Part shown: positions 1 to 64,000 of the stretch, piece after piece
Position numbering within the stretch: the first letter of the stretch is position 1
Layout: each line of letters begins with the position of its first letter
From: Bdellovibrio bacteriovorus HD100
GTDB lineage: Bacteria > Bdellovibrionota > Bdellovibrionia > Bdellovibrionales > Bdellovibrionaceae
Assembly: GCF_000196175.1 (NCBI RefSeq)
Contig: NC_005363.1
Location: forward strand, 2,976,001-3,040,000
Direction of reading: 5' to 3'
DNA: 64,000 nucleotides
Program-made: the position numbers and the translations under genes
Notes under the pieces: generated by a model
What the model saw: the letters and a program-made list of their open reading frames with translations, nothing else
Told to the model about the DNA's origin: nothing
Databases searched by the model: none

Positions 1-222
1 CAGGACATGCAGTTTGCCTTCTTCCGCGGATTGTTTGTAAGTCAGACTGACAAAGTGAGTGGGTTCCAGCACGCCACCGCCGAAACGTTTTTTGCTTTTC
101 AGCGCTCCCCGGGCCATGAAGGACAGCTTTTCGCCTTGAGTGGATATGGCATGCAGAATCAGATCCGATTCGGAGTATTTCATTTTCTTGAGAATAATGA
201 AGCGATTCTGGGCTTGGGTCAC
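1..222 (-). CDS. recO: DNA repair protein RecO, N-terminal part (cut by the window edge)
   Basis: Seventy-four codons are open from a GTG at 222 to the window edge. The peptide carries the RecO N-terminal pattern: an FIILKK strand, SESDLIL, and then GEKLSFMARGALKSKKRFGG, the basic loop of the OB fold. RecO loads RecA on RecF-pathway gaps and anneals single strands. The GTG overlaps the TGA of the upstream gene (GTGA), which implies translational coupling and decides the start over the ATG 13 codons downstream. The C-terminal part, including any zinc-finger region, lies outside the window. Confidence 0.85.
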   Translation of the reverse strand, partial: MTQAQNRFIILKKMKYSESDLILHAISTQGEKLSFMARGALKSKKRFGGGVLEPTHFVSLTYKQSAEEGKLHVL

Positions 223-1205
223 ACATTCCAACTTTGCTGGGCTTTGATATCTTCATACGAAGATATCAGCAGCTTGGCAAAGTCTTTTGTCGCCAGCAAT
301 TCCGGCCCGACTACCAGCAGTCCGCGCAGGCAGTCAGAACTGGGAGCCGGCTCCCACCAGTGACGGAACATTTTGATGGCATTCCATTGGCACATGTTGG
401 TGGTTTCAAGTCTCTTCCAGCCTTCCTGGGCGGAAAGCCCCAGTTTGCTGAAAACTTTTTGCGCCACGGCTTCGGCACTGACGTCAGAAAACACGCACAG
501 CGCCCGGTCATAAAGTCTCGCGGTGCCTGGTTTCAGAAAAGACGGCGCCACAGCGGCCATTTCAGATTCAAATTTTTCAACCAGAAGCTGATTCACACTG
601 CGACCGTCGCGAGCCGAGCTCAGCTCTTTGACGAAGTCCACTTCCGACCACGCCTGGTTCTGCACCTGCAAGGCCGGAGAACGAAACCGCTCACCCAACA
701 CGGCCACACTCACTGTGGGTGTATAGGAACACAAACGAACCGTGTACGGACGGATCTCGACAGATTCATGAAAATGTCTGGCATGGGAAACCCGGAAAGA
801 AAAGATGCGCTTTTCATTCAATAGACGATCCAGCTCATCGGCAAAGGGATACAGCTCCCCTGTGACCGGATGATCCTCGCTGAACAAAACAAAGCAGGTG
901 TCTTTCTTCAGACTTTCCACCCACTCTTTCACATCCGTGATCTGAGAGTGAGAACGCGCATTCACTTCGTAGGTCTCTTTGTAATAGTAACCCAGCAAAC
1001 CTTCAAAGACAGAAGTCTGCCCCTGAACAACACCGATGGCTTTTTTGTGGGACATAAAGTGAGCTGTGCTCTGAGAAATTTCGTAAACGGCCTGAGAAAG
1101 GCCCTGATAGGCACGCGCACGAATTCGCGGCTCCAGCCCCAAACAGGTTTTCACTTGATCGTTCAACTCTTCCCAGGTCTCAGGGCGCACAACATCGATG
1201 AGCAT
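219..1205 (-). CDS. Conserved-looking soluble protein of unknown function, coupled to recO
   Basis: I do not recognise this 328-residue protein. It has no signal peptide or membrane segment. It reads as a mixed alpha/beta cytoplasmic protein with several charged helices and a cysteine/tryptophan-rich stretch near residues 270-295 (NMCQWN, then HWWEPAP, then DCLRG). Its stop codon overlaps the GTG start of recO, so the two are probably cotranscribed and coupled, which hints at a nucleic-acid role. That is inference from context only. The start at 1205 is the first in-frame ATG after the divergent intergenic region shared with the outer-membrane protein gene at 1303. Confidence 0.7.
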   Translation of the reverse strand: MLIDVVRPETWEELNDQVKTCLGLEPRIRARAYQGLSQAVYEISQSTAHFMSHKKAIGVVQGQTSVFEGLLGYYYKETYEVNARSHSQITDVKEWVESLKKDTCFVLFSEDHPVTGELYPFADELDRLLNEKRIFSFRVSHARHFHESVEIRPYTVRLCSYTPTVSVAVLGERFRSPALQVQNQAWSEVDFVKELSSARDGRSVNQLLVEKFESEMAAVAPSFLKPGTARLYDRALCVFSDVSAEAVAQKVFSKLGLSAQEGWKRLETTNMCQWNAIKMFRHWWEPAPSSDCLRGLLVVGPELLATKDFAKLLISSYEDIKAQQSWNV

Positions 1206-1302
1206 ACTTCACTCAAGGCTAGCAGATTCCCCGACAAAAGAGAGTGAGACAAAGGTCTTATTTTAAGACGTCGTTTTGAGAAACCTGCCAAGGAACATTA
1301 CA

Positions 1303-1953
1303 ATGAAATGGTTTTTCGGGAGTTCGTTTATGCGTCTATTGATTGTTTCGATTCTGGGTCTTTTTGTCTGTTTGCTTTCTCCCGTCGCGCAAGCCCGCGA
1401 CCTATTCGAAGCACGCCTGTCCTATGGCATGCTGAATTCGGATCCGGATCTGAATTCATTGTGTGTGGGCTGCGCCAGTTCTGCTCCCAGTGTCACTCCA
1501 TTTTATGGTCTGGGCGCGGACGGAATTGTCACACTTCCTATCCCATTGCTTCCTGGCATCGGTATACGCTATGAAAATATGGAGTTCTCGACATCCAAGT
1601 CAGGACTGGACTACACCGCCCACTTCAGCCGAACAGCGCTGCTGCTCAATTGGCGTCCCATTGATAATCTGATCTATCTTGGCCCAATCCTCACATACGG
1701 CCTTTCACATTCCACCGACCTGAAAGTCACGGAATTTGGTGTGAAAAAAGCCAACTACTCCGCCGGTTCCCCCAGCTCGTACACAGTGGGTTTAGAAGCC
1801 GGCGTAAAGCTCATTGGCTTCTCATTGGGCGCTGAGGTTGGATATCAGAATTTCCAATGGAATGATGCGACAGACGCGACAGGTAACGCACCCTCTCAAG
1901 ATATCAATATGAATGGGACTTACGGAAAATTTATCCTTGGCTTTTCCATTTAA
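1303..1953 (+). CDS. Small outer-membrane beta-barrel protein
   Basis: About 216 residues. The N-terminus is a long hydrophobic signal (MRLLIVSILGLFVCLLSP) ending at VAQA|RD. The rest has alternating aromatic/polar strands (LFEARLSYGML, GIGIRYENMEF, YTVGLEAGVKL, SLGAEVGYQNF) and a terminal strand ending FILGFSI, as in 8-stranded OmpA/OmpX-like barrels. The ATG at 1303 is preceded by AAGGAAC at good distance; an upstream in-frame TTG at 1276 lacks a ribosome site. A CVGC pair near residue 50 could form a disulfide in an extracellular loop. The ligand or role is unknown. Confidence 0.72.
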   Translation: MKWFFGSSFMRLLIVSILGLFVCLLSPVAQARDLFEARLSYGMLNSDPDLNSLCVGCASSAPSVTPFYGLGADGIVTLPIPLLPGIGIRYENMEFSTSKSGLDYTAHFSRTALLLNWRPIDNLIYLGPILTYGLSHSTDLKVTEFGVKKANYSAGSPSSYTVGLEAGVKLIGFSLGAEVGYQNFQWNDATDATGNAPSQDINMNGTYGKFILGFSI

Positions 1954-2003
1954 GTATTGAAATCATGGCCCCTCTGATACACTTAGTAGTGCGAGGTGCC
2001 CTC

Positions 2004-3110
2004 ATGACAAATAAACGTATCGAATGGCCAGTGGCCTTGTTCTTAGTTCTAAATCCACTGATCACACTCATCCTGGCCCCCATTTATTTCTACAATTTCG
2101 GTTTCCAATGGGACATTCTTCTTTTCGCTTTGGTTTTTGCGGCAGCAACCAACCTGGGTATCACTGCGGGCTATCACCGCTTGTTCTCCCATAAAAGCTA
2201 TGATGCTCACCCAATTGTAAAAGCCCTGTTCCTTTTGATCGGTGCTTCCGCTTTCCAGGGTTCTGCATTGAAATGGTCTTCCGACCACCGTCGTCACCAC
2301 ACGCACATTGACGGCGAAAAAGATCCTTACAACATCAACGAAGGTTTCTGGTACGCCCACATGGGCTGGATGTTCTTCAAGGACTCCGTGGATCAGAAAA
2401 TCCACGCTCCGGATCTTGAAAAAGACTGGATGGTGAAATTCCAGAACGATCACTATGTTCCCATTGCGATCCTGACTGGATTCATCTTCCCGATGCTGGT
2501 GGGCTGGGCGATGGGTTCCTGGTTGGGTGGTCTAGTGATCGCAGGGGGCCTGCGCATTGCTCTGACTCAACAGTCGACTTTCTTCATCAACTCTCTTTGC
2601 CACACTTTGGGTAAACAGACTTATTCCAAAGAAATTTCTGCCCGTGACTCCTGGTTCGTGGCGATTCTGACTCATGGTGAGGGTTACCATAACTTCCACC
2701 ACAAGTTCCAGATCGACTACCGCAACGGGATCAAATGGTACCACTGGGATCCGACTAAATGGGTGATCCGTACTTTGAGTGCCATGGGTCTTGCGACCAA
2801 ACTGCGCCAGATCTCTAATGTTGAGATTCTGAAAGCCCGCCTGCAGGCGGAAGCGGCCGAGCTGACCAAACACGGTTTTGCTGAAGAAAAGCTGGCTCAG
2901 ATGAAAGAGAAAATCCTGGAAGCGCAGAACAGAATGAAGAAGCTGCGTGAGGACTATGAACAGTTCAAAGTGGATGCCGTTCGCAAACGTGAAGAGCTGA
3001 AAGAGGCTTACGACCACAAGCTGGAAGAACTTCGCCGTGACATGGAAATTGCCAGACTGGAATTCCAGATGGGCATGAAACAATGGCGCGTGTATCTGCG
3101 CTCTGTCTAG
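2004..3110 (+). CDS. Acyl-CoA/fatty-acid desaturase with C-terminal coiled coil
   Basis: Membrane di-iron desaturase of the delta-9 (stearoyl-CoA desaturase/OLE1-like) family, which introduces a cis double bond in acyl chains. The three histidine boxes are HRLFSH (58-63), HRRHH (95-99) and HNFHH (229-233), among four membrane spans. The ATG at 2004 follows GAGGTG; an earlier in-frame start at 1965 has no such site. Bacterial members are usually about 270-320 residues. Here about 75 more residues, roughly 275-350, form a charged coiled coil rich in E, K, R and L, which suggests oligomerisation or a partner. A terminator follows at 3152. Confidence 0.92.
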   Translation: MTNKRIEWPVALFLVLNPLITLILAPIYFYNFGFQWDILLFALVFAAATNLGITAGYHRLFSHKSYDAHPIVKALFLLIGASAFQGSALKWSSDHRRHHTHIDGEKDPYNINEGFWYAHMGWMFFKDSVDQKIHAPDLEKDWMVKFQNDHYVPIAILTGFIFPMLVGWAMGSWLGGLVIAGGLRIALTQQSTFFINSLCHTLGKQTYSKEISARDSWFVAILTHGEGYHNFHHKFQIDYRNGIKWYHWDPTKWVIRTLSAMGLATKLRQISNVEILKARLQAEAAELTKHGFAEEKLAQMKEKILEAQNRMKKLREDYEQFKVDAVRKREELKEAYDHKLEELRRDMEIARLEFQMGMKQWRVYLRSV

Positions 3111-3151
3111 ATCCGGTTGTCATTATTGACATAGGCGTTGACGCCAGCACG

Positions 3152-3187
3152 AACCCACAACTTTAATTGGTTGTGGGTTTTGTTTTT
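3152..3187 (+). terminator. Rho-independent terminator after the desaturase
   Basis: A perfect 10-base-pair stem, AACCCACAAC (3152-3161) with GTTGTGGGTT (3170-3179), and an 8-base loop are followed by TTTGTTTTTT. It separates the desaturase from the BamE-like gene at 3201, which has its own ribosome site directly after the T tract. Confidence 0.85.
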
Positions 3188-3200
3188 TCAGGAGGTTGTG

Positions 3201-3671
3201 ATGCTTAAAACTCTTTCTGCGGTGATCTTGAGTGCGGGGCTGACTTTGTCCCTGCCCGCTCTGGCTGACGGCTTTGCGGCGGTTTTTAAAGCGAAATACC
3301 TGCCAAAAAAGCTGGCCTCGATCAGCCCCGGCAAAACCACCAAAGCCGAAGTCACCAAATTGCTGGGTAAGCCATTAAAGACTGAAAACAAAGACACGCT
3401 GCTATTTTATAAAACAGGCAGTTTGGACTATGACACCACGATTGAAGTTAAAAACGGCAAAGTGCAGTCCTTCTATCACCGCATTCCTGAAGGCAAAGTG
3501 CATCTGAAGGACGTGCAGGCCCTGCTGCCGGAAAACGCACGTAAAGATGAATCCGAGGTTGGCCACGGTGAAGGCACCGAAACCCAGATTGAACATGACG
3601 GGGTTCGCCTGGCGGTGAAAAACACCAAGACCTCCCCGATCGTGTCCTATTTTGAATCCGCAAAACAGTAA
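3201..3671 (+). CDS. Secreted SmpA/OmlA (BamE-like) domain protein
   Basis: 156 residues with a cleavable signal peptide (MLKTLSAVILSAGLTLSLPALA). The region around 35-85 has the BamE-like pattern: ISPGKTTKAEVTKLLGKPL, then a strand pair ending in IEVKNGKVQSFYH. There is no lipobox cysteine, so it is probably periplasmic rather than a lipoprotein subunit of the BAM complex. Family members bind at the outer membrane, but many small SmpA-like proteins have no known function. The ATG at 3201 is preceded by CAGGAGG. It ends just before the convergent YiiX-like gene. Confidence 0.7.
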   Translation: MLKTLSAVILSAGLTLSLPALADGFAAVFKAKYLPKKLASISPGKTTKAEVTKLLGKPLKTENKDTLLFYKTGSLDYDTTIEVKNGKVQSFYHRIPEGKVHLKDVQALLPENARKDESEVGHGEGTETQIEHDGVRLAVKNTKTSPIVSYFESAKQ

Positions 3672-3684
3672 GCGAAAATCCTAA

Positions 3685-5214
3685 TTACTCACACTTTTTT
3701 CTCTTGTTATAGAAGAACCAGTGGAACTTTGATTCATCCGGAAGTGGCTTGTTATCCACGGTCATGGGCTGCTTGCGGTACTCTTGATGTTTCTTGCAAT
3801 CAGCTACGCGGTAAGCCTCGTTGATAGCCAGCATGTCCTGGAAGGATGGCAGATAGCCTTTTTTCTGATAGAACTCTTTTTCTTTTTCATAGATGTTCTT
3901 TTCAAGCAAAGTCGCTACCGCTTCAAACTGCACGTTCGTTTTGATGCTGTCGACAGGCATGTACTTCGGCAAGGTGTCTTTCGCCACACCGAACTGACGA
4001 ACCATTTTGGCAAAGTAAGCCTTCACACTGTGCTGAGGTGCCCAGTGGAACGTATAGTCCTTATCAATCATCCAGCCATAAACACTTTGCATGACCGCAT
4101 CCTGCATACGCACCTGACGAAGCAGAGGCATAAAGCGGTATTCAGCGACGAAGTCGAATCTTGGATCCACTTCGATATCATAAGGCGAGAACAAAGAAGT
4201 TTTGGTCACCCCCAAAGAACGCGGGTAGTCCGTGTTTTTGAACTTGGAAACTGTGCTGCGATACTTTGGAACGATGAACTGACCACCGGAGGCCTTGTCG
4301 TAAGCCATGCGGATAACTTCAGAACAGAACAAGTCTGAATAGTCGTCATCATTCATGGCAAAGTCATAGCGGATGCCTTTTTTGCGATCCAATGCGCCTT
4401 TGGCGTGGTCATACATGAAACGAGCGGCTTTTTTTGCCAGGACCTCATCCGGCTGACGATACAGCGCCACTCGCGCATCTTCGGCCTGACGCCATTTTTC
4501 CAGCGGAGTCACAATCACCCCGTACTGAATCAAAGCTTCAACGATGTACTTTTTCCCGGCCTTGTCTTCACCGACAACTGCCAAGTGCGAGAAATTGCCT
4601 TCTTCGTCAGAGATTCGCGCAATCATCGCGGACACATAGGACTTGCCACGGATCAACAGCACGTCGCCGCTTTTTAGCTCAAAGCCCGAGAATTTCGGAT
4701 TTGTCCAAGTATGCGGCTTTTCATTCACCATGATCGGGGTCTTTTTAAATGTGAAAACCTTGTTGGTGTAAAGCCAGTCCAAAAGATACTCTTCCGAGAA
4801 GCGCGCATACTGGAAGCCTTCACGCATTTCCAGAATACACTCTTTGCTCAGTTCGTTGCGGGATTCGAACTCCTGCAACTTGTCATGCAAAGCCACACGG
4901 ATCTGGAAGACAGTGTCCATCACCTCAGGGCCGATGGATTTCAACTGCTCCACTTCCGTGGCATTTTTGGGCAGGAAGTGATCTGCCGGCAGATAATACA
5001 GATAGTCTGTGACCTTGTTCACAAAGCTAGCACAAGTCTTTGCGTTAAAAACCTGAGGATTGCCAATGTCAGCCAGAACCTTGCGGCTGCCGGTGATCAG
5101 TTCATCCGTGCTGGCCGGATGGCGATAGGTTTTAACTTCAGACTTAAATGGCGAAGTGCAGGCCGTAACCAAACCCACCGCCGCAGCGGCACCCAATAAA
5201 ACGAACCTCTTCAT
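3685..5214 (-). CDS. YiiX-like permuted papain-fold lipoprotein hydrolase
   Basis: 509-residue lipoprotein: signal peptide with lipobox LVTAC, lipidated Cys at 19. Residues about 178-310 resemble the YiiX/YebB permuted NlpC/P60 papain family: SGDVLLIRG, catalytic-type His210 in FSHLAVVG, then Cys297 in LFCSEV. Such enzymes act on peptide or acyl-amide bonds of wall or lipid substrates; the substrate here is unknown. N- and C-terminal extensions of about 170 and 200 residues are unrecognised and make it far larger than YiiX (about 200). The start is supported by TAGGAG upstream. It is monocistronic and divergent from the PilZ-methyltransferase gene. Confidence 0.78.
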   Translation of the reverse strand: MKRFVLLGAAAAVGLVTACTSPFKSEVKTYRHPASTDELITGSRKVLADIGNPQVFNAKTCASFVNKVTDYLYYLPADHFLPKNATEVEQLKSIGPEVMDTVFQIRVALHDKLQEFESRNELSKECILEMREGFQYARFSEEYLLDWLYTNKVFTFKKTPIMVNEKPHTWTNPKFSGFELKSGDVLLIRGKSYVSAMIARISDEEGNFSHLAVVGEDKAGKKYIVEALIQYGVIVTPLEKWRQAEDARVALYRQPDEVLAKKAARFMYDHAKGALDRKKGIRYDFAMNDDDYSDLFCSEVIRMAYDKASGGQFIVPKYRSTVSKFKNTDYPRSLGVTKTSLFSPYDIEVDPRFDFVAEYRFMPLLRQVRMQDAVMQSVYGWMIDKDYTFHWAPQHSVKAYFAKMVRQFGVAKDTLPKYMPVDSIKTNVQFEAVATLLEKNIYEKEKEFYQKKGYLPSFQDMLAINEAYRVADCKKHQEYRKQPMTVDNKPLPDESKFHWFFYNKRKKCE

Positions 5215-5389
5215 AAATAATCTCCTAATTAGTCCCTTCCTTTTTCGGTCACTTAGGGAACAAAACTAACTGGACCAAAGAATAATAAGCGCCCCGCCCC
5301 TCCCTTGGTCCCGTATTCTTGGTCGCCCATGTGTACGATAAGAGCTTTGCTTAGATTTACATCAGATATTTCAACTTAGAGGAGTCAGC

Positions 5390-6856
5390 ATGAGCGGCAA
5401 CGGCGCTATGAAGCAGGAATTTTTCCAGATCGATGAAAACACACGTAAAAAAGTGATTCGTCAGGATCGCAATGATATTGAGCCTGGAGCCTGCTTCCTT
5501 AATATTCCCGGTCGCAATCTGGAAGTTCTGAACATCAGCGCTTTTGGTTGCGCTGTTTTGGTTCCAGGAGCCGAGTACGCGGACCTGAAAGCCTGGTGGG
5601 ACAAAAACCCGCACTTTGAAGCCGACGTTATCTACAAAAACATCCAAACCCAGAACGTCTCCCTGCGCTGGGCACGTTCTGAAAATCACAGCAAATCAGT
5701 GACAGGCGAAATGATCGTGGGCTTTGAGGTTCTGGGTGAACCTTTAAAAGTCGACCGCATCAAGGCATTGGAAGTGTCTTCTGAAGTCATCAGCGCCCAG
5801 ACTGAATATGCCATGCATCTGGCGCAACTGCCGGCAGAATTCAAAACCTTTGTGTACGAAATGAAAGACTGGCTGGAAAAGCTCAAGTCCCGCATCGACA
5901 AACTGGAACAGGAATCCCCGGTCGACAGCTGGAAAGAAGCTCAAGACTATCGTATGACGATTGCGGACTCGGTGTCCGACTATCTGGGCCAGGTCATTCC
6001 AATGAAATACGCCGACGTTCCCAAACTTGTGAAAAACTTCACTCCGGAGCAAATGAAATGGGCTACGGACTTTGCCAGAGAACAAGTAGGTCACCTGGTT
6101 TACGGTGCTCCGTTTGCAAACCGCGCTTACTTCAAACCCCGCGGTTATGCCGGTGACTATGAAATGATGAATCACCTTTACCGCGATGAACTGGTGGGTA
6201 AAACCCTGTTTGACCAGTGCATGCACAAATACTTCATCGACGAACCTGCAGGTGCGGCGGTGAAAAACCGTGGTCAGTACCTGTTTGAAAAGATCACTCA
6301 GTTGTTTGAGCGCACTCCACCGACGACTCCTGTAAAAGTTCTTTCCGTGGCCAGCGGTCCTGCGATGGAACAGCAAATCTTCCTGCAAAACGCGGCACCA
6401 TTCTATGGCCGTCCGGCGGAATTCACTTGCCTGGATCAGGATGAAGAGTCTTTGAAACATGCGCAAAGACAGTTGCACTCTGTCGAGCGCTTTGTGAAAT
6501 CCGGCTTTAAATTCAAATTCAACAACATGGCGATCCGTAATGTGATCGCGGCGGGCTGCCCAGAATCGGACTACGATCTGATTTACTCTGCAGGCCTGTT
6601 TGACTATTTCACAGAGCCTGTGGCTCAAATGGCAGCACAAAAAATGCTGGCGTCTGTAAAACCAGGTGGCCATGTCGTGATTGGCAACTTCAGCAAGGAC
6701 AATCCTTGTGTGCCATTCATGGAGCTGGTTTTGGACTGGCATCTGATTTACCGCTCTGAAGAGGACCTGCTGCGTATTTTCAAAGGCATGGGTTCCAAGA
6801 TCTGGGTGGAAAAAGAGCCTCTGGGTGTAAATCTGTTTGTAGTGATTCAGAAATAG
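5390..6856 (+). CDS. PilZ domain fused to SAM-dependent methyltransferase
   Basis: 488 residues. The N-terminal ~120 residues look like a divergent PilZ domain (DIEPGACFLNIPGRNLEVLN followed by ISAFGCAV, the position of the DxSxxG strand), although the RxxxR loop is weak (RQDRN). A helical linker (130-230) leads to a class I methyltransferase. That domain has FKPRGYAGDYEMMN near 245, a SAM loop VLSVASGPAME and the acidic site FTCLDQDEESL. The GYAGDYEMMN type occurs in proteins often annotated as 3-hydroxypalmitate methyl-ester synthesis-like; I would not assert that substrate. It lies 17 bases upstream of the cyclase gene, so probably cotranscribed. Confidence 0.8.
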   Translation: MSGNGAMKQEFFQIDENTRKKVIRQDRNDIEPGACFLNIPGRNLEVLNISAFGCAVLVPGAEYADLKAWWDKNPHFEADVIYKNIQTQNVSLRWARSENHSKSVTGEMIVGFEVLGEPLKVDRIKALEVSSEVISAQTEYAMHLAQLPAEFKTFVYEMKDWLEKLKSRIDKLEQESPVDSWKEAQDYRMTIADSVSDYLGQVIPMKYADVPKLVKNFTPEQMKWATDFAREQVGHLVYGAPFANRAYFKPRGYAGDYEMMNHLYRDELVGKTLFDQCMHKYFIDEPAGAAVKNRGQYLFEKITQLFERTPPTTPVKVLSVASGPAMEQQIFLQNAAPFYGRPAEFTCLDQDEESLKHAQRQLHSVERFVKSGFKFKFNNMAIRNVIAAGCPESDYDLIYSAGLFDYFTEPVAQMAAQKMLASVKPGGHVVIGNFSKDNPCVPFMELVLDWHLIYRSEEDLLRIFKGMGSKIWVEKEPLGVNLFVVIQK

Positions 6857-6873
6857 AATCTTTGAGGAACTGA

Positions 6874-8316
6874 ATGCTGGGGAAAGAAATCACCACCTCT
6901 CAAATGCGCGAATTTGAAGTGGTTGAAGAAATCAGATCTGTCCTGCGAGTCATCGCAAACTGGATGGCCGTGCCTTTGTTCATGGCCTTCTGGATTTCCG
7001 ATCTGATTTACGTTCCCCAATTCAAGTGGCTGTTCCTGGGGCTGCGTCTGACCATTATACCACTGTGTATGCTGGCCAAGTACGAGCTGCGCAAAGAGCA
7101 GAGCTTTACCCGAGCCCAGTGGTTTGCCGCCTTGTATGCCGGTCTGGTGGCACTACCCATTAACATCATGATTTATTTCATACCGGACGTGGGCACCGGA
7201 TACTATGCCGGCCTGAATCTGGTGGCGATCGGGGGACTTTCGTTCATTCCGTTTTCCACAGGCTTCTTTGTCGCCACCGCCTTGGGCATCTATCTGCCCT
7301 ACTATCTGTTCACCGCCTTGAAAATTCAGACCCTGCCTGACCTGTGGCCGGTGGTTCTGAATTCATTCTTTATTATCGGCTCAATTGTGATTTGCTTCTT
7401 GATTCGCTTCTTCCACGAACAGCTGCGCATGCGCGAAATCAACAGCCGTCTGGCCTTGAAGGCCGAGATCGCCAACCGCGATCACATCATCAAATCAAAG
7501 ACCGAAGAAGCCGTCCGTTTGAACACCCTCAGCACTCAGTTCAGCCCGCAGGTGGTGCAAGCCATCCGTGAAGGCAAAGTGGATCTGGAAAAGGGCGTTC
7601 GCCGTGCGCAGATTTGCGCCATCTTCGTCGACATCGTGGGCTCCACCGAGCGCGTGGTCCGCCTGGATCAGGCCAAGGTGGATCTGGTTCTGGCCAGATT
7701 CATGGACACCGTCGTCAGTATCTTCCTGAAATACGACATCACTATCGACAAATTCCAAGGTGATGGCATCCTGGCCTTTGCCAACGATCCGATCCGCTAT
7801 GGGGACTACACACAAAGAACCTGTCTGGCTGCCCTGGAAGTGCGCGAAGCCCTTCGGCAGGACCGCGAGTTCTATCTGATGAACTGGAAAAAAGAAATGC
7901 AGATTCGCATCGGTATTTCTGCGGGCTACGCCAACGTCGGCTTCTACGGTAATAAAAAGTTCTTCCGTTCCTACACGGCGATTGGTGCCCCCCTGCCGTT
8001 TGCCTCCCGTCTGACAAACCTGGCTGAACCCGATCAGATTCTGATTGATTCGGACATCGCTCAGACCCTTCAGTCTGAAGGGTTTGCCGTGAAAAACATC
8101 GGCGAGCGCGTGATCAAAGGCTTTGAGGGCGACACTCACTATGTCTTTGAACTGAATCAGGCCCCGGTTGTGCGCAAGGATGTTTCAGCAAGCTCCTGCC
8201 CTCACTGCCCGGATTCAATCCTTTATTTGGATACGAATGCCCAGGGCCACTTCGTGATGAAGTGCCGCGCTTGTGGTTATGAGGCCGCCGAAGCTCAGGC
8301 TGTCGGCGCTTTATAA
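6874..8316 (+). CDS. Membrane-bound class III adenylate/guanylate cyclase with C-terminal zinc ribbon
   Basis: 480 residues. About six membrane spans (32-182) and a signalling helix (185-220) lead to a class III cyclase domain (about 245-425). Metal aspartates are D253 (FVDIVGSTE) and D297 (KFQGDG). K293 and T368 (SYTAIG) fit the Lys/Thr pair of bacterial adenylate cyclases. R379 is present, but the transition-state Asn four residues before it is Pro375 (GAPLPFASRL). A C-terminal ribbon has four cysteines (442, 445, 464, 467), probably binding zinc. It makes cAMP or cGMP if active; the missing Asn leaves this open. It lies in an operon with the PilZ-methyltransferase. Confidence 0.88.
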   Translation: MLGKEITTSQMREFEVVEEIRSVLRVIANWMAVPLFMAFWISDLIYVPQFKWLFLGLRLTIIPLCMLAKYELRKEQSFTRAQWFAALYAGLVALPINIMIYFIPDVGTGYYAGLNLVAIGGLSFIPFSTGFFVATALGIYLPYYLFTALKIQTLPDLWPVVLNSFFIIGSIVICFLIRFFHEQLRMREINSRLALKAEIANRDHIIKSKTEEAVRLNTLSTQFSPQVVQAIREGKVDLEKGVRRAQICAIFVDIVGSTERVVRLDQAKVDLVLARFMDTVVSIFLKYDITIDKFQGDGILAFANDPIRYGDYTQRTCLAALEVREALRQDREFYLMNWKKEMQIRIGISAGYANVGFYGNKKFFRSYTAIGAPLPFASRLTNLAEPDQILIDSDIAQTLQSEGFAVKNIGERVIKGFEGDTHYVFELNQAPVVRKDVSASSCPHCPDSILYLDTNAQGHFVMKCRACGYEAAEAQAVGAL

Positions 8317-8478
8317 TTCCGTCCAACCCCCTGTTGACGATCTAGACAGGGCGATGACCGTTTAGGCCTTTGACACCGGCAATCCCATAACGAGACAACT
8401 CACCATCCCGCAAGTCATTGATATTTGTGGAATCCCCATTGGCAGACCTCTTGCTCTTTAAGGCCGTGAGGAGGCTTC

Positions 8479-9807
8479 ATGAGAGCTACCACACCCCATT
8501 TGTACAAAATGCTGTTTCTAACCCTTTGCTTTAGCATGGGCTGGAATATGAAACCCGTGGACTTCCATTTGGACCTGGCTTCCAAGGAAGAAAAGGGACT
8601 GGCAGCGCCATTTAATCTGAACGCCTCCAAAGCCAAAGTGGAAAACAAAAAGGAAGAGGAAACAACCTCAGAGCCGATTCCTATTATTGAGCATGCACTC
8701 GACAAGATTGAAAAAACCAAAAGCTTCCAAAGCCTGTTTGGCTGGGGTGACAACGTTGCCAACCGTAACTGCGACACCTGTCAGGACGAAATCCGCAATA
8801 TGCGCTACATGCAGTGCAATGCCCAGAACAACTATCTGGAAGCAGAAATGAAAACGGCCGCGGAATCACAAAGCAGTCTGCTGGGTGATCTGATTCGCGC
8901 CCCGATCAAACCAAACTCCATCATCAAGGCTTCGTGCATTCAGATGGGCATGAACACGAAATTTGGTGTCAGCAGCAAAACCTTCCGTCAGTGCAACGCC
9001 GCCGGGGCTGCCCGCCAGGCCTTCCGCCCTTGCATCTCTGAAAATTACTTTAAGATGGTGAACAACAGTTTCGAACTGGTCAGTTCCTGCATGAAGGACT
9101 TTATTGCTCCAGGCAAGGATGAAGAAACCCAGAATCTGGATGTGCGTGCCGTTTATGCTTTGATCAATATTGAGTCCGGCTTCCACGTCAACGCCATGAG
9201 TGGCACCGGTGCCGGAGGTATCGGCCAGTTCACCGCTCCAGCCATCCAGGATGTGAACTCCAACGAATTGAATGCCGTTCGCATCTCTTTGGAAGGCAAC
9301 AAAAACCCATTGTGCAGCCGCCTGTCCATGGAGCTTTTGGATAAAATGGAACCGATTCGTCCGGGGAAAGCGCAGTCCTGCGAGCGCATCTCTTTGAGAA
9401 ACGGCAATCCGATGAAAAACATGATCTATACGTACGCTTACCTGAAAGGTGTCAAAGCGGACATGAACAATATGATCTTCGAAAACAAGAACTACAAAAA
9501 TAAATTCCGCATGTCTGAATACGACCTGAACAAGATCAAACGTGCTTTGATGGTTTGGTCCCATAACACGGGTCCGGCAGGCACCTGGACACCGGCAAAA
9601 ACTTTGCTGAACACATTCTACAGAGGCAAGACCGTAACGAACGCCGATCAGTTCATTCAGCAAATGCAGCAGTACATGCAAAAATTCCCGGCCAGCGCCA
9701 ACAAATCCAGCGCACGCCGCAAGGAAACGTCCCGTTATTTCCCTGAGATCACAAAGACTTTGAATAATATCGAAAACGCAGTAGGAGGTGGCACATGCGT
9801 AAACTAG
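8479..9807 (+). CDS. Secreted lytic transglycosylase-like protein (SLT fold)
   Basis: 442 residues, with an N-terminal hydrophobic segment (KMLFLTLCFSMGWNM). The cysteine-rich middle (about 90-215, with CDTC and several single cysteines) suggests disulfides in the periplasm. Residues about 225-400 match the soluble lytic transglycosylase domain: NIESGFHVNAMSGTGAGGIG, where the glutamate of IES is the catalytic acid, then QFT and later the WSHNTGPAG segment. It would cleave MurNAc-GlcNAc bonds in peptidoglycan, of the cell itself or of prey. GAGGAGG precedes the ATG. It overlaps the next gene by 13 bases. Confidence 0.85.
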   Translation: MRATTPHLYKMLFLTLCFSMGWNMKPVDFHLDLASKEEKGLAAPFNLNASKAKVENKKEEETTSEPIPIIEHALDKIEKTKSFQSLFGWGDNVANRNCDTCQDEIRNMRYMQCNAQNNYLEAEMKTAAESQSSLLGDLIRAPIKPNSIIKASCIQMGMNTKFGVSSKTFRQCNAAGAARQAFRPCISENYFKMVNNSFELVSSCMKDFIAPGKDEETQNLDVRAVYALINIESGFHVNAMSGTGAGGIGQFTAPAIQDVNSNELNAVRISLEGNKNPLCSRLSMELLDKMEPIRPGKAQSCERISLRNGNPMKNMIYTYAYLKGVKADMNNMIFENKNYKNKFRMSEYDLNKIKRALMVWSHNTGPAGTWTPAKTLLNTFYRGKTVTNADQFIQQMQQYMQKFPASANKSSARRKETSRYFPEITKTLNNIENAVGGGTCVN

Positions 9808-10208
9808 TGATGATTCTGGCTTTCGTTCTTGCCGGCAATTCCGCAATGGCTTTTCAGGATCTGCAAACGTACCGCGCGACGGACGAGCTGATCAATGCCA
9901 TGCAGCTGGAAGGTGACACCTCAGTGCGTTTGCGCCAGCTGGAATCCTACAAGGACTTCCTGTACAGCAGACTGAATACTATCGAGCTGCCTGACATCGA
10001 CACCACGCCGGAGACCGATCCCCGCCTGGAAGAGTACCGCAGTCTGACCGAGTTCGATAACTATGTCGCCCTGATCCGTATGCGTCAGGTGTCGGCAAAG
10101 TCCTGCAATGCCACAAAGGTGCATATTGAAAACTCCACCAGCCGCGACGGCGGTGTGGTCCCGGAAGCGGTGGAAGCCCTGAAGATCCTTTCCGCTCTGT
10201 GCACATAG
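9795..10208 (+). CDS. Small secreted protein coupled to the transglycosylase
   Basis: 137 residues with a clear signal peptide (MRKLVMILAFVLAGNSAMA|FQ). The mature part is mostly helical (about 30-70), with two cysteines late in the sequence (SCNATK and the final ALCT) that could pair. I do not recognise a family. The start lies inside the last codons of the transglycosylase gene (13-base overlap) behind TAGGAGG, so translation is coupled. A partner, inhibitor or substrate-adaptor role for the transglycosylase is possible but is inference. Confidence 0.72.
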   Translation: MRKLVMILAFVLAGNSAMAFQDLQTYRATDELINAMQLEGDTSVRLRQLESYKDFLYSRLNTIELPDIDTTPETDPRLEEYRSLTEFDNYVALIRMRQVSAKSCNATKVHIENSTSRDGGVVPEAVEALKILSALCT

Positions 10209-10222
10209 CAATCAGCAAAAAC

Positions 10223-10254
10223 AAACGGCGGGCCTCCCCGCCGTTTTCCTTTTA
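10223..10254. terminator. Bidirectional terminator between the transglycosylase operon and the LysR gene
   Basis: Perfect 10-base-pair stem AAACGGCGGG (10223-10232) and CCCGCCGTTT (10237-10246) with a CCTC loop. It is flanked by T-rich sequence on the right and A-rich sequence on the left, so it can end both convergent transcripts. The LysR stop codon sits at its right edge. Confidence 0.85.
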
Positions 10255-11154
10255 TAAAGTGAAACTTTTCATCAGCTTTGCCGCAATCGGATTGTCGATC
10301 TTGCGGTTGGCCGCCATCAGCCAGATCTCTTCATAAATCCCCGGCAGCGTCCCTAATACCACCAGCTTTTTTTCCCGGATCAGATCCGAGGCCGCAACCT
10401 CCACTATCGGAATCAGTCCCACCCCTTCCTGACCCAGCAACTTTTGCAAACTGGTGTCCTGAGTTTCAGCGATACGGTCCACGCGAATTCCATTCACCGA
10501 AAAATAGTGCTCAAGATCCCGGCGCAGACGGCTGTGAATAGTTGGGAAAATAAACGGCTGACCTTCCAGGGAATACGGAAAATCACGGCGCAGATGTTTG
10601 TACTTCGCCGAAGCACACACCACCACATCAAGCTTGGCGATGGATTTGGCATACACCGTCTGAAAATCCACATTCGGAGGATAGTTGGACAGCAGCAGAT
10701 CAATCTGGTGCGCACTCAGCTCCCGAAGCAAATCATTACCCGCCCCCTCCAGAACCGAAACCGCACAGTTCCCCTGCTTATAGGCCTGCAACACCACTTC
10801 AGAAATGATAGGTTTGGGCACACTGTCCAGGGCACCGATTTGTACGTGCACACGGTTGTTCTGCAGACGGTCCTGCAAAACCTCCACCATTTCCGCCCCC
10901 AGGCGAAACACCTGATCGGCGTATTCAAAGGCGATCTTCCCGGCTTCTGTCAAAAACAGGCGTTGCTTGCGCCTTTCAAAAAGATTCTTCCCTAAGGACT
11001 CTTCCAGCTGCTTTAATTGAATACTAAGAGTTGGTTGTCCCATGTTCAGCTTTTCGGCGGCCTTGGCGATACTGCCCTCTTTGGCAATAACGTGGAAATA
11101 GTGCAGATGATGGTAGTTCAGCCATTGAACCTGATTTTCGATACGAACCGGCAT
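10252..11154 (-). CDS. NhaR-like LysR-family transcriptional regulator
   Basis: 300 residues. The N-terminal winged helix-turn-helix (about 12-75) begins WLNYHHLHYFHVIAKEGSIA, very close to NhaR, the sodium/pH-responsive activator of nhaA in enterobacteria. A linker helix and a periplasmic-binding-protein-like effector domain (about 95-295) follow. The ATG is preceded by GAGGTG. It is divergent from a TerC-family gene with only 95 bases between them, the usual place for a LysR regulator and its target, so it may control that gene in response to pH or cations. No nhaA is in view. Confidence 0.85.
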   Translation of the reverse strand: MPVRIENQVQWLNYHHLHYFHVIAKEGSIAKAAEKLNMGQPTLSIQLKQLEESLGKNLFERRKQRLFLTEAGKIAFEYADQVFRLGAEMVEVLQDRLQNNRVHVQIGALDSVPKPIISEVVLQAYKQGNCAVSVLEGAGNDLLRELSAHQIDLLLSNYPPNVDFQTVYAKSIAKLDVVVCASAKYKHLRRDFPYSLEGQPFIFPTIHSRLRRDLEHYFSVNGIRVDRIAETQDTSLQKLLGQEGVGLIPIVEVAASDLIREKKLVVLGTLPGIYEEIWLMAANRKIDNPIAAKLMKSFTL

Positions 11155-11249
11155 ATTTCACCTCATTGCTTTTAGCGAATAACTTGATAAAGAATATCTA
11201 ATTTTTAAAACATCCAAAAGTCTTTATACTGCGCTCTGGAGGTTTTACC

Positions 11250-12227
11250 GTGTCCGAAGTTTTATTGTTCCCATTTGCTGAATATTGGTGGTTTTACGCG
11301 GGCTTTATCGCCTTTGTCATAGGTATGCTCGCCCTGGATTTGGGTGTATTTCACAAACACTCACATACGGTGAGTTTCAAAGAAGCCACGATCTGGTCGA
11401 TCGTTTGGGTGTCCATCGCGATGCTCTTCAACGTCGGATTGTACTATTACACCCTGCACCTGTACCCCGAGAATCCCGCCATCGCCAAGCAGGTGGGGCT
11501 GGAGTTCCTGACAGGCTATGTAATTGAAAAATCCCTGTCTATCGATAATATCTTCGTCTTCGTTGTCGTATTCGGATTCTTCTCGATTCCGCCCAAGTAC
11601 CAGCACCGCGTGCTGTTCTATGGTATCCTGGGCGCCCTGATCTTCCGCGCGATCTTCATTGCTCTGGGCTCAGTCCTGATGCAATACCAGGCTGTGGTTC
11701 TGATCTTCGGTGTGTTCCTGATTTTCACCGGTATTAAGATGATGTTCCAGCCGGACAAAGAAGTCGACCCATCCCAGAACTGGCTTATCAAATGGCTTAA
11801 AAAGCACATCCGCGTAGCCGATCGCATGCATGAAGATCACTTCTTCATCAAAGAAAACGGCGTGAAACTGGCGACTCCGCTGTTCATTGCCCTGGTGTTC
11901 CTGGAATTCACAGACATCATCTTTGCGGTGGACTCGGTGCCGGCGATCTTTGCCATCACCAAAGAACCAATGCTGGTGTTTACTTCCAACATCTTTGCGA
12001 TCCTGGGCCTGCGTTCCCTGTACTTCCTGCTGGCTGGCGTGGTTGATAAATTCCACCTGCTGAAGTACGGTCTGGCTCTGACTCTGGTCTTTGTGGGCTT
12101 AAAAATGGTATGGCTGAACAAATTGTTCGGTGGCCACTTCCCTATTGGCATCTCTTTGGGAATCATTTTCGCTTTCATCGGTGGCTCTATTGCCGCTTCC
12201 CTGATGTTCCCGAAAAAAGAATCTTAA
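11250..12227 (+). CDS. TerC/Alx-family integral membrane protein
   Basis: 325 residues with about eight or nine membrane spans. TerC signatures include EKSLSIDNIFVFVVVFG (near 92) and FLEFTDIIFAVDSVPAIFA (near 215), with acidic residues inside the membrane thought to bind Mn2+ or other metals. Relatives include Alx (alkaline-induced Mn2+ export) and TerC (tellurite resistance); which applies is unclear. It starts with GTG behind TGGAGG. The NhaR-like regulator is divergent. A hairpin covering the start of the next gene lies 43 bases after the stop. Confidence 0.88.
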   Translation: MSEVLLFPFAEYWWFYAGFIAFVIGMLALDLGVFHKHSHTVSFKEATIWSIVWVSIAMLFNVGLYYYTLHLYPENPAIAKQVGLEFLTGYVIEKSLSIDNIFVFVVVFGFFSIPPKYQHRVLFYGILGALIFRAIFIALGSVLMQYQAVVLIFGVFLIFTGIKMMFQPDKEVDPSQNWLIKWLKKHIRVADRMHEDHFFIKENGVKLATPLFIALVFLEFTDIIFAVDSVPAIFAITKEPMLVFTSNIFAILGLRSLYFLLAGVVDKFHLLKYGLALTLVFVGLKMVWLNKLFGGHFPIGISLGIIFAFIGGSIAASLMFPKKES

Positions 12228-12269
12228 TTTCGGGTCCGTTGTCGCATTAATTTGCACGGCGGACTGGAC

Positions 12270-12309
12270 AAGCCCCCTTAAAACAGTGATCCTGTTTGTG
12301 AGGGGGCTT
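12270..12309 (+). promoter_or_regulatory. Two-part hairpin that includes the thpR ribosome-binding site
   Basis: AAGCCCCCT (12270-12278) pairs with AGGGGGCTT (12301-12309), and within it AAACAG (12281-12286) pairs with CTGTTT (12292-12297). The right arm contains the AGGGGG that must serve as the ribosome site for the ATG at 12311. It could attenuate terC read-through or hide the thpR start. No clear T tract follows, so a simple terminator is less likely. Confidence 0.55.
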
Positions 12310-12310
12310 T

Positions 12311-12940
12311 ATGACCAGACGACTGTTCCTTGCTCTCAACGCTACCGATCCTTTGGCAGACACCTTTCTGCCGACCTTAAAGAAACTCAAAATTAATGCT
12401 GATCGACGCGACATGACCGTGAAGTGGGTCCCGACGGACAACTACCACGTCACTATCACGTTTTTAGGCGAACGCCCCGAAGAAGAAGTTCAAAGGGTGG
12501 CCGATGCGCTGGCGCACGTGTGCCAGAACTTTGCCCCGTTTGATCTGAAGATCGAGGATGTCGGCGCTTTTTCAAACGAACACGATGCACGCGTACTGTG
12601 GCTGGGTGTGCAGAACAAAAGAAGTCTGAATCAATTCAAAGAAGCTCTGGATCGCGAGCTGGTGGACAAAAATCTGCTGCCGCAAATTGAAGAACGGGCA
12701 TTTTCCCCGCATCTGACCTTCGGAAGACTTCGCAACCCGCGAAGTGTGAAGGACATGATCTCGCCGTTTAAACGCAAAAGCTTCGGCAAAATTCATGTCA
12801 CGGAAATCGTACTGTATGAATCAACTTTGCAAGGGGCCTTCCCTGTGTACAAGCCCCTTGCCCGTTGCCAGCTGACCGGAAGCGCCGACCTAGCGGATGG
12901 CGTTCCCGAACAAACGGATATAGATATTACTTTCACGTAG
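12311..12940 (+). CDS. thpR: RNA 2',3'-cyclic phosphodiesterase (LigT/ThpR family)
   Basis: 209 residues of the 2H phosphoesterase fold with both HxTx motifs: HVTI near residue 50 and HLTF near residue 137. It hydrolyses 2',3'-cyclic phosphate ends of RNA to 2'-phosphates and may ligate or repair tRNA halves. FLGERPEEE and the LYES strand are also typical. The last 17 codons (LADGVPEQTDIDITFT and before) run antisense through the end of the convergent secreted-protein gene, so the C-terminus is longer than the fold needs. Its ribosome site lies in a hairpin (12270-12309). Confidence 0.9.
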   Translation: MTRRLFLALNATDPLADTFLPTLKKLKINADRRDMTVKWVPTDNYHVTITFLGERPEEEVQRVADALAHVCQNFAPFDLKIEDVGAFSNEHDARVLWLGVQNKRSLNQFKEALDRELVDKNLLPQIEERAFSPHLTFGRLRNPRSVKDMISPFKRKSFGKIHVTEIVLYESTLQGAFPVYKPLARCQLTGSADLADGVPEQTDIDITFT

Positions 12941-13282
12941 GTGAACAGTCACATCACCCCAGTGAGAACCAGTTGTCGACGGATGGAAAATCACGCGGAT
13001 CGTGCACTGCTGACCCGGCATCAGAATCTGCGGGCAGTTGGTGTCCACGCGATACGCGAAAGAACCCTGAACGCTGATACCACGAATGAATGTGGAATCA
13101 GGACCGTTCGCCGTCAGAATGAAATCCTGAAATCTTGCCGAGTGAACAAAAGAAGTCCCGAAATTGTAGTTAAGATACTGATCCTGAGCTTTCGCCTCTA
13201 CGTTCAGTGGCTGAACCGACACGTCTGCAAAAGCAAAGACTGGAGCGAAAACCAACGCCAAAGACATCAAAAACTTTTTCAT
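12890..13282 (-). CDS. Small secreted protein with ASH/choice-of-anchor-like beta-sandwich domain
   Basis: 130 residues: signal peptide MKKFLMSLALVFAPVFAFA, then one immunoglobulin-like domain. The C-terminal half has the pattern CPQILMPGQQCTIRVIFHP followed by TGSHWGDVTVHL. This is the abnormal-spindle/HYDIN (ASH) or choice-of-anchor-D type, with two cysteines placed for a disulfide. Such domains mediate extracellular protein interactions. Function here is unknown. The last 51 bases overlap the 3' end of thpR on the opposite strand. Confidence 0.72.
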   Translation of the reverse strand: MKKFLMSLALVFAPVFAFADVSVQPLNVEAKAQDQYLNYNFGTSFVHSARFQDFILTANGPDSTFIRGISVQGSFAYRVDTNCPQILMPGQQCTIRVIFHPSTTGSHWGDVTVHLRESNIYIRLFGNAIR

Positions 13283-13335
13283 AGAATCCCCCTCTATGAC
13301 CTAAGTCTGGCAGGGGAACCGAAGTGCGGGCAAAC

Positions 13336-13363
13336 AAAAAGGGAGTCTTTCGACTCCCTTTTT
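13336..13363. terminator. Terminator between the nuo operon and the ASH-like gene
   Basis: Perfect 12-base-pair stem AAAAAGGGAGTC (13336-13347) and GACTCCCTTTTT (13352-13363) with loop TTTC. In the minus direction it lies about 90 bases after nuoI and should end the nuo transcript. The symmetric A and T flanks would also work in the other direction. Confidence 0.85.
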
Positions 13364-13380
13364 GACGCATTGTAGATGTA

Positions 13381-13401
13381 AAAAGTCACCAGGCACCTTT
13401 T
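13381..13401. repeat. Short quasi-palindromic intergenic repeat, copy 1
   Basis: An AAAA...TTTT-flanked quasi-palindrome with core GTCACCAGGCACC. Its reverse complement matches the element at 41955-41975 at 17 of 21 positions. Both sit right next to gene 3' ends, which suggests a small dispersed repeat family. Confidence 0.5.
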
Positions 13402-13455
13402 AGAGAGAAAGTGGCGCCCCGACAACGAAGTCGGATGGGCCATTTTCATCAGCCG

Positions 13456-13980
13456 TTAGATGCCGGCTTTGTGGCGTTCTTCGTCGTCGACGTGAGTCAG
13501 GATGCCGCCCTTAAGATTTGGACGGTATGCCAGGTGATTGATGTCGTAGATGAAGTTTGCACCATTCACGCCCGGAGTCTGCCATTCAGGGCCCAGACGG
13601 ATTGCATCCACCGGGCAGGCTTCTTCACAGAAACCGCAGAATACGCAGCGAAGAATGTCGATCTCGTAGCTGATCGGGAATTTTTCGACTGTTGGGTCGT
13701 TGTGTTCCGCCGCCGTGATCTTGATACATTCTGCAGGACAATTGGTCGCGCAAAGCATACAAGCCGTGCAACGCAAAGAACCGTCTTTTTTAACCGTCAG
13801 AACGTGATTGCCCTTGAAACGAGGAGAGTACTCATACTTCTCCTCTGGATAGTTCAGGGTCATCATTTTCTTCTGATTGAACAAGTTCTTCAGCAAGTGC
13901 TTCATGGTCGTTGCAAGACCACCCAGAATCCCCGGCAGGAACCACTTGGACTTTTCAGAGTTGTTTTGCATTACGCTCAT
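13456..13980 (-). CDS. nuoI: NADH-quinone oxidoreductase subunit I
   Basis: 174 residues. Two 4Fe-4S ferredoxin motifs, CTACMLCATNCPAECI and CVFCGFCEEACPVDAI, form clusters N6a and N6b, which relay electrons from NuoG to NuoB in complex I. The N-terminal about 40 residues (GILGGLATTMKHLLKNLF) resemble the amphipathic helices that dock to the membrane arm. The start overlaps the nuoG stop by four bases (ATGA). It is the last gene of the nuo run and is followed by a terminator at 13336. Confidence 0.95.
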   Translation of the reverse strand: MSVMQNNSEKSKWFLPGILGGLATTMKHLLKNLFNQKKMMTLNYPEEKYEYSPRFKGNHVLTVKKDGSLRCTACMLCATNCPAECIKITAAEHNDPTVEKFPISYEIDILRCVFCGFCEEACPVDAIRLGPEWQTPGVNGANFIYDINHLAYRPNLKGGILTHVDDEERHKAGI

Positions 13981-15557
13981 AGGCTACCTCTTCTGAACAC
14001 GAACTCATTCTTTTTACGGGCTTCCAGTGTCACCTGATCGTCACGCTGATTGTTCGGCATGAACGTCGCGCTCACCGCTGGGATCGCCAGGTTCTTGCCA
14101 ACCATCAACAACGCCGCTTCAGTCAAAGTCAGTGCTTCGGAAACAATCGTCGTCGCTTTTTTGAACTTCTGCTCAAGACCTGCGTGGTTGATGAACGTGC
14201 CGTCTTTCTCAACAAATGTTTTTGTCGGGATCAACCATACGTTGCCAGTCAATGCCATCAAAGCGTCCTGTTTGGTCGCCTGCAGCCAGATCAGGTTGGA
14301 AGCTTTGGAAAGCTCTTTCACGCGATCTGCGAAATCAGGGAACGCATTCATGTTCTCCGGACCCGCCACCACAACGGTTTTGATCGCTCCGGAATTCAAA
14401 CCGGAAGTCAGATCCGCCCAGGTCGCCGTGATTCCGTGCTTTTCCAGAACTTTCAGCAGGCCTTTGGTGTTCGGGTTTTTATCCCCGCGCAACAACAATC
14501 CGTCAAAGCTTTCAAAGGATTCCTTGTTGTTGATCCAGAAGAAGACTTTCTTGGTTTTGAACTCGTTCACGAACGAGGAAACGATCGCATCGAATTCTTC
14601 CAACGTGTACTGAGCCGTCAGAACCAGCGCCAAAGAATCACCCTGTGAGTTCTTCAGAACCTCATTGGCATTCTTCGCCGCCGCCCCTGCTGTCATCTCT
14701 GTCCAGCCGGAAGCATTGCGAACCTGCGCCTTCAACAGACGATGTTCACGGTTGACGAACTTGTAGATGTCACGACCTTCATCGCACATCCAGTGACCGT
14801 TCACCTGCTCATTATAAACAGGCTTCACGCGGAAGAAACCTTCCTTGTTATAGAAGACTTTTACGTTACAGCCGGTAGAGCAGCCATTACATACAGTTTC
14901 AGCATCTTTTAGATACCAAACGCGCTGACGGAAACGGAAGTCCTTGGACGTCAACGCACCCACCGGGCAGATGTCGACAGTGTTCAAAGAATACTTGTTA
15001 TCCAAAGGCATGCCATCGTGAGTGCCGATTTCAGTGCGGTCACCACGGTTGAACAGGCCCAGTTCGTTGGTTTTGGATACTTCCTCAGTGAAACGAACAC
15101 AGCGGGAGCAAAGGATGCAACGCTCGGAATCCAGAACAACTGTCGGACCCAGGTCTACAACCTTGTGTTTCTTTTGTTTGTGTTCGGCCATTTCAGGATC
15201 GTACTTGCCGTACTCCATGTACTGGTCTTGCAGACCGCACTCACCTGCCTGATCGCAGATAGGGCAATCCAACGGGTGATTGATCAAGTGGAAGTCCAAG
15301 CCCCACTTCACAGCGTCTTTCACTTTTTCAGACGTGTTGTTGATCTTCATGCCCTCAGTAACCATGGTGTTACAAGCGATCTGAACGCGTGGATTTCCTT
15401 CGATCTCCACCATGCAAAGACGACAAACACCGGCTACGGACAATCCCGGGTGCCAGCAATAGTGAGCGATACGATCGCCAGACTGTTGCATGGCTTCGAT
15501 GATCGACGTGCCTTCTTTTACTTCGACTTCTTTGCCATTAATGGTGCATTTCGGCAT
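13977..15557 (-). CDS. nuoG: NADH-quinone oxidoreductase subunit G (short form)
   Basis: 526 residues. N-terminal 2Fe-2S ferredoxin ligands: CWHPGLSVAGVCRLC plus a later cysteine. The His/Cys N5 site is HPLDCPICDQAGECG, and N4 is CILCSRC with CPVGA. A further CNGCSTGC plus MCDEGRD gives ligands for the extra N7 cluster seen in some bacteria. The molybdopterin-oxidoreductase-like C-terminal domain is much reduced compared with E. coli NuoG (about 900 residues) and is poorly conserved. It overlaps nuoF by 20 bases and nuoI by 4. Confidence 0.93.
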   Translation of the reverse strand: MPKCTINGKEVEVKEGTSIIEAMQQSGDRIAHYCWHPGLSVAGVCRLCMVEIEGNPRVQIACNTMVTEGMKINNTSEKVKDAVKWGLDFHLINHPLDCPICDQAGECGLQDQYMEYGKYDPEMAEHKQKKHKVVDLGPTVVLDSERCILCSRCVRFTEEVSKTNELGLFNRGDRTEIGTHDGMPLDNKYSLNTVDICPVGALTSKDFRFRQRVWYLKDAETVCNGCSTGCNVKVFYNKEGFFRVKPVYNEQVNGHWMCDEGRDIYKFVNREHRLLKAQVRNASGWTEMTAGAAAKNANEVLKNSQGDSLALVLTAQYTLEEFDAIVSSFVNEFKTKKVFFWINNKESFESFDGLLLRGDKNPNTKGLLKVLEKHGITATWADLTSGLNSGAIKTVVVAGPENMNAFPDFADRVKELSKASNLIWLQATKQDALMALTGNVWLIPTKTFVEKDGTFINHAGLEQKFKKATTIVSEALTLTEAALLMVGKNLAIPAVSATFMPNNQRDDQVTLEARKKNEFVFRRGSL

Positions 15558-16830
15558 ATGTCGTTCCTTTTACCTTAGAGCGTCCTTCGCGAACGTAGAA
15601 TTCAAACTCATCACGGAATTTAGTTACAAAGCTGAGAACCGGCAAAGCCGCTGCATCGGAAAGCGCGCAGATGGTTTTACCTTTCATGTTGTCAGCCACT
15701 TTGATCAACAAATCGATGTCCTGCAAACGGCCGCGGCCTTCCAGAATCGAATGAAGAACTTTATTCAGCCAGCCTGTACCCTCACGGCAAGGCGTGCACT
15801 GACCACAAGATTCGTGAGCATAGAAGTGAGTCAAAACACCCAGCATATCAACCATGCACTGGGAATCGTCGATCACGATCACCGCGCCGGAACCAAGCAT
15901 TGTGCCCAGACCCGCCAGGGATTCGTAATCCAAGTTTGCTTTCGCCACTTCTTCAGCTGTCAGAACCGGAGCGGAAGAACCACCCGGAATAACCGCTTTC
16001 AGTTTGCGGCCCGGCTTCATACCGCCGCCCTCTTTCATGATCAGGTCCATCAACGGGTAACCCAGTGGAACTTCGAAGTTGCCTGGAGTCATCACGTTAC
16101 CGGACAAAGAGAACAATTTAGTACCAGCGGATTTCTCAGTACCGTGTTTGCGGTAGGCCTGAGCGCCGTCTTTAATGATGTATGTTACTGCAGCCAGAGT
16201 CTCCACGTTGTTCACGATGGTCGGCTTTCTCAGGTAACCCTGAACTGCCGGGAATGGCGGTTTCAGTTTTGGCTGGCCTTTCAGACCTTCCAAAGAAGAA
16301 ATCATGCCTGTTTCCTCACCGCAGATGTAAGCGCCTGCGCCACGGTAAACATCCAGATCGAAGTCAAAACCAGAACCCAGGATGTTTTTACCCAGCAGGC
16401 CGGCAGCGTAAGCCTCTTTGATTGCCTTGTTCAGGCATTCGATCGGGAATACGTATTCACCACGAACATAGATGTAACCTTTGTGGGAACCGATCGCGAA
16501 AGCAGAAATGATCATGCCCTCGATCAACTGATGTGGAGCACGCTCCATCATCATACGATCCTTGAAAGTCCCCGGTTCACCTTCATCGGCGTTGCAAAGA
16601 AGATAGCGTGGCTCGCCATTTTTCGGCAAAAAGCCCCACTTCATACCGGTCGGGAAACCCGCACCACCACGACCACGCAAACCCGAAGCTTTCACTTCAT
16701 CGATGATGGCCTGAGGTTGCATTTTAAAAGCTTTATGAAGAGTTTCGTAACCACCCTTGGCTTTGTAGCCCGCCAGAGTTTGATATTCAGGCAGGTGGTA
16801 GAATTCTGTAAGCATTTTTACTTCAGACAT
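15538..16830 (-). CDS. nuoF: NADH-quinone oxidoreductase subunit F
   Basis: 430 residues. The NADH-oxidising subunit: FMN-binding glycine-rich loop GLRGRGGAGFPTG (near 50), NADH/FMN site CNADEGEPGTFKDR, GAGAYICGEETG, and the N3 4Fe-4S ligands ESCGQCTPCREG with a final cysteine further on. Length is normal. Its start overlaps the nuoE stop by one base (TAATG), and its end overlaps nuoG by 20 bases. Confidence 0.96.
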   Translation of the reverse strand: MSEVKMLTEFYHLPEYQTLAGYKAKGGYETLHKAFKMQPQAIIDEVKASGLRGRGGAGFPTGMKWGFLPKNGEPRYLLCNADEGEPGTFKDRMMMERAPHQLIEGMIISAFAIGSHKGYIYVRGEYVFPIECLNKAIKEAYAAGLLGKNILGSGFDFDLDVYRGAGAYICGEETGMISSLEGLKGQPKLKPPFPAVQGYLRKPTIVNNVETLAAVTYIIKDGAQAYRKHGTEKSAGTKLFSLSGNVMTPGNFEVPLGYPLMDLIMKEGGGMKPGRKLKAVIPGGSSAPVLTAEEVAKANLDYESLAGLGTMLGSGAVIVIDDSQCMVDMLGVLTHFYAHESCGQCTPCREGTGWLNKVLHSILEGRGRLQDIDLLIKVADNMKGKTICALSDAAALPVLSFVTKFRDEFEFYVREGRSKVKGTTYAEMHH

Positions 16831-17309
16831 TATTTCATACCTCTCAACAGGTTCATCGCAGTCTCAGGAGTCAGCTTTTCGTGATAGCTGTCATTCACCT
16901 GCATCATCGGCGCAGTTCCGCAGGAACCAAGGCACTCGACCTTGGAAACTGTGAAACGACCGTCCGCAGTGACCTGATCGAACTTCACGCCCAGTTCATG
17001 ACAGATGTGTTTTGCCATCTCACGACCGCCCTCAAGAGCGCAGGAGATGTTCGTGCAAACCTGCACGTGGTACTTGCCCACGGGCTTCTGGTTGAACATG
17101 GTGTAGAACTTAAACACTTCATTGATACGTGCTTCCGGAATATCCATCACCTGAGAAAGTGTGCGGATGATTTCCGGCGTGATGAAGCCGTTGTTTTCTT
17201 TTTGAGCAATGTAAAGGCTTGGAATAATAGCGGACTCTTTCGCCTCGTAGCGAGCCAGTTCACTTTTTACTGCAGCCAAGCCAGAATCAGACAATTTAAA
17301 CATATTCAA
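16830..17309 (-). CDS. nuoE: NADH-quinone oxidoreductase subunit E
   Basis: 159 residues, thioredoxin-like 2Fe-2S protein holding cluster N1a. The four ligands are in VCTNISC and ECLGSCGTAP. An N-terminal helical bundle ends in FYTMFNQKPVGKYHVQ, as in other NuoE proteins. It lies 5 bases after nuoCD and overlaps nuoF by one base. Confidence 0.95.
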   Translation of the reverse strand: MNMFKLSDSGLAAVKSELARYEAKESAIIPSLYIAQKENNGFITPEIIRTLSQVMDIPEARINEVFKFYTMFNQKPVGKYHVQVCTNISCALEGGREMAKHICHELGVKFDQVTADGRFTVSKVECLGSCGTAPMMQVNDSYHEKLTPETAMNLLRGMK

Positions 17310-17314
17310 TATCC

Positions 17315-18997
17315 TTATCTATCCAGCTCACCGGCGATCAAGTTCATAGAAGCAACCGTTGCAATCGCATCCGCCAGCATCGCGCCCTTAACCACAGTCG
17401 GGAAAGACTGGTAGATCGCAAAGCAAGGTGGACGAACTTTCAAACGGTACGGATTCGCGGAACCATCGCTGACCAGATAGAAGCCCAACTCACCATTGGC
17501 TGCTTCTGTCGCATCATAAACTTCACCCACTGGTGGGCGAAGACCTTTGATGATCAGCATGAAGTGATTCATCAAACCTTCGATGTTGCCGTAAACGTCT
17601 TTTTTCTCTGGAAGAACGATGCCTTTGTCGCGGATTGTGTAATCGCCACCTGGAACGTTTTTGCAGACTTGTTCAATGATACGAACGGACTGACGCATTT
17701 CCTCGAAACGAACCAGGTAACGGTCATAGATGTCACCGTTGGTTCCCACTGGAACATCAAAATCCAAAGCGTCGTATCCATAGTATGGCTGAGCTTTGCG
17801 CAAATCCAGGTTCACACCGCAGGCACGAAGCATCGGACCTGTGTAACCCCACTGAATTGCATCAGCAGCAGATACCGGACATACGTTTTTGGTACGCTGG
17901 ATGAAGATTTTATTGTCGATAACCATATTGGCCATCTCGTCTGTGCCCTTGCGGATTTCTTTTACAAGAGCCAGAACCTCGTCGAACCAGCCTTCCGGCG
18001 CATCCTGAGCCATACCACCGATACGGGTCATGGATACTGTCAGACGGGCACCGCAAAGTTTCTCGAACAGACCGTAAACTTTTTCACGCATACCGAACAT
18101 ATAGAAGAAGCTGGTCAAAGCCCCCAAGTCCATCGCGCCGGTACCGATTGCGATCGTGTGATCGATGATACGGGAAAGTTCAGCCAGGATCACACGCATC
18201 GCCTGAGCTTTCGGCGGGATTTCCACGCCCAAAAGTCTTTCAACCGCTTTGCAATACCCGATGTTGTTCATCGGAGCAGAACAGTAGTTCAGACGGTCGG
18301 TGTAAGGGATCACCTGATTGTACGGGTGAGTCTCTGCCATTTTTTCGAAGCAACGGTGCAGGTAACCGATCTCGTTGTTGCAACGAACGATCGTCTCGCC
18401 GTCCATTTCAGCCATCACACGCAAAGTTCCGTGCATCGCCGTATGGGAAGGACCGATGTTCAATGGAAGATATTTGTCGTTCAATACGTCGCCAGGGGAA
18501 CCCGGCTCGTTGTTGAAGTGAATCGGCAGGGAGTTCGTGCACGCCTGCTGGTTGTTCGCATCGTAGTCCTTGCGCAGAGGATGACCCACGAACTGGTGGT
18601 GAGTCAGGATCTTGCGCAGGTTTGGGTGACCTTCGAAGATGATACCGAACATATCGTATGCTTCACGTTCAAACCAGTCCGCGCCACGGTAAGCAGGAAT
18701 TGCAGTGCCGATGGACTCGCCCTCACCCACTTGCGCTTTCACACGCAGACGGGAGGAGTCTTTGGAGTTGAACAGGTTGTAAACAACGTCAAAACGCTTT
18801 TCACGGCTTGGGTAGTCCGCACCGCACACGTCCATCAGGAAATCGAACTGGCCGCTTTCACGAAGGAACAACAAAAGCGCCGGAGCGTCTTCTTTAGGAA
18901 CTTCAATCACGTCATCGCCAACAGCGTGAGTGAACTTGAAGTTCTCAATTTTAAATTTGCCAGCCAGAAGCTGTTTCAGATTTTCAAGCTTGTTCAT
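17315..18997 (-). CDS. nuoCD: NADH-quinone oxidoreductase subunit C/D fusion
   Basis: 560 residues from the ATG at 18997, which has GGAAGAG upstream; a longer frame to 19045 lies within nuoB and has no such site. Residues 1-170 are NuoC ([47 protein letters not shown], here split for length). The rest is NuoD ([44 protein letters not shown]), the quinone-site subunit related to hydrogenase large subunits. The fusion is known in several bacterial groups. It overlaps nuoB by 14 bases. Confidence 0.95.
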
Positions 18998-19547
18998 ATG
19001 GGCTCTTCCAGTTGTCTTTCCAAGGACGAGGTTGATTTGTCGCAATCATACGCTGCAAAGCCATGATACCGTCCATCACCGCTTCTGGTGTTGGAGGGCA
19101 GCCTGGAATGTAAACGTCGACAGGGATGACTTTATCAACGCCCTGAAGAACGTGGTAAGCACGATAGAAACCACCGGAGCTTGCACAAGCGCCCATGGAC
19201 AACACGTACTTAGGTTCCAGCATCTGCTGATAGATACGCACGATCACCGGAGCCATTTTCTCAGTGATGGTTCCCGCAACGACAAGCAAGTCCGCCTGAC
19301 GTGGAGAGAAGCGCGCCACTTCCGCACCGAAACGAGCCAAGTCATACTTGGGACCCATCACGGACATGAACTCGATACCGCAGCAAGCAGTACCGTACGG
19401 CATTGGCCACAGAGAGTTTTTTCTTCCCCACGCAACAATAGCATCAAGCTTTGACGTGAAAGCAAAACCCCGCGACATATCATCTACAGCTTGGGTTCCG
19501 GTCATCCCATCGTGAGATACCAAACCCTGCACTTGTTCATTGTGCAT
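18984..19547 (-). CDS. nuoB: NADH-quinone oxidoreductase subunit B
   Basis: 187 residues carrying cluster N2, the last iron-sulfur centre before quinone. Ligands are the adjacent pair in [10 protein letters not shown], one cysteine in MGACASSGG, and one in IPGCPPTPE. It is the first gene of the minus-strand nuo run, with AGAGGTG before the ATG. No nuoA lies upstream; the next gene is a divergent protease. NuoA, H and J-N must therefore be encoded elsewhere or be absent. Confidence 0.95.
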
Positions 19548-19742
19548 AAATACACCTCTGCAATTTCATTTAGCTATCATTAAGTAGTTACTGAAAAACC
19601 GTAATCCTGACAACTAGATATATATATTGGCGGCCCTCGCCGATTTCTTCAACGCACCTTTCCAAAGTGAGCCAAATGAAATTGATTCTCCTGTCGTTTA
19701 ACCACAAACTTTAGGGAGCTTAAACAATAGGAGAAAACCCAC

Positions 19743-21161
19743 ATGAAGAAGATGGCACTGTACGTTGCTTCTGCCATTCTTGTTTTGTCCGGAGTGGCAT
19801 CTGCCAGCTCCCAAAAGCAAGATTTGCTTATTAAACTGGCACCTGGCTTCGTTGAATTGGAAATTCAGGGCGCAAAAGTCGAAAAACTGAGCGAATCCTG
19901 GGTTCGCGTTCAAGCTCCCCGCCGCATGAGCCTTCAATCTTTGGAAAAAAATCCGGCCATCGAGTACGTTCAGCCGAACTACAAAATCTCTCTTTTGGAA
20001 GACTATAAAATCGAAGACCCTCTTCGCCGTGCCGCTTTGGCAAAAATGCTTTCAAGAAATCCTCAGCTTCGCGCAGCCGCTCGCCAGGACAACCCGGCGA
20101 TTCCTGACGCTCCGCAACCAGCGACAGGTGCAGATCCTTTGTTCTCCAAACAGTGGGGCATGCTGGATATCGGCGTGGTTGACGGCTGGAAAGTGACCAA
20201 AGGCAATCCGGAAATGATCGTGGCGGTTATCGACACAGGTGTCGACTACACACACGAAGACCTTCTGCCAAATCTTTGGAGAAACGCTGGCGAAATCCCT
20301 GACAACGGCATCGACGATGACGGAAACGGTTACATCGACGACGTGATCGGCTGGGACTTTGTGACCAACGACAATAAACCTTATGATCTTGCCGTGGATT
20401 CTTTGGACGGCTTGTTCAAAGGTGGCAACCCTGGTCACGGCACTCACTGCGCTGGTAACGTGGCCGCTCGTGGTGACAACGGCAAAGGTATTGCCGGCGT
20501 GGCTCCGAACGTGAAAATCATGTCCTTGCGTTTCATCGGCATGACTGGTGGCGGGACCACAGCTGATGCGATCAAATCCATCCGCTATGCGGTTGATAAC
20601 GGCGCAAAAATCATGAACAATTCCTGGGGTTCGGAAGGTGAAGAGCCTGGCGCTCCTGAAAATCAGGCTTTGCGTGATGCGGTTCAATACGCTCAAGACA
20701 AAGGTGTGCTGTTTATCGCAGCAGCTGGCAACGGCCACAAAGGCGTGGGCTATGACAACGACACCGACAAGCTTCCGGCGTACCCGGCGTCTTATGACCA
20801 TGACATCATCATCTCTGTGGCGGCTTTGGATTCCAACGACCGTCTGGGTTCATTCTCCAACTGGGGTCAGAAGTCTGTGGATATCGGTGCTCCGGGCGTG
20901 AAAGTTTATTCCACGACGGTGGCACAGAGCTACAGCGACACTGTGATCGACAAGTTCGGCTTCAAAGCCACTTGGGATGGAACGTCCATGGCAGCTCCGC
21001 ACGTTGCGGGTGCGGCGGCCTTGTACTGGTCTGCTCACCCGGAAAAATCCTGGCAGGATGTGAAAGCGGCGATCATCGGATCTGCTCGCAAGATCAATGC
21101 TCTGGATCGTAAGTCCGTGTCAGGCGGCAAGCTTGATGTGAAAGCTTTGATGAGCTACTAA
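19743..21161 (+). CDS. Secreted subtilisin-family serine protease with propeptide
   Basis: 472 residues: signal peptide to about residue 21, an I9-like inhibitory propeptide (about 26-85, ending YVQPNYKI), and an S8 peptidase domain. The triad is Asp164 (VIDTGVDYTHEDL), His232 (GHGTHCAG) and Ser415 (GTSMAAPHVAG). A DDDGNGYIDD insert near 192 probably binds calcium. There is no extra C-terminal domain. Expected to be exported and self-activated, and a plausible predatory hydrolase, although that role is inference. TAGGAG precedes the ATG, and a strong terminator follows. Confidence 0.93.
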   Translation: MKKMALYVASAILVLSGVASASSQKQDLLIKLAPGFVELEIQGAKVEKLSESWVRVQAPRRMSLQSLEKNPAIEYVQPNYKISLLEDYKIEDPLRRAALAKMLSRNPQLRAAARQDNPAIPDAPQPATGADPLFSKQWGMLDIGVVDGWKVTKGNPEMIVAVIDTGVDYTHEDLLPNLWRNAGEIPDNGIDDDGNGYIDDVIGWDFVTNDNKPYDLAVDSLDGLFKGGNPGHGTHCAGNVAARGDNGKGIAGVAPNVKIMSLRFIGMTGGGTTADAIKSIRYAVDNGAKIMNNSWGSEGEEPGAPENQALRDAVQYAQDKGVLFIAAAGNGHKGVGYDNDTDKLPAYPASYDHDIIISVAALDSNDRLGSFSNWGQKSVDIGAPGVKVYSTTVAQSYSDTVIDKFGFKATWDGTSMAAPHVAGAAALYWSAHPEKSWQDVKAAIIGSARKINALDRKSVSGGKLDVKALMSY

Positions 21162-21173
21162 GTTCTGAACTTC

Positions 21174-21209
21174 AAAGCCCGGTGCCGACAAAGCACCGGG
21201 CTTTTTTTT
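21174..21209 (+). terminator. Rho-independent terminator after the protease
   Basis: Perfect 12-base-pair stem AAAGCCCGGTGC (21174-21185) and GCACCGGGCTTT (21193-21204), seven-base loop, then five more Ts. Confidence 0.92.
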
Positions 21210-21367
21210 GCCCTAAATCTGTCGCTGCACAATTTTATCCTGCCTTCTGTTCTTATCTAAAAAACTTTCCGCTTCTTAATTTGTAAATCTTCTTTCGATC
21301 CAAAACAGTTAATGAATACCGTCTCCATCCCGGAGCACCTATTTATGAACAATCGAAAGGATCTCGT

Positions 21368-21973
21368 ATGCGCGCGCTGCTTTTGTCTTTCATGGCCACA
21401 TCCCTGGTAACCACCTCAGCTCTTGCCGCAAAGTTTGACGTCGACAAGGCTCACACCAACGTTTCCTTCACGGCTCCGCACCTGATGGTGTCCAAGGTCA
21501 AAGGCCGCTTTGACAATGTCTCCGGCAGCTTCCAGTTCGACGAAAAAACCATGAAGCTGAACGACATCATGGTCACCGTAAAAACAGACTCGGTGAACAC
21601 CAACGAAGCGGACCGCGACAAACACTTGCGCAGTCCTGACTTCTTTGACGTCGCAAAGTTCCCGGAAATGACGTTCAAATCCACCAATGTAAAATACGAA
21701 AAAGACAAACCCGACAAAGTCGAAGGCGAGCTGACCATTCGCGGGATCACCAAAAAAGTCACACTGGATGTCGATTACAACGGTGCAGTCACTGACCCGT
21801 GGGGCAATCGTGTGGTCACCTTTGAAGCCGAAGGCGAGGTCAACCGCAAGGACTTCGGCCTGAACTGGAACAAGGCCATGGATAAAGGCGGCTTTGTTGT
21901 GGGCGACAAAATCAAAATTGAAATTGATGGCGAAGCCAAGGTCGCAGCCGTCCCAACAGCCCCAAAAAAATAG
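21368..21973 (+). CDS. Secreted YceI-family lipocalin-like protein
   Basis: 201 residues. Signal peptide MRALLLSFMATSLVTTSALA, then the YceI fold: FDVDKAHTNVSFTAPHLMVS, a KGRFDNVSGSF strand, RDKHLRSPDFFDVAKFPEMTF, and RKDFGLNWN. YceI proteins bind isoprenoid or other lipidic ligands in the periplasm. The mature protein has no cysteine. AAGGATCT precedes the ATG. Only 8 bases separate it from the DUF692 gene, so it is probably the first gene of a three-gene operon in the position where related clusters carry a precursor peptide. Confidence 0.92.
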   Translation: MRALLLSFMATSLVTTSALAAKFDVDKAHTNVSFTAPHLMVSKVKGRFDNVSGSFQFDEKTMKLNDIMVTVKTDSVNTNEADRDKHLRSPDFFDVAKFPEMTFKSTNVKYEKDKPDKVEGELTIRGITKKVTLDVDYNGAVTDPWGNRVVTFEAEGEVNRKDFGLNWNKAMDKGGFVVGDKIKIEIDGEAKVAAVPTAPKK

Positions 21974-21981
21974 AGGCCCTC

Positions 21982-22836
21982 ATGCAAAACTCCAGCTTTT
22001 CCCACAAGGTGGGCATGGGCCTGCGGGCCCCGCATTTTCCTTATCTTGAACAGCGCCCCTCCACCGAGGTGGCGTGGTTCGAAGCGCAGACTGAAACTTA
22101 CATTCACACCCACGGCCGCTCGCTGGAGATGCTGCAAACCATCCGTCAGGACTATCCCGTGGCCCTGCACGGGATTTCGATGAACATCGGAGCCCCTGAG
22201 GGCATTCGCGTGGATTATCTGCAGGGACTGCGTGAGCTGATTGAGCGTGTGGAGCCGTTCATTGTCTCGGATCACATGTCGTGGAACTCCATCTCGGGTC
22301 AGAATTTCCACAATCTGCTGCCGATACCATTTACTGAAGACAGTCTGCAAACACTGGTCAACAACATCGATTTTGTGCAGAACTTTCTGCGCCGGGCTTT
22401 GGTGCTTGAAAACATTTCGACTTACATCAGCTATCATCACAGCCACATGAGCGAATGGGATTTCATTTCTGAAGTCAGCAAACGTTCCGGCTGTGCGCTG
22501 CTTTTGGATGTGAACAACATCTATGTGAATTCCCGCAATCATGGTTTTGACCCGAAATACTTTATGAACCACATCCCACTGGATCGCGTGGCACAAATCC
22601 ACCTGTCCGGACCGAGCGATTACGGTGACTTCCTGTACGACACCCATTCCCAGGAAATCCCGTCGCAAGTATGGGATCTGTTTAAAATGCTGGCGCCGCA
22701 GGTTCGTCACCTGCCGGTGCTGATTGAACGAGACGATGACATTCCTGATTTCCGCGAACTGGAAGTCGAAGTGATGAAGGCCGCTTACATTCTGGAGAAT
22801 TCCTATGAAACTGAGCGAACTACAGAGTCTGTTTAA
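21982..22836 (+). CDS. DUF692 (MbnB/TglH-like) multinuclear iron enzyme
   Basis: 284-residue TIM-barrel protein of the DUF692 family, whose studied members (MbnB, TglH, BufB-type) use two or three irons to oxidise cysteines in ribosomal peptides. Likely metal ligands are visible in ALHGISMNIG, SDHMSW, LENIST, LLDVNNIYVNSRNHG, QIHLSG and VLIERDDDIP. GAGG precedes the ATG. It overlaps the DUF2063 gene by 32 bases, the usual coupling for this enzyme pair. I found no convincing precursor peptide beside it, so its substrate is unknown. Confidence 0.9.
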   Translation: MQNSSFSHKVGMGLRAPHFPYLEQRPSTEVAWFEAQTETYIHTHGRSLEMLQTIRQDYPVALHGISMNIGAPEGIRVDYLQGLRELIERVEPFIVSDHMSWNSISGQNFHNLLPIPFTEDSLQTLVNNIDFVQNFLRRALVLENISTYISYHHSHMSEWDFISEVSKRSGCALLLDVNNIYVNSRNHGFDPKYFMNHIPLDRVAQIHLSGPSDYGDFLYDTHSQEIPSQVWDLFKMLAPQVRHLPVLIERDDDIPDFRELEVEVMKAAYILENSYETERTTESV

Positions 22837-23581
22837 AAGAAACATCCTGGCACCGGAAGCCGATCCAGGATATCTGGAATTTCTGAAGCCTGCTGGAAAA
22901 CTGAGCCTGGAGCAGGCGTTCCAGATCTATCACCGCACCTATGTGGTGCGACTGACCGAGGCCCTGCGCAAAACTTATCCCGCCGTAGCGTGGGTTCTGG
23001 GCGACAATTTCTTCAATGAACTGTGCCGAAAGTTCATCGAGGCGCAACCGTCAGTGGCTTACAACCTGGCTGACTATGGAGAATCTTTTTCGGGATTCAT
23101 CCAGGAAACCTCCACCGCCAAGGGCATTCCTTTTTTGCCGGATCTTGCCAAGTTTGAGTGGATCTACAAAGAAGTCCAGCACGCAGCCACTCCGGAACCC
23201 CTGCCCGTTGAAACAATTCAGGAACTGCTGAATTCAGACGACGTGAAAATTCACATGATAGATGCCATGGAGCTCTTTGAAAGTGACTATGCGGTCTATG
23301 ATATTTGGGAGCACCGCTTCGAACCCGCCTACATGTTTGAAGATGTGAACTGGAACACGCCGCAGTGTCTTTTGATTCATAAAAAACAACAAAAGGTGCT
23401 GGTGCAGGAACTGCAACCCGTGGAAGCCCAGATCCTGCGCGCGCTGACAGCCGGACGGACAGTTTCAGAAGCCCTGACCCCGCACGCCAACTCTCTCAGC
23501 CCGGAAAGAATCGCCCAGCTCTTTGAGATGATGATGAGAGCCGGGATCATTGAAGACGTCATGTCGGCCGAGGCCTACTAA
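22805..23581 (+). CDS. DUF2063 (HvfC/BufC/MbnC-like) partner protein
   Basis: 258 residues. The N-terminal about 100 residues match the DUF2063 putative DNA-binding/peptide-recognition domain ([34 protein letters not shown]). The C-terminal part ([13 protein letters not shown], then a winged-helix-like tail [20 protein letters not shown]) fits HvfC-type proteins that form a complex with the DUF692 enzyme and present its peptide. Its stop overlaps the convergent chemoreceptor stop by four bases. Confidence 0.86.
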
Positions 23582-25032
23582 GAGGCCTTTCCGATCACTT
23601 CTGTCGCCATACTGCGCACCATGTGCTGAAGGGTGTTGGCCTGAGCTGACATTTCCTCTGAGGTGGCGGCGGTTTCTTCCGCTGCCGCCGAGAACGCCTG
23701 CGTCTGACGCTCCAAAGAACCCATCGCCTCATGGATGGCACGTATGCCCTCGGACTGATGCGAAGTGGTTTCAGAGATCTCCTGGTTCAGCACATTCACT
23801 TTTTGCACCGAGCTGACAATGCCATCAAGCACGCGGTCACTGCGCTCAGCCAGCTCCAGGGACACTTGCGTCTGAGTCACGCTGCTGGTGATCACCGACT
23901 TTACTTCTTTTGCGGCCTGGGCCGACTTCAGCGCCAGACTGCGCACGGCCTCCGCCACGACAGCGAAACCTTTCCCCTGCTCTCCGGCACGGGCGGCTTC
24001 CACCGCGGCATTCAGCGCCAGCAGATTGGTCTGGAAGGCGATATCATCAATGATGTCCATGGCCGAAGTGATTTCACCTGAAATCTTCGACATGACATTG
24101 ATGGCTTCAATCAGTTTTTTGACTTCCATGGCCCCTTGGGACGCGCCACTTTCAGAGCTCCTTGCCAGATCCGCGGCCGCGCGGGCTCGTTCCTGATTGG
24201 CCTGGACGATTTCGTTCAGATTTTTGATCGAGCCCATGGTTTCTTCAATGCGTGCTGCGGACTCCACCGCTCCTTGCGCGACATTTTGTCCTGCGCTGGA
24301 AAGCATGTTGGAAGCCTCCAGCACCTGCTGACTGGCGTCGTTGGTGTCATTCACCGTGCGCGCCAGGAAGTTCATCAAACGGCTGGCAAAGACAAAGAAC
24401 AAAGCAAACGCCACAACAAAGGCAATCGAGAAACCGATCAGCACTTTATTGCGGAAGTTGGCGATGGCCACCTCCACGTCATCGACGTAAACGCCACTTC
24501 CCACAATCCACTGCCAAGGTTTGAAGTTTCGCACGAAGCTGATTTTAGGCTCCGGATTCGGAGAACCCGGTTTCGGCCACAGATAAGGAACAAAACCCTC
24601 CCCTTCTGCGCTCTTTCCTTTTTCCGCAAAAGCCACAAACAGATGGAAGCCATTCGGGTCTTTGAAGCCCGTCAGGTCTTTGCCATCAAGTTCCGGCTTG
24701 ATCGGATGCATCAGCATGGTGGGATGAAGATCGTTGATCCAGAAGTACTCATTGCCGCTGTAGCGGAGCTTCGACACAGCTTTCAGCGCCTGCTTCTTGG
24801 CCTCATCTTCGCTTAGTATTTTTTGCTGATACTGGTCGTGATAGAACTCCAACACCTTGGTGGCAATATCGACAGTGGCTCGAATCGCCACGCGGCGGTC
24901 TTCATACATGCTTTCACGCACCAGTGGAAGAACGTAAAACAGAACAATCGCCCACAGTGGAATCATAGCGCCGACAAGGAGTGCCAGCGTCTTATAGCGA
25001 TAACTGCGAGTCTTCCAGAGCTTATTCCACAT
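23578..25032 (-). CDS. Methyl-accepting chemotaxis protein with single Cache sensor domain
   Basis: 484 residues. A membrane span (about 13-33) leads to a periplasmic single Cache domain (about 40-195: [36 protein letters not shown]), which typically binds small carboxylates or other nutrients. A second span (about 200-222) leads to the cytoplasmic signalling coil. The hairpin tip is [20 protein letters not shown], which binds CheA and Che[11 protein letters not shown] is a methylation-helix sequence. HAMP is short or absent. Ligand unknown. Confidence 0.95.
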
Positions 25033-25066
25033 AGTCCGATCCCCCTAAGGTTGAAGTCGTAGGGAA

Positions 25067-25074
25067 TTATCGGA
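25067..25074 (-). promoter_or_regulatory. Possible FliA-like -10 element upstream of the chemoreceptor
   Basis: On the minus strand TCCGATAA matches the sigma-28 -10 consensus GCCGATAA at seven of eight positions, about 35 bases before the start codon. A matching TAAA -35 at the standard distance is not visible, so the call is weak. Confidence 0.2.
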
Positions 25075-25138
25075 TTCGCTTTAGGATACTGAATATTCCG
25101 GGAGTTATTGCGAGGAACTTTATCCTAAGTGTCTCATT

Positions 25139-25894
25139 TCAATCCGTACCCCCACCTTCGCCGGGGGTTCGCCGGGGGTTGACTCCGGGAGGCAACAGCT
25201 CGTCCCCCATCAATGACTGCTCGGACGGATAGCGCCGGGAATAGCCAATCAGGTCCTTGTGATAGGAAAACAGAATACTTCCGCTTTGCAACAGATCAAT
25301 CAGGTACTGCACATGCTCAAGTCCCACGGCAAAACACCCCTCGCTCCAACCCAAACGCCGGTTGCGGGCGATGAACTCATCACTGACGTAGCTGGCTCCG
25401 TGCAAAACAATCTGGCGCAATCGTGAGTTGTTGTTAGAACGATCTATGCCGTCGAGATAAAGCGACAGTCCGTTTTTGGGACTGTTGTACGTTCCTTTGG
25501 CGAAATAGAAACCCAGGGAGCTTTTCCAGGAATCCGGAAGATTTGAAAAGCTGCGTGTTTCCAATATGCCTGAACGGATGCCGTGGGCCACATAGAACTT
25601 CTGCACCAACCCTGTGCGCAGATCCAGCAGATGCAGGCGTTTTTCCGTGCTGGGACGGGAATAGTCCACCAACACGGCATAGTCAGTATTGGGAATGCGG
25701 CCTTCGTTATAATCAAACATGCGGAAAATAAGATCCAGTGGCTCGCGAGGGACGGCCTGCTCCAGCAGGACATCGAACAGAAAACGTCCATTGGCGGCTC
25801 GGCGATTGAACATGGATTCTGCCACACTCACCGAAGCTGAAAGCAGTAAGAACAACGCCACTAAGTATTGGTATATTCGTGATGCGTAAGTCAT
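25139..25894 (-). CDS. Murein L,D-transpeptidase catalytic-domain protein (YkuD_2-like)
   Basis: 251 residues with a signal peptide (YLVALFLLLSASVSVA). The family pattern is LHGASYVSD and later LGWSEGCFAV: a catalytic Cys in SEGC and the paired His in LHG, as in the YkuD_2 group related to L,D-transpeptidases that link or edit peptidoglycan peptides. Bdellovibrio is rich in such enzymes, but which bond this one acts on is unknown. The last 15 or so residues (NPRRTPGEGGG) come from an exact 11-base tandem duplication at 25157-25178 that shifted the reading frame of the tail. Confidence 0.85.
   Translation of the reverse strand: MTYASRIYQYLVALFLLLSASVSVAESMFNRRAANGRFLFDVLLEQAVPREPLDLIFRMFDYNEGRIPNTDYAVLVDYSRPSTEKRLHLLDLRTGLVQKFYVAHGIRSGILETRSFSNLPDSWKSSLGFYFAKGTYNSPKNGLSLYLDGIDRSNNNSRLRQIVLHGASYVSDEFIARNRRLGWSEGCFAVGLEHVQYLIDLLQSGSILFSYHKDLIGYSRRYPSEQSLMGDELLPPGVNPRRTPGEGGGTD
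25157..25178. repeat. Exact 11-base tandem duplication in a coding 3' end
   Basis: TTCGCCGGGGG occurs twice in direct succession (25157-25167, 25168-25178). Eleven is not a multiple of three, so gain or loss of a copy changes the C-terminal frame of the L,D-transpeptidase-like protein. Confidence 0.85.
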
Positions 25895-25952
25895 CCCCCC
25901 ACTCTCTAGGGTGAAGGTCCTATCGGCAAATTAAGAATCAGAAAGGTCAAAG

Positions 25953-26675
25953 TTACGGCCAGGGAATGTACGGAACATCCCGGCAGACGATTGGCAATCC
26001 CGCGGCCTGCAAAGGCGCGGCAACCTCATCAATCTCGGCGGAGTCATCCAAAAGCATGATGTGAGATCTCAAAACCGTGCGCGAGAGAAACTCACTCGAC
26101 ACTTTGTTTTTGGCTTTTGATTTTTGCGCATGCACCGGAGTCAGGGCCGCCATGCGACGAACCGACTCCAGAATGTGTTTTACCATGCAGTTGTAGCGGG
26201 GCTTCTGATCCAAATCGATAATCTGTTTATCTGCATATTCTGCCAGCTGCATATAAGCCTTGGCTTTGTAAAGCTCCAGCAGGCGGGATTTCATGCCCGC
26301 GATATCGGGGCGACGATAGTTGTGCAAAGAATCGGTGCCTTCAGGGTTCTGCGCTTGAAACTTCGGAGTTTCAGACATCGAAATAAAATCCTGGCAAAGG
26401 ATAGGAATTCCCGCCGCCTGATAAGGCGCTGCCCAGGCATCAGCAAACGGGACTGCCACAGACAGCTTTCGCTCCATCCAGATCAGCTTGTCTGAAACGG
26501 CCTTGGACTTGCCGTTAGAAAGCTTCATGTACAGGGGCTTTCGTTCCTTGTTCAGAACCATGGCCTCGTGAATATGCTCTGACAGACAAGGGCGTATGTC
26601 TTTCAGTCCGGCCCAGGACAAGGCCGGAATCATGAAAACCGCTAAGCTGAACAAAATCACTGGGAAAGACTTCAT
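25953..26675 (-). CDS. Secreted protein with an internal duplication, function unknown
   Basis: 240 residues from the ATG at 26675, which begins a clear signal peptide (MKSFPVILFSLAVFMIPALSWA); the reading frame stays open to 26762 but lacks such a signal. The two halves resemble each other: a cysteine with following helix (Cys30 CLSEHIHEAM; Cys163 CMVKHILESV), then AAPYQAAGIPILCQD (82-96) and AAPLQAAGLPIVCRD (219-233). Each half has two cysteines about 64-68 residues apart, suggesting one disulfide per repeat. I know no family with this motif. Confidence 0.7.
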   Translation of the reverse strand: MKSFPVILFSLAVFMIPALSWAGLKDIRPCLSEHIHEAMVLNKERKPLYMKLSNGKSKAVSDKLIWMERKLSVAVPFADAWAAPYQAAGIPILCQDFISMSETPKFQAQNPEGTDSLHNYRRPDIAGMKSRLLELYKAKAYMQLAEYADKQIIDLDQKPRYNCMVKHILESVRRMAALTPVHAQKSKAKNKVSSEFLSRTVLRSHIMLLDDSAEIDEVAAPLQAAGLPIVCRDVPYIPWP

Positions 26676-26804
26676 GGGCACTTTATAACACACACCAGTC
26701 CAGGGCCCGGCCCTCGGGCCACGCCCCTGTAAATAAACCTCGACTGTCCAGAAATTGGTCACCGGTCCTTAACAAAACCCAGGGCATCTTCTAACCTTGA
26801 ATGA

Positions 26805-27737
26805 ATGCCTGGTTTGCGACTTTTCATTCTTATATCAGTTCTTTGGACAGCCTCCCAGGCGCTGGCCGATTTTTCGGATTGTTACCTTATTAACGAATGC
26901 AGCAAGTTCCGACGGGACCCCGCCAGCCCGGCGCCGGGGGGAAGCCAGATTAAGATCAACCCATCCGCAGTCCCCACGGAAAAAGGTCTGGGTCTGGAAG
27001 CCATCTATTTCAATCCCTCCGCGGACTTTTCGATAGTTCGGGGTAACGGCAAGGTCGGAGCGGCCCTGTCCCCTTCCAACAGTGAGGAAACCTTCTTCGG
27101 GGCCCCCGGCTTTGAACTGATGGATGATCTTTGGGAGCGCAAACACAAACAGGAAAAATACCCGAACCAGAAACTGACCCTGGCCTCGGCCTTCGATATC
27201 GTCGATCGTAAAGGCAGCGGACACCGCCGTTACAGCCTGAAAGTCGGCGCCATGGGGAAGTACAACACCCAAAGCCAAAATGCCACTCTGGGAGGTGGTA
27301 TCAACGGGATCTGGGGCCCTTTTTCTGCCGGCTATTCCGTCTATGATGATCAAACCCAACTGGAATACAGCGAAGAGCTTAAAAAAATAATCAAATACCG
27401 GGTCAACACCTACAACGTGGCCCTGCATTTAAGCTCGCTGATTTTAAGCTACTCCAATTTACATCTGGTTGAAGAAAAAGAAACCTATGAAGCCCGGGTG
27501 CAGACTTACACCGCATCCCTGGCATTGGGAAAATTCATCTTCACAGGTTCCAAACGTGTCGAGGATTCCCCGGCCTGGGCCTATAACTATGAAACCAAAG
27601 AACTGGAAGAAAAGCAGATCAAAGAAGAATACTTTGGCGGTGTCCAGTATGCCCTGAGCCGCCGCTTTATGATCGGGGCGCTTTACAACTACTATCTTCT
27701 GCGAGAGGGCTCCGTCACGGCGACTTTGTTCTTCTAA
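26805..27737 (+). CDS. Outer-membrane beta-barrel-like protein
   Basis: 310 residues with a signal peptide (LFILISVLWTASQALA). The sequence then shows amphipathic strands with aromatic girdle residues (YSLKVGAMGKYN, GPFSAGYSVYDD, NVALHLSSLILSYS, VQTYTASLALGKFIF, RRFMIGALYNYYLL) and ends in SVTATLFF, a terminal-Phe signal for barrel assembly. Residues about 25-120 form a polar N-terminal region with an early cysteine pair (DCYLINEC). The substrate or role is unknown. An overlapping ATG at 26801 is in another frame. Confidence 0.68.
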   Translation: MPGLRLFILISVLWTASQALADFSDCYLINECSKFRRDPASPAPGGSQIKINPSAVPTEKGLGLEAIYFNPSADFSIVRGNGKVGAALSPSNSEETFFGAPGFELMDDLWERKHKQEKYPNQKLTLASAFDIVDRKGSGHRRYSLKVGAMGKYNTQSQNATLGGGINGIWGPFSAGYSVYDDQTQLEYSEELKKIIKYRVNTYNVALHLSSLILSYSNLHLVEEKETYEARVQTYTASLALGKFIFTGSKRVEDSPAWAYNYETKELEEKQIKEEYFGGVQYALSRRFMIGALYNYYLLREGSVTATLFF

Positions 27738-28681
27738 ACGCCCGCCAGTTCAAATCCCGGAATCGCACTTATGAGCAACTCTGAAGCCTCCACGGTCACC
27801 GCCTGCACCGGAATTTCCCGCATCAACCCCGTAAGACTGCGACAAGGACCGATGTTCACAAATTGATCGACCTGATGATCCTGTGCCAGCTTTTGCACCG
27901 CCCGGCTCCAGTGAATGGGCTTGGTGATGCTTAATAGAAATTCCTGCTTGATCTGTTTGGGATCAGTCAGGGGCTGGGCACTCAGACTTGAAAAAATCGG
28001 CACGCGAGGAAGCTCAGTGTGCACGCTTGCGAAGTCCTTTTCCACCGCCTGCACATAAGGCAGAATATAGCGTGAATGCACGGGGTAATCCAAAATACGC
28101 ATGACGTTCCAACCTTTGTCTTTAGCATATCTTTCCACTTCATCCAGATCAGCATACCGGCCCCCGATATTCAGAAATCTGGGTGTCAGACAGGATACAT
28201 CCACGTTGTTTTGTTCAAACCACACATAGTCCTGTTCCGTAAACGGCGCAGTTTTGGGTGCCAGCACCGCGATGTTGCGGCCGATCTTATCAATCCCATC
28301 AATGCTGCGGGTGAAATGAATGTGATTATAGACGGCATCTTCAAAAGTGTACGTCCCGGCAAACACCGCCCGGGCCAGATCCCCGAGGGAACATCCCATG
28401 ACCCAGTCCGGATCACCGCTTTGTTCGCGCAGCCGACGAGCCACACCAGTTTGTATGCAGCAAATCGCCACCGCGGCCAAACTGATGTTTTTTAAAGAAT
28501 AAATATCCTCGGCAGGGAGCTCGAGAAAATCCTTAAAGTTGAAACGATGACCAAAACGCTCCTGAATAATCGCTTCGGCCCGACGAAAACACGCCTGCAC
28601 TTCTGGCAGATGTAAAAAACGATGACGATCCGACTTTCGCAACAAAGCATTCAAGCCGGGAAAGAGAAAGGCTGTCGCCAT
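27734..28681 (-). CDS. FabD-like malonyl/acyl transferase domain protein
   Basis: 315 residues with the acyltransferase fold of FabD and polyketide AT domains. The nucleophile is Ser98 in MGCSLGDLARAV, where the usual GHSLG has Cys instead of His. The catalytic-type His202 is in YPVHSRY, and the C-terminal loop is FVNIGPCRSLTGLMRE. It would move an acyl group between CoA and a carrier protein. No ACP or ketosynthase lies nearby, so this is probably not the housekeeping fabD. It is coupled by TAATG overlap to the diiron protein upstream. Stop codons overlap the convergent barrel gene by four bases. Confidence 0.82.
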   Translation of the reverse strand: MATAFLFPGLNALLRKSDRHRFLHLPEVQACFRRAEAIIQERFGHRFNFKDFLELPAEDIYSLKNISLAAVAICCIQTGVARRLREQSGDPDWVMGCSLGDLARAVFAGTYTFEDAVYNHIHFTRSIDGIDKIGRNIAVLAPKTAPFTEQDYVWFEQNNVDVSCLTPRFLNIGGRYADLDEVERYAKDKGWNVMRILDYPVHSRYILPYVQAVEKDFASVHTELPRVPIFSSLSAQPLTDPKQIKQEFLLSITKPIHWSRAVQKLAQDHQVDQFVNIGPCRSLTGLMREIPVQAVTVEASELLISAIPGFELAGV

Positions 28682-30012
28682 TATCGCAACTCCATTTCGG
28701 TTTCAGTGTGACGATTCCATTTTCGCACCGGGAACGCGCGCTGATAGAGCGGAGCAAACTCGGACATCTGGTCCTGGGTTGCAATCAGGGAAAGCACCCG
28801 GCTGGCGGTGTGCTCAAAAACCACTTCCTCGGTCTGGCGAACCCATTTCAAAAGTTGCGCATCCATAAAGGCCCGGTCGCCGATTTCTTCATGCACCATG
28901 CGGGTGTGCTCGGCCTCGTCCTGCAAGATCGCGGAAATTGTCTGGGCCACCCCCACATTGTCAGTTCCGCGCATGAGATCGGTGTAGTGACGGAACACCC
29001 GCATTTCCAATCCCCAGGCGCCATACAGATAAAGCTGTTCGGGTTCCGGAATCTGGCGCATCATCAGACTGAAATACCGGGTCAGATAGCGCTCCAGCTC
29101 ATGACACAGACGCCGCTCCAACTGGCGATACCCGGGAACAGCCAGCCATTTGCGTCTTTCCAGCACGACACTTCTTTGCAACAAACGGGCGTGGCGCAAT
29201 TCATCGCTGACATGTGCGGGCATTAAATCCGGCATCGGCAGATCGCGGGAGATGAAAATCTTCTGCATATGCAAAGAGGCCATCAATTCACTGTGCCCCA
29301 AGGCGTGAACCCAGGCCACCTGCGCAGACGGACGGTCCGCAAGGACCCGAACCAGCTTTTGACTGGCACGAATGACCGGATCTGCCTGGAATTCATGACT
29401 TTGAAACTCTTGCACCAGTACGGTCATGCGCTGAACCATCAGCAAACACATTTCCTTTTCAATGACCTGAAGCTCTTGCAGGGACAGGCGGTCTGCCTCT
29501 GGTAAAGTGGCCAAAAACTTTTTGCCCAGCTGAATGTGCCCGACTTCGTCCGCCAAAACTTCCTGCATGCCTTCGCGAATTCTGGGGCTGCTGGTGCCTT
29601 CAATGTAGGCCGAATAAATCTGAAAAGGAAACTGTTCAATGGTGATCGCCCCATGCACATAGGCAGCAAAGCGGGATTGCGCCTGCAGCAAAACCGGATT
29701 GGCAAAAAAGCCCAAGACAAAACTTTCCGCCACAGACCGCAGGCGCTGGCGCAGATCTTCATAGCGCCCGTCTTTCGCCAGCGGATAAGGTCGCAGTGAC
29801 AGAATGACATCGCGGTGGCGGGCTTCATCGGCGGCATGCTCCTGAATGTCGGCCACAAAGTGCCGCGGCGTGGAGGCTGAGATATTTCCCAGAACCTGCT
29901 GTGCAGCCAGATGCTCCATGTGAGCCAGAGTGCTCAGCCAGGCCGATTCCAGATGTGGATCTTCCGTCACCAGTGAAATGAGATATTGAATGGATTCAGT
30001 GAAGTTTTTCAT
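28681..30012 (-). CDS. Tandem ferritin-like diiron protein
   Basis: 443 residues, almost all helical, no signal peptide. Four DExxH motifs occur at D62-H66 (DEARH), D155-H159 (DEVGH), D270-H274 (DELRH) and D365-H369 (DEAEH). Pairs are 93 and 95 residues apart, and the two pairs are offset by about 209, so two ferritin-like four-helix domains are in tandem, each with a full diiron site if upstream glutamates (for example near 33, 126, 242 and 336) contribute. Likely an oxygenase, desaturase or N-oxygenase acting on acyl or amino substrates; the reaction is unknown. It is translationally coupled to the FabD-like gene. Confidence 0.8.
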   Translation of the reverse strand: MKNFTESIQYLISLVTEDPHLESAWLSTLAHMEHLAAQQVLGNISASTPRHFVADIQEHAADEARHRDVILSLRPYPLAKDGRYEDLRQRLRSVAESFVLGFFANPVLLQAQSRFAAYVHGAITIEQFPFQIYSAYIEGTSSPRIREGMQEVLADEVGHIQLGKKFLATLPEADRLSLQELQVIEKEMCLLMVQRMTVLVQEFQSHEFQADPVIRASQKLVRVLADRPSAQVAWVHALGHSELMASLHMQKIFISRDLPMPDLMPAHVSDELRHARLLQRSVVLERRKWLAVPGYRQLERRLCHELERYLTRYFSLMMRQIPEPEQLYLYGAWGLEMRVFRHYTDLMRGTDNVGVAQTISAILQDEAEHTRMVHEEIGDRAFMDAQLLKWVRQTEEVVFEHTASRVLSLIATQDQMSEFAPLYQRAFPVRKWNRHTETEMELR

Positions 30013-30165
30013 AGCGTCCCAAGGAATACTTTGGACACTAAAACAAAGGCAAGGCAGGGACTCTGCACTTGCCAGTAAACAGTGTATGAAAATCAGGTAA
30101 TCAACTGACGGACTATTCTTTCTTCTTCAATGCACCCATGCAGATTCAAGGGATGGGGGATCACC

Positions 30166-31977
30166 ATGAATGATAATTTTATGAATGAGGACCTGGTTAA
30201 AACCAAGGTCACTTACCCGATTCTGTTCAAACGCCTGTGGCCTTATGCCCGTCGCGAAAAAGGTCTTTTGTTCATGGCGATCTTTGCGGTCGCCGGCGGC
30301 GCCACCGTGGCCCGCCTGATTCCACTGTTGATTGGACAGGCCATCGACAAAGGTGTCGTGGGTCGCGATCTGTCGATTTTCACCAAAGTGGCTTACGCGT
30401 ACCTGGCACTTGAAATCATGCGTTCGGTGTTTTCTTTCGGAAATGCCTTTTTATTCCAGTTGTTCGGAAACCGCATGCTGTACCACCTGCGCGAAGATCT
30501 GATGAACCACGTGCAAAGACTGCCGATGCAGTTCTTCAACAAAACACCCAACGGGCGCATTGTCACGCGCCTGACCAATGACGTGATGTCCTTGGGCGAA
30601 CTGTTTTCAGAAGGTGTGATTTCGGTCTTCACCAACGCGGTGATCATCGTGTCGGTGGTGATTGCGCTCAGCCTGATTTCCTGGAAGCTGACCGTGGTGT
30701 CGCTGTTTCTGGCGCCGTTCTTTATCTGGGCCACGTTCCACCTTTCAAATAAAATCCGTGCGATCCTAAGCGAACAGAAAAAGAAGCTCTCCACGATCAA
30801 CGCTTTCCTGGCTGAAAATCTGAACGGCATCAAAGTGATTCAGCTCTACAATCGTGTCACCCGCAATCGCGACAAGTTCAGCACCCTGTCGGTGGACTAT
30901 CGCGACACCAATATGCGCTCGATCAAGGCCTATGCCCTGATGCAGCCGGTGATGAATCTGTTCAACGCCGTGACCATCACCTCGGCTTTGTATTTCGGTG
31001 GTTACTTAAGCGCTGAAAACTCGATCGCCATTGGTTCCTTGGTGGCCTTCCTGATGAACATCCAGGACTTCATCCCGCCATTGCGAGAGATTTTAGAGAA
31101 ATACCAGCAGTTCCAAAACTCCCTGACCAGCGCCGAACGTATTTTCACGCTGATGGATGAACCGAAAGAGCACGAACTGGCCGCCCTGACCAGCCCGGGA
31201 TCTTTGCGGGGGGAACTGGAAATCAAGAATCTGAACTTCCAGTACGAAAGCCATCTGCCGCTGGTTTTGAAAAACATCAACCTGCACATTAAAGCCGGAG
31301 AATCCGTGGCTTTGGTGGGGCGTACCGGCAGCGGCAAGTCCACGTTCATCTCGCTGTTGCAGCGATTCTATGATGCCCCGGAGCAGACGGTCTTTGTCGA
31401 TGGTCTTGCCCTGGAAAGCATCCCGCGCGAGGAAATCCGCCACCACGTCGGCGTGGTTCAGCAGGATAACTTCATCTTCCGCGGCAACATCCGCGACAAT
31501 ATTGGCCTGGGCGACCCGCGCATCACAGAAGAACAAATCCGCATGGCCTGTGAAAAAACCGGCTATATGGCTCTATTGACCCGCACAGGCCGCGATCTGC
31601 TAAGCCCGGTGGCAGAACGCGGAGCCAACTTGTCGGTCGGCGAACGCCAGCTGATCGCCTTTGCGCGCATTCTGGCCTTCAATCCGGATATTTTAATTCT
31701 GGATGAAGCCACCGCCAACATTGACTCTGAAAGTGAACACATCATTCAGGATGCGACCAAAGAGATCACCAAAGGCCGTACAAGCATCATCATTGCCCAC
31801 CGTCTTTCAACGATTGAACAGTGCGATCGCATTATTGTTCTGAATCAGGGGGAAGTGGCCGAGATGGGCTCGCACGAAGAACTTATGCAAGCCCAGGGCA
31901 TGTATTATCAGTTCGCGTCTTTAGGTTTGAAATCCACCTTGATCGACGCATCCGCAGCGGGCACCGCAGTTCCATAG
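30166..31977 (+). CDS. ABC exporter, fused membrane and ATPase domains (MsbA/MdlB-like)
   Basis: About 603 residues from the ATG at 30166, which has GGGGGA upstream; the open frame extends further to 30130. Six membrane helices (about 30-320) precede a nucleotide-binding domain: Walker A VGRTGSGKSTF, Q-loop VQQDNFIF, variant signature LSVGERQL, Walker B ILILDEAT, and H-loop IIAHRLSTI. It acts as a homodimer, or as a heterodimer with another half-transporter; substrates of this type include lipids, peptides and drugs. Its last 70 bases are antisense to the end of the vWA lipoprotein gene. Confidence 0.92.
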   Translation: MNDNFMNEDLVKTKVTYPILFKRLWPYARREKGLLFMAIFAVAGGATVARLIPLLIGQAIDKGVVGRDLSIFTKVAYAYLALEIMRSVFSFGNAFLFQLFGNRMLYHLREDLMNHVQRLPMQFFNKTPNGRIVTRLTNDVMSLGELFSEGVISVFTNAVIIVSVVIALSLISWKLTVVSLFLAPFFIWATFHLSNKIRAILSEQKKKLSTINAFLAENLNGIKVIQLYNRVTRNRDKFSTLSVDYRDTNMRSIKAYALMQPVMNLFNAVTITSALYFGGYLSAENSIAIGSLVAFLMNIQDFIPPLREILEKYQQFQNSLTSAERIFTLMDEPKEHELAALTSPGSLRGELEIKNLNFQYESHLPLVLKNINLHIKAGESVALVGRTGSGKSTFISLLQRFYDAPEQTVFVDGLALESIPREEIRHHVGVVQQDNFIFRGNIRDNIGLGDPRITEEQIRMACEKTGYMALLTRTGRDLLSPVAERGANLSVGERQLIAFARILAFNPDILILDEATANIDSESEHIIQDATKEITKGRTSIIIAHRLSTIEQCDRIIVLNQGEVAEMGSHEELMQAQGMYYQFASLGLKSTLIDASAAGTAVP

Positions 31978-32894
31978 AAACGGATCACGTTGCTGGCGGC
32001 CAGATAGTCCCAACCATTGGTGGTGTCACGCGGAATGCTGACACCATTGATGCTGACTGTGATGGACTCTTCCAAAGGCACTTTTGACAACTTAAAGTCC
32101 GTCAGGATCTGATAGATTCGTGAACGGATGTTCCCCACTGCTGACGAAAGATTCGTGCTGCAGATGGATTCTTTCACCCCGCCGGAAGTGTCCGCCAAGC
32201 CCATATAGCTCAAACCCGCAGATGCAAAGTCATTGAAGGTTTTGCACTGGGACGTCAAACTTAGGACGCCGATAAAATTAAACACCCACGAACGGCTGCC
32301 ATCCACCCACGGCTCTTTGATACCATCCAATAAATTGGTGTAATAAGTGATGCCGGCAGAAGAACTGGATTTACTGAAGTCATCCTCATCCGACAATGCG
32401 ATCACCACCAAAAGGGCGTCATTGCGGAAGAAGCCTTTGCCTTCATTGGCCAGATAATTTGCTGACAGGGCATTTTCCATGGACTCAAGACCGCGCTCCA
32501 GATTGCTGCCGGCCTCTCCCACGATCATGCGGTTTTTCAGGCTGTTGACCAGATCCGGAGTTTTCGAAGTCACGTATTTCGGACTGCCGATAAACTTCCC
32601 GCCATCAGGTGAAGTGCCCCCCATGCTGGTGGTCACCACGGCCATGTGATAGTCCATTTTCAATGTATTGAGTTTGCTGACCAGATCCGGAACCTGTTCG
32701 CTCAAGCGCTGCTGATGTTTCAGCATGGATGTGGAATTATCCACGATCCACAGAATATCCACCTTGTTGTTGTACGTGATGCTTTGACCGAAGTTGTCTT
32801 GGGTTTCAGGAAGATCGAATGACACATTCTGTGCGCAGGCCATCAACAAAGATGACGCTGCCGCGACAACAAGAAGCTGAAAGTCCTTTTTCAT
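31908..32894 (-). CDS. vWA-domain lipoprotein
   Basis: 328 residues: lipobox LLMAC with Cys near 20, then a von Willebrand A domain from about 45. The metal-site motif DxSxS reads DNSTSM after ILWIV, and a later ALSDEDDF strand carries further acidic residues. A beta-rich C-terminal part follows, ending in KVDFKPKDAN. These proteins bind other envelope proteins. A paralogue lies at 61433-63046 (VLVVDNSQTM, VLTDEDNY). The 3' end overlaps the convergent ABC exporter gene by 70 bases. Confidence 0.85.
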   Translation of the reverse strand: MKKDFQLLVVAAASSLLMACAQNVSFDLPETQDNFGQSITYNNKVDILWIVDNSTSMLKHQQRLSEQVPDLVSKLNTLKMDYHMAVVTTSMGGTSPDGGKFIGSPKYVTSKTPDLVNSLKNRMIVGEAGSNLERGLESMENALSANYLANEGKGFFRNDALLVVIALSDEDDFSKSSSSAGITYYTNLLDGIKEPWVDGSRSWVFNFIGVLSLTSQCKTFNDFASAGLSYMGLADTSGGVKESICSTNLSSAVGNIRSRIYQILTDFKLSKVPLEESITVSINGVSIPRDTTNGWDYLAASNVIRFYGTAVPAADASIKVDFKPKDAN

Positions 32895-32910
32895 ACAAAA
32901 GATCCTCTCA

Positions 32911-32932
32911 AAGGCTGCTTTTATGCAGCCTT
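32911..32932 (-). terminator. Hairpin at the end of the GYF-PilZ gene
   Basis: AAGGCTGC (32911-32918) pairs with GCAGCCTT (32925-32932). The stem spans the stop codon of the GYF-PilZ gene, and the T tract is short (three Ts within GATCCTCTC on the far side), so this may be a weak terminator or a stabilising 3' hairpin. Confidence 0.4.
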
Positions 32933-33712
32933 CGTTGTGAAATTCTTGATCGATTCACGGGCGGACTGGCTCAGAGTCGTAAACTTCACGCCATACTTCA
33001 CCGGCTCTACGGCCGTGCCGCTGTCCTTCACGTATTGTTTGCTGACGATCTGGCAAACCGCATTGAATGGCGGAACACCGTCGCCCGGCTGAAAATGCAG
33101 GAACAGACTTTGCCCCGGTTGCAGATTCGGAGTGTCGATCAGGACACCCGCCCCACCGGCACTGATTTCCAGAGCCTGACCGCGGAAAACTGTTTTGTTG
33201 TTATGAACAATCAAAGACGCACCATAAGAGGCGCGCACATGACGACGGCGGAAGAAGATCTCAGCCACGTCAGCTTCCTTGGAGTCTTTCATCACACGGA
33301 TGCTTTCTGCAGAGAAGTCTTCTACTTCGGCCACTCTTTTCCAGGATGGAAGTTTCGAGTGCCAGATGTAGTCGTACTCGTACAACGCTTTTTCCTGCAG
33401 CATCTGGATCAACTCCAGTTGGCAGAACGGGCCGTAGTTATTGCCCTCTTTCAAGATAAACCATTCTTTGTCTTTCAGAGCGAGCTTGCTCAGCAAGGAC
33501 GCCGGAGACGCCGAAGGTCGAGTCGCGGGCTTTTGAGCCAGTTTTGCAGAAAACTCCGGATGCTCCAGTAGCATCAGCCACTCACCCAGCGCTTCGTCAT
33601 AGATGTAATCCGTCCACTGGTTCTCTTGGCTTTCGATCTTTTTTAAAACTGTCTCAAGATTGAACGGCCCGATATGAGTCCCATTGTTCGAAAGATAATA
33701 CTGTTTTCCCAT
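32921..33712 (-). CDS. GYF-like repeat plus PilZ domain protein
   Basis: 263 residues from the ATG at 33712 (AGGAG upstream). Two GYF_2-like modules occur: YYLSNNGTHIGPFNLETVL (near 5) and WFILKEGNNYGPFCQLELI (near 85), each with the GPF core. A C-terminal PilZ domain (about 155-255) has the c-di-GMP motifs RRRHVR and EISAGGAG. It is probably a cytoplasmic adaptor that recruits partners through GYF folds in response to c-di-GMP. Another GYF_2 protein lies in the MCE operon (46692-48464). Confidence 0.84.
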   Translation of the reverse strand: MGKQYYLSNNGTHIGPFNLETVLKKIESQENQWTDYIYDEALGEWLMLLEHPEFSAKLAQKPATRPSASPASLLSKLALKDKEWFILKEGNNYGPFCQLELIQMLQEKALYEYDYIWHSKLPSWKRVAEVEDFSAESIRVMKDSKEADVAEIFFRRRHVRASYGASLIVHNNKTVFRGQALEISAGGAGVLIDTPNLQPGQSLFLHFQPGDGVPPFNAVCQIVSKQYVKDSGTAVEPVKYGVKFTTLSQSARESIKNFTTKAA

Positions 33713-33911
33713 GCTCTCGATACTCCTGTTCCGCACTATTCGGCACAAACAGAAGATGACTTAACTGTAGGAAATTAGACAATTTGTTGGAAATTTGTTT
33801 GGGAAATTTCGTCGAAGTTCTGGACAATAAATAGAGTTAAAGGCTTCCTCACAGTTACCCGACAAGATTACTGCCTGTTAAGAAATCCGCATCTTAAACC
33901 GAATAGAGTTT

Positions 33912-34853
33912 ATGGAATTCATACAGAAGAAAGAAATGAAAACACGAAAAAACATCCTGATCGTGGACAACAACTGTGAGCTTGAGCAACTGGTGAAAGA
34001 ACCACTGCTAAAGCAGCTTGAAAACTCGGGGTTTTCCCCGGTGGTGGTCCGTGCAAAGGATGGCGCCGAAGCTGCGATCAAGTCCGAAAACCAAAAGTTC
34101 GACGTCGTGCTGATTGATACCGAAGTGCCGCGCCTGATGGACGGCGGTTTCGTTTATGGTATCCATACTTATAAGAACACCCAGGATGCCGAGCTGATCG
34201 TAATCTCACAACGAGACTCTTCGGATCTGCCGGAAAGTCTACAGTCTTCAAAATTCTTTAAAAAGCCTGTTTCTCCGAATGAACTGATCAGCGCGATGAT
34301 TTCTGTTCTGAATGCCCAACACCACGGGACCGGCGCGAAAGAGCCTGCCACGGCGGCGGCGGCCTCCAAGTATGCGGTGGACGTGCGGGTGATTAATGCT
34401 GTCATCAAGGCCACCACTCATGTGCTGGGTCAGTTTGGCTGTGCTTCTGTGAAAATGGAAAAAGCCGGCCCCAAGTCTCCGCATGACCCGATGATGGGGG
34501 AAGTGTCTTCTGTAGTGGAGATCAAGTCCCAGGCCTTCCAGGGACATCTGTGCATTTCATTTGATAAAGGCAGCTTCCTGGAAGTTGTGTCCTCGATGCT
34601 GATGGAAGAACAAACCGAACTGAACAAAGACAATCAGGATGCCGTCGGAGAGATCAATAACATCATCTTTGGTAACGCCAAGGCGGAAATCAGCTCCTAT
34701 GGCGTGCAGATGACCGTGCCGAAAGTTCTTTTGGGCAGCGGCCAAAATGTGCCGTGCGCTCAAGGCTCCGCCGGGATGATGATTCCTTTTGCCACTGAAA
34801 AAGGAAAGTTCTACATCACCGTCGTCGCCCTGCCGCTGGCCAAAGCCGCTTAA
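33912..34853 (+). CDS. Response regulator receiver fused to CheX-like phosphatase domain
   Basis: 313 residues. The receiver (about 13-135) has ILIVDNN, where the second acidic residue is Asn, a phospho-acceptor Asp in VVLIDTEVP, and Lys in FFKKPVSP. After an Ala/Thr linker, a CheC/CheX-type domain carries EINNIIFGNAKAEIS, the Glu-Asn pair used to dephosphorylate CheY. It may tune chemotaxis or another phosphorelay. The ATG at 33936 is an alternative start, as neither has a strong ribosome site. Its stop overlaps the convergent thioesterase by four bases. Confidence 0.85.
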   Translation: MEFIQKKEMKTRKNILIVDNNCELEQLVKEPLLKQLENSGFSPVVVRAKDGAEAAIKSENQKFDVVLIDTEVPRLMDGGFVYGIHTYKNTQDAELIVISQRDSSDLPESLQSSKFFKKPVSPNELISAMISVLNAQHHGTGAKEPATAAAASKYAVDVRVINAVIKATTHVLGQFGCASVKMEKAGPKSPHDPMMGEVSSVVEIKSQAFQGHLCISFDKGSFLEVVSSMLMEEQTELNKDNQDAVGEINNIIFGNAKAEISSYGVQMTVPKVLLGSGQNVPCAQGSAGMMIPFATEKGKFYITVVALPLAKAA

Positions 34854-35254
34854 TCCATTCCAATCGCCCGCTTCCATTCCGGAGTGGGCTCAATCAGTTT
34901 TCTTTCTTTCATATCAAACAGACCAAACGTAAAGACCGCTTCGCTGGCCACACTGCCATCGTCCTTGATCATCTGCTGTTTCATCTGGGCGATCTTGCCT
35001 TTGTAGCCCAGCATCTCCAAAGTGATCGTGATGGTTTCACGCAGCAAAACCTCGCGCTGGAATTTCAGATTCACTTCCAGAATCACCGGGCCCTGCTTCA
35101 TTTTTTGAATGTCTTTAAAGCCGTAACCGCGACTGGTGATCACTTCCCAGCGGGCTTCTTCGAACAATGCCAGATAAGTGGCATTGTTCATATGACCCAA
35201 AGAATCCACATGGTGCTCTTTAATAGTGACCTTATAATTATTCAAAACAGACAT
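34850..35254 (-). CDS. 4HBT-family acyl-CoA thioesterase
   Basis: 134 residues of the hotdog fold, YbgC/FadM-like. The catalytic loop is VDSLGHMNNATYLALFEEAR, with an Asp at the position used by the 4-hydroxybenzoyl-CoA thioesterase group. It hydrolyses acyl-CoA thioesters; the chain preference is unknown. It lies 16 bases downstream of phnE on the same strand and may be the last gene of that operon, although no functional link is known. Confidence 0.88.
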   Translation of the reverse strand: MSVLNNYKVTIKEHHVDSLGHMNNATYLALFEEARWEVITSRGYGFKDIQKMKQGPVILEVNLKFQREVLLRETITITLEMLGYKGKIAQMKQQMIKDDGSVASEAVFTFGLFDMKERKLIEPTPEWKRAIGMD

Positions 35255-35270
35255 GGAAAGCTCCTTAAGA

Positions 35271-36281
35271 CTATTTCAATGCTTCACGAACATAGGCTGA
35301 TGCCTGATCCAGGGCCCACACCACCACTGCAATCACGACAATGATACAACCCACTTCCCGCCACATCGCCTGCCCCTGGTACTGCACCAGCATCGTGCCG
35401 ATACCGCCCCCACCGACCAGACCGATGATTGTCGCCATGCGCACGTTGATGTCCCAGCGATAGACCGTAAATGAAATATAAGGCAAAAGCACCTGAGGAA
35501 CAATCGCATACCAAATAGTTTGCAGTTTATTGGCCCCCGTGGATTCAATAGCTTCAATCGGGCCTTCTTCAACAGACTCAACCATCTCGGAATATTGTTT
35601 GGCCAGTGAAGCAATCGAATGAATCATCAATGCCAGCATGCCGGCAAAGGGACCAATCCCCACCCACACTGAAAAGATAATAGCCCAGATCAAGGCTTCG
35701 ATCGAGCGAGTGACATTCAGGAAAGTTCGCATGGCAAAATAGATCACCCGCGCCCAGGGCCCCTGCATGATATTTTTGGCGCAGACAAAGCTGAGCAAAA
35801 AAGCCACCGGGATCGCGAGCGTGGTAGCCAGAAACGCCATAAAGATGGTTTCAATGATGTTCAGCACCGCTCTTGGCAAAACATCCCAGTTCGGGTCCAA
35901 CAAGCCCTTGAACAATCGCACTGCACCCGCAAAACCATTCTGATCAAAAAGTTCTACAAACGAAAATTCAGTCTTGATCACGGCCACTGTCAGCGTGGCC
36001 AACAGTGATACCAGCAACTGCCAGCACCAGAACGTACGATACCAGGGGCGATCGTCTTCAACAGCTTGATGAGATCCGAACAAGCTTGCGCCCAGCGTGA
36101 CGACTTTACGCGACGAAAGAGCCAGACTGATTCCACACCCGACAACAAAGAACAACAACGCCAAGGCTGAAACCAGGCCCAACTGCAAAAGCTGCTCTTC
36201 GGAGGTAACAAACAACGCTGCCGCCAGAAGGCACAGCAAAAACCCAAAGACAATGCCGTCAAATATCGTTCGGCGCAACAT
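35271..36281 (-). CDS. phnE: Phosphonate-type ABC transporter permease
   Basis: 336 residues from the ATG at 36281 (GGAAGGAG upstream); it overlaps phnC by 23 bases. The permease domain (about 140-335) has the ABC coupling loop EAIESTGANKLQTIWYAIVP and the typical end GGGGIGTMLV. PhnE proteins are usually about 260-280 residues; here two extra N-terminal membrane helices (about 8-60) and a linker precede the core. It imports phosphonates, phosphite or organophosphates with PhnC and PhnD. No C-P lyase genes are in the window. Confidence 0.9.
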   Translation of the reverse strand: MLRRTIFDGIVFGFLLCLLAAALFVTSEEQLLQLGLVSALALLFFVVGCGISLALSSRKVVTLGASLFGSHQAVEDDRPWYRTFWCWQLLVSLLATLTVAVIKTEFSFVELFDQNGFAGAVRLFKGLLDPNWDVLPRAVLNIIETIFMAFLATTLAIPVAFLLSFVCAKNIMQGPWARVIYFAMRTFLNVTRSIEALIWAIIFSVWVGIGPFAGMLALMIHSIASLAKQYSEMVESVEEGPIEAIESTGANKLQTIWYAIVPQVLLPYISFTVYRWDINVRMATIIGLVGGGGIGTMLVQYQGQAMWREVGCIIVVIAVVVWALDQASAYVREALK

Positions 36282-37044
36282 CCTGTGCTCCTTCCCCGTA
36301 AATACGACGGAACCATTCTTCGGTGATTTCTTCAGGCTTTCCGCGGAAGACGATCTCGCCGTCTTTGAGCGCCACCACACGGGTGGCGTACTTTCTTACC
36401 AAAGACAGAAAATGCAGATTGGCGATCACGGTGATGCCCATCTCCTGATTGATCCTGCGCAAATAGTCCATGACCACATGGCAAGTCGCCGGATCCAAGG
36501 AAGATACAGGTTCATCCGCCAAAAGTAGTACCGGCTTTTGCATTAACGCTCTGGCAATAGCCACGCGCTGCTTTTGTCCGCCCGACAACTGATCCGCCCG
36601 CAGCGAGGCTTTTTCAGCGATCCCCACCAGACGCAAGTTTTCTTTCGCCTCTATTCGTTCGGCATCGGAAAACATCCCCCACAGACTTTGCCAGGTGGAC
36701 TTTGCCGCCAGTCGGCCCATCAGAACGTTTTTCAAAACACTTTGACGTGGAATCAGATTGAAGTGCTGAAAGATCATCGCCATCTTGCTGCGCACACTGC
36801 GAATCTTTTCGGCATCCTGCACCTGTCCGATTTCCTGGCCCGAGAAATAGATGTTCCCGGATGTCGGCTCCTGCAAACGGTTCAGACAGCGCAGCAATGT
36901 GGACTTGCCGGAACCACTCAGCCCGATCACCACCAGGAATTCCCCGGGGTGAACTTCCAGATTGATGTTTTTCAGCGCCTGCACCCCGTTGGGATAGGTC
37001 TTGGACAGGTTTTCAACGCGCAACAGGGGCTCACTCACAATCAC
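36259..37044 (-). CDS. phnC: Phosphonate-type ABC transporter ATPase
   Basis: 261 residues: Walker A VIGLSGSGKSTLLR, signature LSGGQKQRVAIARAL, Walker B LLADEPVSSLD, typical of PhnC (PQGVQALKNINLEVHPGEF-like start). It begins with GTG overlapping the phnD stop (GTGA) and powers the PhnE channel. Confidence 0.92.
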   Translation of the reverse strand: MIVSEPLLRVENLSKTYPNGVQALKNINLEVHPGEFLVVIGLSGSGKSTLLRCLNRLQEPTSGNIYFSGQEIGQVQDAEKIRSVRSKMAMIFQHFNLIPRQSVLKNVLMGRLAAKSTWQSLWGMFSDAERIEAKENLRLVGIAEKASLRADQLSGGQKQRVAIARALMQKPVLLLADEPVSSLDPATCHVVMDYLRRINQEMGITVIANLHFLSLVRKYATRVVALKDGEIVFRGKPEEITEEWFRRIYGEGAQDVAPNDI

Positions 37045-37934
37045 TTCCCTTCCGGAGCCAGCGTCGACAGCATCTCGCGAACGCTGTCATAATCACTGTC
37101 GGTGGATTTTTTCAAATTGGTTGCCCCCAACATCAAGTCCAGGGACTTTTGCCCTTCAGGAGTGGCGGCAAATTGCAAAAGCGTGTCGACGATCTTTTCT
37201 TTCATTTCTTCCGGCATGTCTTTGCGGAAGACGATCGGATCATTCGGAATAGGTTCGGACAATTCGATGATCTTCACTTTTTGTTCGATATCAGGATACT
37301 GGGTTTTCACCAGACGGCGGGCGTCTTCAAGCTGCCCATTTTGTGGCGGACTGTAATAAGTCGCCCCCGCATCCACCTGCCCCTGATAGATCATGGTCAC
37401 CACCGAATCATGCTTCATCGCAAAGACCGTGTCTTTGGGTTCGATCTTGCGGTCCTTCAGGGTTTTCAACGGCAGCAAGTAACCCGATGTCGATGCAGGA
37501 TCCACGAAGGCCACCTTTTTTCCCTGCAGATCTTTCAGTGTTTTGATTTTCCCATCAGCCCGGGCCAGGAACTGCGATTGATAGGTCGCGGACCCATAAC
37601 GAATCACTGTCAGGCGGGCTTCCACACCGTACTGTTTGTGAGCCAGATAGTATCCATAAGTGTTGATGGCAGCAACATCCGCACGCTTGGTGCCGAAAGA
37701 CTCCACCACCGCCACAAAGTTTTGCGGAATGGTGATTTGAAATTTATAGGGAGTGTTCTTTTCCAGATAATCCTTCAGAATCTGCGAATTGTCGGTCAGA
37801 ACTTTGGCATCAACGGCAGGGACCAAATGAAATTTGATCGGATTTTCGACCGTCCCCAAAACATCTTTCTTCAGATGACATCCACCCAGTACAACAGGCC
37901 CCCACAGAACCATGCCCAGAAGAAGTTTCTTCAT
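37041..37934 (-). CDS. phnD: Phosphonate/phosphite-type substrate-binding lipoprotein
   Basis: 297 residues. A signal peptide with lipobox LGGC (Cys near 19) is followed by a type II periplasmic-binding fold of the PhnD/PtxB group: FAVVESFGTKRADVAAINTY-like region, VAFVDPASTSGYLLPL, and GQVDAGATYY. These residues resemble the phosphonate-binding pocket. GGGAGG precedes the ATG. It is the first gene of the phnDCE operon; the substrate cannot be told from sequence alone. Confidence 0.9.
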   Translation of the reverse strand: MKKLLLGMVLWGPVVLGGCHLKKDVLGTVENPIKFHLVPAVDAKVLTDNSQILKDYLEKNTPYKFQITIPQNFVAVVESFGTKRADVAAINTYGYYLAHKQYGVEARLTVIRYGSATYQSQFLARADGKIKTLKDLQGKKVAFVDPASTSGYLLPLKTLKDRKIEPKDTVFAMKHDSVVTMIYQGQVDAGATYYSPPQNGQLEDARRLVKTQYPDIEQKVKIIELSEPIPNDPIVFRKDMPEEMKEKIVDTLLQFAATPEGQKSLDLMLGATNLKKSTDSDYDSVREMLSTLAPEGK

Positions 37935-38027
37935 GCTGTTTGCCTCCCAAAATCATTATAGAAAACCCCGAAGCACGGGCAAGAAAAGTCTTTGATTTCA
38001 CTGGACTTGTATGGCTAGATGGCCCCT

Positions 38028-38756
38028 ATGCTGGAACAGATTCTTGTTAACATTCAGGACCTCACAAAACAGGGCAAAACCAGTCTTGCGGTCTTCGACC
38101 TCGACTCCACTTTATTTGATGTCAGTCCCCGCCTTGAAAGAATCCTTCTGGATTTCGCGGCCTCGCCATTGAATCAAAAAAAATTCCCTGAACAAGTGGC
38201 GTTGCTAAAGAACATCAAGACCCTTCGAACCGACTGGGGCATCGTCGGCGCCCTGACCCGTGCCGGACTGGACGGTCATCATCCTGAATTCCAGGAGGCC
38301 GTGAAAGCCTACTGGCAGAAAAGTTTCTTCTCGAATCACTACCTGCAGTTTGATGCCCCTTATGAAGGTGCCGTGGAATTTGTGAATGCAGTTTCAGATG
38401 CCGGCGCCCATGTTGTGTATCTGACCGGCCGGGATGTGGAACGCATGGGGGGAAGCTCGGGCGAAGTGATCGCTCAGTGGGGCTTCCCGCTGAACAACAC
38501 AGCTGAACTGGTTTTGAAACCTCACCGCAGTATGGATGATGCCAAATTCAAGACCGACTGGTTTCTAGAGGCCGAAAGAAGAAGTTACGAGGCGATTTAC
38601 TTCTTTGAAAATGAACCGGTGAATCTGCATCTGCTGGCCCAGCACTGTCCCAAGGTACAGATGATCTTCTTTGAAAGCACTCATGCCGGAAAGGCGGAGC
38701 CGCCTGAAAATCTTCCGCGTATCATGAATTTTCTGCTGAACCAGAAGGAGTCCTGA
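38028..38756 (+). CDS. HAD-superfamily hydrolase
   Basis: About 242 residues. The HAD nucleophile motif is FDLDSTLFDVS, with Asp at the first and third positions; motif II is VVYLTGR; and the acidic motif IV region is IYFFENEPVNL. It is probably a phosphatase of unknown substrate. The start may be the ATG at 38019 or 38028, as neither has a good ribosome site. It overlaps the rsmI-like gene by one base (TGATG), so the three genes 38028-41956 form an operon. Confidence 0.82.
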   Translation: MLEQILVNIQDLTKQGKTSLAVFDLDSTLFDVSPRLERILLDFAASPLNQKKFPEQVALLKNIKTLRTDWGIVGALTRAGLDGHHPEFQEAVKAYWQKSFFSNHYLQFDAPYEGAVEFVNAVSDAGAHVVYLTGRDVERMGGSSGEVIAQWGFPLNNTAELVLKPHRSMDDAKFKTDWFLEAERRSYEAIYFFENEPVNLHLLAQHCPKVQMIFFESTHAGKAEPPENLPRIMNFLLNQKES

Positions 38757-39412
38757 TGCTTTACGTGGTGGCCACCCCCATTGGCGATGTCAGTGAAATT
38801 TCCCTGCGCGCCCTTGAAATCCTGAAAAACTGCGACGTGGTGATTTGTGAAAGCACGAAAGAGGCTTCCAAGCTTCTGCGTGCCCATGGCATCACGGGCA
38901 AATCCTACGAAGTTCTGGATGAACATTCCACCCCTGAAGACAAAGCCGCGCTGGTTCCACTGTGTGCGGAAAAAACCGTGGCCCTGGTTTCTGACTGCGG
39001 AACTCCTGGGTTCTGCGATCCGGGGGCGGACCTGGTGCGCCTGTGCCGCCAGAAAAATGTGCCGGTGAAATCCGTGTTGGGCGCATCCGCCCTGATGGGA
39101 TTGCTGTCTTTAAGCGGTCAGCGCATTGATGAATTCGTGTTTCGCGGCTTCCTGCCGGCTGAAAACGAAGCCCGCGCCCGTGCCTTGAAAGATCTGACCA
39201 AAGAAAAGCGCGCCATCATTCTGATGGACACTCCGTACCGCCTGAAAAAAACCCTGAACGACATGAAAGAGCACTTTGCTCAACGTCGCTTCCTGTTGAC
39301 CATGAATCTGTCCCAGGAAGAAGAGATCGTCCTGGAAGGTCCGATTGACAAACTGATCGGCGGCCTGAAAGCCGACAAGGCCGAGTTCATGCTGCTGGTG
39401 TATCCGGTCTGA
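38756..39412 (+). CDS. rsmI: RsmI-family 16S rRNA 2'-O-methyltransferase, short form
   Basis: 218 residues of the tetrapyrrole (corrin/porphyrin) methylase fold. YVVATPIGDVSEISLRALE, SDCGTPGFCDPGADLV and VFRGFLPAENEAR match RsmI, which methylates C1402 of 16S rRNA. E. coli RsmI is about 286 residues; this one lacks the C-terminal domain, and its GPC(S/A) loop reads VLGASALMG. A second, full-length rsmI could exist elsewhere. It is one TTG codon upstream of hrpB. Confidence 0.8.
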   Translation: MLYVVATPIGDVSEISLRALEILKNCDVVICESTKEASKLLRAHGITGKSYEVLDEHSTPEDKAALVPLCAEKTVALVSDCGTPGFCDPGADLVRLCRQKNVPVKSVLGASALMGLLSLSGQRIDEFVFRGFLPAENEARARALKDLTKEKRAIILMDTPYRLKKTLNDMKEHFAQRRFLLTMNLSQEEEIVLEGPIDKLIGGLKADKAEFMLLVYPV

Positions 39413-39415
39413 TTG

Positions 39416-41956
39416 ATGAGTCAGGAACTGCTGCTTCCCATTGACAGTTTCGTCCCCGAGATTCAGAGCCTTCTGAAAAATGGCCAGAATCTTGTCATCA
39501 CCGCAGCGCCGGGTGCCGGTAAGACCACCCGTCTACCTCCGGCCCTGCTGCAGGTGACTTCCAAAAAAGTCATCGTGCTTGAACCGCGCCGTATGGCGGC
39601 CATCGCTGCTGCCCACCGAATCGCCGAAGAACAAGGCTGGCAGGTCGGTGAAGAGATCGGCTATCAAGTTCGCTTTGCCAATAAAACTTCGAATAAGACG
39701 CGTTTGGTTTTTATGACCGAAGCACTGCTGGCGCGCCAGATGATCGACGACCCGGAGCTTTCCGATGTCGAACTGGTGATTCTGGATGAATTCCATGAAC
39801 GCTCCATGCACGTGGATCTGGCTTTGGGCCTTTTGCGTGAACTGCAGGAGCTGGGCCGTGATATCAAAATACTGGTGATGTCCGCGACCCTGGAAGCCGA
39901 AAAAATCGCCAGCTATCTGGGCGACTGCCCGATTGTCAGTGTGCCGGGAAAATTGTTTGAGCTGGACGTACGCTATCAAAAGGGATCTCAGCAACTGCAA
40001 ACCTTTCCGCAGTTCTTTGATGCCGTTGCGCAAACTGTGAAAGACGCCCAACTGCAAACTCGTCACGACATTCTGGTGTTCTTGCCGGGCGTGGGTGAAA
40101 TTGACCGCGCCAAAGATGCTTTGCAAAGCTGGGCCGACAGCAAAAACATCGAACTGGTTCCACTGCATGGGTCCTTGAATCTGGAAGACCAGCGACGTGC
40201 CTTGAAAAAGACCTCACAACAACGGGTGATCCTGTCCACCAATATTGCGGAATCCTCGGTCACCATTGACGGCGTGAACACAGTTATCGATTCCGGCCTT
40301 GCCAAAAACATGAAGCAGGATCACCGCACCGGTTTTTCCCGCCTGGAGCTGGGACGTATCAGTCTGTCCAGCGCCATTCAGCGTTCCGGCCGGGCCGCCC
40401 GTCAATTCCCGGGTGTCGCATATCGCATGTGGAATAAAATGGATGAGCTGTCCTTCGGTAAAAGCGAAGTGGCTGAAATCCAGCGCGTGGACCTGACAGA
40501 AAGTTTGTTGTTCCTAAGTGCTCAAGGTGTCACTGATTTTGATTCTTTCAGCTGGTTTGAAAAACCTCAGAAAGTGGCCATTGAAAACGCCCTTCGATAC
40601 CTGCGCATTTCCGGCGCCGTGGACGACAACAACAAAATCACAGCTTTGGGTCGCAAGATCCTGCACTTCCCACTGCCCGTGCGTCTGGCAAAACTGATGC
40701 TGGTGGGAATGGATCTGGGCGCCATTGAATTGGCGTCAGAGATGGCCGCCTTGCTGCAAGAGCGTGACATCCTCAGACGTGAATCCGTCGCTTCCTTCCT
40801 GGGTGACAATCTGGAATGCGACCTGAGTGCGCGTCTGGAGGTTTTGCATCAGTTCCGCCAAAACAAAAAGGCCCCTGCAGGCAGTGCCTATTTCTCTTTG
40901 CAAACTGTGGATCAGGCGGCTCGCCAGATTCAGGAACTGGCCAAGCGACTGCAAAAGTCCTCGGACACCCCGACAGCAGCTCTTAAGAAAGACCAGCAGC
41001 TGGCACTGACTAAGAAAATACTGCTGACGGCTTATGCTGATCGCCTGTGTCGACGACGTGGCAAAACCGAACGCGCCCTGATGGTCGGCGGTCGCGGCGT
41101 GAAGCTGCAAAATGAAACTCTGGTGAAAAATTCGGAATTCTTCGCCGCTCTGAATGGCGTGGAAGGCAGTTCCGACGCGGAAACCATGGTCAGCCTGGCC
41201 TGCGGTGCTGAAAAAGATTTTGTCTTGGATCATTTCCGCAATGACATTGTGAAAACCCGCGATGTGTCCTTTGTCGAAGAAAAAGGTCAGTTCTTCACCC
41301 GCGAATACCGATCCCTGTACGGTCTGCCCCTGGAAGAACCTTCACTGAGCCCCGCCTCCGCAACCGAAGTTTCTGAAAAACTGCCGCAGATTCTGGCCGA
41401 CAAATTTGATCTGGTTTTAAAAACCAACGAAGCCCTGTCACACTGGTGGGAACGCCTGCAGTTCCTGCAACAGCAAGAGGAGCTGAATCTTGATATCGAA
41501 AAGCTGAAGGTTGAAGCCTTCACGCAAGCCTGCATGGGCGAAAGCAAAATGCAGGCGGTGATGGAAAAAGATCTTTGTTTCTTCTTTGAAAGTGTTCTGC
41601 CACCGGAAACCGCAAACACCCTGCGCCGGGAAATCCCTGACCGTATTGAAGTTCCCAGCGGCAGCAAAATCCGTGTGATTTATCCTTCCGACAAACCACC
41701 GTATCTGGAAGTGCGCATTCAGGAAGTCTTCGGCCTGATGCAGACACCGAAGGTCTACAAACAGACGATTCCCATCACCTTGCATTTGCTGGGACCGAAT
41801 TTCCGTCCGGTGCAGGTGACTTCAAATCTGGAAAGTTTCTGGAAGAATGGTTACCCGGAAGTGCGCAAAGAACTGCGTATCAAGTATCCGAAGCACCAAT
41901 GGCCCGAAGACCCGGCCGACGGAATCCCCGAAGCCAAAGGCCGCCGCCGCCACTAA
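39416..41956 (+). CDS. hrpB: ATP-dependent helicase HrpB
   Basis: 846 residues of the DEAH-box family: Walker A GAPGAGKTTRLPPALLQ, DEFH box ILDEFHERSMHVDL, motif III SATLEAE, motif VI QRSGRAAR. HA2 and the HrpB-specific C-terminal domain (about 690-840, ending PKHQWPEDPADGIPEAKGR) are present at normal length. In other bacteria hrpB is linked to RNA or cell-wall phenotypes but has no firm role. The ATG at 39416 comes 3 bases after the rsmI stop, with a TTG between. Confidence 0.93.
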   Translation: MSQELLLPIDSFVPEIQSLLKNGQNLVITAAPGAGKTTRLPPALLQVTSKKVIVLEPRRMAAIAAAHRIAEEQGWQVGEEIGYQVRFANKTSNKTRLVFMTEALLARQMIDDPELSDVELVILDEFHERSMHVDLALGLLRELQELGRDIKILVMSATLEAEKIASYLGDCPIVSVPGKLFELDVRYQKGSQQLQTFPQFFDAVAQTVKDAQLQTRHDILVFLPGVGEIDRAKDALQSWADSKNIELVPLHGSLNLEDQRRALKKTSQQRVILSTNIAESSVTIDGVNTVIDSGLAKNMKQDHRTGFSRLELGRISLSSAIQRSGRAARQFPGVAYRMWNKMDELSFGKSEVAEIQRVDLTESLLFLSAQGVTDFDSFSWFEKPQKVAIENALRYLRISGAVDDNNKITALGRKILHFPLPVRLAKLMLVGMDLGAIELASEMAALLQERDILRRESVASFLGDNLECDLSARLEVLHQFRQNKKAPAGSAYFSLQTVDQAARQIQELAKRLQKSSDTPTAALKKDQQLALTKKILLTAYADRLCRRRGKTERALMVGGRGVKLQNETLVKNSEFFAALNGVEGSSDAETMVSLACGAEKDFVLDHFRNDIVKTRDVSFVEEKGQFFTREYRSLYGLPLEEPSLSPASATEVSEKLPQILADKFDLVLKTNEALSHWWERLQFLQQQEELNLDIEKLKVEAFTQACMGESKMQAVMEKDLCFFFESVLPPETANTLRREIPDRIEVPSGSKIRVIYPSDKPPYLEVRIQEVFGLMQTPKVYKQTIPITLHLLGPNFRPVQVTSNLESFWKNGYPEVRKELRIKYPKHQWPEDPADGIPEAKGRRRH

Positions 41957-41975
41957 AAGGTACCTGCTTACCTTT
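41955..41975. repeat. Short quasi-palindromic intergenic repeat, copy 2
   Basis: AAAAGGTACCTG followed by CTTACCTTT begins inside the hrpB stop codon. It matches the reverse complement of 13381-13401 at 17 of 21 positions. A separate perfect palindrome TGCATAAGCTATGCA-like stretch follows at 41975-41990. Confidence 0.5.
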
Positions 41976-41989
41976 GCATAAGCTATGCA

Positions 41990-42829
41990 TCATTCTTGAA
42001 GTATGGTCTTCACGTAAGCTTGAATCTTGGGCGAAAGATAGTCCTTCGATGTGGGATCGAAGATGTAATAAGAGATGATTTCGGCAAAGGATTCGTGCGT
42101 ATTTGTCATGGAATACACTGTTGGGAAGCCATAGTGGATGCCCAGCTCGCGATCTTGAGCATAAGCCAGGGCACTTTGTTTGTTTCCAACCAAAGCCAGA
42201 ATATTTTTAAAGTCCAACTGCGACTGATGATAGTCCACGCCACTAATCACATGGTTCTTGCCGTCCCAATGCCAGCCGACGCTGTCATAGAATTCCTGCG
42301 AGGTTGAGATATGCCCCAGAGCCACATCAAAGACATGCACCAGTTCATGAAAGACATTGATCTGCTTGCGATCCACTTTCGCATGAGGGTCCATGAAAGA
42401 TGTGCCGGTAAAGAACGAGTCTGAAAAACCAATCACGTTGGTGACCGGATTCACCCACAACAGGGCCTTATCGGGACTGCGATAGAATTCCGCCCGGCGT
42501 TTTGAGATGTTGTTAAACCAGTTCGCGCCATAACCCACACGGTGGATTTTCGTGATGCCCTTGGTTTTGATCACTTCCAGCAGATAAGACAGGCGCGGAT
42601 CATTGATGTTGGCCAGGTACTCCCCGACGATTCGTTTTTCAGTCTCTGTCCAGGGTTTAAAATCCACAGCCTCGCAGAAAGAATGATGCGGGAACTTGTC
42701 GTTACAGGTGAACTGATCCTCAAAGGTCATGACATCCAGAGCACTTTGAGGACGAGCTTGAGCCTGAGCCACAGAAAGACAGGTGACCAACCCCAGGACA
42801 AGGGACAAAAATGGGCGAAACAGGGGCAT
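41990..42829 (-). CDS. Secreted HExxH zinc-metalloprotease-like protein
   Basis: 279 residues from the ATG at 42829, preceded by GGAGG; the open frame to 42931 has no signal. Signal peptide MPLFRPFLSLVLGLVTCLS with cut near AQA|RP. The middle carries FHELVHVFDVALGH, a zincin HExxH motif, and a downstream HESFAEIISYY that could supply the third ligand (Glu). Overall it resembles putative secreted zinc peptidases. One early cysteine pair (FTCNDK and SFCEAV) may be disulfide bonded. Substrate unknown. Confidence 0.78.
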   Translation of the reverse strand: MPLFRPFLSLVLGLVTCLSVAQAQARPQSALDVMTFEDQFTCNDKFPHHSFCEAVDFKPWTETEKRIVGEYLANINDPRLSYLLEVIKTKGITKIHRVGYGANWFNNISKRRAEFYRSPDKALLWVNPVTNVIGFSDSFFTGTSFMDPHAKVDRKQINVFHELVHVFDVALGHISTSQEFYDSVGWHWDGKNHVISGVDYHQSQLDFKNILALVGNKQSALAYAQDRELGIHYGFPTVYSMTNTHESFAEIISYYIFDPTSKDYLSPKIQAYVKTILQE

Positions 42830-42933
42830 GCGGCCTCCAATATAGGAACTCTGAACCATCTCAAACGATTCTAATATTGATGGGAGCAATGGCGATGCCA
42901 TCGGAGCCTGGATGGCTTGGATTTTGGGCAAAA

Positions 42934-42957
42934 AAAAGGCCTCTTTCGAGGCCTTTT
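42934..42957. terminator. Terminator after the rpsD operon
   Basis: Perfect 10-base-pair stem AAAAGGCCTC (42934-42943) and GAGGCCTTTT (42948-42957), loop TTTC, with seven As on the left that become the T tract for minus-strand transcripts from rpsD and its partner. Confidence 0.88.
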
Positions 42958-42959
42958 AC

Positions 42960-43196
42960 TTAGTGAACTTTAGCTTCTGCCGGAATGCCTTCACAGGCAC
43001 AGGTGCCTTGTATTTCAGCCTGCTCTTCTTCCTTGGCTTCAACTTGTGCCAGGAAAGAAGCACAGCGGAAGGACAGATCGAACAGAGTGTCCACGTCGAT
43101 CACGAACTTCTCATCCCCGAATTTTACGGAGACCCAGTTTTCAGCTACTTCTTCGAAAGCAATTTGCTCTGCTTCGATGAATTTAGTCGTTTTCAT
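42960..43196 (-). CDS. Small acidic protein following rpsD
   Basis: 78 residues, acidic: KFIEAEQIAFEEVAENWVSV and later VEAKEEEQAEIQG, then a CACEG cysteine pair near the end and a further single cysteine (SFRCASF). I do not recognise the family. The start overlaps the rpsD stop by one base (TAATG), so expression is coupled to the ribosomal gene, and the terminator at 42934 follows directly. Confidence 0.7.
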   Translation of the reverse strand: MKTTKFIEAEQIAFEEVAENWVSVKFGDEKFVIDVDTLFDLSFRCASFLAQVEAKEEEQAEIQGTCACEGIPAEAKVH

Positions 43197-43822
43197 TAGC
43201 CCCTCATTGAGTAGTAACCGATGACCAAACCCGGCTCGAACGCGAACGGAACCGCTTCAAGATTTGGTTCATCAGTCAAACGGCCTTGCTCTTTACCCGC
43301 CACATCTTCTTTAGCCATGAATGATGGCAAAGGCAGACGTGGAGCTTGTTTCGCAGCCATGTAAACCTGATTCTGATAGGCTTCATCTTTCAAAGTGATC
43401 TTGTCGCCCACTTTGATGATCTGCGAGCCGATGTTCACTTTCTTGCCGTTCACAAGAACCTTGCCATGAGATACCAACTGTCTTGCCGCAGGAATGCTGC
43501 TGGCGAAGCCCAGGCGGAATACCACGTTGTCCAGGCGTTTTTCCAGCAAGTTGACCAAAGCTTCAACCCAGTTGGTAGCTTTGGATTTTTTGGCCTTGTT
43601 GATCAAACGACGGAACTGCTCCTCGCGCAGACCATAGTGGAATCTCAACTTTTGTTTTTCCTCAAGTTGCAAAGCGAATTCAGAGTACTTTCGGCGTTGC
43701 AAGCCGTGCTGACCTGGAGGATAGGGGCGTCTTTCAAGAGCGCCCGCCTTCCCCATACCGGGAAGTTCGGTCAAAAGTCTTCTCTGTCTTTTAAAACGTG
43801 GCGTTTTACCTTGTCTGTTCAT
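43196..43822 (-). CDS. rpsD: Ribosomal protein S4 (zinc-free form), stand-alone gene
   Basis: 208 residues from the ATG at 43822; the upstream ATG at 43834 would leave the GAAGG ribosome site no spacing. PYPPGQHG, KLRFHYGLREEQFRR, LEKRLDNVVFRLGFA and the S4 domain AARQLVSHGKVLVNGKKVNI are clear. The zinc-ligand cysteines of the N-terminus are absent, and that end is shortened (MNRQGKTPRFKRQRRL). It is not in an rpsM-K-D-rpoA cluster, so it may be a second, zinc-independent S4 paralogue. S4 nucleates 30S assembly and can repress its own mRNA. Confidence 0.92.
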   Translation of the reverse strand: MNRQGKTPRFKRQRRLLTELPGMGKAGALERRPYPPGQHGLQRRKYSEFALQLEEKQKLRFHYGLREEQFRRLINKAKKSKATNWVEALVNLLEKRLDNVVFRLGFASSIPAARQLVSHGKVLVNGKKVNIGSQIIKVGDKITLKDEAYQNQVYMAAKQAPRLPLPSFMAKEDVAGKEQGRLTDEPNLEAVPFAFEPGLVIGYYSMRG

Positions 43823-43889
43823 AGATAATTTCATCCTTCAATGTCGTCAGACGATTTAAAAGCACCCTGAGTGAAAGAACAGCATTTCG

Positions 43890-43974
43890 TTGAAAATGGA
43901 CGTCATTGAAAACGTGAGGAAAGCGGATTGAAAAGAAGATGAGATTGAAAACGAACTGAAGTGCCAACTGAAAA
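43890..43974. repeat. Spaced TTGAAAA repeats in the rpsD upstream region
   Basis: Five copies of TTGAAAA or CTGAAAA begin at 43890, 43906, 43928, 43945 and 43968. Steps of 16, 22, 17 and 23 bases give an imperfect unit of 38-40 bases. They lie between the terminators at 43977 and rpsD. Confidence 0.6.
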
Positions 43975-43976
43975 CG

Positions 43977-44002
43977 AAAAAAGCCCCCATGATGGGGGCT
44001 TT
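43977..44002. terminator. Second terminator downstream of the 38-codon ORF
   Basis: AAAGCCCCC (43980-43988) pairs with GGGGGCTTT (43994-44002), five-base loop. On the minus strand the T tract TTTTTTCG follows. It acts for transcripts running from 44192 toward rpsD and could also work on the plus strand. Confidence 0.75.
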
Positions 44003-44003
44003 A

Positions 44004-44062
44004 TAAAAAAAGCCGGTCAAAAAGGTTCAGCCGCTTATTCGGATGGGCCTTTTTCACCGGCT
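44004..44062 (-). terminator. Extended hairpin terminator after the 38-codon ORF
   Basis: AGCCGGT (44011-44017) pairs with ACCGGCT (44056-44062). Inside, AAAAAGG pairs with CCTTTTT and CCG with CGG, giving a long bulged hairpin of about 52 bases, followed on the minus strand by seven Ts. The outer right arm begins 14 bases after the stop of the small ORF. Confidence 0.7.
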
Positions 44063-44075
44063 GTGGCGGTTGGGC

Positions 44076-44192
44076 TTACCAACCGCTCAGTCGTCTGCGA
44101 CTTCTTCTCTTACGTACCGGAGCAACTGTACCGTTGCTTTCCTGGTGCGGAGTCGAAGTTGGCACCGTCTGGATTTGTTCTGTCTGCTTCAT
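44076..44192 (-). CDS. Unannotated 38-codon small ORF with basic C-terminus
   Basis: ATG at 44192, preceded by AAAGGAG at 8 bases, TAA at 44076-44078. The 38-residue product begins MKQTEQIQTVPTSTPHQESN and ends KRRSRRRLSGW: polar first half, seven Arg/Lys in the last 15 residues and one Trp at the end. No family is recognised. Support comes from the ribosome site, a possible promoter upstream (44227-44254) and two terminators right after the stop, which together look like a discrete transcription unit. A structured small RNA is the alternative. Confidence 0.45.
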   Translation of the reverse strand: MKQTEQIQTVPTSTPHQESNGTVAPVRKRRSRRRLSGW

Positions 44193-44226
44193 AGCCGAAC
44201 TCCTTTCGCCTAGATTAAGATCACCC

Positions 44227-44254
44227 TTAGTATCTCAGAAACGCATAGCGGCAA
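44227..44254 (-). promoter_or_regulatory. Possible promoter of the 38-codon ORF
   Basis: On the minus strand TTGCCG (44249-44254) and TACTAA (44227-44232) are 16 bases apart and resemble weak -35 and -10 boxes, about 35 bases before the start codon. Confidence 0.3.
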
Positions 44255-44521
44255 GCGAACCATTTAATATGAAGCTTGAGTCATGAAAACCGGATGAGAA
44301 TAACTTGGAGCTCAAAACAGACCACGCGCCCCCCCCAGGAGGCCGACCAGAGTATGCTGTAAGCATTTGAAAAAAGACGGTTTTTTCTCCTTCGAGGTGG
44401 TGCCCCTAAAACGGCCCCACCCATGCCAGAACGAAGATCAGGACCAAGGGCCAGATCAGTGACACCCACGGACTAAGTACGTAAACCAAAGTAAAAATCA
44501 CAAATAAAAGGTCTCAGATTA

Positions 44522-44547
44522 CCAAGAAAAGAGGGGGACACCCCCAG
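44522..44547 (-). terminator. Terminator after cysE
   Basis: GGGGG (44533-44537) and CCCCC (44541-44545) around ACA form a compact hairpin, extended by weak flanking pairs. The minus strand continues TCTTTTCTT. It ends the long minus-strand run that begins near 56390. Confidence 0.65.
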
Positions 44548-44557
44548 GGATCTCAAA

Positions 44558-45064
44558 TCACTTCAGCGTCGCCACAGGCCCAACCACAGTGGCACCTGCA
44601 GGCACCTCGCGGATCACAACAGCGTTCGCGCCGACAAGAGCGCCGTCGCCGATGGTGATCGGCCCCAGGATCTTGGCGCCTGTTCCGATCAGCACTTTGT
44701 TGCCAACCGTTGGGTGACGTTTCACGGGATCAAATTTCAGTCCGCCCAAAGTCACTCCGTGGAAGATGATGCAGTCATCACCGATCACCGCGGTTTCACC
44801 AATCACCACACCAAAACCGTGATCGATCACCAGACGTTTTCCCAAAGTGGCGCCGGGATGAATCTCAATGCCGGTCAACCAACGGGAAATCTCGGCCACC
44901 AGACGGGCCAGGAAGAACAATTTCACACCATAAAGTTCATGAGCGATACGATGCAAAGCCACGGCCTTCGGGCCCGGATACAGCAAAGCGATCTCCCACA
45001 GGGATTTTGCCGCCGGGTCGTAGTTTTTATAAGTGCGCAGGAATTCCAAAATGCCGCTAATCAT
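44558..45064 (-). CDS. cysE: Serine O-acetyltransferase, short (EpsC-like) form
   Basis: 168 residues: an N-terminal helical part ([17 protein letters not shown]) and a left-handed beta-helix of hexapeptide repeats ([42 protein letters not shown]). It forms O-acetylserine from serine and acetyl-CoA, the first step of cysteine synthesis. It is about 100 residues shorter than E. coli CysE at the N-terminus, as in many non-enteric bacteria. It lies 12 bases after the YhaM-like gene, and a terminator follows. Confidence 0.93.
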
Positions 45065-45076
45065 CGTGCTTCTTTT

Positions 45077-46039
45077 CTAGTATTTCTCATTCATATCATC
45101 GAGCAGGAAATAGCGATCAAACAGTTCGCTATAACGGGACCACTTTTCACCGGAACCGCGCTCGTTGTCCATCAGGGTCTTCACGGTAGCGACCTTGCTG
45201 TCGAAATCATCCACCATGGCCACCACCATCGCCTCCAGGAATTTCGGACGCTTGGGCGATCCGTATTCCAGTTTGCCATGATGACTTAAGATAATGTGCT
45301 TGCAGATGTCACGCAGTTCTTCAGAAAAACCCAGGATACGTGAGGACTTCTTGTCTATCAGCTCACACGCGATCTGCATGTGCCCGATCAGACGACCACG
45401 ATCCGTGTAGGAAATTCCATTGTCATACGACAGCTCCCACACCTTGCCGATGTCATGGAAGATCGCACCGAACAAAAGTAAATCACGATTCAGGAACGGA
45501 TAGTGCGTGCCCATGAAATCCATGATTTTACAGATGGAAAGAATATGCTCCAGCAATCCACCCATCCACGCGTGGTGAATGCTTTTAGCGGCCGGCGCAC
45601 GAAGCACCATCGGGCGGATCTCGGGATCTTCCAAGGTGTCCGTCACCAACTGGCGCAGATAATCGTTTTTCATCGAGCGCACAAGTTGAGTCAGTTCGGC
45701 CATCATGTCTTCAGCATTGCGGGCGGTGGCCGGAATGAAATCCGCCATATCCACTGTCGAAGCCTCAACCCTTTCCAGGCGATGCACGATCAGCTGCTTG
45801 CGATGTTGAAAGATCTGAACCAGACCTTTCACTCTTAGAATGTCGCCGATTTCAAATTCACGGGCCAGTTCATCCACGCGGTCCCACAGGCGCGCGTCGA
45901 TAGTGCCCGTAGCATCACCCAACTGCAGACCCATAAAAGGACGGCCGTTTTTACCGACGGAAACAGTCTTTTCCTTTACCAGGAAAAGAGAGTCGACATT
46001 GCTTTTATCCTGAAGACTCTGGACAGTTTGTTTTTCCAT
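45077..46039 (-). CDS. YhaM-like 3'-5' exoribonuclease (OB fold plus HD domain)
   Basis: 320 residues from the ATG at 46039, which overlaps the upstream stop (TGATG) behind GAGGAG. An OB-type nucleic-acid-binding domain (about 15-95: FMGLQLGDATGTIDARLWD) precedes an HD phosphohydrolase domain (HHAWMGGLLEHILS near 165, FHDIGKVWEL, HIILSHHG), as in YhaM/CBF1 exoribonucleases of Gram-positives. It probably degrades RNA 3' ends using Mn2+. It is part of the alr-mla-cysE run. Confidence 0.88.
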   Translation of the reverse strand: MEKQTVQSLQDKSNVDSLFLVKEKTVSVGKNGRPFMGLQLGDATGTIDARLWDRVDELAREFEIGDILRVKGLVQIFQHRKQLIVHRLERVEASTVDMADFIPATARNAEDMMAELTQLVRSMKNDYLRQLVTDTLEDPEIRPMVLRAPAAKSIHHAWMGGLLEHILSICKIMDFMGTHYPFLNRDLLLFGAIFHDIGKVWELSYDNGISYTDRGRLIGHMQIACELIDKKSSRILGFSEELRDICKHIILSHHGKLEYGSPKRPKFLEAMVVAMVDDFDSKVATVKTLMDNERGSGEKWSRYSELFDRYFLLDDMNEKY

Positions 46040-46695
46040 CAGCGCTCCTCGCAAAAGAATTGGGGCTGTTGAGAGTTGGTGAATCGAACCTGGGCCAGAT
46101 GCACATCCGCCCCTTTTTCAGCCGCGAACAGGAAGCTTCCCCCCAGCACACTCAAGTATCTGTCTTGCGTGCTGTTGACCTTCAGTCCTTCGGCCTTCAT
46201 TTTTTTGAAGAATTCATCGGTGATATCAAAGTACTGATTGCAGCCGGCCCCGAAGATCTCGCTGCCAAGACGGCGCTTGCGTGCCTTGCTTAAGAACAGC
46301 ACCTTTTTGCCGGTGGCATCGGTGAACTCCGGGAACTCAAAACCGACATAAAACGTGCCCCGACGGTCGGTGATAAAGCGCGAAAGATCAATCGTGCCTC
46401 CACCCCGCGGAAGCTGGATCTTAATGGCTTCGCCTTCAACCACACCCGGATTTTTTTCAACCAGATAAACCGTCAATTCAGAAAAGATCAGGTTTTTTCC
46501 CAGAGAGGTCGCCCCTTCAACAGCAGGCTTGAACTCCAGAAGGTCCCAGGCTTTGGTGGGAATTTTGACTTCTTCAGGAACATCCTCGAACTTGATTTCC
46601 TGGTATTCAGACACGTGGTAACCGGGCTCCTTGGTACAGGCACCCAGCAAAAGAAACATCCAGATGCTTGCGGCCTGGACGGAACGTTTCATCAC
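46039..46695 (-). CDS. Lipoprotein of unknown function in the MCE operon
   Basis: 218 residues; lipobox LLGAC with Cys near 20. The mature part is beta-rich (ELTVYLVEKNPGVVEGEAIKI-like stretch, then TFYVGFEFPEF), with two later cysteines (GAGCNQ and the near-terminal FFCEER). I do not recognise the family; it does not look like MlaC or PqiC. Both ends overlap their neighbours (ATGA with the TPR gene, TGATG with the YhaM-like gene), so it belongs to this operon. Confidence 0.75.
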   Translation of the reverse strand: MMKRSVQAASIWMFLLLGACTKEPGYHVSEYQEIKFEDVPEEVKIPTKAWDLLEFKPAVEGATSLGKNLIFSELTVYLVEKNPGVVEGEAIKIQLPRGGGTIDLSRFITDRRGTFYVGFEFPEFTDATGKKVLFLSKARKRRLGSEIFGAGCNQYFDITDEFFKKMKAEGLKVNSTQDRYLSVLGGSFLFAAEKGADVHLAQVRFTNSQQPQFFCEER

Positions 46696-48464
46696 TCAGA
46701 CTCCAGTTGATCCCTCAACTCCAGAAGTGGCAGATAGTTTGGCTCGGCCTGCAAACCAGCGCGCACATAATCGTAAGCCATAGGACGGTTGTTGCTCTTC
46801 ACCATGACCCAAGCCAAACCGTACAATGTCGGAGCACTTCGTTTGTCAGAGCTATAGATGTGAGTATACGCGGTCTGGGCGCAATTCACATCCTGCGTGA
46901 TAATGCAGATGTCACCCATCAATAGATTTTTCACAGAAATCTGGGACAGCTCCGGCATTTTCAGGATTCCCAAAGCTTCCGGCAGACGGCCCACTTTGGA
47001 AAGATAACTGGCCTGAGTCACCAGAACATACGGATCTTTCGGAGCTTCGGCCAAAGCCTCTTGCAGAACTTTGGAGGCATCTGAGTCACGATTGACTTCC
47101 ATCAAACAGACCGAGCGCAGGGCTTTGAGTTCGGCGTGCGGGGATTGCTTTTTAAAGGCTTCCGCGCAGTACTTTTCCAGATAATCCCACTGCGTGAAAC
47201 GCCATTCCACCTGCAACGGATGGATGTAGTTGCGGGCCTGACCCGGCATCTCTGCCAGGAACTGCACAACGGCACGGTTCACACCGTCCACATCACCCAT
47301 CAGACTTTGTGCATACACCAGGAACAACAAAAGCTCCTGACGAAGATATCCGGTCTTTTGGATATTGGCCTTGATATCACCCACCAGTTGATTCAGGAAG
47401 TTGGGATCATTGACGGTTTTAGCGTACTCCACCGACGCCATGGCTTTACCAAACAGCGCCAGTACTGAACCCGGATTTTTGCGATAGATGGCATCGAAGT
47501 CACGCATCGCTTCGCCATAGTTACCTTTTTTAAGCTGGATGATCGCCAGATTCAAAAGAGCAGATATATTAAACGGCTCATGCCCGATGGCTTTTTGCAA
47601 AGTGTCTTCAGCCTGCTTCAGATCCCCGTCCATCATATAGGACACGGCGATCCCCAGATAGGCATCGACGATTTCGCTGCGGCTGCGGTTTTCCTGAACC
47701 AGGGCTCTTTCCAGAATGCGACGGCCCATCAGACTTTGACGGTCCTCGGAAATCAGCACAGTGGCCATCTGCACCTGTGCTTCGGCATCAGGTTCTTTCA
47801 ATTTGGAAGCACGCTGATAGGATTCCAGGGATCTTTCGTACAAGCCCAGGGACTTGTAACGCAAAGCCTGGCTCATCAGTTCTTCATAGCCCAGGGATTT
47901 GTTTTTATCTTTCTGGGAAAGCGTGACGAAGACCACACCAGCCACGGCCACCGCCGCCGCCAGGATTCCCCAGCGCATAAGATTGGATTTTTCGCGGATT
48001 TTACCCTGCAATCGGGTGTCGCCCGTGGCGCCATAACTTTTTGCGGCTGTCGCAGCCACCGCCGTGCGGTTGGCCGGAGTCTGCACCACCGGAGTCACAT
48101 CTTTGATGTCGCGAATCGGTGGCGGAGTCAGATCCAGATGCGGCACCGGCGTCGGTGTCAGGTCATCGGTCACTGGCAAAACATCAGTCCTTGTCATCGT
48201 GTGATGAGCAATGGACTGGGTCATGGTCTGTTCAGAGTGGGAGTCCTGCTCTTCACGGATGTTTTTGACGATATCCATGAACAGCTTGTTTTCACGGATG
48301 TAGCTCCAGCGGCCTTCCGGCTGACGAACTTCATCGATGATGGAAACCTGTTTAGAACGCAATTGTTCGGTGACTTCTGCCAGAGTGAATGGGCCCAGAA
48401 TCCTTGTGGAGGATTTAACCAACCAGTTCTTTTCTGTGCTGCTCATCACGTTGTCACCGCTCAT
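46692..48464 (-). CDS. GYF_2 domain, membrane anchor and TPR repeat protein
   Basis: 590 residues. N-terminal GYF_2 module (WLVKSSTRILGPFTLAEVTE, about 13-65), a Pro/Thr-rich linker, a membrane helix (about 168-188: GILAAAVAVAGVVFV), and then about nine TPR-like repeats (210-585) facing the periplasm if the N-terminus is cytoplasmic. It lies 3 bases downstream of the MCE-barrel gene, so it may be a scaffold for the lipid-transport machine; that is inference. A start at 48446 is also possible. Confidence 0.84.
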   Translation of the reverse strand: MSGDNVMSSTEKNWLVKSSTRILGPFTLAEVTEQLRSKQVSIIDEVRQPEGRWSYIRENKLFMDIVKNIREEQDSHSEQTMTQSIAHHTMTRTDVLPVTDDLTPTPVPHLDLTPPPIRDIKDVTPVVQTPANRTAVAATAAKSYGATGDTRLQGKIREKSNLMRWGILAAAVAVAGVVFVTLSQKDKNKSLGYEELMSQALRYKSLGLYERSLESYQRASKLKEPDAEAQVQMATVLISEDRQSLMGRRILERALVQENRSRSEIVDAYLGIAVSYMMDGDLKQAEDTLQKAIGHEPFNISALLNLAIIQLKKGNYGEAMRDFDAIYRKNPGSVLALFGKAMASVEYAKTVNDPNFLNQLVGDIKANIQKTGYLRQELLLFLVYAQSLMGDVDGVNRAVVQFLAEMPGQARNYIHPLQVEWRFTQWDYLEKYCAEAFKKQSPHAELKALRSVCLMEVNRDSDASKVLQEALAEAPKDPYVLVTQASYLSKVGRLPEALGILKMPELSQISVKNLLMGDICIITQDVNCAQTAYTHIYSSDKRSAPTLYGLAWVMVKSNNRPMAYDYVRAGLQAEPNYLPLLELRDQLESE

Positions 48465-48467
48465 AGG

Positions 48468-49844
48468 TTAAAAAGGTGCCTTGGTTAGAAGAAGTTTAAG
48501 ATCGTCGTTCGTCAGGAACAAACCCGCACCCAGATAGCTGGAACGTGCACCCTGTTGATCGAAGGCATCGTTGATACCACCAGTAATAAAGATACCGCGA
48601 TACAAGTTATACGTCAGACTGCTGCGCACGTTGGTTTCGCTGAACTGGAAGGCTTCAGCTGTGAACTTCAACTTACGACGGAAGAAGTAGTAATCGATAC
48701 CGAAACCACCGTTGTTTTCGATCAGACCCCCTTTAAGAGTCAGATCCCAGAAGTTCTTTGCAAACAAAACAGTGAACTTGATCTTGTTGCTGTAAGTTTT
48801 CTTTTCAGTATAGGAACCTGGTCCCACATCACCCGCGCCCGGGCCAGTGACTTCGGTTTTGGTCGTTTCAACCACACCGGCAGGGTCATCCACCACACCG
48901 ATATAATAGTAGCGGTCCAGACCCGGCTGGATCTGCACACCAATATAAGACTTGGTGGCGCCAACTTCGTTCAGGTATTCCCCGCGGAACTCAAACGCAG
49001 TTTGGATACGGTTCGCAGAATCAAGCATTCCACCCAGACCATCGATCGCTGAAGTCAGGTTTTCAGAAGTCTGTTCGTCGCTGATAAGTTTACCCAATGC
49101 GCCCTCACCCTTGTTGATACGGGTGGTGATGTCATCCAGGTTTTTGACCGTGTTGGAAAGCTTCTTCCAGGTCTCTTTCAGGCCGGAATCGCTTTTGTCG
49201 TTCATGACTTCCTGAAGATTCGCGGTGATGCCGTGAATGTCATCCACGATATCGCCGATCTTATCCTTGTTCTCGGTCGTCATCTGCGCCAGATCACCGG
49301 TCAGTGTCTCGATATTTTTAACGATACGACCCAGAACGTGGGCACGGGTGCCATCTTCAGAAGTCGCTTCTTTCAGATTCTTCGCCACTTCTTTCAGGGA
49401 GCTTGCCACATCAGAAACCTGAGCCATCAGGTTTTCCATGCCCGCCCCGTCTTTAATAGACAGGATCTGAGCATTATCTTCCAACGGAGGATCGGTCGGT
49501 GAACCCGGGTAAACTTCGATGTGCTTGTCACCCAAAATACCCTGGGCCTTGATTTCCACAGAAGCGGAAGTCGTCAGCGGCACTTCAGATTTAATAGTAA
49601 TATCAATGCGGGCCATGCCGTCCTGCAGACGGATGTCCTTGATGACACCCACCGGGATACCGGCAGAACGAACGGCGGAGTTTTTAACCAGACCACCGGC
49701 GTTGGGAAGAAGGAACCAGGCTTTTTTGGAACGACCAAGATAAGATGGATCGTCGCTGACCTGCATAGACATGACCGCGATGAGTGAACCCACCACAATC
49801 ACCATTAATCCGACTTTAAATTCTGCAGCGCGAAGCCAATTCAT
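48468..49844 (-). CDS. mlaD: MCE (MlaD-like) protein with C-terminal beta-barrel-like domain
   Basis: 458 residues. One membrane helix (about 10-30), an MCE domain (about 38-115: LVKNSAVRSAGIPVGVIKDI, GILGDKHIEVYPG), a helical/coiled region (120-275), and then about 180 residues of amphipathic strands (SYIGVQIQPGLDRYYYIGVV, KFTVLFAKNFWDLTLKGGLI, SYLGAGLFLTNDDL) ending in Phe like an outer-membrane barrel. E. coli MlaD has about 183 residues and no barrel. The design suggests one protein spanning from inner to outer membrane for lipid transfer. It overlaps mlaF by four bases. Confidence 0.88.
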   Translation of the reverse strand: MNWLRAAEFKVGLMVIVVGSLIAVMSMQVSDDPSYLGRSKKAWFLLPNAGGLVKNSAVRSAGIPVGVIKDIRLQDGMARIDITIKSEVPLTTSASVEIKAQGILGDKHIEVYPGSPTDPPLEDNAQILSIKDGAGMENLMAQVSDVASSLKEVAKNLKEATSEDGTRAHVLGRIVKNIETLTGDLAQMTTENKDKIGDIVDDIHGITANLQEVMNDKSDSGLKETWKKLSNTVKNLDDITTRINKGEGALGKLISDEQTSENLTSAIDGLGGMLDSANRIQTAFEFRGEYLNEVGATKSYIGVQIQPGLDRYYYIGVVDDPAGVVETTKTEVTGPGAGDVGPGSYTEKKTYSNKIKFTVLFAKNFWDLTLKGGLIENNGGFGIDYYFFRRKLKFTAEAFQFSETNVRSSLTYNLYRGIFITGGINDAFDQQGARSSYLGAGLFLTNDDLKLLLTKAPF

Positions 49845-50605
49845 TGATGTTTCATTCCTTTATTCACAAACTTCTTCACCAGTTCGATGTCCGTGTTGAA
49901 GAAGTCCTCTGGAGTACCAAATAACAAAACCCGGCCACTATCCAACATCGCGATGTGGTCGGCAATCCTAAACGCAGCGGACAAATCATGTGATACCATG
50001 ATAGAAGTCACACCCTGTTTTAACTTATGGGTACTCAGGATCAAATTATCCACCATTTCTGTCAGAATGGGATCTAAACCCGTGGTCGGTTCGTCATAGA
50101 TCAGAATTTCTGGATCTAGGGCGAGAGCTCGCGCCAGGCCCGTTCTTTTCTGCATCCCCCCGCTGATCTGGCTGGGAAGCTTGTGGTAATGTTTGGACTC
50201 CAAACCTACCTGATGCAGCTTCTCTTCGGCTATACGAAGGACTTGGGCCGGCTTCAATTCACGTCGGTGTTCAAACAACGGGAAGCAGACATTTTCCAGA
50301 ACCGTCATATCATCAAACAATGCAGCGGACTGAAACAGCACCCCGAAGTTGCAGCGGAATTTCGTCAATTGATCCGGGTTCAGAGTTGAAAGATCCGTGC
50401 CCAACACCTCAATGGTCCCGGAGGTGGGTTTGAACAAGCCCAACAAGTGCTTCAGCATCACGCTTTTTCCGGTTCCGGAAAAGCCGATGATCGCTGTCAG
50501 ACTGCCTTTGGGAATCTCCAGGTTGATGCCTTTCAAAACGAACTCATGCCCGCCATCAAAGGACTTTTTCACATCACGCAGTGAAATTGCTGATTCATTC
50601 GCCAT
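49841..50605 (-). CDS. mlaF: MCE lipid-transport ABC ATPase
   Basis: 254 residues: Walker A IIGFSGTGKSVMLKHLLG, signature SGGMQKRTGLARALAL, Walker B ILIYDEPTTGLDP, all typical of MlaF/Mkl. It drives phospholipid movement through MlaE and the MCE protein. It overlaps mlaE by one base (TAATG) and the MCE gene by four. Confidence 0.94.
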   Translation of the reverse strand: MANESAISLRDVKKSFDGGHEFVLKGINLEIPKGSLTAIIGFSGTGKSVMLKHLLGLFKPTSGTIEVLGTDLSTLNPDQLTKFRCNFGVLFQSAALFDDMTVLENVCFPLFEHRRELKPAQVLRIAEEKLHQVGLESKHYHKLPSQISGGMQKRTGLARALALDPEILIYDEPTTGLDPILTEMVDNLILSTHKLKQGVTSIMVSHDLSAAFRIADHIAMLDSGRVLLFGTPEDFFNTDIELVKKFVNKGMKHQ

Positions 50606-51432
50606 TATGTAATCCCCACAAGACTGTAGAACAGACGGATCATGTTGGTCGCAAAGTAATCCAGAATGATAATGCCCACCATACTTTGCACGACGCCTTG
50701 ATTGGTGGCTTCACCCACCCCTTTGGCTCCGCCCGTGGTGTTGAATCCGCGGTAGGTGCACATCAGCGCAAAGTAAATACCGAAGACCATGCCTTTCAAA
50801 AGACCCTCGTTGATATGGCGGATTTCAATAAAGTCAGCGATCTTTTGCCAGAACACCGCCTCATCCAAACCGACCATTTTCACACACAGGAACCAGCTGC
50901 CCAGCATGGCCACAAAGTCAAAGACCGCCACCAGAAGTGGCATACAGATAAAGGCCGCCACCAAACGCGGCGACACCAGATATTGTTTGGTGTTCACACC
51001 CATCACATCCAGGGCATCGATCTGCTCGTTCACACGCATGGTGCCCAGACGGGCTGCCATCGCACCACCTGCTCGGGCCGCCACAATCAGACCCGTCAAT
51101 ACCGGACCCAATTCGCGAGTGATACCCAACGCCACCGTCGGACCCACCATATTCACGGCATTGAACAGCTTAAAACCCAGATACAATTGCAAAGACAACG
51201 CCAGCCCCGTGAAACCACCCGTCAGACAAATGATGCCGATGGACTGGTTTCCGATAAACTCCATGTGTCGGATGATTTCAGCAAATCGCGACGGTTTGGC
51301 AAAAATCAACCGCACACTTTCGTTGAAGAAAAGGATGATCTTTCCCGTCGAGGATACCACTTCAGAAAGGGTCCCCATAAAGTACCGCCCGACTCCGGCA
51401 ATCAATTTATACAGTTTTTGCGACAGGGTCAT
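50605..51432 (-). CDS. mlaE: MCE lipid-transport permease
   Basis: 275 residues with five or so membrane helices and the MlaE signature (FTGLALSLQLYL, ITRELGPVLTGLIVAARAGG, MRVNEQIDALDVMGVN). It forms the inner-membrane channel of the Mla-type lipid transporter. The start overlaps the alr stop (ATGA). No mlaB or mlaC gene is present in this cluster. Confidence 0.94.
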   Translation of the reverse strand: MTLSQKLYKLIAGVGRYFMGTLSEVVSSTGKIILFFNESVRLIFAKPSRFAEIIRHMEFIGNQSIGIICLTGGFTGLALSLQLYLGFKLFNAVNMVGPTVALGITRELGPVLTGLIVAARAGGAMAARLGTMRVNEQIDALDVMGVNTKQYLVSPRLVAAFICMPLLVAVFDFVAMLGSWFLCVKMVGLDEAVFWQKIADFIEIRHINEGLLKGMVFGIYFALMCTYRGFNTTGGAKGVGEATNQGVVQSMVGIIILDYFATNMIRLFYSLVGIT

Positions 51433-52637
51433 CGTTGGCCTCTGCTTTCCTCAAACACAAATCCGACATCCAGGCCGGAGTAAATACGTGGCACGCGCTC
51501 GCCCACACTTGTCAGCATTTCCCAGGTGATGCTTTTGGCCTGAACCGCCAGCTCTTCCGGGGACAGGAAACTGCCATCGGAAGCAAATCCGAACAAGGTC
51601 ACTTCCTGATCCTTAAAGTCTTTCAGATCTTTTCCGCGCACCACTTCCGTCACATCCAGCATCAGATAATCCATACAGATGCTTCCGACAAGGGGAACCC
51701 TTTTGCCTGCAAAAACCACAGAAGACTGGTTGGATAAAATACGATGGTAACCATCGGCATATCCAATGGGGACCACAGCAATGACAGAATCCTGCTTGGC
51801 CGTCCAGGTGCCGCCGTAAGAAACAGTTTCACCGATATGAAGCTGTCTGTAGGTGGCCACATGAGATTTCAAACTCATCACCGGTTTTAGGCCCCCGAAG
51901 CTGTTCTGACCCAATGGATTGTAACCATAGATCATCAGCCCCGGGCGCAGACCCCAGTTTTGCATGAACAGCGGATGATCCGCCGGCGTGTTCCCGGCGT
52001 CTTTCATCTGCAGGGCACTCATGATCCCGGCCGAGTTCAAAGCATGGCAGAAAATATTAAAAGGCTTAAACACCGTGCTGACCCGATTCAGATCACGCAA
52101 CTGGCGGGCACTGATGCCTTGAGAATCCGTGGCATCTTCGCCGTTAAACAGATGAGTCACCAGGGCTTTCAATCGGATCTTCTTGTTCTGCCACAGGCGA
52201 TCGAATAGCTTTTGTGCTTCTTCGGGACGGAATCCCAGACGATTCATGCCGGTGTCAAATTTCAGGTGAATCCCCACGGGGTCCGAGGCCACGGCCTCCA
52301 GATGATCAATCTGCTCCCAGGAACTCACCACCGGTGTCATGTTGTATTCGATGATTTTTTCTGCCCCTTCGCGATCAAAACCGCGGAAGACCAGAATTTC
52401 AGCATTCACACCGGAACGACGAAGCAGCAGACCTTCTTCAATCAGACACACACCCAAGTGCTTGATGCCCAGACTTTCAAGGAAACGCGCCAATTGCACG
52501 TCCCCGTGGCCATAGGCATTGGCCTTGACCATGGGACACAGAAAAGGGGCTTGCGGAAAGGCCTTCTGCAGCACTTGGATATTGTGCTTCAGATGATCCA
52601 GATTAATTTCCGCAAACGTGCGACGGTACATTTCCAT
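51429..52637 (-). CDS. alr: Alanine racemase
   Basis: 402 residues of the PLP fold type III: Lys38 in VKANAYGHG binds PLP, the tyrosine base is in VSYGGTW, and the GSICMDYLMLDVT loop completes the site. It makes D-alanine for peptidoglycan. Length is slightly above average (about 360-370) because of a C-terminal tail after GERVPRIY. It is upstream of and coupled to mlaE, joining wall precursor synthesis to lipid transport in one operon. Confidence 0.95.
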   Translation of the reverse strand: MEMYRRTFAEINLDHLKHNIQVLQKAFPQAPFLCPMVKANAYGHGDVQLARFLESLGIKHLGVCLIEEGLLLRRSGVNAEILVFRGFDREGAEKIIEYNMTPVVSSWEQIDHLEAVASDPVGIHLKFDTGMNRLGFRPEEAQKLFDRLWQNKKIRLKALVTHLFNGEDATDSQGISARQLRDLNRVSTVFKPFNIFCHALNSAGIMSALQMKDAGNTPADHPLFMQNWGLRPGLMIYGYNPLGQNSFGGLKPVMSLKSHVATYRQLHIGETVSYGGTWTAKQDSVIAVVPIGYADGYHRILSNQSSVVFAGKRVPLVGSICMDYLMLDVTEVVRGKDLKDFKDQEVTLFGFASDGSFLSPEELAVQAKSITWEMLTSVGERVPRIYSGLDVGFVFEESRGQR

Positions 52638-52646
52638 TCTTAGTCT

Positions 52647-54137
52647 CTATTCCGCTGTCACTTCAAATTCAGGCTTGTGGGTTTCCGGAGCCTTGAACAA
52701 ACAAATTTTATTTCCGCCCTTGTCGTTGATGTGAAGCAAAGCCTTCGTCGCGGATTCATCCAAGGATTTGGCGGAATCACACAGGGAAGGATACTCACTG
52801 ACACCTAGGCTGATGGACACCTTCATGCCGTTATCCATGAACGATGTGCCTTCAATGATCCGGCGCAGACGTTCTGCGCGCAAAGCCGCACCCTTTTTCG
52901 GGCAGTGCGGAAGAATCATCGCAAACTCATTCACCCCCGTACGGCAGGTGACGTCATTGGTTCGGCTGGTCTTAGTGATGATGGTTGCCACAGCTTTTAG
53001 CAACTCATCTCTCACCGCTTCACCCAAAGATGATTCAATCTCATAAAAATCATCCATCGAGATTTTAACAACGGACAAAGGCTGCTTCAGGCGGCGGGCG
53101 CGTGACACCTCATCGCCCAGAACTTTCTGGTAATAATTGCGGTTATAAACCTCAGTGACGAAGTCCTGCACTTCCAGGGAATCGACTTTCTTTTCCAGAG
53201 AAAAGTGCGAATAACAAAGCGATAAAAGCGTGAACTCTTCGTTCATGCGCGCAACTTCTTCAGCCGGCAGCTGGCCGGAATAAACAAACACACCTTCCAA
53301 AGCGTTGTGCGCATACAGCGGCAAAGCTTTCGGCGGGCTGAAGTGGAATGCTTCCACCAGCATTTCAGTAAAGCGCGGAGGCAACAGGCCAATGGCCATT
53401 TGCGAGCTCAGCTCTTTCATGTCGTTGGATTCCAACTGCACACCGACACCCTGAATATCAGAGCCCGGAATGCCACTGGCGTGAGTCGCCACAAAGGAAC
53501 GAACCGATGGCAGGAACTTGAAGAAGACACACAAACTGCCCGGCAGCTGATTCAGATATTTCTGGATCAGATCCTCTTTGCTTTGTGCGGAACGATATTC
53601 GCCGATACGGGTTGAAATGGAAACCGGCGGGGCTTTTTCAGCCTCGGCCTGTTTCATGCTTTTCACCGCCGCGGCGTGGACTTCTTCCATGCGCGATTCA
53701 GCTGATTTCAAATCATCAAACAGCTGTTCGTTCTGATAGGTCAGATATAGTTTTTCACAAGCACGGTCCACCGCCCACACCACACGGGATTCCAGGGCTG
53801 CGGCATCGTCCGAAATCACATCCACGAAACCGTGGCTGTTGTACTGAGCCAGAATGTCGAACTGGGAAATCGAGCTGACCGCAATAAAGCGGATCTCGTC
53901 GTTGATACCCTGAACGATGCTGACAAAATCACTCAGCGAACCCGCCAGGGCCGCTGTGGAAAACACCAGAATATGCGGGGCGCTCTCTTTCAGTCTTTGT
54001 TCCAGCGTCTCGGGATCCTGGAAGAAATAGGCATCATAGCCGGCTTGTGAAAGATACACTTTCGCCGACGCCCCCAGATCCACATCCGTGGTGAAAACAA
54101 AAACTGTAAACTGAGAACTGTAATCGCGAATGTTCAA
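52647..54137 (-). CDS. cdgA: CdgA-like protein: REC-like, GAF-like and degenerate GGDEF domains
   Basis: 496 residues. A receiver-like N-terminus (about 8-125) lacks the phospho-acceptor Asp (HILVFST). A coiled linker and a middle GAF-like region (185-310) lead to a GGDEF domain (325-485) whose active-site motif reads GVNEF (401-405), so diguanylate synthesis is unlikely. This matches my memory of CdgA (Bd3125 in B. bacteriovorus HD100), a pole-located c-di-GMP effector needed for fast prey invasion; the identity is from memory and unverified. It directly abuts the histidine kinase gene upstream. Confidence 0.82.
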   Translation of the reverse strand: MNIRDYSSQFTVFVFTTDVDLGASAKVYLSQAGYDAYFFQDPETLEQRLKESAPHILVFSTAALAGSLSDFVSIVQGINDEIRFIAVSSISQFDILAQYNSHGFVDVISDDAAALESRVVWAVDRACEKLYLTYQNEQLFDDLKSAESRMEEVHAAAVKSMKQAEAEKAPPVSISTRIGEYRSAQSKEDLIQKYLNQLPGSLCVFFKFLPSVRSFVATHASGIPGSDIQGVGVQLESNDMKELSSQMAIGLLPPRFTEMLVEAFHFSPPKALPLYAHNALEGVFVYSGQLPAEEVARMNEEFTLLSLCYSHFSLEKKVDSLEVQDFVTEVYNRNYYQKVLGDEVSRARRLKQPLSVVKISMDDFYEIESSLGEAVRDELLKAVATIITKTSRTNDVTCRTGVNEFAMILPHCPKKGAALRAERLRRIIEGTSFMDNGMKVSISLGVSEYPSLCDSAKSLDESATKALLHINDKGGNKICLFKAPETHKPEFEVTAE

Positions 54138-56390
54138 TTAAATCCTCTTTCCAGGGCGGCGAATTTCAACATGATATCCGTCGAGCTTGGATTCTTTTTT
54201 GGCAGCAGCCATTTTCGGCGGAACGATAAAATTCACCGGAGTCAGTTCATCATCCATATCAGCAAGGCTGGCACCGGCAGCAGGCTCGACCGGAATCGCG
54301 GTGCTGGTCACCGGTTCTGTCGCCGCAGCCACAACAGTTTCAGCGGAAGCTTCGGCTGCATCGGCCGCCACTAGAATTTCCTCTTCCACTTCAACTTCCT
54401 CCTCAGCCTCTTCACCCAGGAAACCGTCGATGAAGGTCAGTTCATCGCTGGCAGGCTGGGATTTCTTTTTCACCGTTTTCTTCACGATCTTTTTAACCAT
54501 CACTTGTTCTGCCGCAGCGACCGGTTCCGCTTTGGCGGGCACGACTTCAGGCAGCTCTTCCAGCAGGTTGTCGATGTTCACATCCAGTGGGGACGCCGCA
54601 GGCTCCGGCTGCACCGTGGTTGCCGCGACGAAATTCGCTTCGGCTTCGGCGCGCTCCGGGGATTCTTCTTTCAGGCGAGGCAGTTCTTTCATCACAATCA
54701 CTTCTTCCTCCTCCTGCTTTGGTGCCACCGGGGCCTTCATCACGGCAAGGCCCATGGTTTTCTTGAACAGGATCATCACTTTCGTGCCCTGCCCGCGCTG
54801 GGACTCGACTTTCACGTCGGCGTTGTGCTCTTTCAGAATTCCGAAGGCCACCGACAAACCCAGACCCATGTGATTCTGGAACGAGCGGGTTGTGAAGAAC
54901 GGATCAAAGATCTTTTCGATATTCGCAGGTTCGATGCCCTCACCACAGTCCTCGATGTCCAGATGAGTTCCGCTTTCGGATTCGTACAGGGAAACCTTGA
55001 TTTCCTTTTTCGCCATACGCTCCATGGCTTCCACCGAGTTGGTCATGATGTTCACCATCGCACGGGTCACCCCATCCACATCCAGATCTTTTGCGTGGGT
55101 GTCCTGAATGTCTTTGGTGATCTTCACACCTTTTTGTGCAAACAGCGTATCCAGCTGTTTCAGTGCACGCACCAGCGGGCCTTCAACACGCATGGCGTTT
55201 TTTTCTTTCACTTCTTCGCCAGCGTAGCCCAGAAGCTTGTCCAGCACGGAACGGGCCGCGCGGGTTTCGCGCAGAATGGAGTCCGTGCTTTGCACAACTT
55301 CACTTTCCGGAGATTTTGAAAGAATGACTTGAGAATAACCCAGGATGGAAGCCAGAGGTCCGCGCATCTCATGCGCCAGCGCTGAAGCCACACGCATCGA
55401 AGCATCCAGACGCTCTTTGTGAGCGACCTCCGGATCCTGTGCGATGACTTTTTCAACCACCGGAGCCGGAGCCGGTTTTGCCTTCGCTTCTGCCAGCTGG
55501 GTTTCCAAGGTTTCAATTTCTTTTTCTGCAGGTGAAATCACCCACAGGGCGGCGGCCGCCCCCACCAGCACCAGGCCCGCGCCCAGAAGCAGGAACTGCC
55601 ACCACAATCCGGTGCGCCCCTTCATCGCCTCTTTCAGCGGAGCGGAACTGAGCACATACAGATTGCTTTGCGGGATCATTTCAAACATGCCGTAAAGATC
55701 CTGACCGGAAGCAAGTTTGAAAACAGAACTGCCGTGGGAAGAACCGCTTTTTTGCGCTTCACGGAAGACAGGATCATCACGCATCACAGTGCCCAGGTAT
55801 TCAGGCACCGAGTGGCCCACCGTCAGGCCCGTGGCCGTCACAATTGAAAATGCACTCAACGAACCTTTTTGCGCGTCGATCAGGGACTGGAAGGTTTCCC
55901 CTGAGCCGATCAAAGCATAAGCGCGTGTGCCTTCCAAAAACACCAGCGCCACATAACGACCGCGCTGAGAATCCTGGAATGGCTTCACATAAAATCTCAT
56001 GTCGTTGCCGCGCGCACCGATGTTGCCAATGGCCGCTTTCACGAACTCTTTGTTCCAGTTGGCGGCTTTGGAATTTTCACGAACGGACAAAGCTTGCGGA
56101 TCCAGCTCGGACCCACGCACAGAGAACGCCGCCACCGCATAGTACGGCGACAAAGAGTTCCAGTTCATTTTTCCTTTTTGGAAGCTTTCAGAATTCAAAC
56201 CAGAAACAAGGCGCTGCAGGGATTTCAATTCCACCGTCAATGAATGGTTGATGGCCCCCAGCTGGGTGCGGGTCTGCGCTTCAACCCAACTCATTCGATC
56301 TCCATAGACAAAACTGTCCGTCCGCCACAAGACAGCGCTGATGAAAACAGCCGCCACCGCAATCAGAACGACGATGAGTTTAACTTTCAT
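54138..56390 (-). CDS. Membrane sensor histidine kinase with long acidic C-terminal tail
   Basis: 750 residues. Two membrane helices (about 5-22 and 258-280) flank a periplasmic sensor region. A HisKA domain carries ALAHEMRGPLASILGY, and the ATPase domain shows MVNIMTNSVEAM, DCGEGI and GLGLSVAFGIL. After the kinase core, about 185 residues of Ala/Glu/Val-rich, low-complexity sequence (EEEVEVEEEILV, VKKIVKKTVKKK) end in RRPGKRI. No receiver follows; the adjacent REC-like CdgA lacks the Asp, so the partner is unknown. Confidence 0.88.
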   Translation of the reverse strand: MKVKLIVVLIAVAAVFISAVLWRTDSFVYGDRMSWVEAQTRTQLGAINHSLTVELKSLQRLVSGLNSESFQKGKMNWNSLSPYYAVAAFSVRGSELDPQALSVRENSKAANWNKEFVKAAIGNIGARGNDMRFYVKPFQDSQRGRYVALVFLEGTRAYALIGSGETFQSLIDAQKGSLSAFSIVTATGLTVGHSVPEYLGTVMRDDPVFREAQKSGSSHGSSVFKLASGQDLYGMFEMIPQSNLYVLSSAPLKEAMKGRTGLWWQFLLLGAGLVLVGAAAALWVISPAEKEIETLETQLAEAKAKPAPAPVVEKVIAQDPEVAHKERLDASMRVASALAHEMRGPLASILGYSQVILSKSPESEVVQSTDSILRETRAARSVLDKLLGYAGEEVKEKNAMRVEGPLVRALKQLDTLFAQKGVKITKDIQDTHAKDLDVDGVTRAMVNIMTNSVEAMERMAKKEIKVSLYESESGTHLDIEDCGEGIEPANIEKIFDPFFTTRSFQNHMGLGLSVAFGILKEHNADVKVESQRGQGTKVMILFKKTMGLAVMKAPVAPKQEEEEVIVMKELPRLKEESPERAEAEANFVAATTVQPEPAASPLDVNIDNLLEELPEVVPAKAEPVAAAEQVMVKKIVKKTVKKKSQPASDELTFIDGFLGEEAEEEVEVEEEILVAADAAEASAETVVAAATEPVTSTAIPVEPAAGASLADMDDELTPVNFIVPPKMAAAKKESKLDGYHVEIRRPGKRI

Positions 56391-56529
56391 TGAGGCAGTT
56401 CCTTCCTGTAACTTCTCCGCGCTCTTCCAAGAGCGAGATACCTTTGATTTTATTGTAGTTTTAGAAACTGGTAAGAATCAAGCAAGAGTCCTTTGCAAAT
56501 GCCACTAAAAGGGGTAGAAGATCCCCACT

Positions 56530-58143
56530 ATGAGTACTCACCGCTGCGACATTTTGATTATCGGCTCTGGCACTGCTGGCTTGGCTTTGGCTCTGAAGCT
56601 TTCGGAAAATGGAAAAGTGATCGTGCTGGCCAAAGAAAGCGCCGGCGGGACGAACTCGGCCATGGCTCAAGGTGGAATTTCCGCGGTGATGTCGGAAGAG
56701 GACAGCTTCGAGGCTCATCTGCAGGACACTTTGACCGCCGGAGCCGGCCTCTGCAAAGAAACTGTCGTTCGCAATTACGTAGAGCAAGCCCCTGATCGCA
56801 TTAAAGATTTAACAAACTGGGGCGTTCATTTCGACGTCCGCAGACGTGGCTCTGAAGAAACCAACGAAGTGGATTTGACGCGCGAGGGCGGACACAGCAA
56901 AAGACGCATTCTTCACTTCGAGGACCAAACCGGTTTAGAGATCCATCGCACTTTATTGGCGCGAGTTCGCGAAAATCCGAACATCACCCTGATGGAAAAG
57001 TATTACGCCATCGACCTGATCGTGAACAAAGAAGTCGACCCTGCGGACATGGATCCGGTGACCTGCATAGGCTGTTACGCCCTTAGCAAGGACACCGGAG
57101 AGGTGCATACTTTTATAGCAAAAAACACCGCCCTAGCCACAGGGGGTGCGGGTAAGGTTTATCTTTACACTTCCAACTGGGGTGGCGCGACCGGTGACGG
57201 CATCGCGATGGCCTACCGAGTGGGCGCCCGCATCGCCAATCTGGAATTCATGCAGTTCCACCCGACGTGCCTGTTCCACCGCGAATCCCGCAACTTCCTG
57301 ATTTCTGAAGCTCTGCGTGGCGAAGGTGGCGAGTTGATCGACAGCAAGGGCAACGCCTTCATGCGCAAGTATCACGAGCTGGGCTCGCTGGCTCCGCGTG
57401 ATGTGGTGGCTCGTTCGATTGACAACGAAATGAAGAAAACCGGGGCCGAGTGCGTGTATCTGGACATGACCAAACTGGATCGTGAATTCCTTAAGCAGCG
57501 CTTCCCGACTATTTTCAACAAGTGTTTGGAATTTGGCATCGACATGAGCACACAGCCGATCCCGGTGGTGCCGGCCGCGCACTACCTGTGCGGCGGAGTT
57601 TTGACAGATGTTTCAGGGCGCACGGACATCACCGGTCTGTGGGCCATTGGCGAAACCGCCTGCACCGGTCTGCACGGCGCCAACCGTCTGGCCAGCAACT
57701 CTTTGCTGGAATGCCTGACCACGGCTCACAACTGCGCTGAGGAAATCAAAAAGCACTGGGACAGTTACAAGCTGACCGACAAAGAACCCAAAGCCTGGAC
57801 TCATCCTCAGGAATCCAATGATGACGAGATGATCGTGATCAACCACATGTGGGACGAAATCCGCCGTCTGATGTGGAACTATATGGGGATTGTCCGCTCT
57901 AACAAACGTCTGGAACGCGCGCAGCACCGTCTGAAAAACATTCTTTCAGAGACCAAAGAATATTATTCGAACATGAAGATCCACCCGGACATTCTGGAGC
58001 TTCGTAACATCGCGATCGTAGCGGATCTGTCAGTGGAATGCGCTTTGCGCAGACATGAGTCCAGAGGCATCCATTACAATCTCGACTATCCGGAAAAGAG
58101 CAAGACCGCCCAGGATACAATCGTGGTTCGAGGCCTGAATTGA
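56530..58143 (+). CDS. nadB: L-aspartate oxidase
   Basis: 537 residues, FAD-dependent: ILIIGSGTAGLALALKL binds ADP of FAD, SAMAQGGISAVM is the substrate loop, then GGHSKRRILHFEDQTG and the active-site arginine region HYLCGGVLTDVSGRTD. It oxidises aspartate to iminoaspartate for NAD synthesis with NadA. The capping domain and C-terminal helices are complete. nadA and nadC are not in the window. Confidence 0.96.
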   Translation: MSTHRCDILIIGSGTAGLALALKLSENGKVIVLAKESAGGTNSAMAQGGISAVMSEEDSFEAHLQDTLTAGAGLCKETVVRNYVEQAPDRIKDLTNWGVHFDVRRRGSEETNEVDLTREGGHSKRRILHFEDQTGLEIHRTLLARVRENPNITLMEKYYAIDLIVNKEVDPADMDPVTCIGCYALSKDTGEVHTFIAKNTALATGGAGKVYLYTSNWGGATGDGIAMAYRVGARIANLEFMQFHPTCLFHRESRNFLISEALRGEGGELIDSKGNAFMRKYHELGSLAPRDVVARSIDNEMKKTGAECVYLDMTKLDREFLKQRFPTIFNKCLEFGIDMSTQPIPVVPAAHYLCGGVLTDVSGRTDITGLWAIGETACTGLHGANRLASNSLLECLTTAHNCAEEIKKHWDSYKLTDKEPKAWTHPQESNDDEMIVINHMWDEIRRLMWNYMGIVRSNKRLERAQHRLKNILSETKEYYSNMKIHPDILELRNIAIVADLSVECALRRHESRGIHYNLDYPEKSKTAQDTIVVRGLN

Positions 58144-58182
58144 CTTGCCCGTCCGGGGCGAGTCACGGCAAGCTAAGACAGT

Positions 58183-59034
58183 ATGTACAAACGATCTGAA
58201 GGCTTCTTTAAGGGCTACCAAGACATCAATCTTTTCTTCCAGATTTGGGACAATCCCGAAGCCCGCGGCACCGTGATCATCACGCACGGCCATGGCGAAC
58301 ATTCGGAATCCTATCACCGACTGATCAAAGCTTTTGAAAACGACAAATGGAGTTTTTACGGCTGGGATCTGCGTGGTCACGGTCGTTCGGACGGACGCCG
58401 CGGTTACGTTGCGGAATTTGACGATTACTGCAAGGACTACAAAATCTTCCTCGACATGGTTATGAAAGAGGAAAAGGTCAAAAAAGGTCCGGTGATTTTG
58501 TACTGTCATTCCATGGGTGGCTTGATTCAGCTGAAAACCCTGCTGCAAAATTCCGATATCGACTGCACCGCGATGGTGATCAGCGCTCCGCTGCTGGGCC
58601 TGACAGTTCCGGTTCCGGCGTTCAAAGCCAAAGGTGCTGGCATTCTGAACAAACTTCTGCCGCAGATCACGATGGGGAATGAACTTTCCAACGACATGCT
58701 GACACGCGATCCGGATGTGATTCGTGAATACGAACAGGATGCTCTTCGCCACACGCGTGTGTCTCCGGGTGCATTCCTTGGGTTCCTGGATTCTTTTGAA
58801 TTCGTCAACCCTCGTGCCAATCAGCTAAAGAAACCGGCCCTGGTGATTGTGTCTGACGCCGATCCGGTGATCAGCACGTCCGCTGCGAAAGCGTTGTACG
58901 AACATCTTGGGACCACTCAAAAAGAGCTTTACGTCTATCCGGGCGGCAAGCATGAATTGATCAACGATACGATCCGCCAGACCGTGTATGCGGATATCAA
59001 AAAGTTCCTCGACGGTTTTTTGGAGTCTAAGTAA
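58183..59034 (+). CDS. Alpha/beta hydrolase, monoacylglycerol-lipase-like
   Basis: 283 residues of the Hydrolase_4 group. Oxyanion loop THGHGEHSESY, nucleophile elbow CHSMGG with Ser near 111, acidic residue in VSDADPVIS, and His in GGKHELIND. Such enzymes cleave monoglycerides or lysophospholipids. It overlaps the following lipoprotein gene by one base (TAATG), so the two are coupled. Confidence 0.9.
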   Translation: MYKRSEGFFKGYQDINLFFQIWDNPEARGTVIITHGHGEHSESYHRLIKAFENDKWSFYGWDLRGHGRSDGRRGYVAEFDDYCKDYKIFLDMVMKEEKVKKGPVILYCHSMGGLIQLKTLLQNSDIDCTAMVISAPLLGLTVPVPAFKAKGAGILNKLLPQITMGNELSNDMLTRDPDVIREYEQDALRHTRVSPGAFLGFLDSFEFVNPRANQLKKPALVIVSDADPVISTSAAKALYEHLGTTQKELYVYPGGKHELINDTIRQTVYADIKKFLDGFLESK

Positions 59035-59630
59035 TGAGATATATTCTGGCCTTGGCCACTGTCACAATCCTGTCCGCCTGCGCTTCCACTTATGAAGTGA
59101 CCCCGTCCGGTCGCACCCTGCGCACGTCTGACGAATACATGCAAGTTCTGGAAGACAACTCGGACAAACTTCGCACCTACAACGGCTTTTACAATGTGCT
59201 GGATGTCGAAGGCATTCAGCTGAATTCCAAAGTCGCGGCAGCCCAGCTGGATCAGAGCATGCGCCTGTATCAGTGGACGGAAGAAAAATACGCAGAAGAA
59301 AAAGCGAAGTTTGAACAGCGTCTTTCCAAGCAGTCTGAATTCTTTGTGACCTTCTTTACACCAGAAAGAAAGAACGACGATCTGTACAAAGCTGACACTG
59401 TGTGGAGAATCTTCCTGGATGTGGACGGCCGCCGCTTCGAAGGCAAAGCCACAAGAATCAAACTGCCGCTGGCTGAAATCCAGGGTCTGTACCCGATTCA
59501 CAACCGCTTCTCGACCCCTTACACCTTCACGTTCCCGGTCCCGATGATTTCCATCGAGGGCAAGGACCAGAAGCTGACCATCACCGGCCCGGTGGGCTCA
59601 GGAACTTTAAGCTACAAATCTTCAAAATAA
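59034..59630 (+). CDS. Lipoprotein of unknown function after the hydrolase
   Basis: 198 residues; lipobox LSAC with Cys near 16. The mature part has a helical region (RLYQWTEEKYAEEKAKFEQR) and a beta-rich C-terminal half with a SIEGKDQKLTITGPVGSGTL end. Family not recognised. It is translationally coupled to the lipase-like gene, and the terminator at 59631 follows at once. Confidence 0.78.
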   Translation: MRYILALATVTILSACASTYEVTPSGRTLRTSDEYMQVLEDNSDKLRTYNGFYNVLDVEGIQLNSKVAAAQLDQSMRLYQWTEEKYAEEKAKFEQRLSKQSEFFVTFFTPERKNDDLYKADTVWRIFLDVDGRRFEGKATRIKLPLAEIQGLYPIHNRFSTPYTFTFPVPMISIEGKDQKLTITGPVGSGTLSYKSSK

Positions 59631-59659
59631 AAAAAGCCCGCTGTGAAAGCGGGCTTTTT
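59631..59659. terminator. Bidirectional terminator between the lipoprotein and the SDR gene
   Basis: Perfect 12-base-pair stem AAAAAGCCCGCT (59631-59642) and AGCGGGCTTTTT (59648-59659), five-base loop. It serves both convergent genes. Confidence 0.92.
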
Positions 59660-59663
59660 AGTT

Positions 59664-60440
59664 TTAAGAGCGCTTGAACCGGCGCATGACTTCCATTTCA
59701 AACAGGGGCTTCGCAAGTTTTGCGATCTTCAAGCCCACCCCCGTCAAGCCCGATGGTTCCACCACTTCCAGATCATGCAACACAGCTTCGCGGATGACTT
59801 CGGCATACTTGCCCGGAGTCATTGATTCCGACGGAATCACAAAGTTTTTGGAATACAGAGTTTCGATTTCATCAAACATGCGGGTTTTGATTCCCGGAGT
59901 GATCAGCAGCAATGTACTGACGCCGGTGTCTTTCAGCTCCAGTCGGATGCAGTTGGTGAAAGCCATCACTGCCGCCTTGGATGCCGCGTAGGTCGATGCG
60001 CACGGGAAATTCATGTACGCCGAAACGCTGGAGTTATTGATGATCTTTCCGCGCTTTCTTTTCAGCATGCCCGGCAGCACCCCTTGAGTCAGGTGCACCA
60101 GAGCGTTCACGTTCACCTGCAGCATTTTATAAACATCATCGATGGGTTGCTCTTCAATCAGACCCCCGGTCAATACACCGGCGTTGTTGAACAGAATATC
60201 CACGGGCACATCTTTGATCTGTTCCAGCAGGTGTTCAACACCTTCACGGGTCGACAGGTCTGCTTCCCAGATGTTCACGGACTTGGCGCCCAGGGATTCA
60301 AACTCTTTGATCACTTCGTCGTCTTTTTTTCTGAGCACCAAATGCAGGTTGGCTTTGTCTTCAGCACAGATTTTCGCAAAAGCACGGCCGATTCCACGAC
60401 TGGCTCCGGTGATCAGGACATGACGGTTGGTGATTTCCAT
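59664..60440 (-). CDS. Short-chain dehydrogenase/reductase
   Basis: 258 residues: NAD(P) loop TGASRGIG, NNAGV, catalytic Ser in NNSSVSAYM and YAASK, all in place. The C-terminal about 45 residues (VGLKIAKLAKPLFEMEVMRR) resemble lipid-metabolising SDRs with a hydrophobic, membrane-associating tail. The substrate is unknown. It lies six bases after the RNase HI gene. Confidence 0.92.
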   Translation of the reverse strand: MEITNRHVLITGASRGIGRAFAKICAEDKANLHLVLRKKDDEVIKEFESLGAKSVNIWEADLSTREGVEHLLEQIKDVPVDILFNNAGVLTGGLIEEQPIDDVYKMLQVNVNALVHLTQGVLPGMLKRKRGKIINNSSVSAYMNFPCASTYAASKAAVMAFTNCIRLELKDTGVSTLLLITPGIKTRMFDEIETLYSKNFVIPSESMTPGKYAEVIREAVLHDLEVVEPSGLTGVGLKIAKLAKPLFEMEVMRRFKRS

Positions 60441-60446
60441 AAGTGC

Positions 60447-61211
60447 TTATCCTTCCTTGATAACTGTGCTGGGGCTTAAACCCCAGGACTTCAGAATCTC
60501 GATTTCTTCAGCGGCCGAGGTGGCTTTTTTGAATTTCGCCCCGGACTGACCGCTTACTCGCTTCTGACACGCAGGCCAGGTGCGGTGACGATAAACCAAG
60601 CCCCCCAGATTGCTCAGATAACTAAAGGCTTCTTTCTTCTTTTCACCAGGGCCCTTCATTTCTGGAAGGCTGGTGTCAGCAGGAACCTGTAAAAGATCAT
60701 ACGGATACTGATCCAGGCTGCCAGAGTACAAAGACACATAGTCGTTTTTGGAAAACGCCACGGCAATGCGGTCGCAACGCTCATTCCCCGGGATTCCCAC
60801 GTGACCGCGGGAATAGTGCCATTCAATCTTGCCCTGAGTTCCGCGGGCGGCAACAACATGGGACAGATCTTCCCAGATATCCTGATTGGAAACTTCGCCG
60901 CCTTCGGCTGTTTTCCAGCCGCGACGACGCCACCCGTGGACCCACTGGGTGATCCCACGGATCAGATAGGTGGAGTCCGTATAAAAACGCACTGGCACCT
61001 TCATGTGGGCAACGGCTTTTAAAGCCTCAAGGGCGGCTGTCATCTCCATGCGGTTGTTGGTGGTGGATTTTTCACCATCCCCCAGCTCCTGCACCTGATT
61101 GTCAGGGTAAAGAATCACACTGCCCCAGCCCCCAGGGCCGGGATTGCCGGAGCAAGCTCCGTCGGAATAAATCATGATATGATCGCGAGTATTTGTAGAC
61201 ACGCCCAACAT
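60447..61211 (-). CDS. rnhA: Ribonuclease HI with C-terminal hybrid-binding (viroplasmin-like) domain
   Basis: About 254 residues. The RNase HI core (about 12-155) has all four acidic residues: IMIYSDGACSGNPGPGGWG, NNRMEMTAALEAL, YTDSTYLIRG, GNERCDRIA. After a linker, residues about 195-240 (YLSNLGGLVYRHRTWPAC, then SGAKFKKATSAAEE) resemble the RNA/DNA hybrid-binding domain, which in other RNases H1 lies at the N-terminus; here the order is reversed. Start uncertain: ATG at 61211, TTG at 61238 or ATG at 61175. It cleaves RNA in RNA/DNA hybrids. Confidence 0.88.
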   Translation of the reverse strand: MLGVSTNTRDHIMIYSDGACSGNPGPGGWGSVILYPDNQVQELGDGEKSTTNNRMEMTAALEALKAVAHMKVPVRFYTDSTYLIRGITQWVHGWRRRGWKTAEGGEVSNQDIWEDLSHVVAARGTQGKIEWHYSRGHVGIPGNERCDRIAVAFSKNDYVSLYSGSLDQYPYDLLQVPADTSLPEMKGPGEKKKEAFSYLSNLGGLVYRHRTWPACQKRVSGQSGAKFKKATSAAEEIEILKSWGLSPSTVIKEG

Positions 61212-61432
61212 CCTTACGAGCCGGGGCTTTTCTGTCAATGCCCTGTGCGTAGTTGGCGTAGGAATTAAAGCCGCCTTGATTCATTCCGGCGCCCCCTACA
61301 GTCCCGTTCGCCCTAAGCGTTCGCACAGAAGTTCGAGACGCTTTGTCTTAGGACCCCTGTATTTTTTTGAGACAAGGTCTCCCCTGATATTCCACAATGA
61401 GTAGAATAATAGTCAGATATCCGGGGGGATGT

Positions 61433-63046
61433 GTGAAAAAGAATAGGTTGGCGGCTTTGGCCGGGGCGTCTATGTTGGTTCTTTCTTTTCAGAACTGTGC
61501 TCCGCAAAGTTTGCGTTTTGATATGGACTCTGAAACGGCCTATCGAATTGACGGTGAACTTCCCGAAAATGCCAAAGTGTCTGAGTTCCAAGCGGAAGAA
61601 TCTGTGGAATACCCATCGACACAGTTGGTTCTGGTGGTCGATAACTCTCAAACAATGAAGCAATCACAGGAAGAACTGGTGGCTCGTATCGACAGTCTGC
61701 TGGCCTCTTTGGCCACGAAAAAGGTGACTGTGCAGCTTATGTCCACCTCCAGTTATCTTAACGCCTCTGGCTCTTTGATTTATGGAAGCCTGAAAACAGG
61801 CAGTGAAGTTTATGTGAACGACATTTCAGAGCTGGCTGCCAATGACACTCAAGCCATTACTAAAACGATTTATGGCGGAAGTCCACAGTCTATCGTGCTG
61901 GACCCCCGTGATTCGGCGTCTGTTCGTCAGTCTCGCGTGAATAGTATCAAACAATCCGTGCTGAATATGGGAACGGCGGGAAGTGATAATGAATCCGCTC
62001 TGTGTTCGATTGTTCAGTTCGCGGCAAACAAATATCAGAAACCCGCGACAAATGAGAAGGTGGTCTTCTTCGTGCTGACGGACGAAGACAATTATCAAGG
62101 TCGTCATTGTATGAATGATCTGGTTTATAACTATGACCGCACGATGTCTGTCGTTTATAAAAGAGTCAGCATTCCATTTACATTCACTGGGGTGGGCTAT
62201 CGTGACGGAGTCAGCACAAACGTCGAAACGCGCACTTTCTATGGTTACAACTATCTGGCAAAAGGACAAAGTGAAGCAGGCTTGGCAGGACAGAACTGTC
62301 AAGGCGAGGACTTAAAGCGTGTTCAGGACAGTATGGCTGCGCTGGTTGGCAAGACGGCCTCTTATAACGGGGTGAATTTCCATTTTAACGAGGTTCAGCT
62401 GACAGAATGTAAATACACCGAAGTCGTTGCCACATACTATGTAGAGGAAAACGAAGGTTTAACGGATTATTGTTCTCAGGCCTATCGTGGACATGCGAAT
62501 ATCATGGCTTATCTTGCTTCCATTTACCCAGGGACTGCTGCGACTCAGGCCTGTAAAATGACGGGCCCAACAGGGGTGCGCCGTGGGATCGTACGCTCGG
62601 GGTATTTGCTGGAGGGCGGGACTGATATAGCCCAGAACTTCCTTCGCGATATTTCCAAGACGGCTCTGCAAGGAAACTACTTTATGGCGGTGGTGGGCAA
62701 TACCCACGGTCAAAGCTGTGAGCTGAAAACGGGACAGTCTTATGCGGAAACCTTTGAACGCCTGCAAAGCTCCAGTCCTGGCGTTGTGCAGACCTATTCC
62801 CTGTGTCAGGACGATGACGGTTATAAAAAAGCCTTTGATAAAATCGCTTCGTCTGTTTCGTATATCAGCCAGGAGTTTCCTTTGGAGATTCCAGAGGGCA
62901 TGAAGATCCGCGATGTGCTGTTAAAGAGAAAGAGCGGTGCAGAGCTTGAAAAGGTCAAGGCCGATCAGTACGACGTGGCTGGTGGTAAAATCAAATTCAC
63001 CCTGAAACTTGCCAAGGGAGACAAGCTGACAGTCGTCGTCTTCTAA
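61433..63046 (+). CDS. vWA-domain lipoprotein, larger paralogue
   Basis: About 537 residues from a GTG at 61433 (GGGGGG upstream). The signal peptide ends in SFQNC, an atypical lipobox. The vWA-like domain (about 55-290) has VLVVDNSQTMKQS and FVLTDEDNY, as in the 31908-32894 protein. A longer cysteine-containing C-terminal region follows (ENEGLTDYCSQAYRG, VGNTHGQSCELKTG) and ends in a strand-rich part close to that paralogue (IRDVLLKRKSG, GGKIKFTLKL). It is probably an envelope adhesion or assembly protein. Confidence 0.82.
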   Translation: MKKNRLAALAGASMLVLSFQNCAPQSLRFDMDSETAYRIDGELPENAKVSEFQAEESVEYPSTQLVLVVDNSQTMKQSQEELVARIDSLLASLATKKVTVQLMSTSSYLNASGSLIYGSLKTGSEVYVNDISELAANDTQAITKTIYGGSPQSIVLDPRDSASVRQSRVNSIKQSVLNMGTAGSDNESALCSIVQFAANKYQKPATNEKVVFFVLTDEDNYQGRHCMNDLVYNYDRTMSVVYKRVSIPFTFTGVGYRDGVSTNVETRTFYGYNYLAKGQSEAGLAGQNCQGEDLKRVQDSMAALVGKTASYNGVNFHFNEVQLTECKYTEVVATYYVEENEGLTDYCSQAYRGHANIMAYLASIYPGTAATQACKMTGPTGVRRGIVRSGYLLEGGTDIAQNFLRDISKTALQGNYFMAVVGNTHGQSCELKTGQSYAETFERLQSSSPGVVQTYSLCQDDDGYKKAFDKIASSVSYISQEFPLEIPEGMKIRDVLLKRKSGAELEKVKADQYDVAGGKIKFTLKLAKGDKLTVVVF

Positions 63047-63172
63047 GACGCAGAGAGGTCCCCGGAATTGGCCCGGTGACCAAACCTTGGACAGTGACCT
63101 TGGGTCCTATTGCAGCTCAGGTCTGATTTTAATGGCACCCGATTCGCAGTTGAAATGGTTCTGAGGTGCCCT

Positions 63173-64000
63173 ATGTCTTTTGCTATTCGTCCTATTCTTG
63201 GATTTCTGATCAGTGCTCTGATGGCAGCGCCTGCGTTTGCCAACAATGCTTCTGTGACATCAGCAACATCCGTGATACAAGCCCCGAAAAAGGACGGCCG
63301 CCGCTGGAGTGGCTTTATCAATTCCAGCTATTCCACCAATATGATCGACTATGAAGACGGCACCCGTGGGGAATCCATGGACTATATGGCCCGTTTCAAC
63401 CTTAAGCTGAACAACACTTTCACTGCCCGTGTACAGGGTGGTTATGCGCAAGACTTGAAAGACTCCCAGAACGACTCTTTCAGCAACACCACTTTCAGTG
63501 TGAATCGCACCCCGTTTGCCTTGGGTAAGCGCCTGTCCATGAACTATCGCGCAGGGTTGGTCGCCCCGACTTCCAAAGACGCTCAAAAAAGACAAAACAT
63601 GATCACGGCCCTGACAACGGGAACGACTTTCATTGTCAACCCGGACTATCTCATTTCGGGACTGGATATCACAGCGACTCTGGGTTTCAATCGCAACTTC
63701 CACCAGTATGAAACGGCTCTGGATGGATCTGTGAACACAGAATATTCATCGAACCAGGGTTTGTCCTTTGCTTACTCTTTTGCCAACGGCATTTCACTGT
63801 CTGCGGACTTCGTGCATATGAACACCTGGTCTTACCAGCGTGTGATGCGTGATTCTTTCGATTTCTCTCAGGAAATCGGCTATGAAATCAATCCAACCTT
63901 CTCGGTGGCCATGGGTCACACCAACAGCGGTTCGACGTTGAAACCGAATGGAACTGATTCCAACATCGAGATCCTGGACGAAGATTCTTCCATCGTTTAC
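63173..64000 (+). CDS. Outer-membrane beta-barrel protein, N-terminal part (cut by the window edge)
   Basis: 276 codons are open to the window edge. Signal peptide MSFAIRPILGFLISALMAAPAFA, then regular amphipathic strands with polar turns (RWSGFINSSYSTNM, FNLKLNNTFTARVQGGYA, RLSMNYRAGLVAP, LDITATLGFNRNFHQY, GISLSADFVHMNTWSY), as in porin-like barrels of 12 or more strands. The start is set by TGAGGTG; the bases GAGGTGCCCT before this ATG are the same as before the desaturase ATG at 2004. The ligand is unknown. Confidence 0.78.
   Translation, partial: MSFAIRPILGFLISALMAAPAFANNASVTSATSVIQAPKKDGRRWSGFINSSYSTNMIDYEDGTRGESMDYMARFNLKLNNTFTARVQGGYAQDLKDSQNDSFSNTTFSVNRTPFALGKRLSMNYRAGLVAPTSKDAQKRQNMITALTTGTTFIVNPDYLISGLDITATLGFNRNFHQYETALDGSVNTEYSSNQGLSFAYSFANGISLSADFVHMNTWSYQRVMRDSFDFSQEIGYEINPTFSVAMGHTNSGSTLKPNGTDSNIEILDEDSSIVY

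Follow-up and report, generated by a model that had tools for sequence, protein, structure and literature searches.

A BioE-related diiron protein coupled to a FabD-fold acyltransferase: a candidate fatty-acyl tailoring module in Bdellovibrio bacteriovorus HD100 and its relatives

Two overlapping genes of Bdellovibrio bacteriovorus HD100, encoding a tandem ferritin-like diiron protein related by sequence to BioE and an acyltransferase (AT) of the FabD fold, are a real, jointly inherited unit, and we consider it somewhat probable (roughly 0.55) that they constitute a two-gene fatty-acyl tailoring module of a diiron oxygenase and a non-malonyl AT. The pair lies in a 64,000-nucleotide stretch that was analysed as a whole (hereafter the window; C1:2976001-3040000 of a genome that consists of one contig of 3,782,950 bases). 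Both genes are read from the minus strand, the diiron gene upstream and the AT gene downstream, and the features referred to below are as follows (window positions):

28681..30012, minus strand: gene of the tandem ferritin-like diiron protein, BioE-related by sequence (443 aa ORF)
29398..29991, minus strand: diiron domain 1, residues 8-205, with ligands E33, E63, H66, E126, E156 and H159
28771..29367, minus strand: diiron domain 2, residues 216-414, with ligands E242, E271, H274, E336, E366 and H369
28679..28683, minus strand: TAATG stop/start overlap, read in the sequence
27734..28681, minus strand: gene of the FabD-fold AT without the malonate-binding Arg (315 aa, PF00698)
28388..28390, minus strand: codon of the catalytic Ser98 in GCSLG, read in the sequence (Ser invariant)
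28313..28315, minus strand: codon of Phe123 at the FabD Arg117 position, from alignment with the genome's own FabD
28076..28078, minus strand: codon of the catalytic His202 in P[VA]HS, from alignments

An initial annotation, made from the window's sequence alone, had reported that the two genes share a TAATG stop/start and that the AT carries GCSLG; both were recovered, the overlap being legible in the sequence and the motif occupying residues 96-100. A search for promoter and terminator signals gave none that exceeded chance. At its other end, the AT gene overlaps a convergent plus-strand ORF (26805-27737) by 4 bases at the stop codons (27734-27737).

The unity of the pair was assessed in a survey of 369 Bdellovibrionota genomes, with a threshold of >200 bits for the AT family. 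The AT family exceeded this threshold in 27 genomes, and the diiron family was present at 66 bits or more in the same 27, with scores above every BioE-type match, so that the proposed co-occurrence of the two genes is seen in 27 of 27 genomes. The genes are adjacent and co-directional in 26 of these, the 27th (G338) being cut at contig ends. According to ORF calls, the AT start falls between -76 and +8 nt relative to the end of the diiron stop codon (26/26 loci); the form of the junction varies (TAATG, ATGA, TGATG), and the genes flanking the pair vary freely between genomes. Evolutionary distances of diiron domain 1 and of the AT are correlated (r = 0.96; the 300 genome pairs compared are not independent of one another). 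The two trees resolve into the same pair of deep clades, whose limits do not follow taxonomic families, f1 and f12 each containing both types. Both genes are under purifying selection (dN/dS 0.05-0.07 for this genome against two close relatives), with similar values for the two diiron domains (0.066 and 0.044). Within the genus Bdellovibrio the pair occurs in 12 of 24 genomes and is therefore accessory. A search of plasmids with the diiron protein returned no match, and no published description of the diiron-AT pair was found in the open-access literature. Two irregular loci were also observed: G017, which has a coupled diiron-AT pair, holds elsewhere a second AT copy (L056:9177-10085; 66% identical to the window's AT) with no adjoining diiron gene, and the AT gene of G001 (L057:9675-10671) is split over two overlapping ORFs by a frameshift or an assembly error.

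Four regularly spaced DExxH motifs had been noticed in the diiron protein, and this regularity holds: E63/H66, E156/H159, E271/H274 and E366/H369 are separated by 93 and 95 residues within pairs, by 208 and 210 between equivalent motifs and by 115 between the middle two. Among 20,000 shuffles of the protein none contained four DExxH motifs, and the maximum of three was reached in 2. The remaining diiron carboxylates complete each motif pair (E33/E126 and E242/E336), such that each half of the protein presents a full E...ExxH...E...ExxH site, and the two domains form an internal duplication (27.6% identity, E 1.6e-11). The view that both domains are metal-competent can be upheld family-wide for domain 1, where the iron ligands, diiron glutamates included, are invariant, but for domain 2 only in Bdellovibrio members and G351; the domain 2 ligands are lost in G353, G156, G112, G103, G115, G052 and G059, and the diiron members of G046, G071, G090, G251, G252 and G114 are single-domain proteins. 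Because the second site is lost or the second domain absent in many members, one iron site suffices for the module. The pair of G251 has as its divergent neighbour a genuine DUF455 ferritin-like gene (164 bits; L118:335-1111).

The initial annotation could match its proposed pathway to none already known; for the diiron partner, a known relative exists in BioE. BioE is a ferritin-like diiron oxygenase that cleaves C14-C18 acyl-ACP to pimeloyl-ACP, and the taxa given for it are Bacteroidota families, Burkholderiaceae and Chlamydiaceae, Bdellovibrionota not being named (PMC12915131). The weakest match of the diiron protein (P0002; E 8.6e-4) sits in a bioB-bioF-bioD operon, and a profile of the diiron family retrieved further proteins, ~190-225 aa long and encoded next to biotin genes, in G072, G243, G246 and G276; these biotin-operon proteins of the phylum fit BioE. 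BioE-like genes beside bioD, bioF or bioDA were seen in Bdellovibrionota at L135:1252-1869, L136:1392-2021, L167:1468-2145, L168:1492-2124 and L169:1372-1950. In profile-profile comparison with the phylum's BioE, the tandem diiron type gave 97.9% (E 6e-13) and the single-domain type 98.3% (E 2e-14). By spacing, the CpBioE ligands (E41, E68, H71, E140, E170, H173) correspond to E33, E63, H66, E126, E156 and H159, and the EmBioE channel residues Y117, I124 and L131, mutation of which abolishes function (PMC12915131), to Y118, I125 and I132, a match drawn from the published EmBioE and CpBioE numbering and the phylum's BioE proteins rather than from the EmBioE and CpBioE sequences. Furthermore, Y118, I125, E126, Y133 and E185 are invariant in alignment A4, as are their counterparts in the phylum's BioE.

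The AT of the pair, ACYLTRANSFERASE, is a PF00698 protein (E 9.5e-14), and its AF2 model (pLDDT 91.4) has the fold of FabD and PksD. Its description as FabD-like is accordingly right for the fold, but not for the likely specificity: the protein misses the NCBIfam cut-offs for both FabD (TIGR00128; 70.9 bits vs 260.9) and MdcH (TIGR03131; 77.6 bits vs a curated 297.9), and the column of FabD Arg117 holds F123, a residue invariant in alignment A3 and almost invariant in wider sets. The Ser-His dyad (S98 and H202) is retained and invariant. Most members have Cys instead of His directly ahead of the nucleophile, and the xFHS motif of FabD becomes P[VA]HS in the AT family, the small residue in place of Phe suggesting a roomier pocket. 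A missing malonate Arg is diagnostic of acyl hydrolases, whose motif also loses the His (PMC11775670). Considering, as read from alignments, the change of Arg117 to Phe, the other active-site changes and the likeness to acyl hydrolases, malonyl is an unlikely substrate, and we would not class the AT as a malonyl transferase. A more remote AT branch, related at 21% identity (profile-profile E 2e-51), was observed beside Coq4 in G051, in G094 and on a Saprospiraceae contig (L080:6001-7904, L121:1429-2978, L122:3572-5195), in each case with no accompanying diiron gene; across Bacteroidota, the profile of this divergent AT gave, beyond one Saprospiraceae genome, matches of at most ~78 bits, taken as ordinary FabD, and the diiron profile found nothing in the Saprospiraceae genome with the divergent AT.

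The pair had been thought unlikely to belong to a housekeeping fab operon, as no ACP, ketosynthase or fabH was apparent around it, and a second fabD was looked for in the genome. None of these three genes was found near the pair, and a true housekeeping FabD (TIGR00128, 322.8 bits, over cut-off) is indeed present in a fab operon at 1.925 Mb, ~1.08 Mb away, adjoined by an ACP and a ketosynthase. These are the only PP-binding ACP and the only full FabF-type ketosynthase of the whole genome, which holds two further weak partial ketosynthase matches. With one ACP and one FabF-type ketosynthase available, the probable substrate of the pair is ordinary fatty acyl-ACP (or acyl-CoA). Two identities considered for the AT were rejected, namely the housekeeping FabD (score below cut-off, Arg117 missing, true FabD elsewhere) and a PKS accessory, the genome having one ACP and no PKS, and hence nothing for an acyl hydrolase to proof-read.

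The neighbours of the pair in other genomes fit fatty-acyl tailoring with lineage-specific additions. On the same strand, the pair is adjoined by a fatty-acid hydroxylase family gene in G046, G071, G090 and G251, by a P450 in G114 and by Coq4 in G052 and G059. A YqcI/YcgG gene and DUF1989 lie beside it downstream in G011 and G022 and upstream in G001 and G018, two gene orders that suggest more than hitch-hiking. The YqcI/YcgG neighbour is a GntA equivalog (219.7 bits vs a cut-off of 145) and belongs to a family whose enzymes serve natural-product pathways as hydroxylases of guanidine N-H groups (PMC12866846). In HD100, none of the five (fatty-acid hydroxylase, P450, Coq4, YqcI/YcgG, DUF1989) is adjacent to the pair, and Coq4 and YqcI/YcgG are absent as partners elsewhere in the genome. 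FA_hydroxylase-GH3, enolase and ICMT genes that face the pair in G103, G112 and G115 were given no weight because the three genomes represent one genus. Genes that fuse a fatty-acid hydroxylase domain to a GH3-type acyl-amide synthetase were observed at L054:52-2634, L113:11105-13582 and L114:4198-6666 (checked against Pfam for L114 only); in G103 and G112 they lie close to the pair, and in G011 the distance to it is ~6 kb.

We hypothesize that the diiron protein would bind a fatty acyl chain on the housekeeping ACP (or CoA) and oxidise it, presumably in domain 1, by C-C cleavage as in BioE or by hydroxylation; homology to BioE does not fix the reaction, because the same fold serves many. The translationally coupled, acyl-hydrolase-like AT would, by way of an acyl-serine intermediate, either release the acyl group from its carrier, with an acceptor or water receiving it, or load it, and the product would be a modified fatty acid or conjugate for specialised use. 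The specialised acyl-modifying pathway suggested by the initial annotation fits this scheme, in which we infer the long-chain substrate, the order of steps, the acceptor, the product and the pathway itself. A broader proposal, possible but more tentative than the module, is an undescribed Bdellovibrionota lipid or signal pathway in which a BioE relative cuts or hydroxylates housekeeping acyl-ACP, a dedicated non-malonyl AT receives the product, and the tailoring enzymes (fatty-acid hydroxylase, P450, Coq4-like, guanidine N-hydroxylase family) are lineage-specific.

One alternative narrows the tailoring module by specifying what becomes of the acyl group: the diiron protein would cleave or hydroxylate acyl-ACP, and the AT would only hydrolyse the product, so that a free fatty acid is released and no acceptor takes part. 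The AT does resemble trans-acting acyl hydrolases in having neither the Arg nor a His before the Ser, and PksD is among its best fold matches, yet FabD and PKS ATs fit the fold equally well or better and PksD-type enzymes prefer short chains (PMC11775670); we regard this oxidative thioesterase as rather unlikely. The homology of the diiron protein to BioE would also allow the pair to provide pimeloyl groups for biotin, as BioE does. However, 17 genomes in a set of 100 relatives bear the pair, HD100 included, and bioB over cut-off is missing from all 17, biotin genes do not adjoin the pair, and the HD100 metabolic model lists biotin among its required supplements (PMC7529429). The missing bioB in the pair-bearing genomes tested implies that the pair is not for biotin synthesis, and this role, extremely improbable in our estimation, was rejected, barring a biotin synthase of an unrecognised kind in HD100.

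The remaining alternatives arise from the structural relatives of the diiron protein. Aldehyde or alkane chemistry resembling that of AAR-ADO would have the AT supply acyl groups and the diiron protein act on a fatty aldehyde; aldehyde-deformylating oxygenase (ADO), whose substrates are long-chain aldehydes, is the first solved structure reached by the diiron profile (E 8.8e-5) and the best structural match of the AF2 diiron model (pLDDT 85.6; Z 15.5, where Z ~15 lies little above chance for helical bundles). Among the sequence searches only the profile reached ADO, phmmer searches of PDB sequences with P0002 and with one BioE of the phylum yielding nothing; no reductase is coupled to the pair, and sequence kinship to BioE is far stronger, which makes such chemistry decidedly unlikely. 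MiaE, with Z 15.4, is practically level with ADO as a match to the same model, and the diiron protein also has weak matches to Rubrerythrin and to DUF455 (PF04305; 29 bits, below the gathering cut-off of 34.3), as might an iron-storage, peroxide-scavenging or MiaE-like RNA-modifying protein with an incidental link to the AT. That explanation seems to us very improbable, given that BioE is closer in sequence and that co-inheritance and coupling are strict across families despite changing neighbours.

The preferred reading, a fatty-acyl tailoring module, is of interest in view of what BioE does: this diiron enzyme, described only recently, cleaves ACP-bound fatty acyl chains. Conservation of an AT-coupled sister group of BioE where biotin genes are missing implies that such chemistry has a second use, here among predatory bacteria about whose specialised metabolism little is known. 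In HD100, the two-gene, one-ACP system is one whose product could be directly revealed by genetics and lipid analysis.

Compared with known systems, the AT shares fold and catalytic dyad with FabD but has Arg117 replaced and scores far under the FabD cut-off, the true FabD lying elsewhere. With PksD, a trans-acting acyl hydrolase of trans-AT PKS, it shares the FabD fold, the Ser-His dyad and the absence of both the malonate Arg and the His before the nucleophile (PMC11775670); it differs in carrying Phe at the Arg position, where acyl hydrolases usually have Gln or His, and in working beside a diiron protein in a genome without PKS. Cyanobacterial AAR-ADO likewise joins two proteins, one acting on acyl-ACP and the other a ferritin-like diiron enzyme, and ADO is the closest solved structure to the diiron protein, whereas the partner here has an AT fold and is not a reductase. 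BioE differs from the pair, which has tandem domains, a coupled AT, no adjoining biotin genes and no bioB in the tested pair-bearing genomes, but resembles it in all six iron ligands and in the channel residues, whose spacing agrees, and in profile-profile values of 97.9-98.3%.
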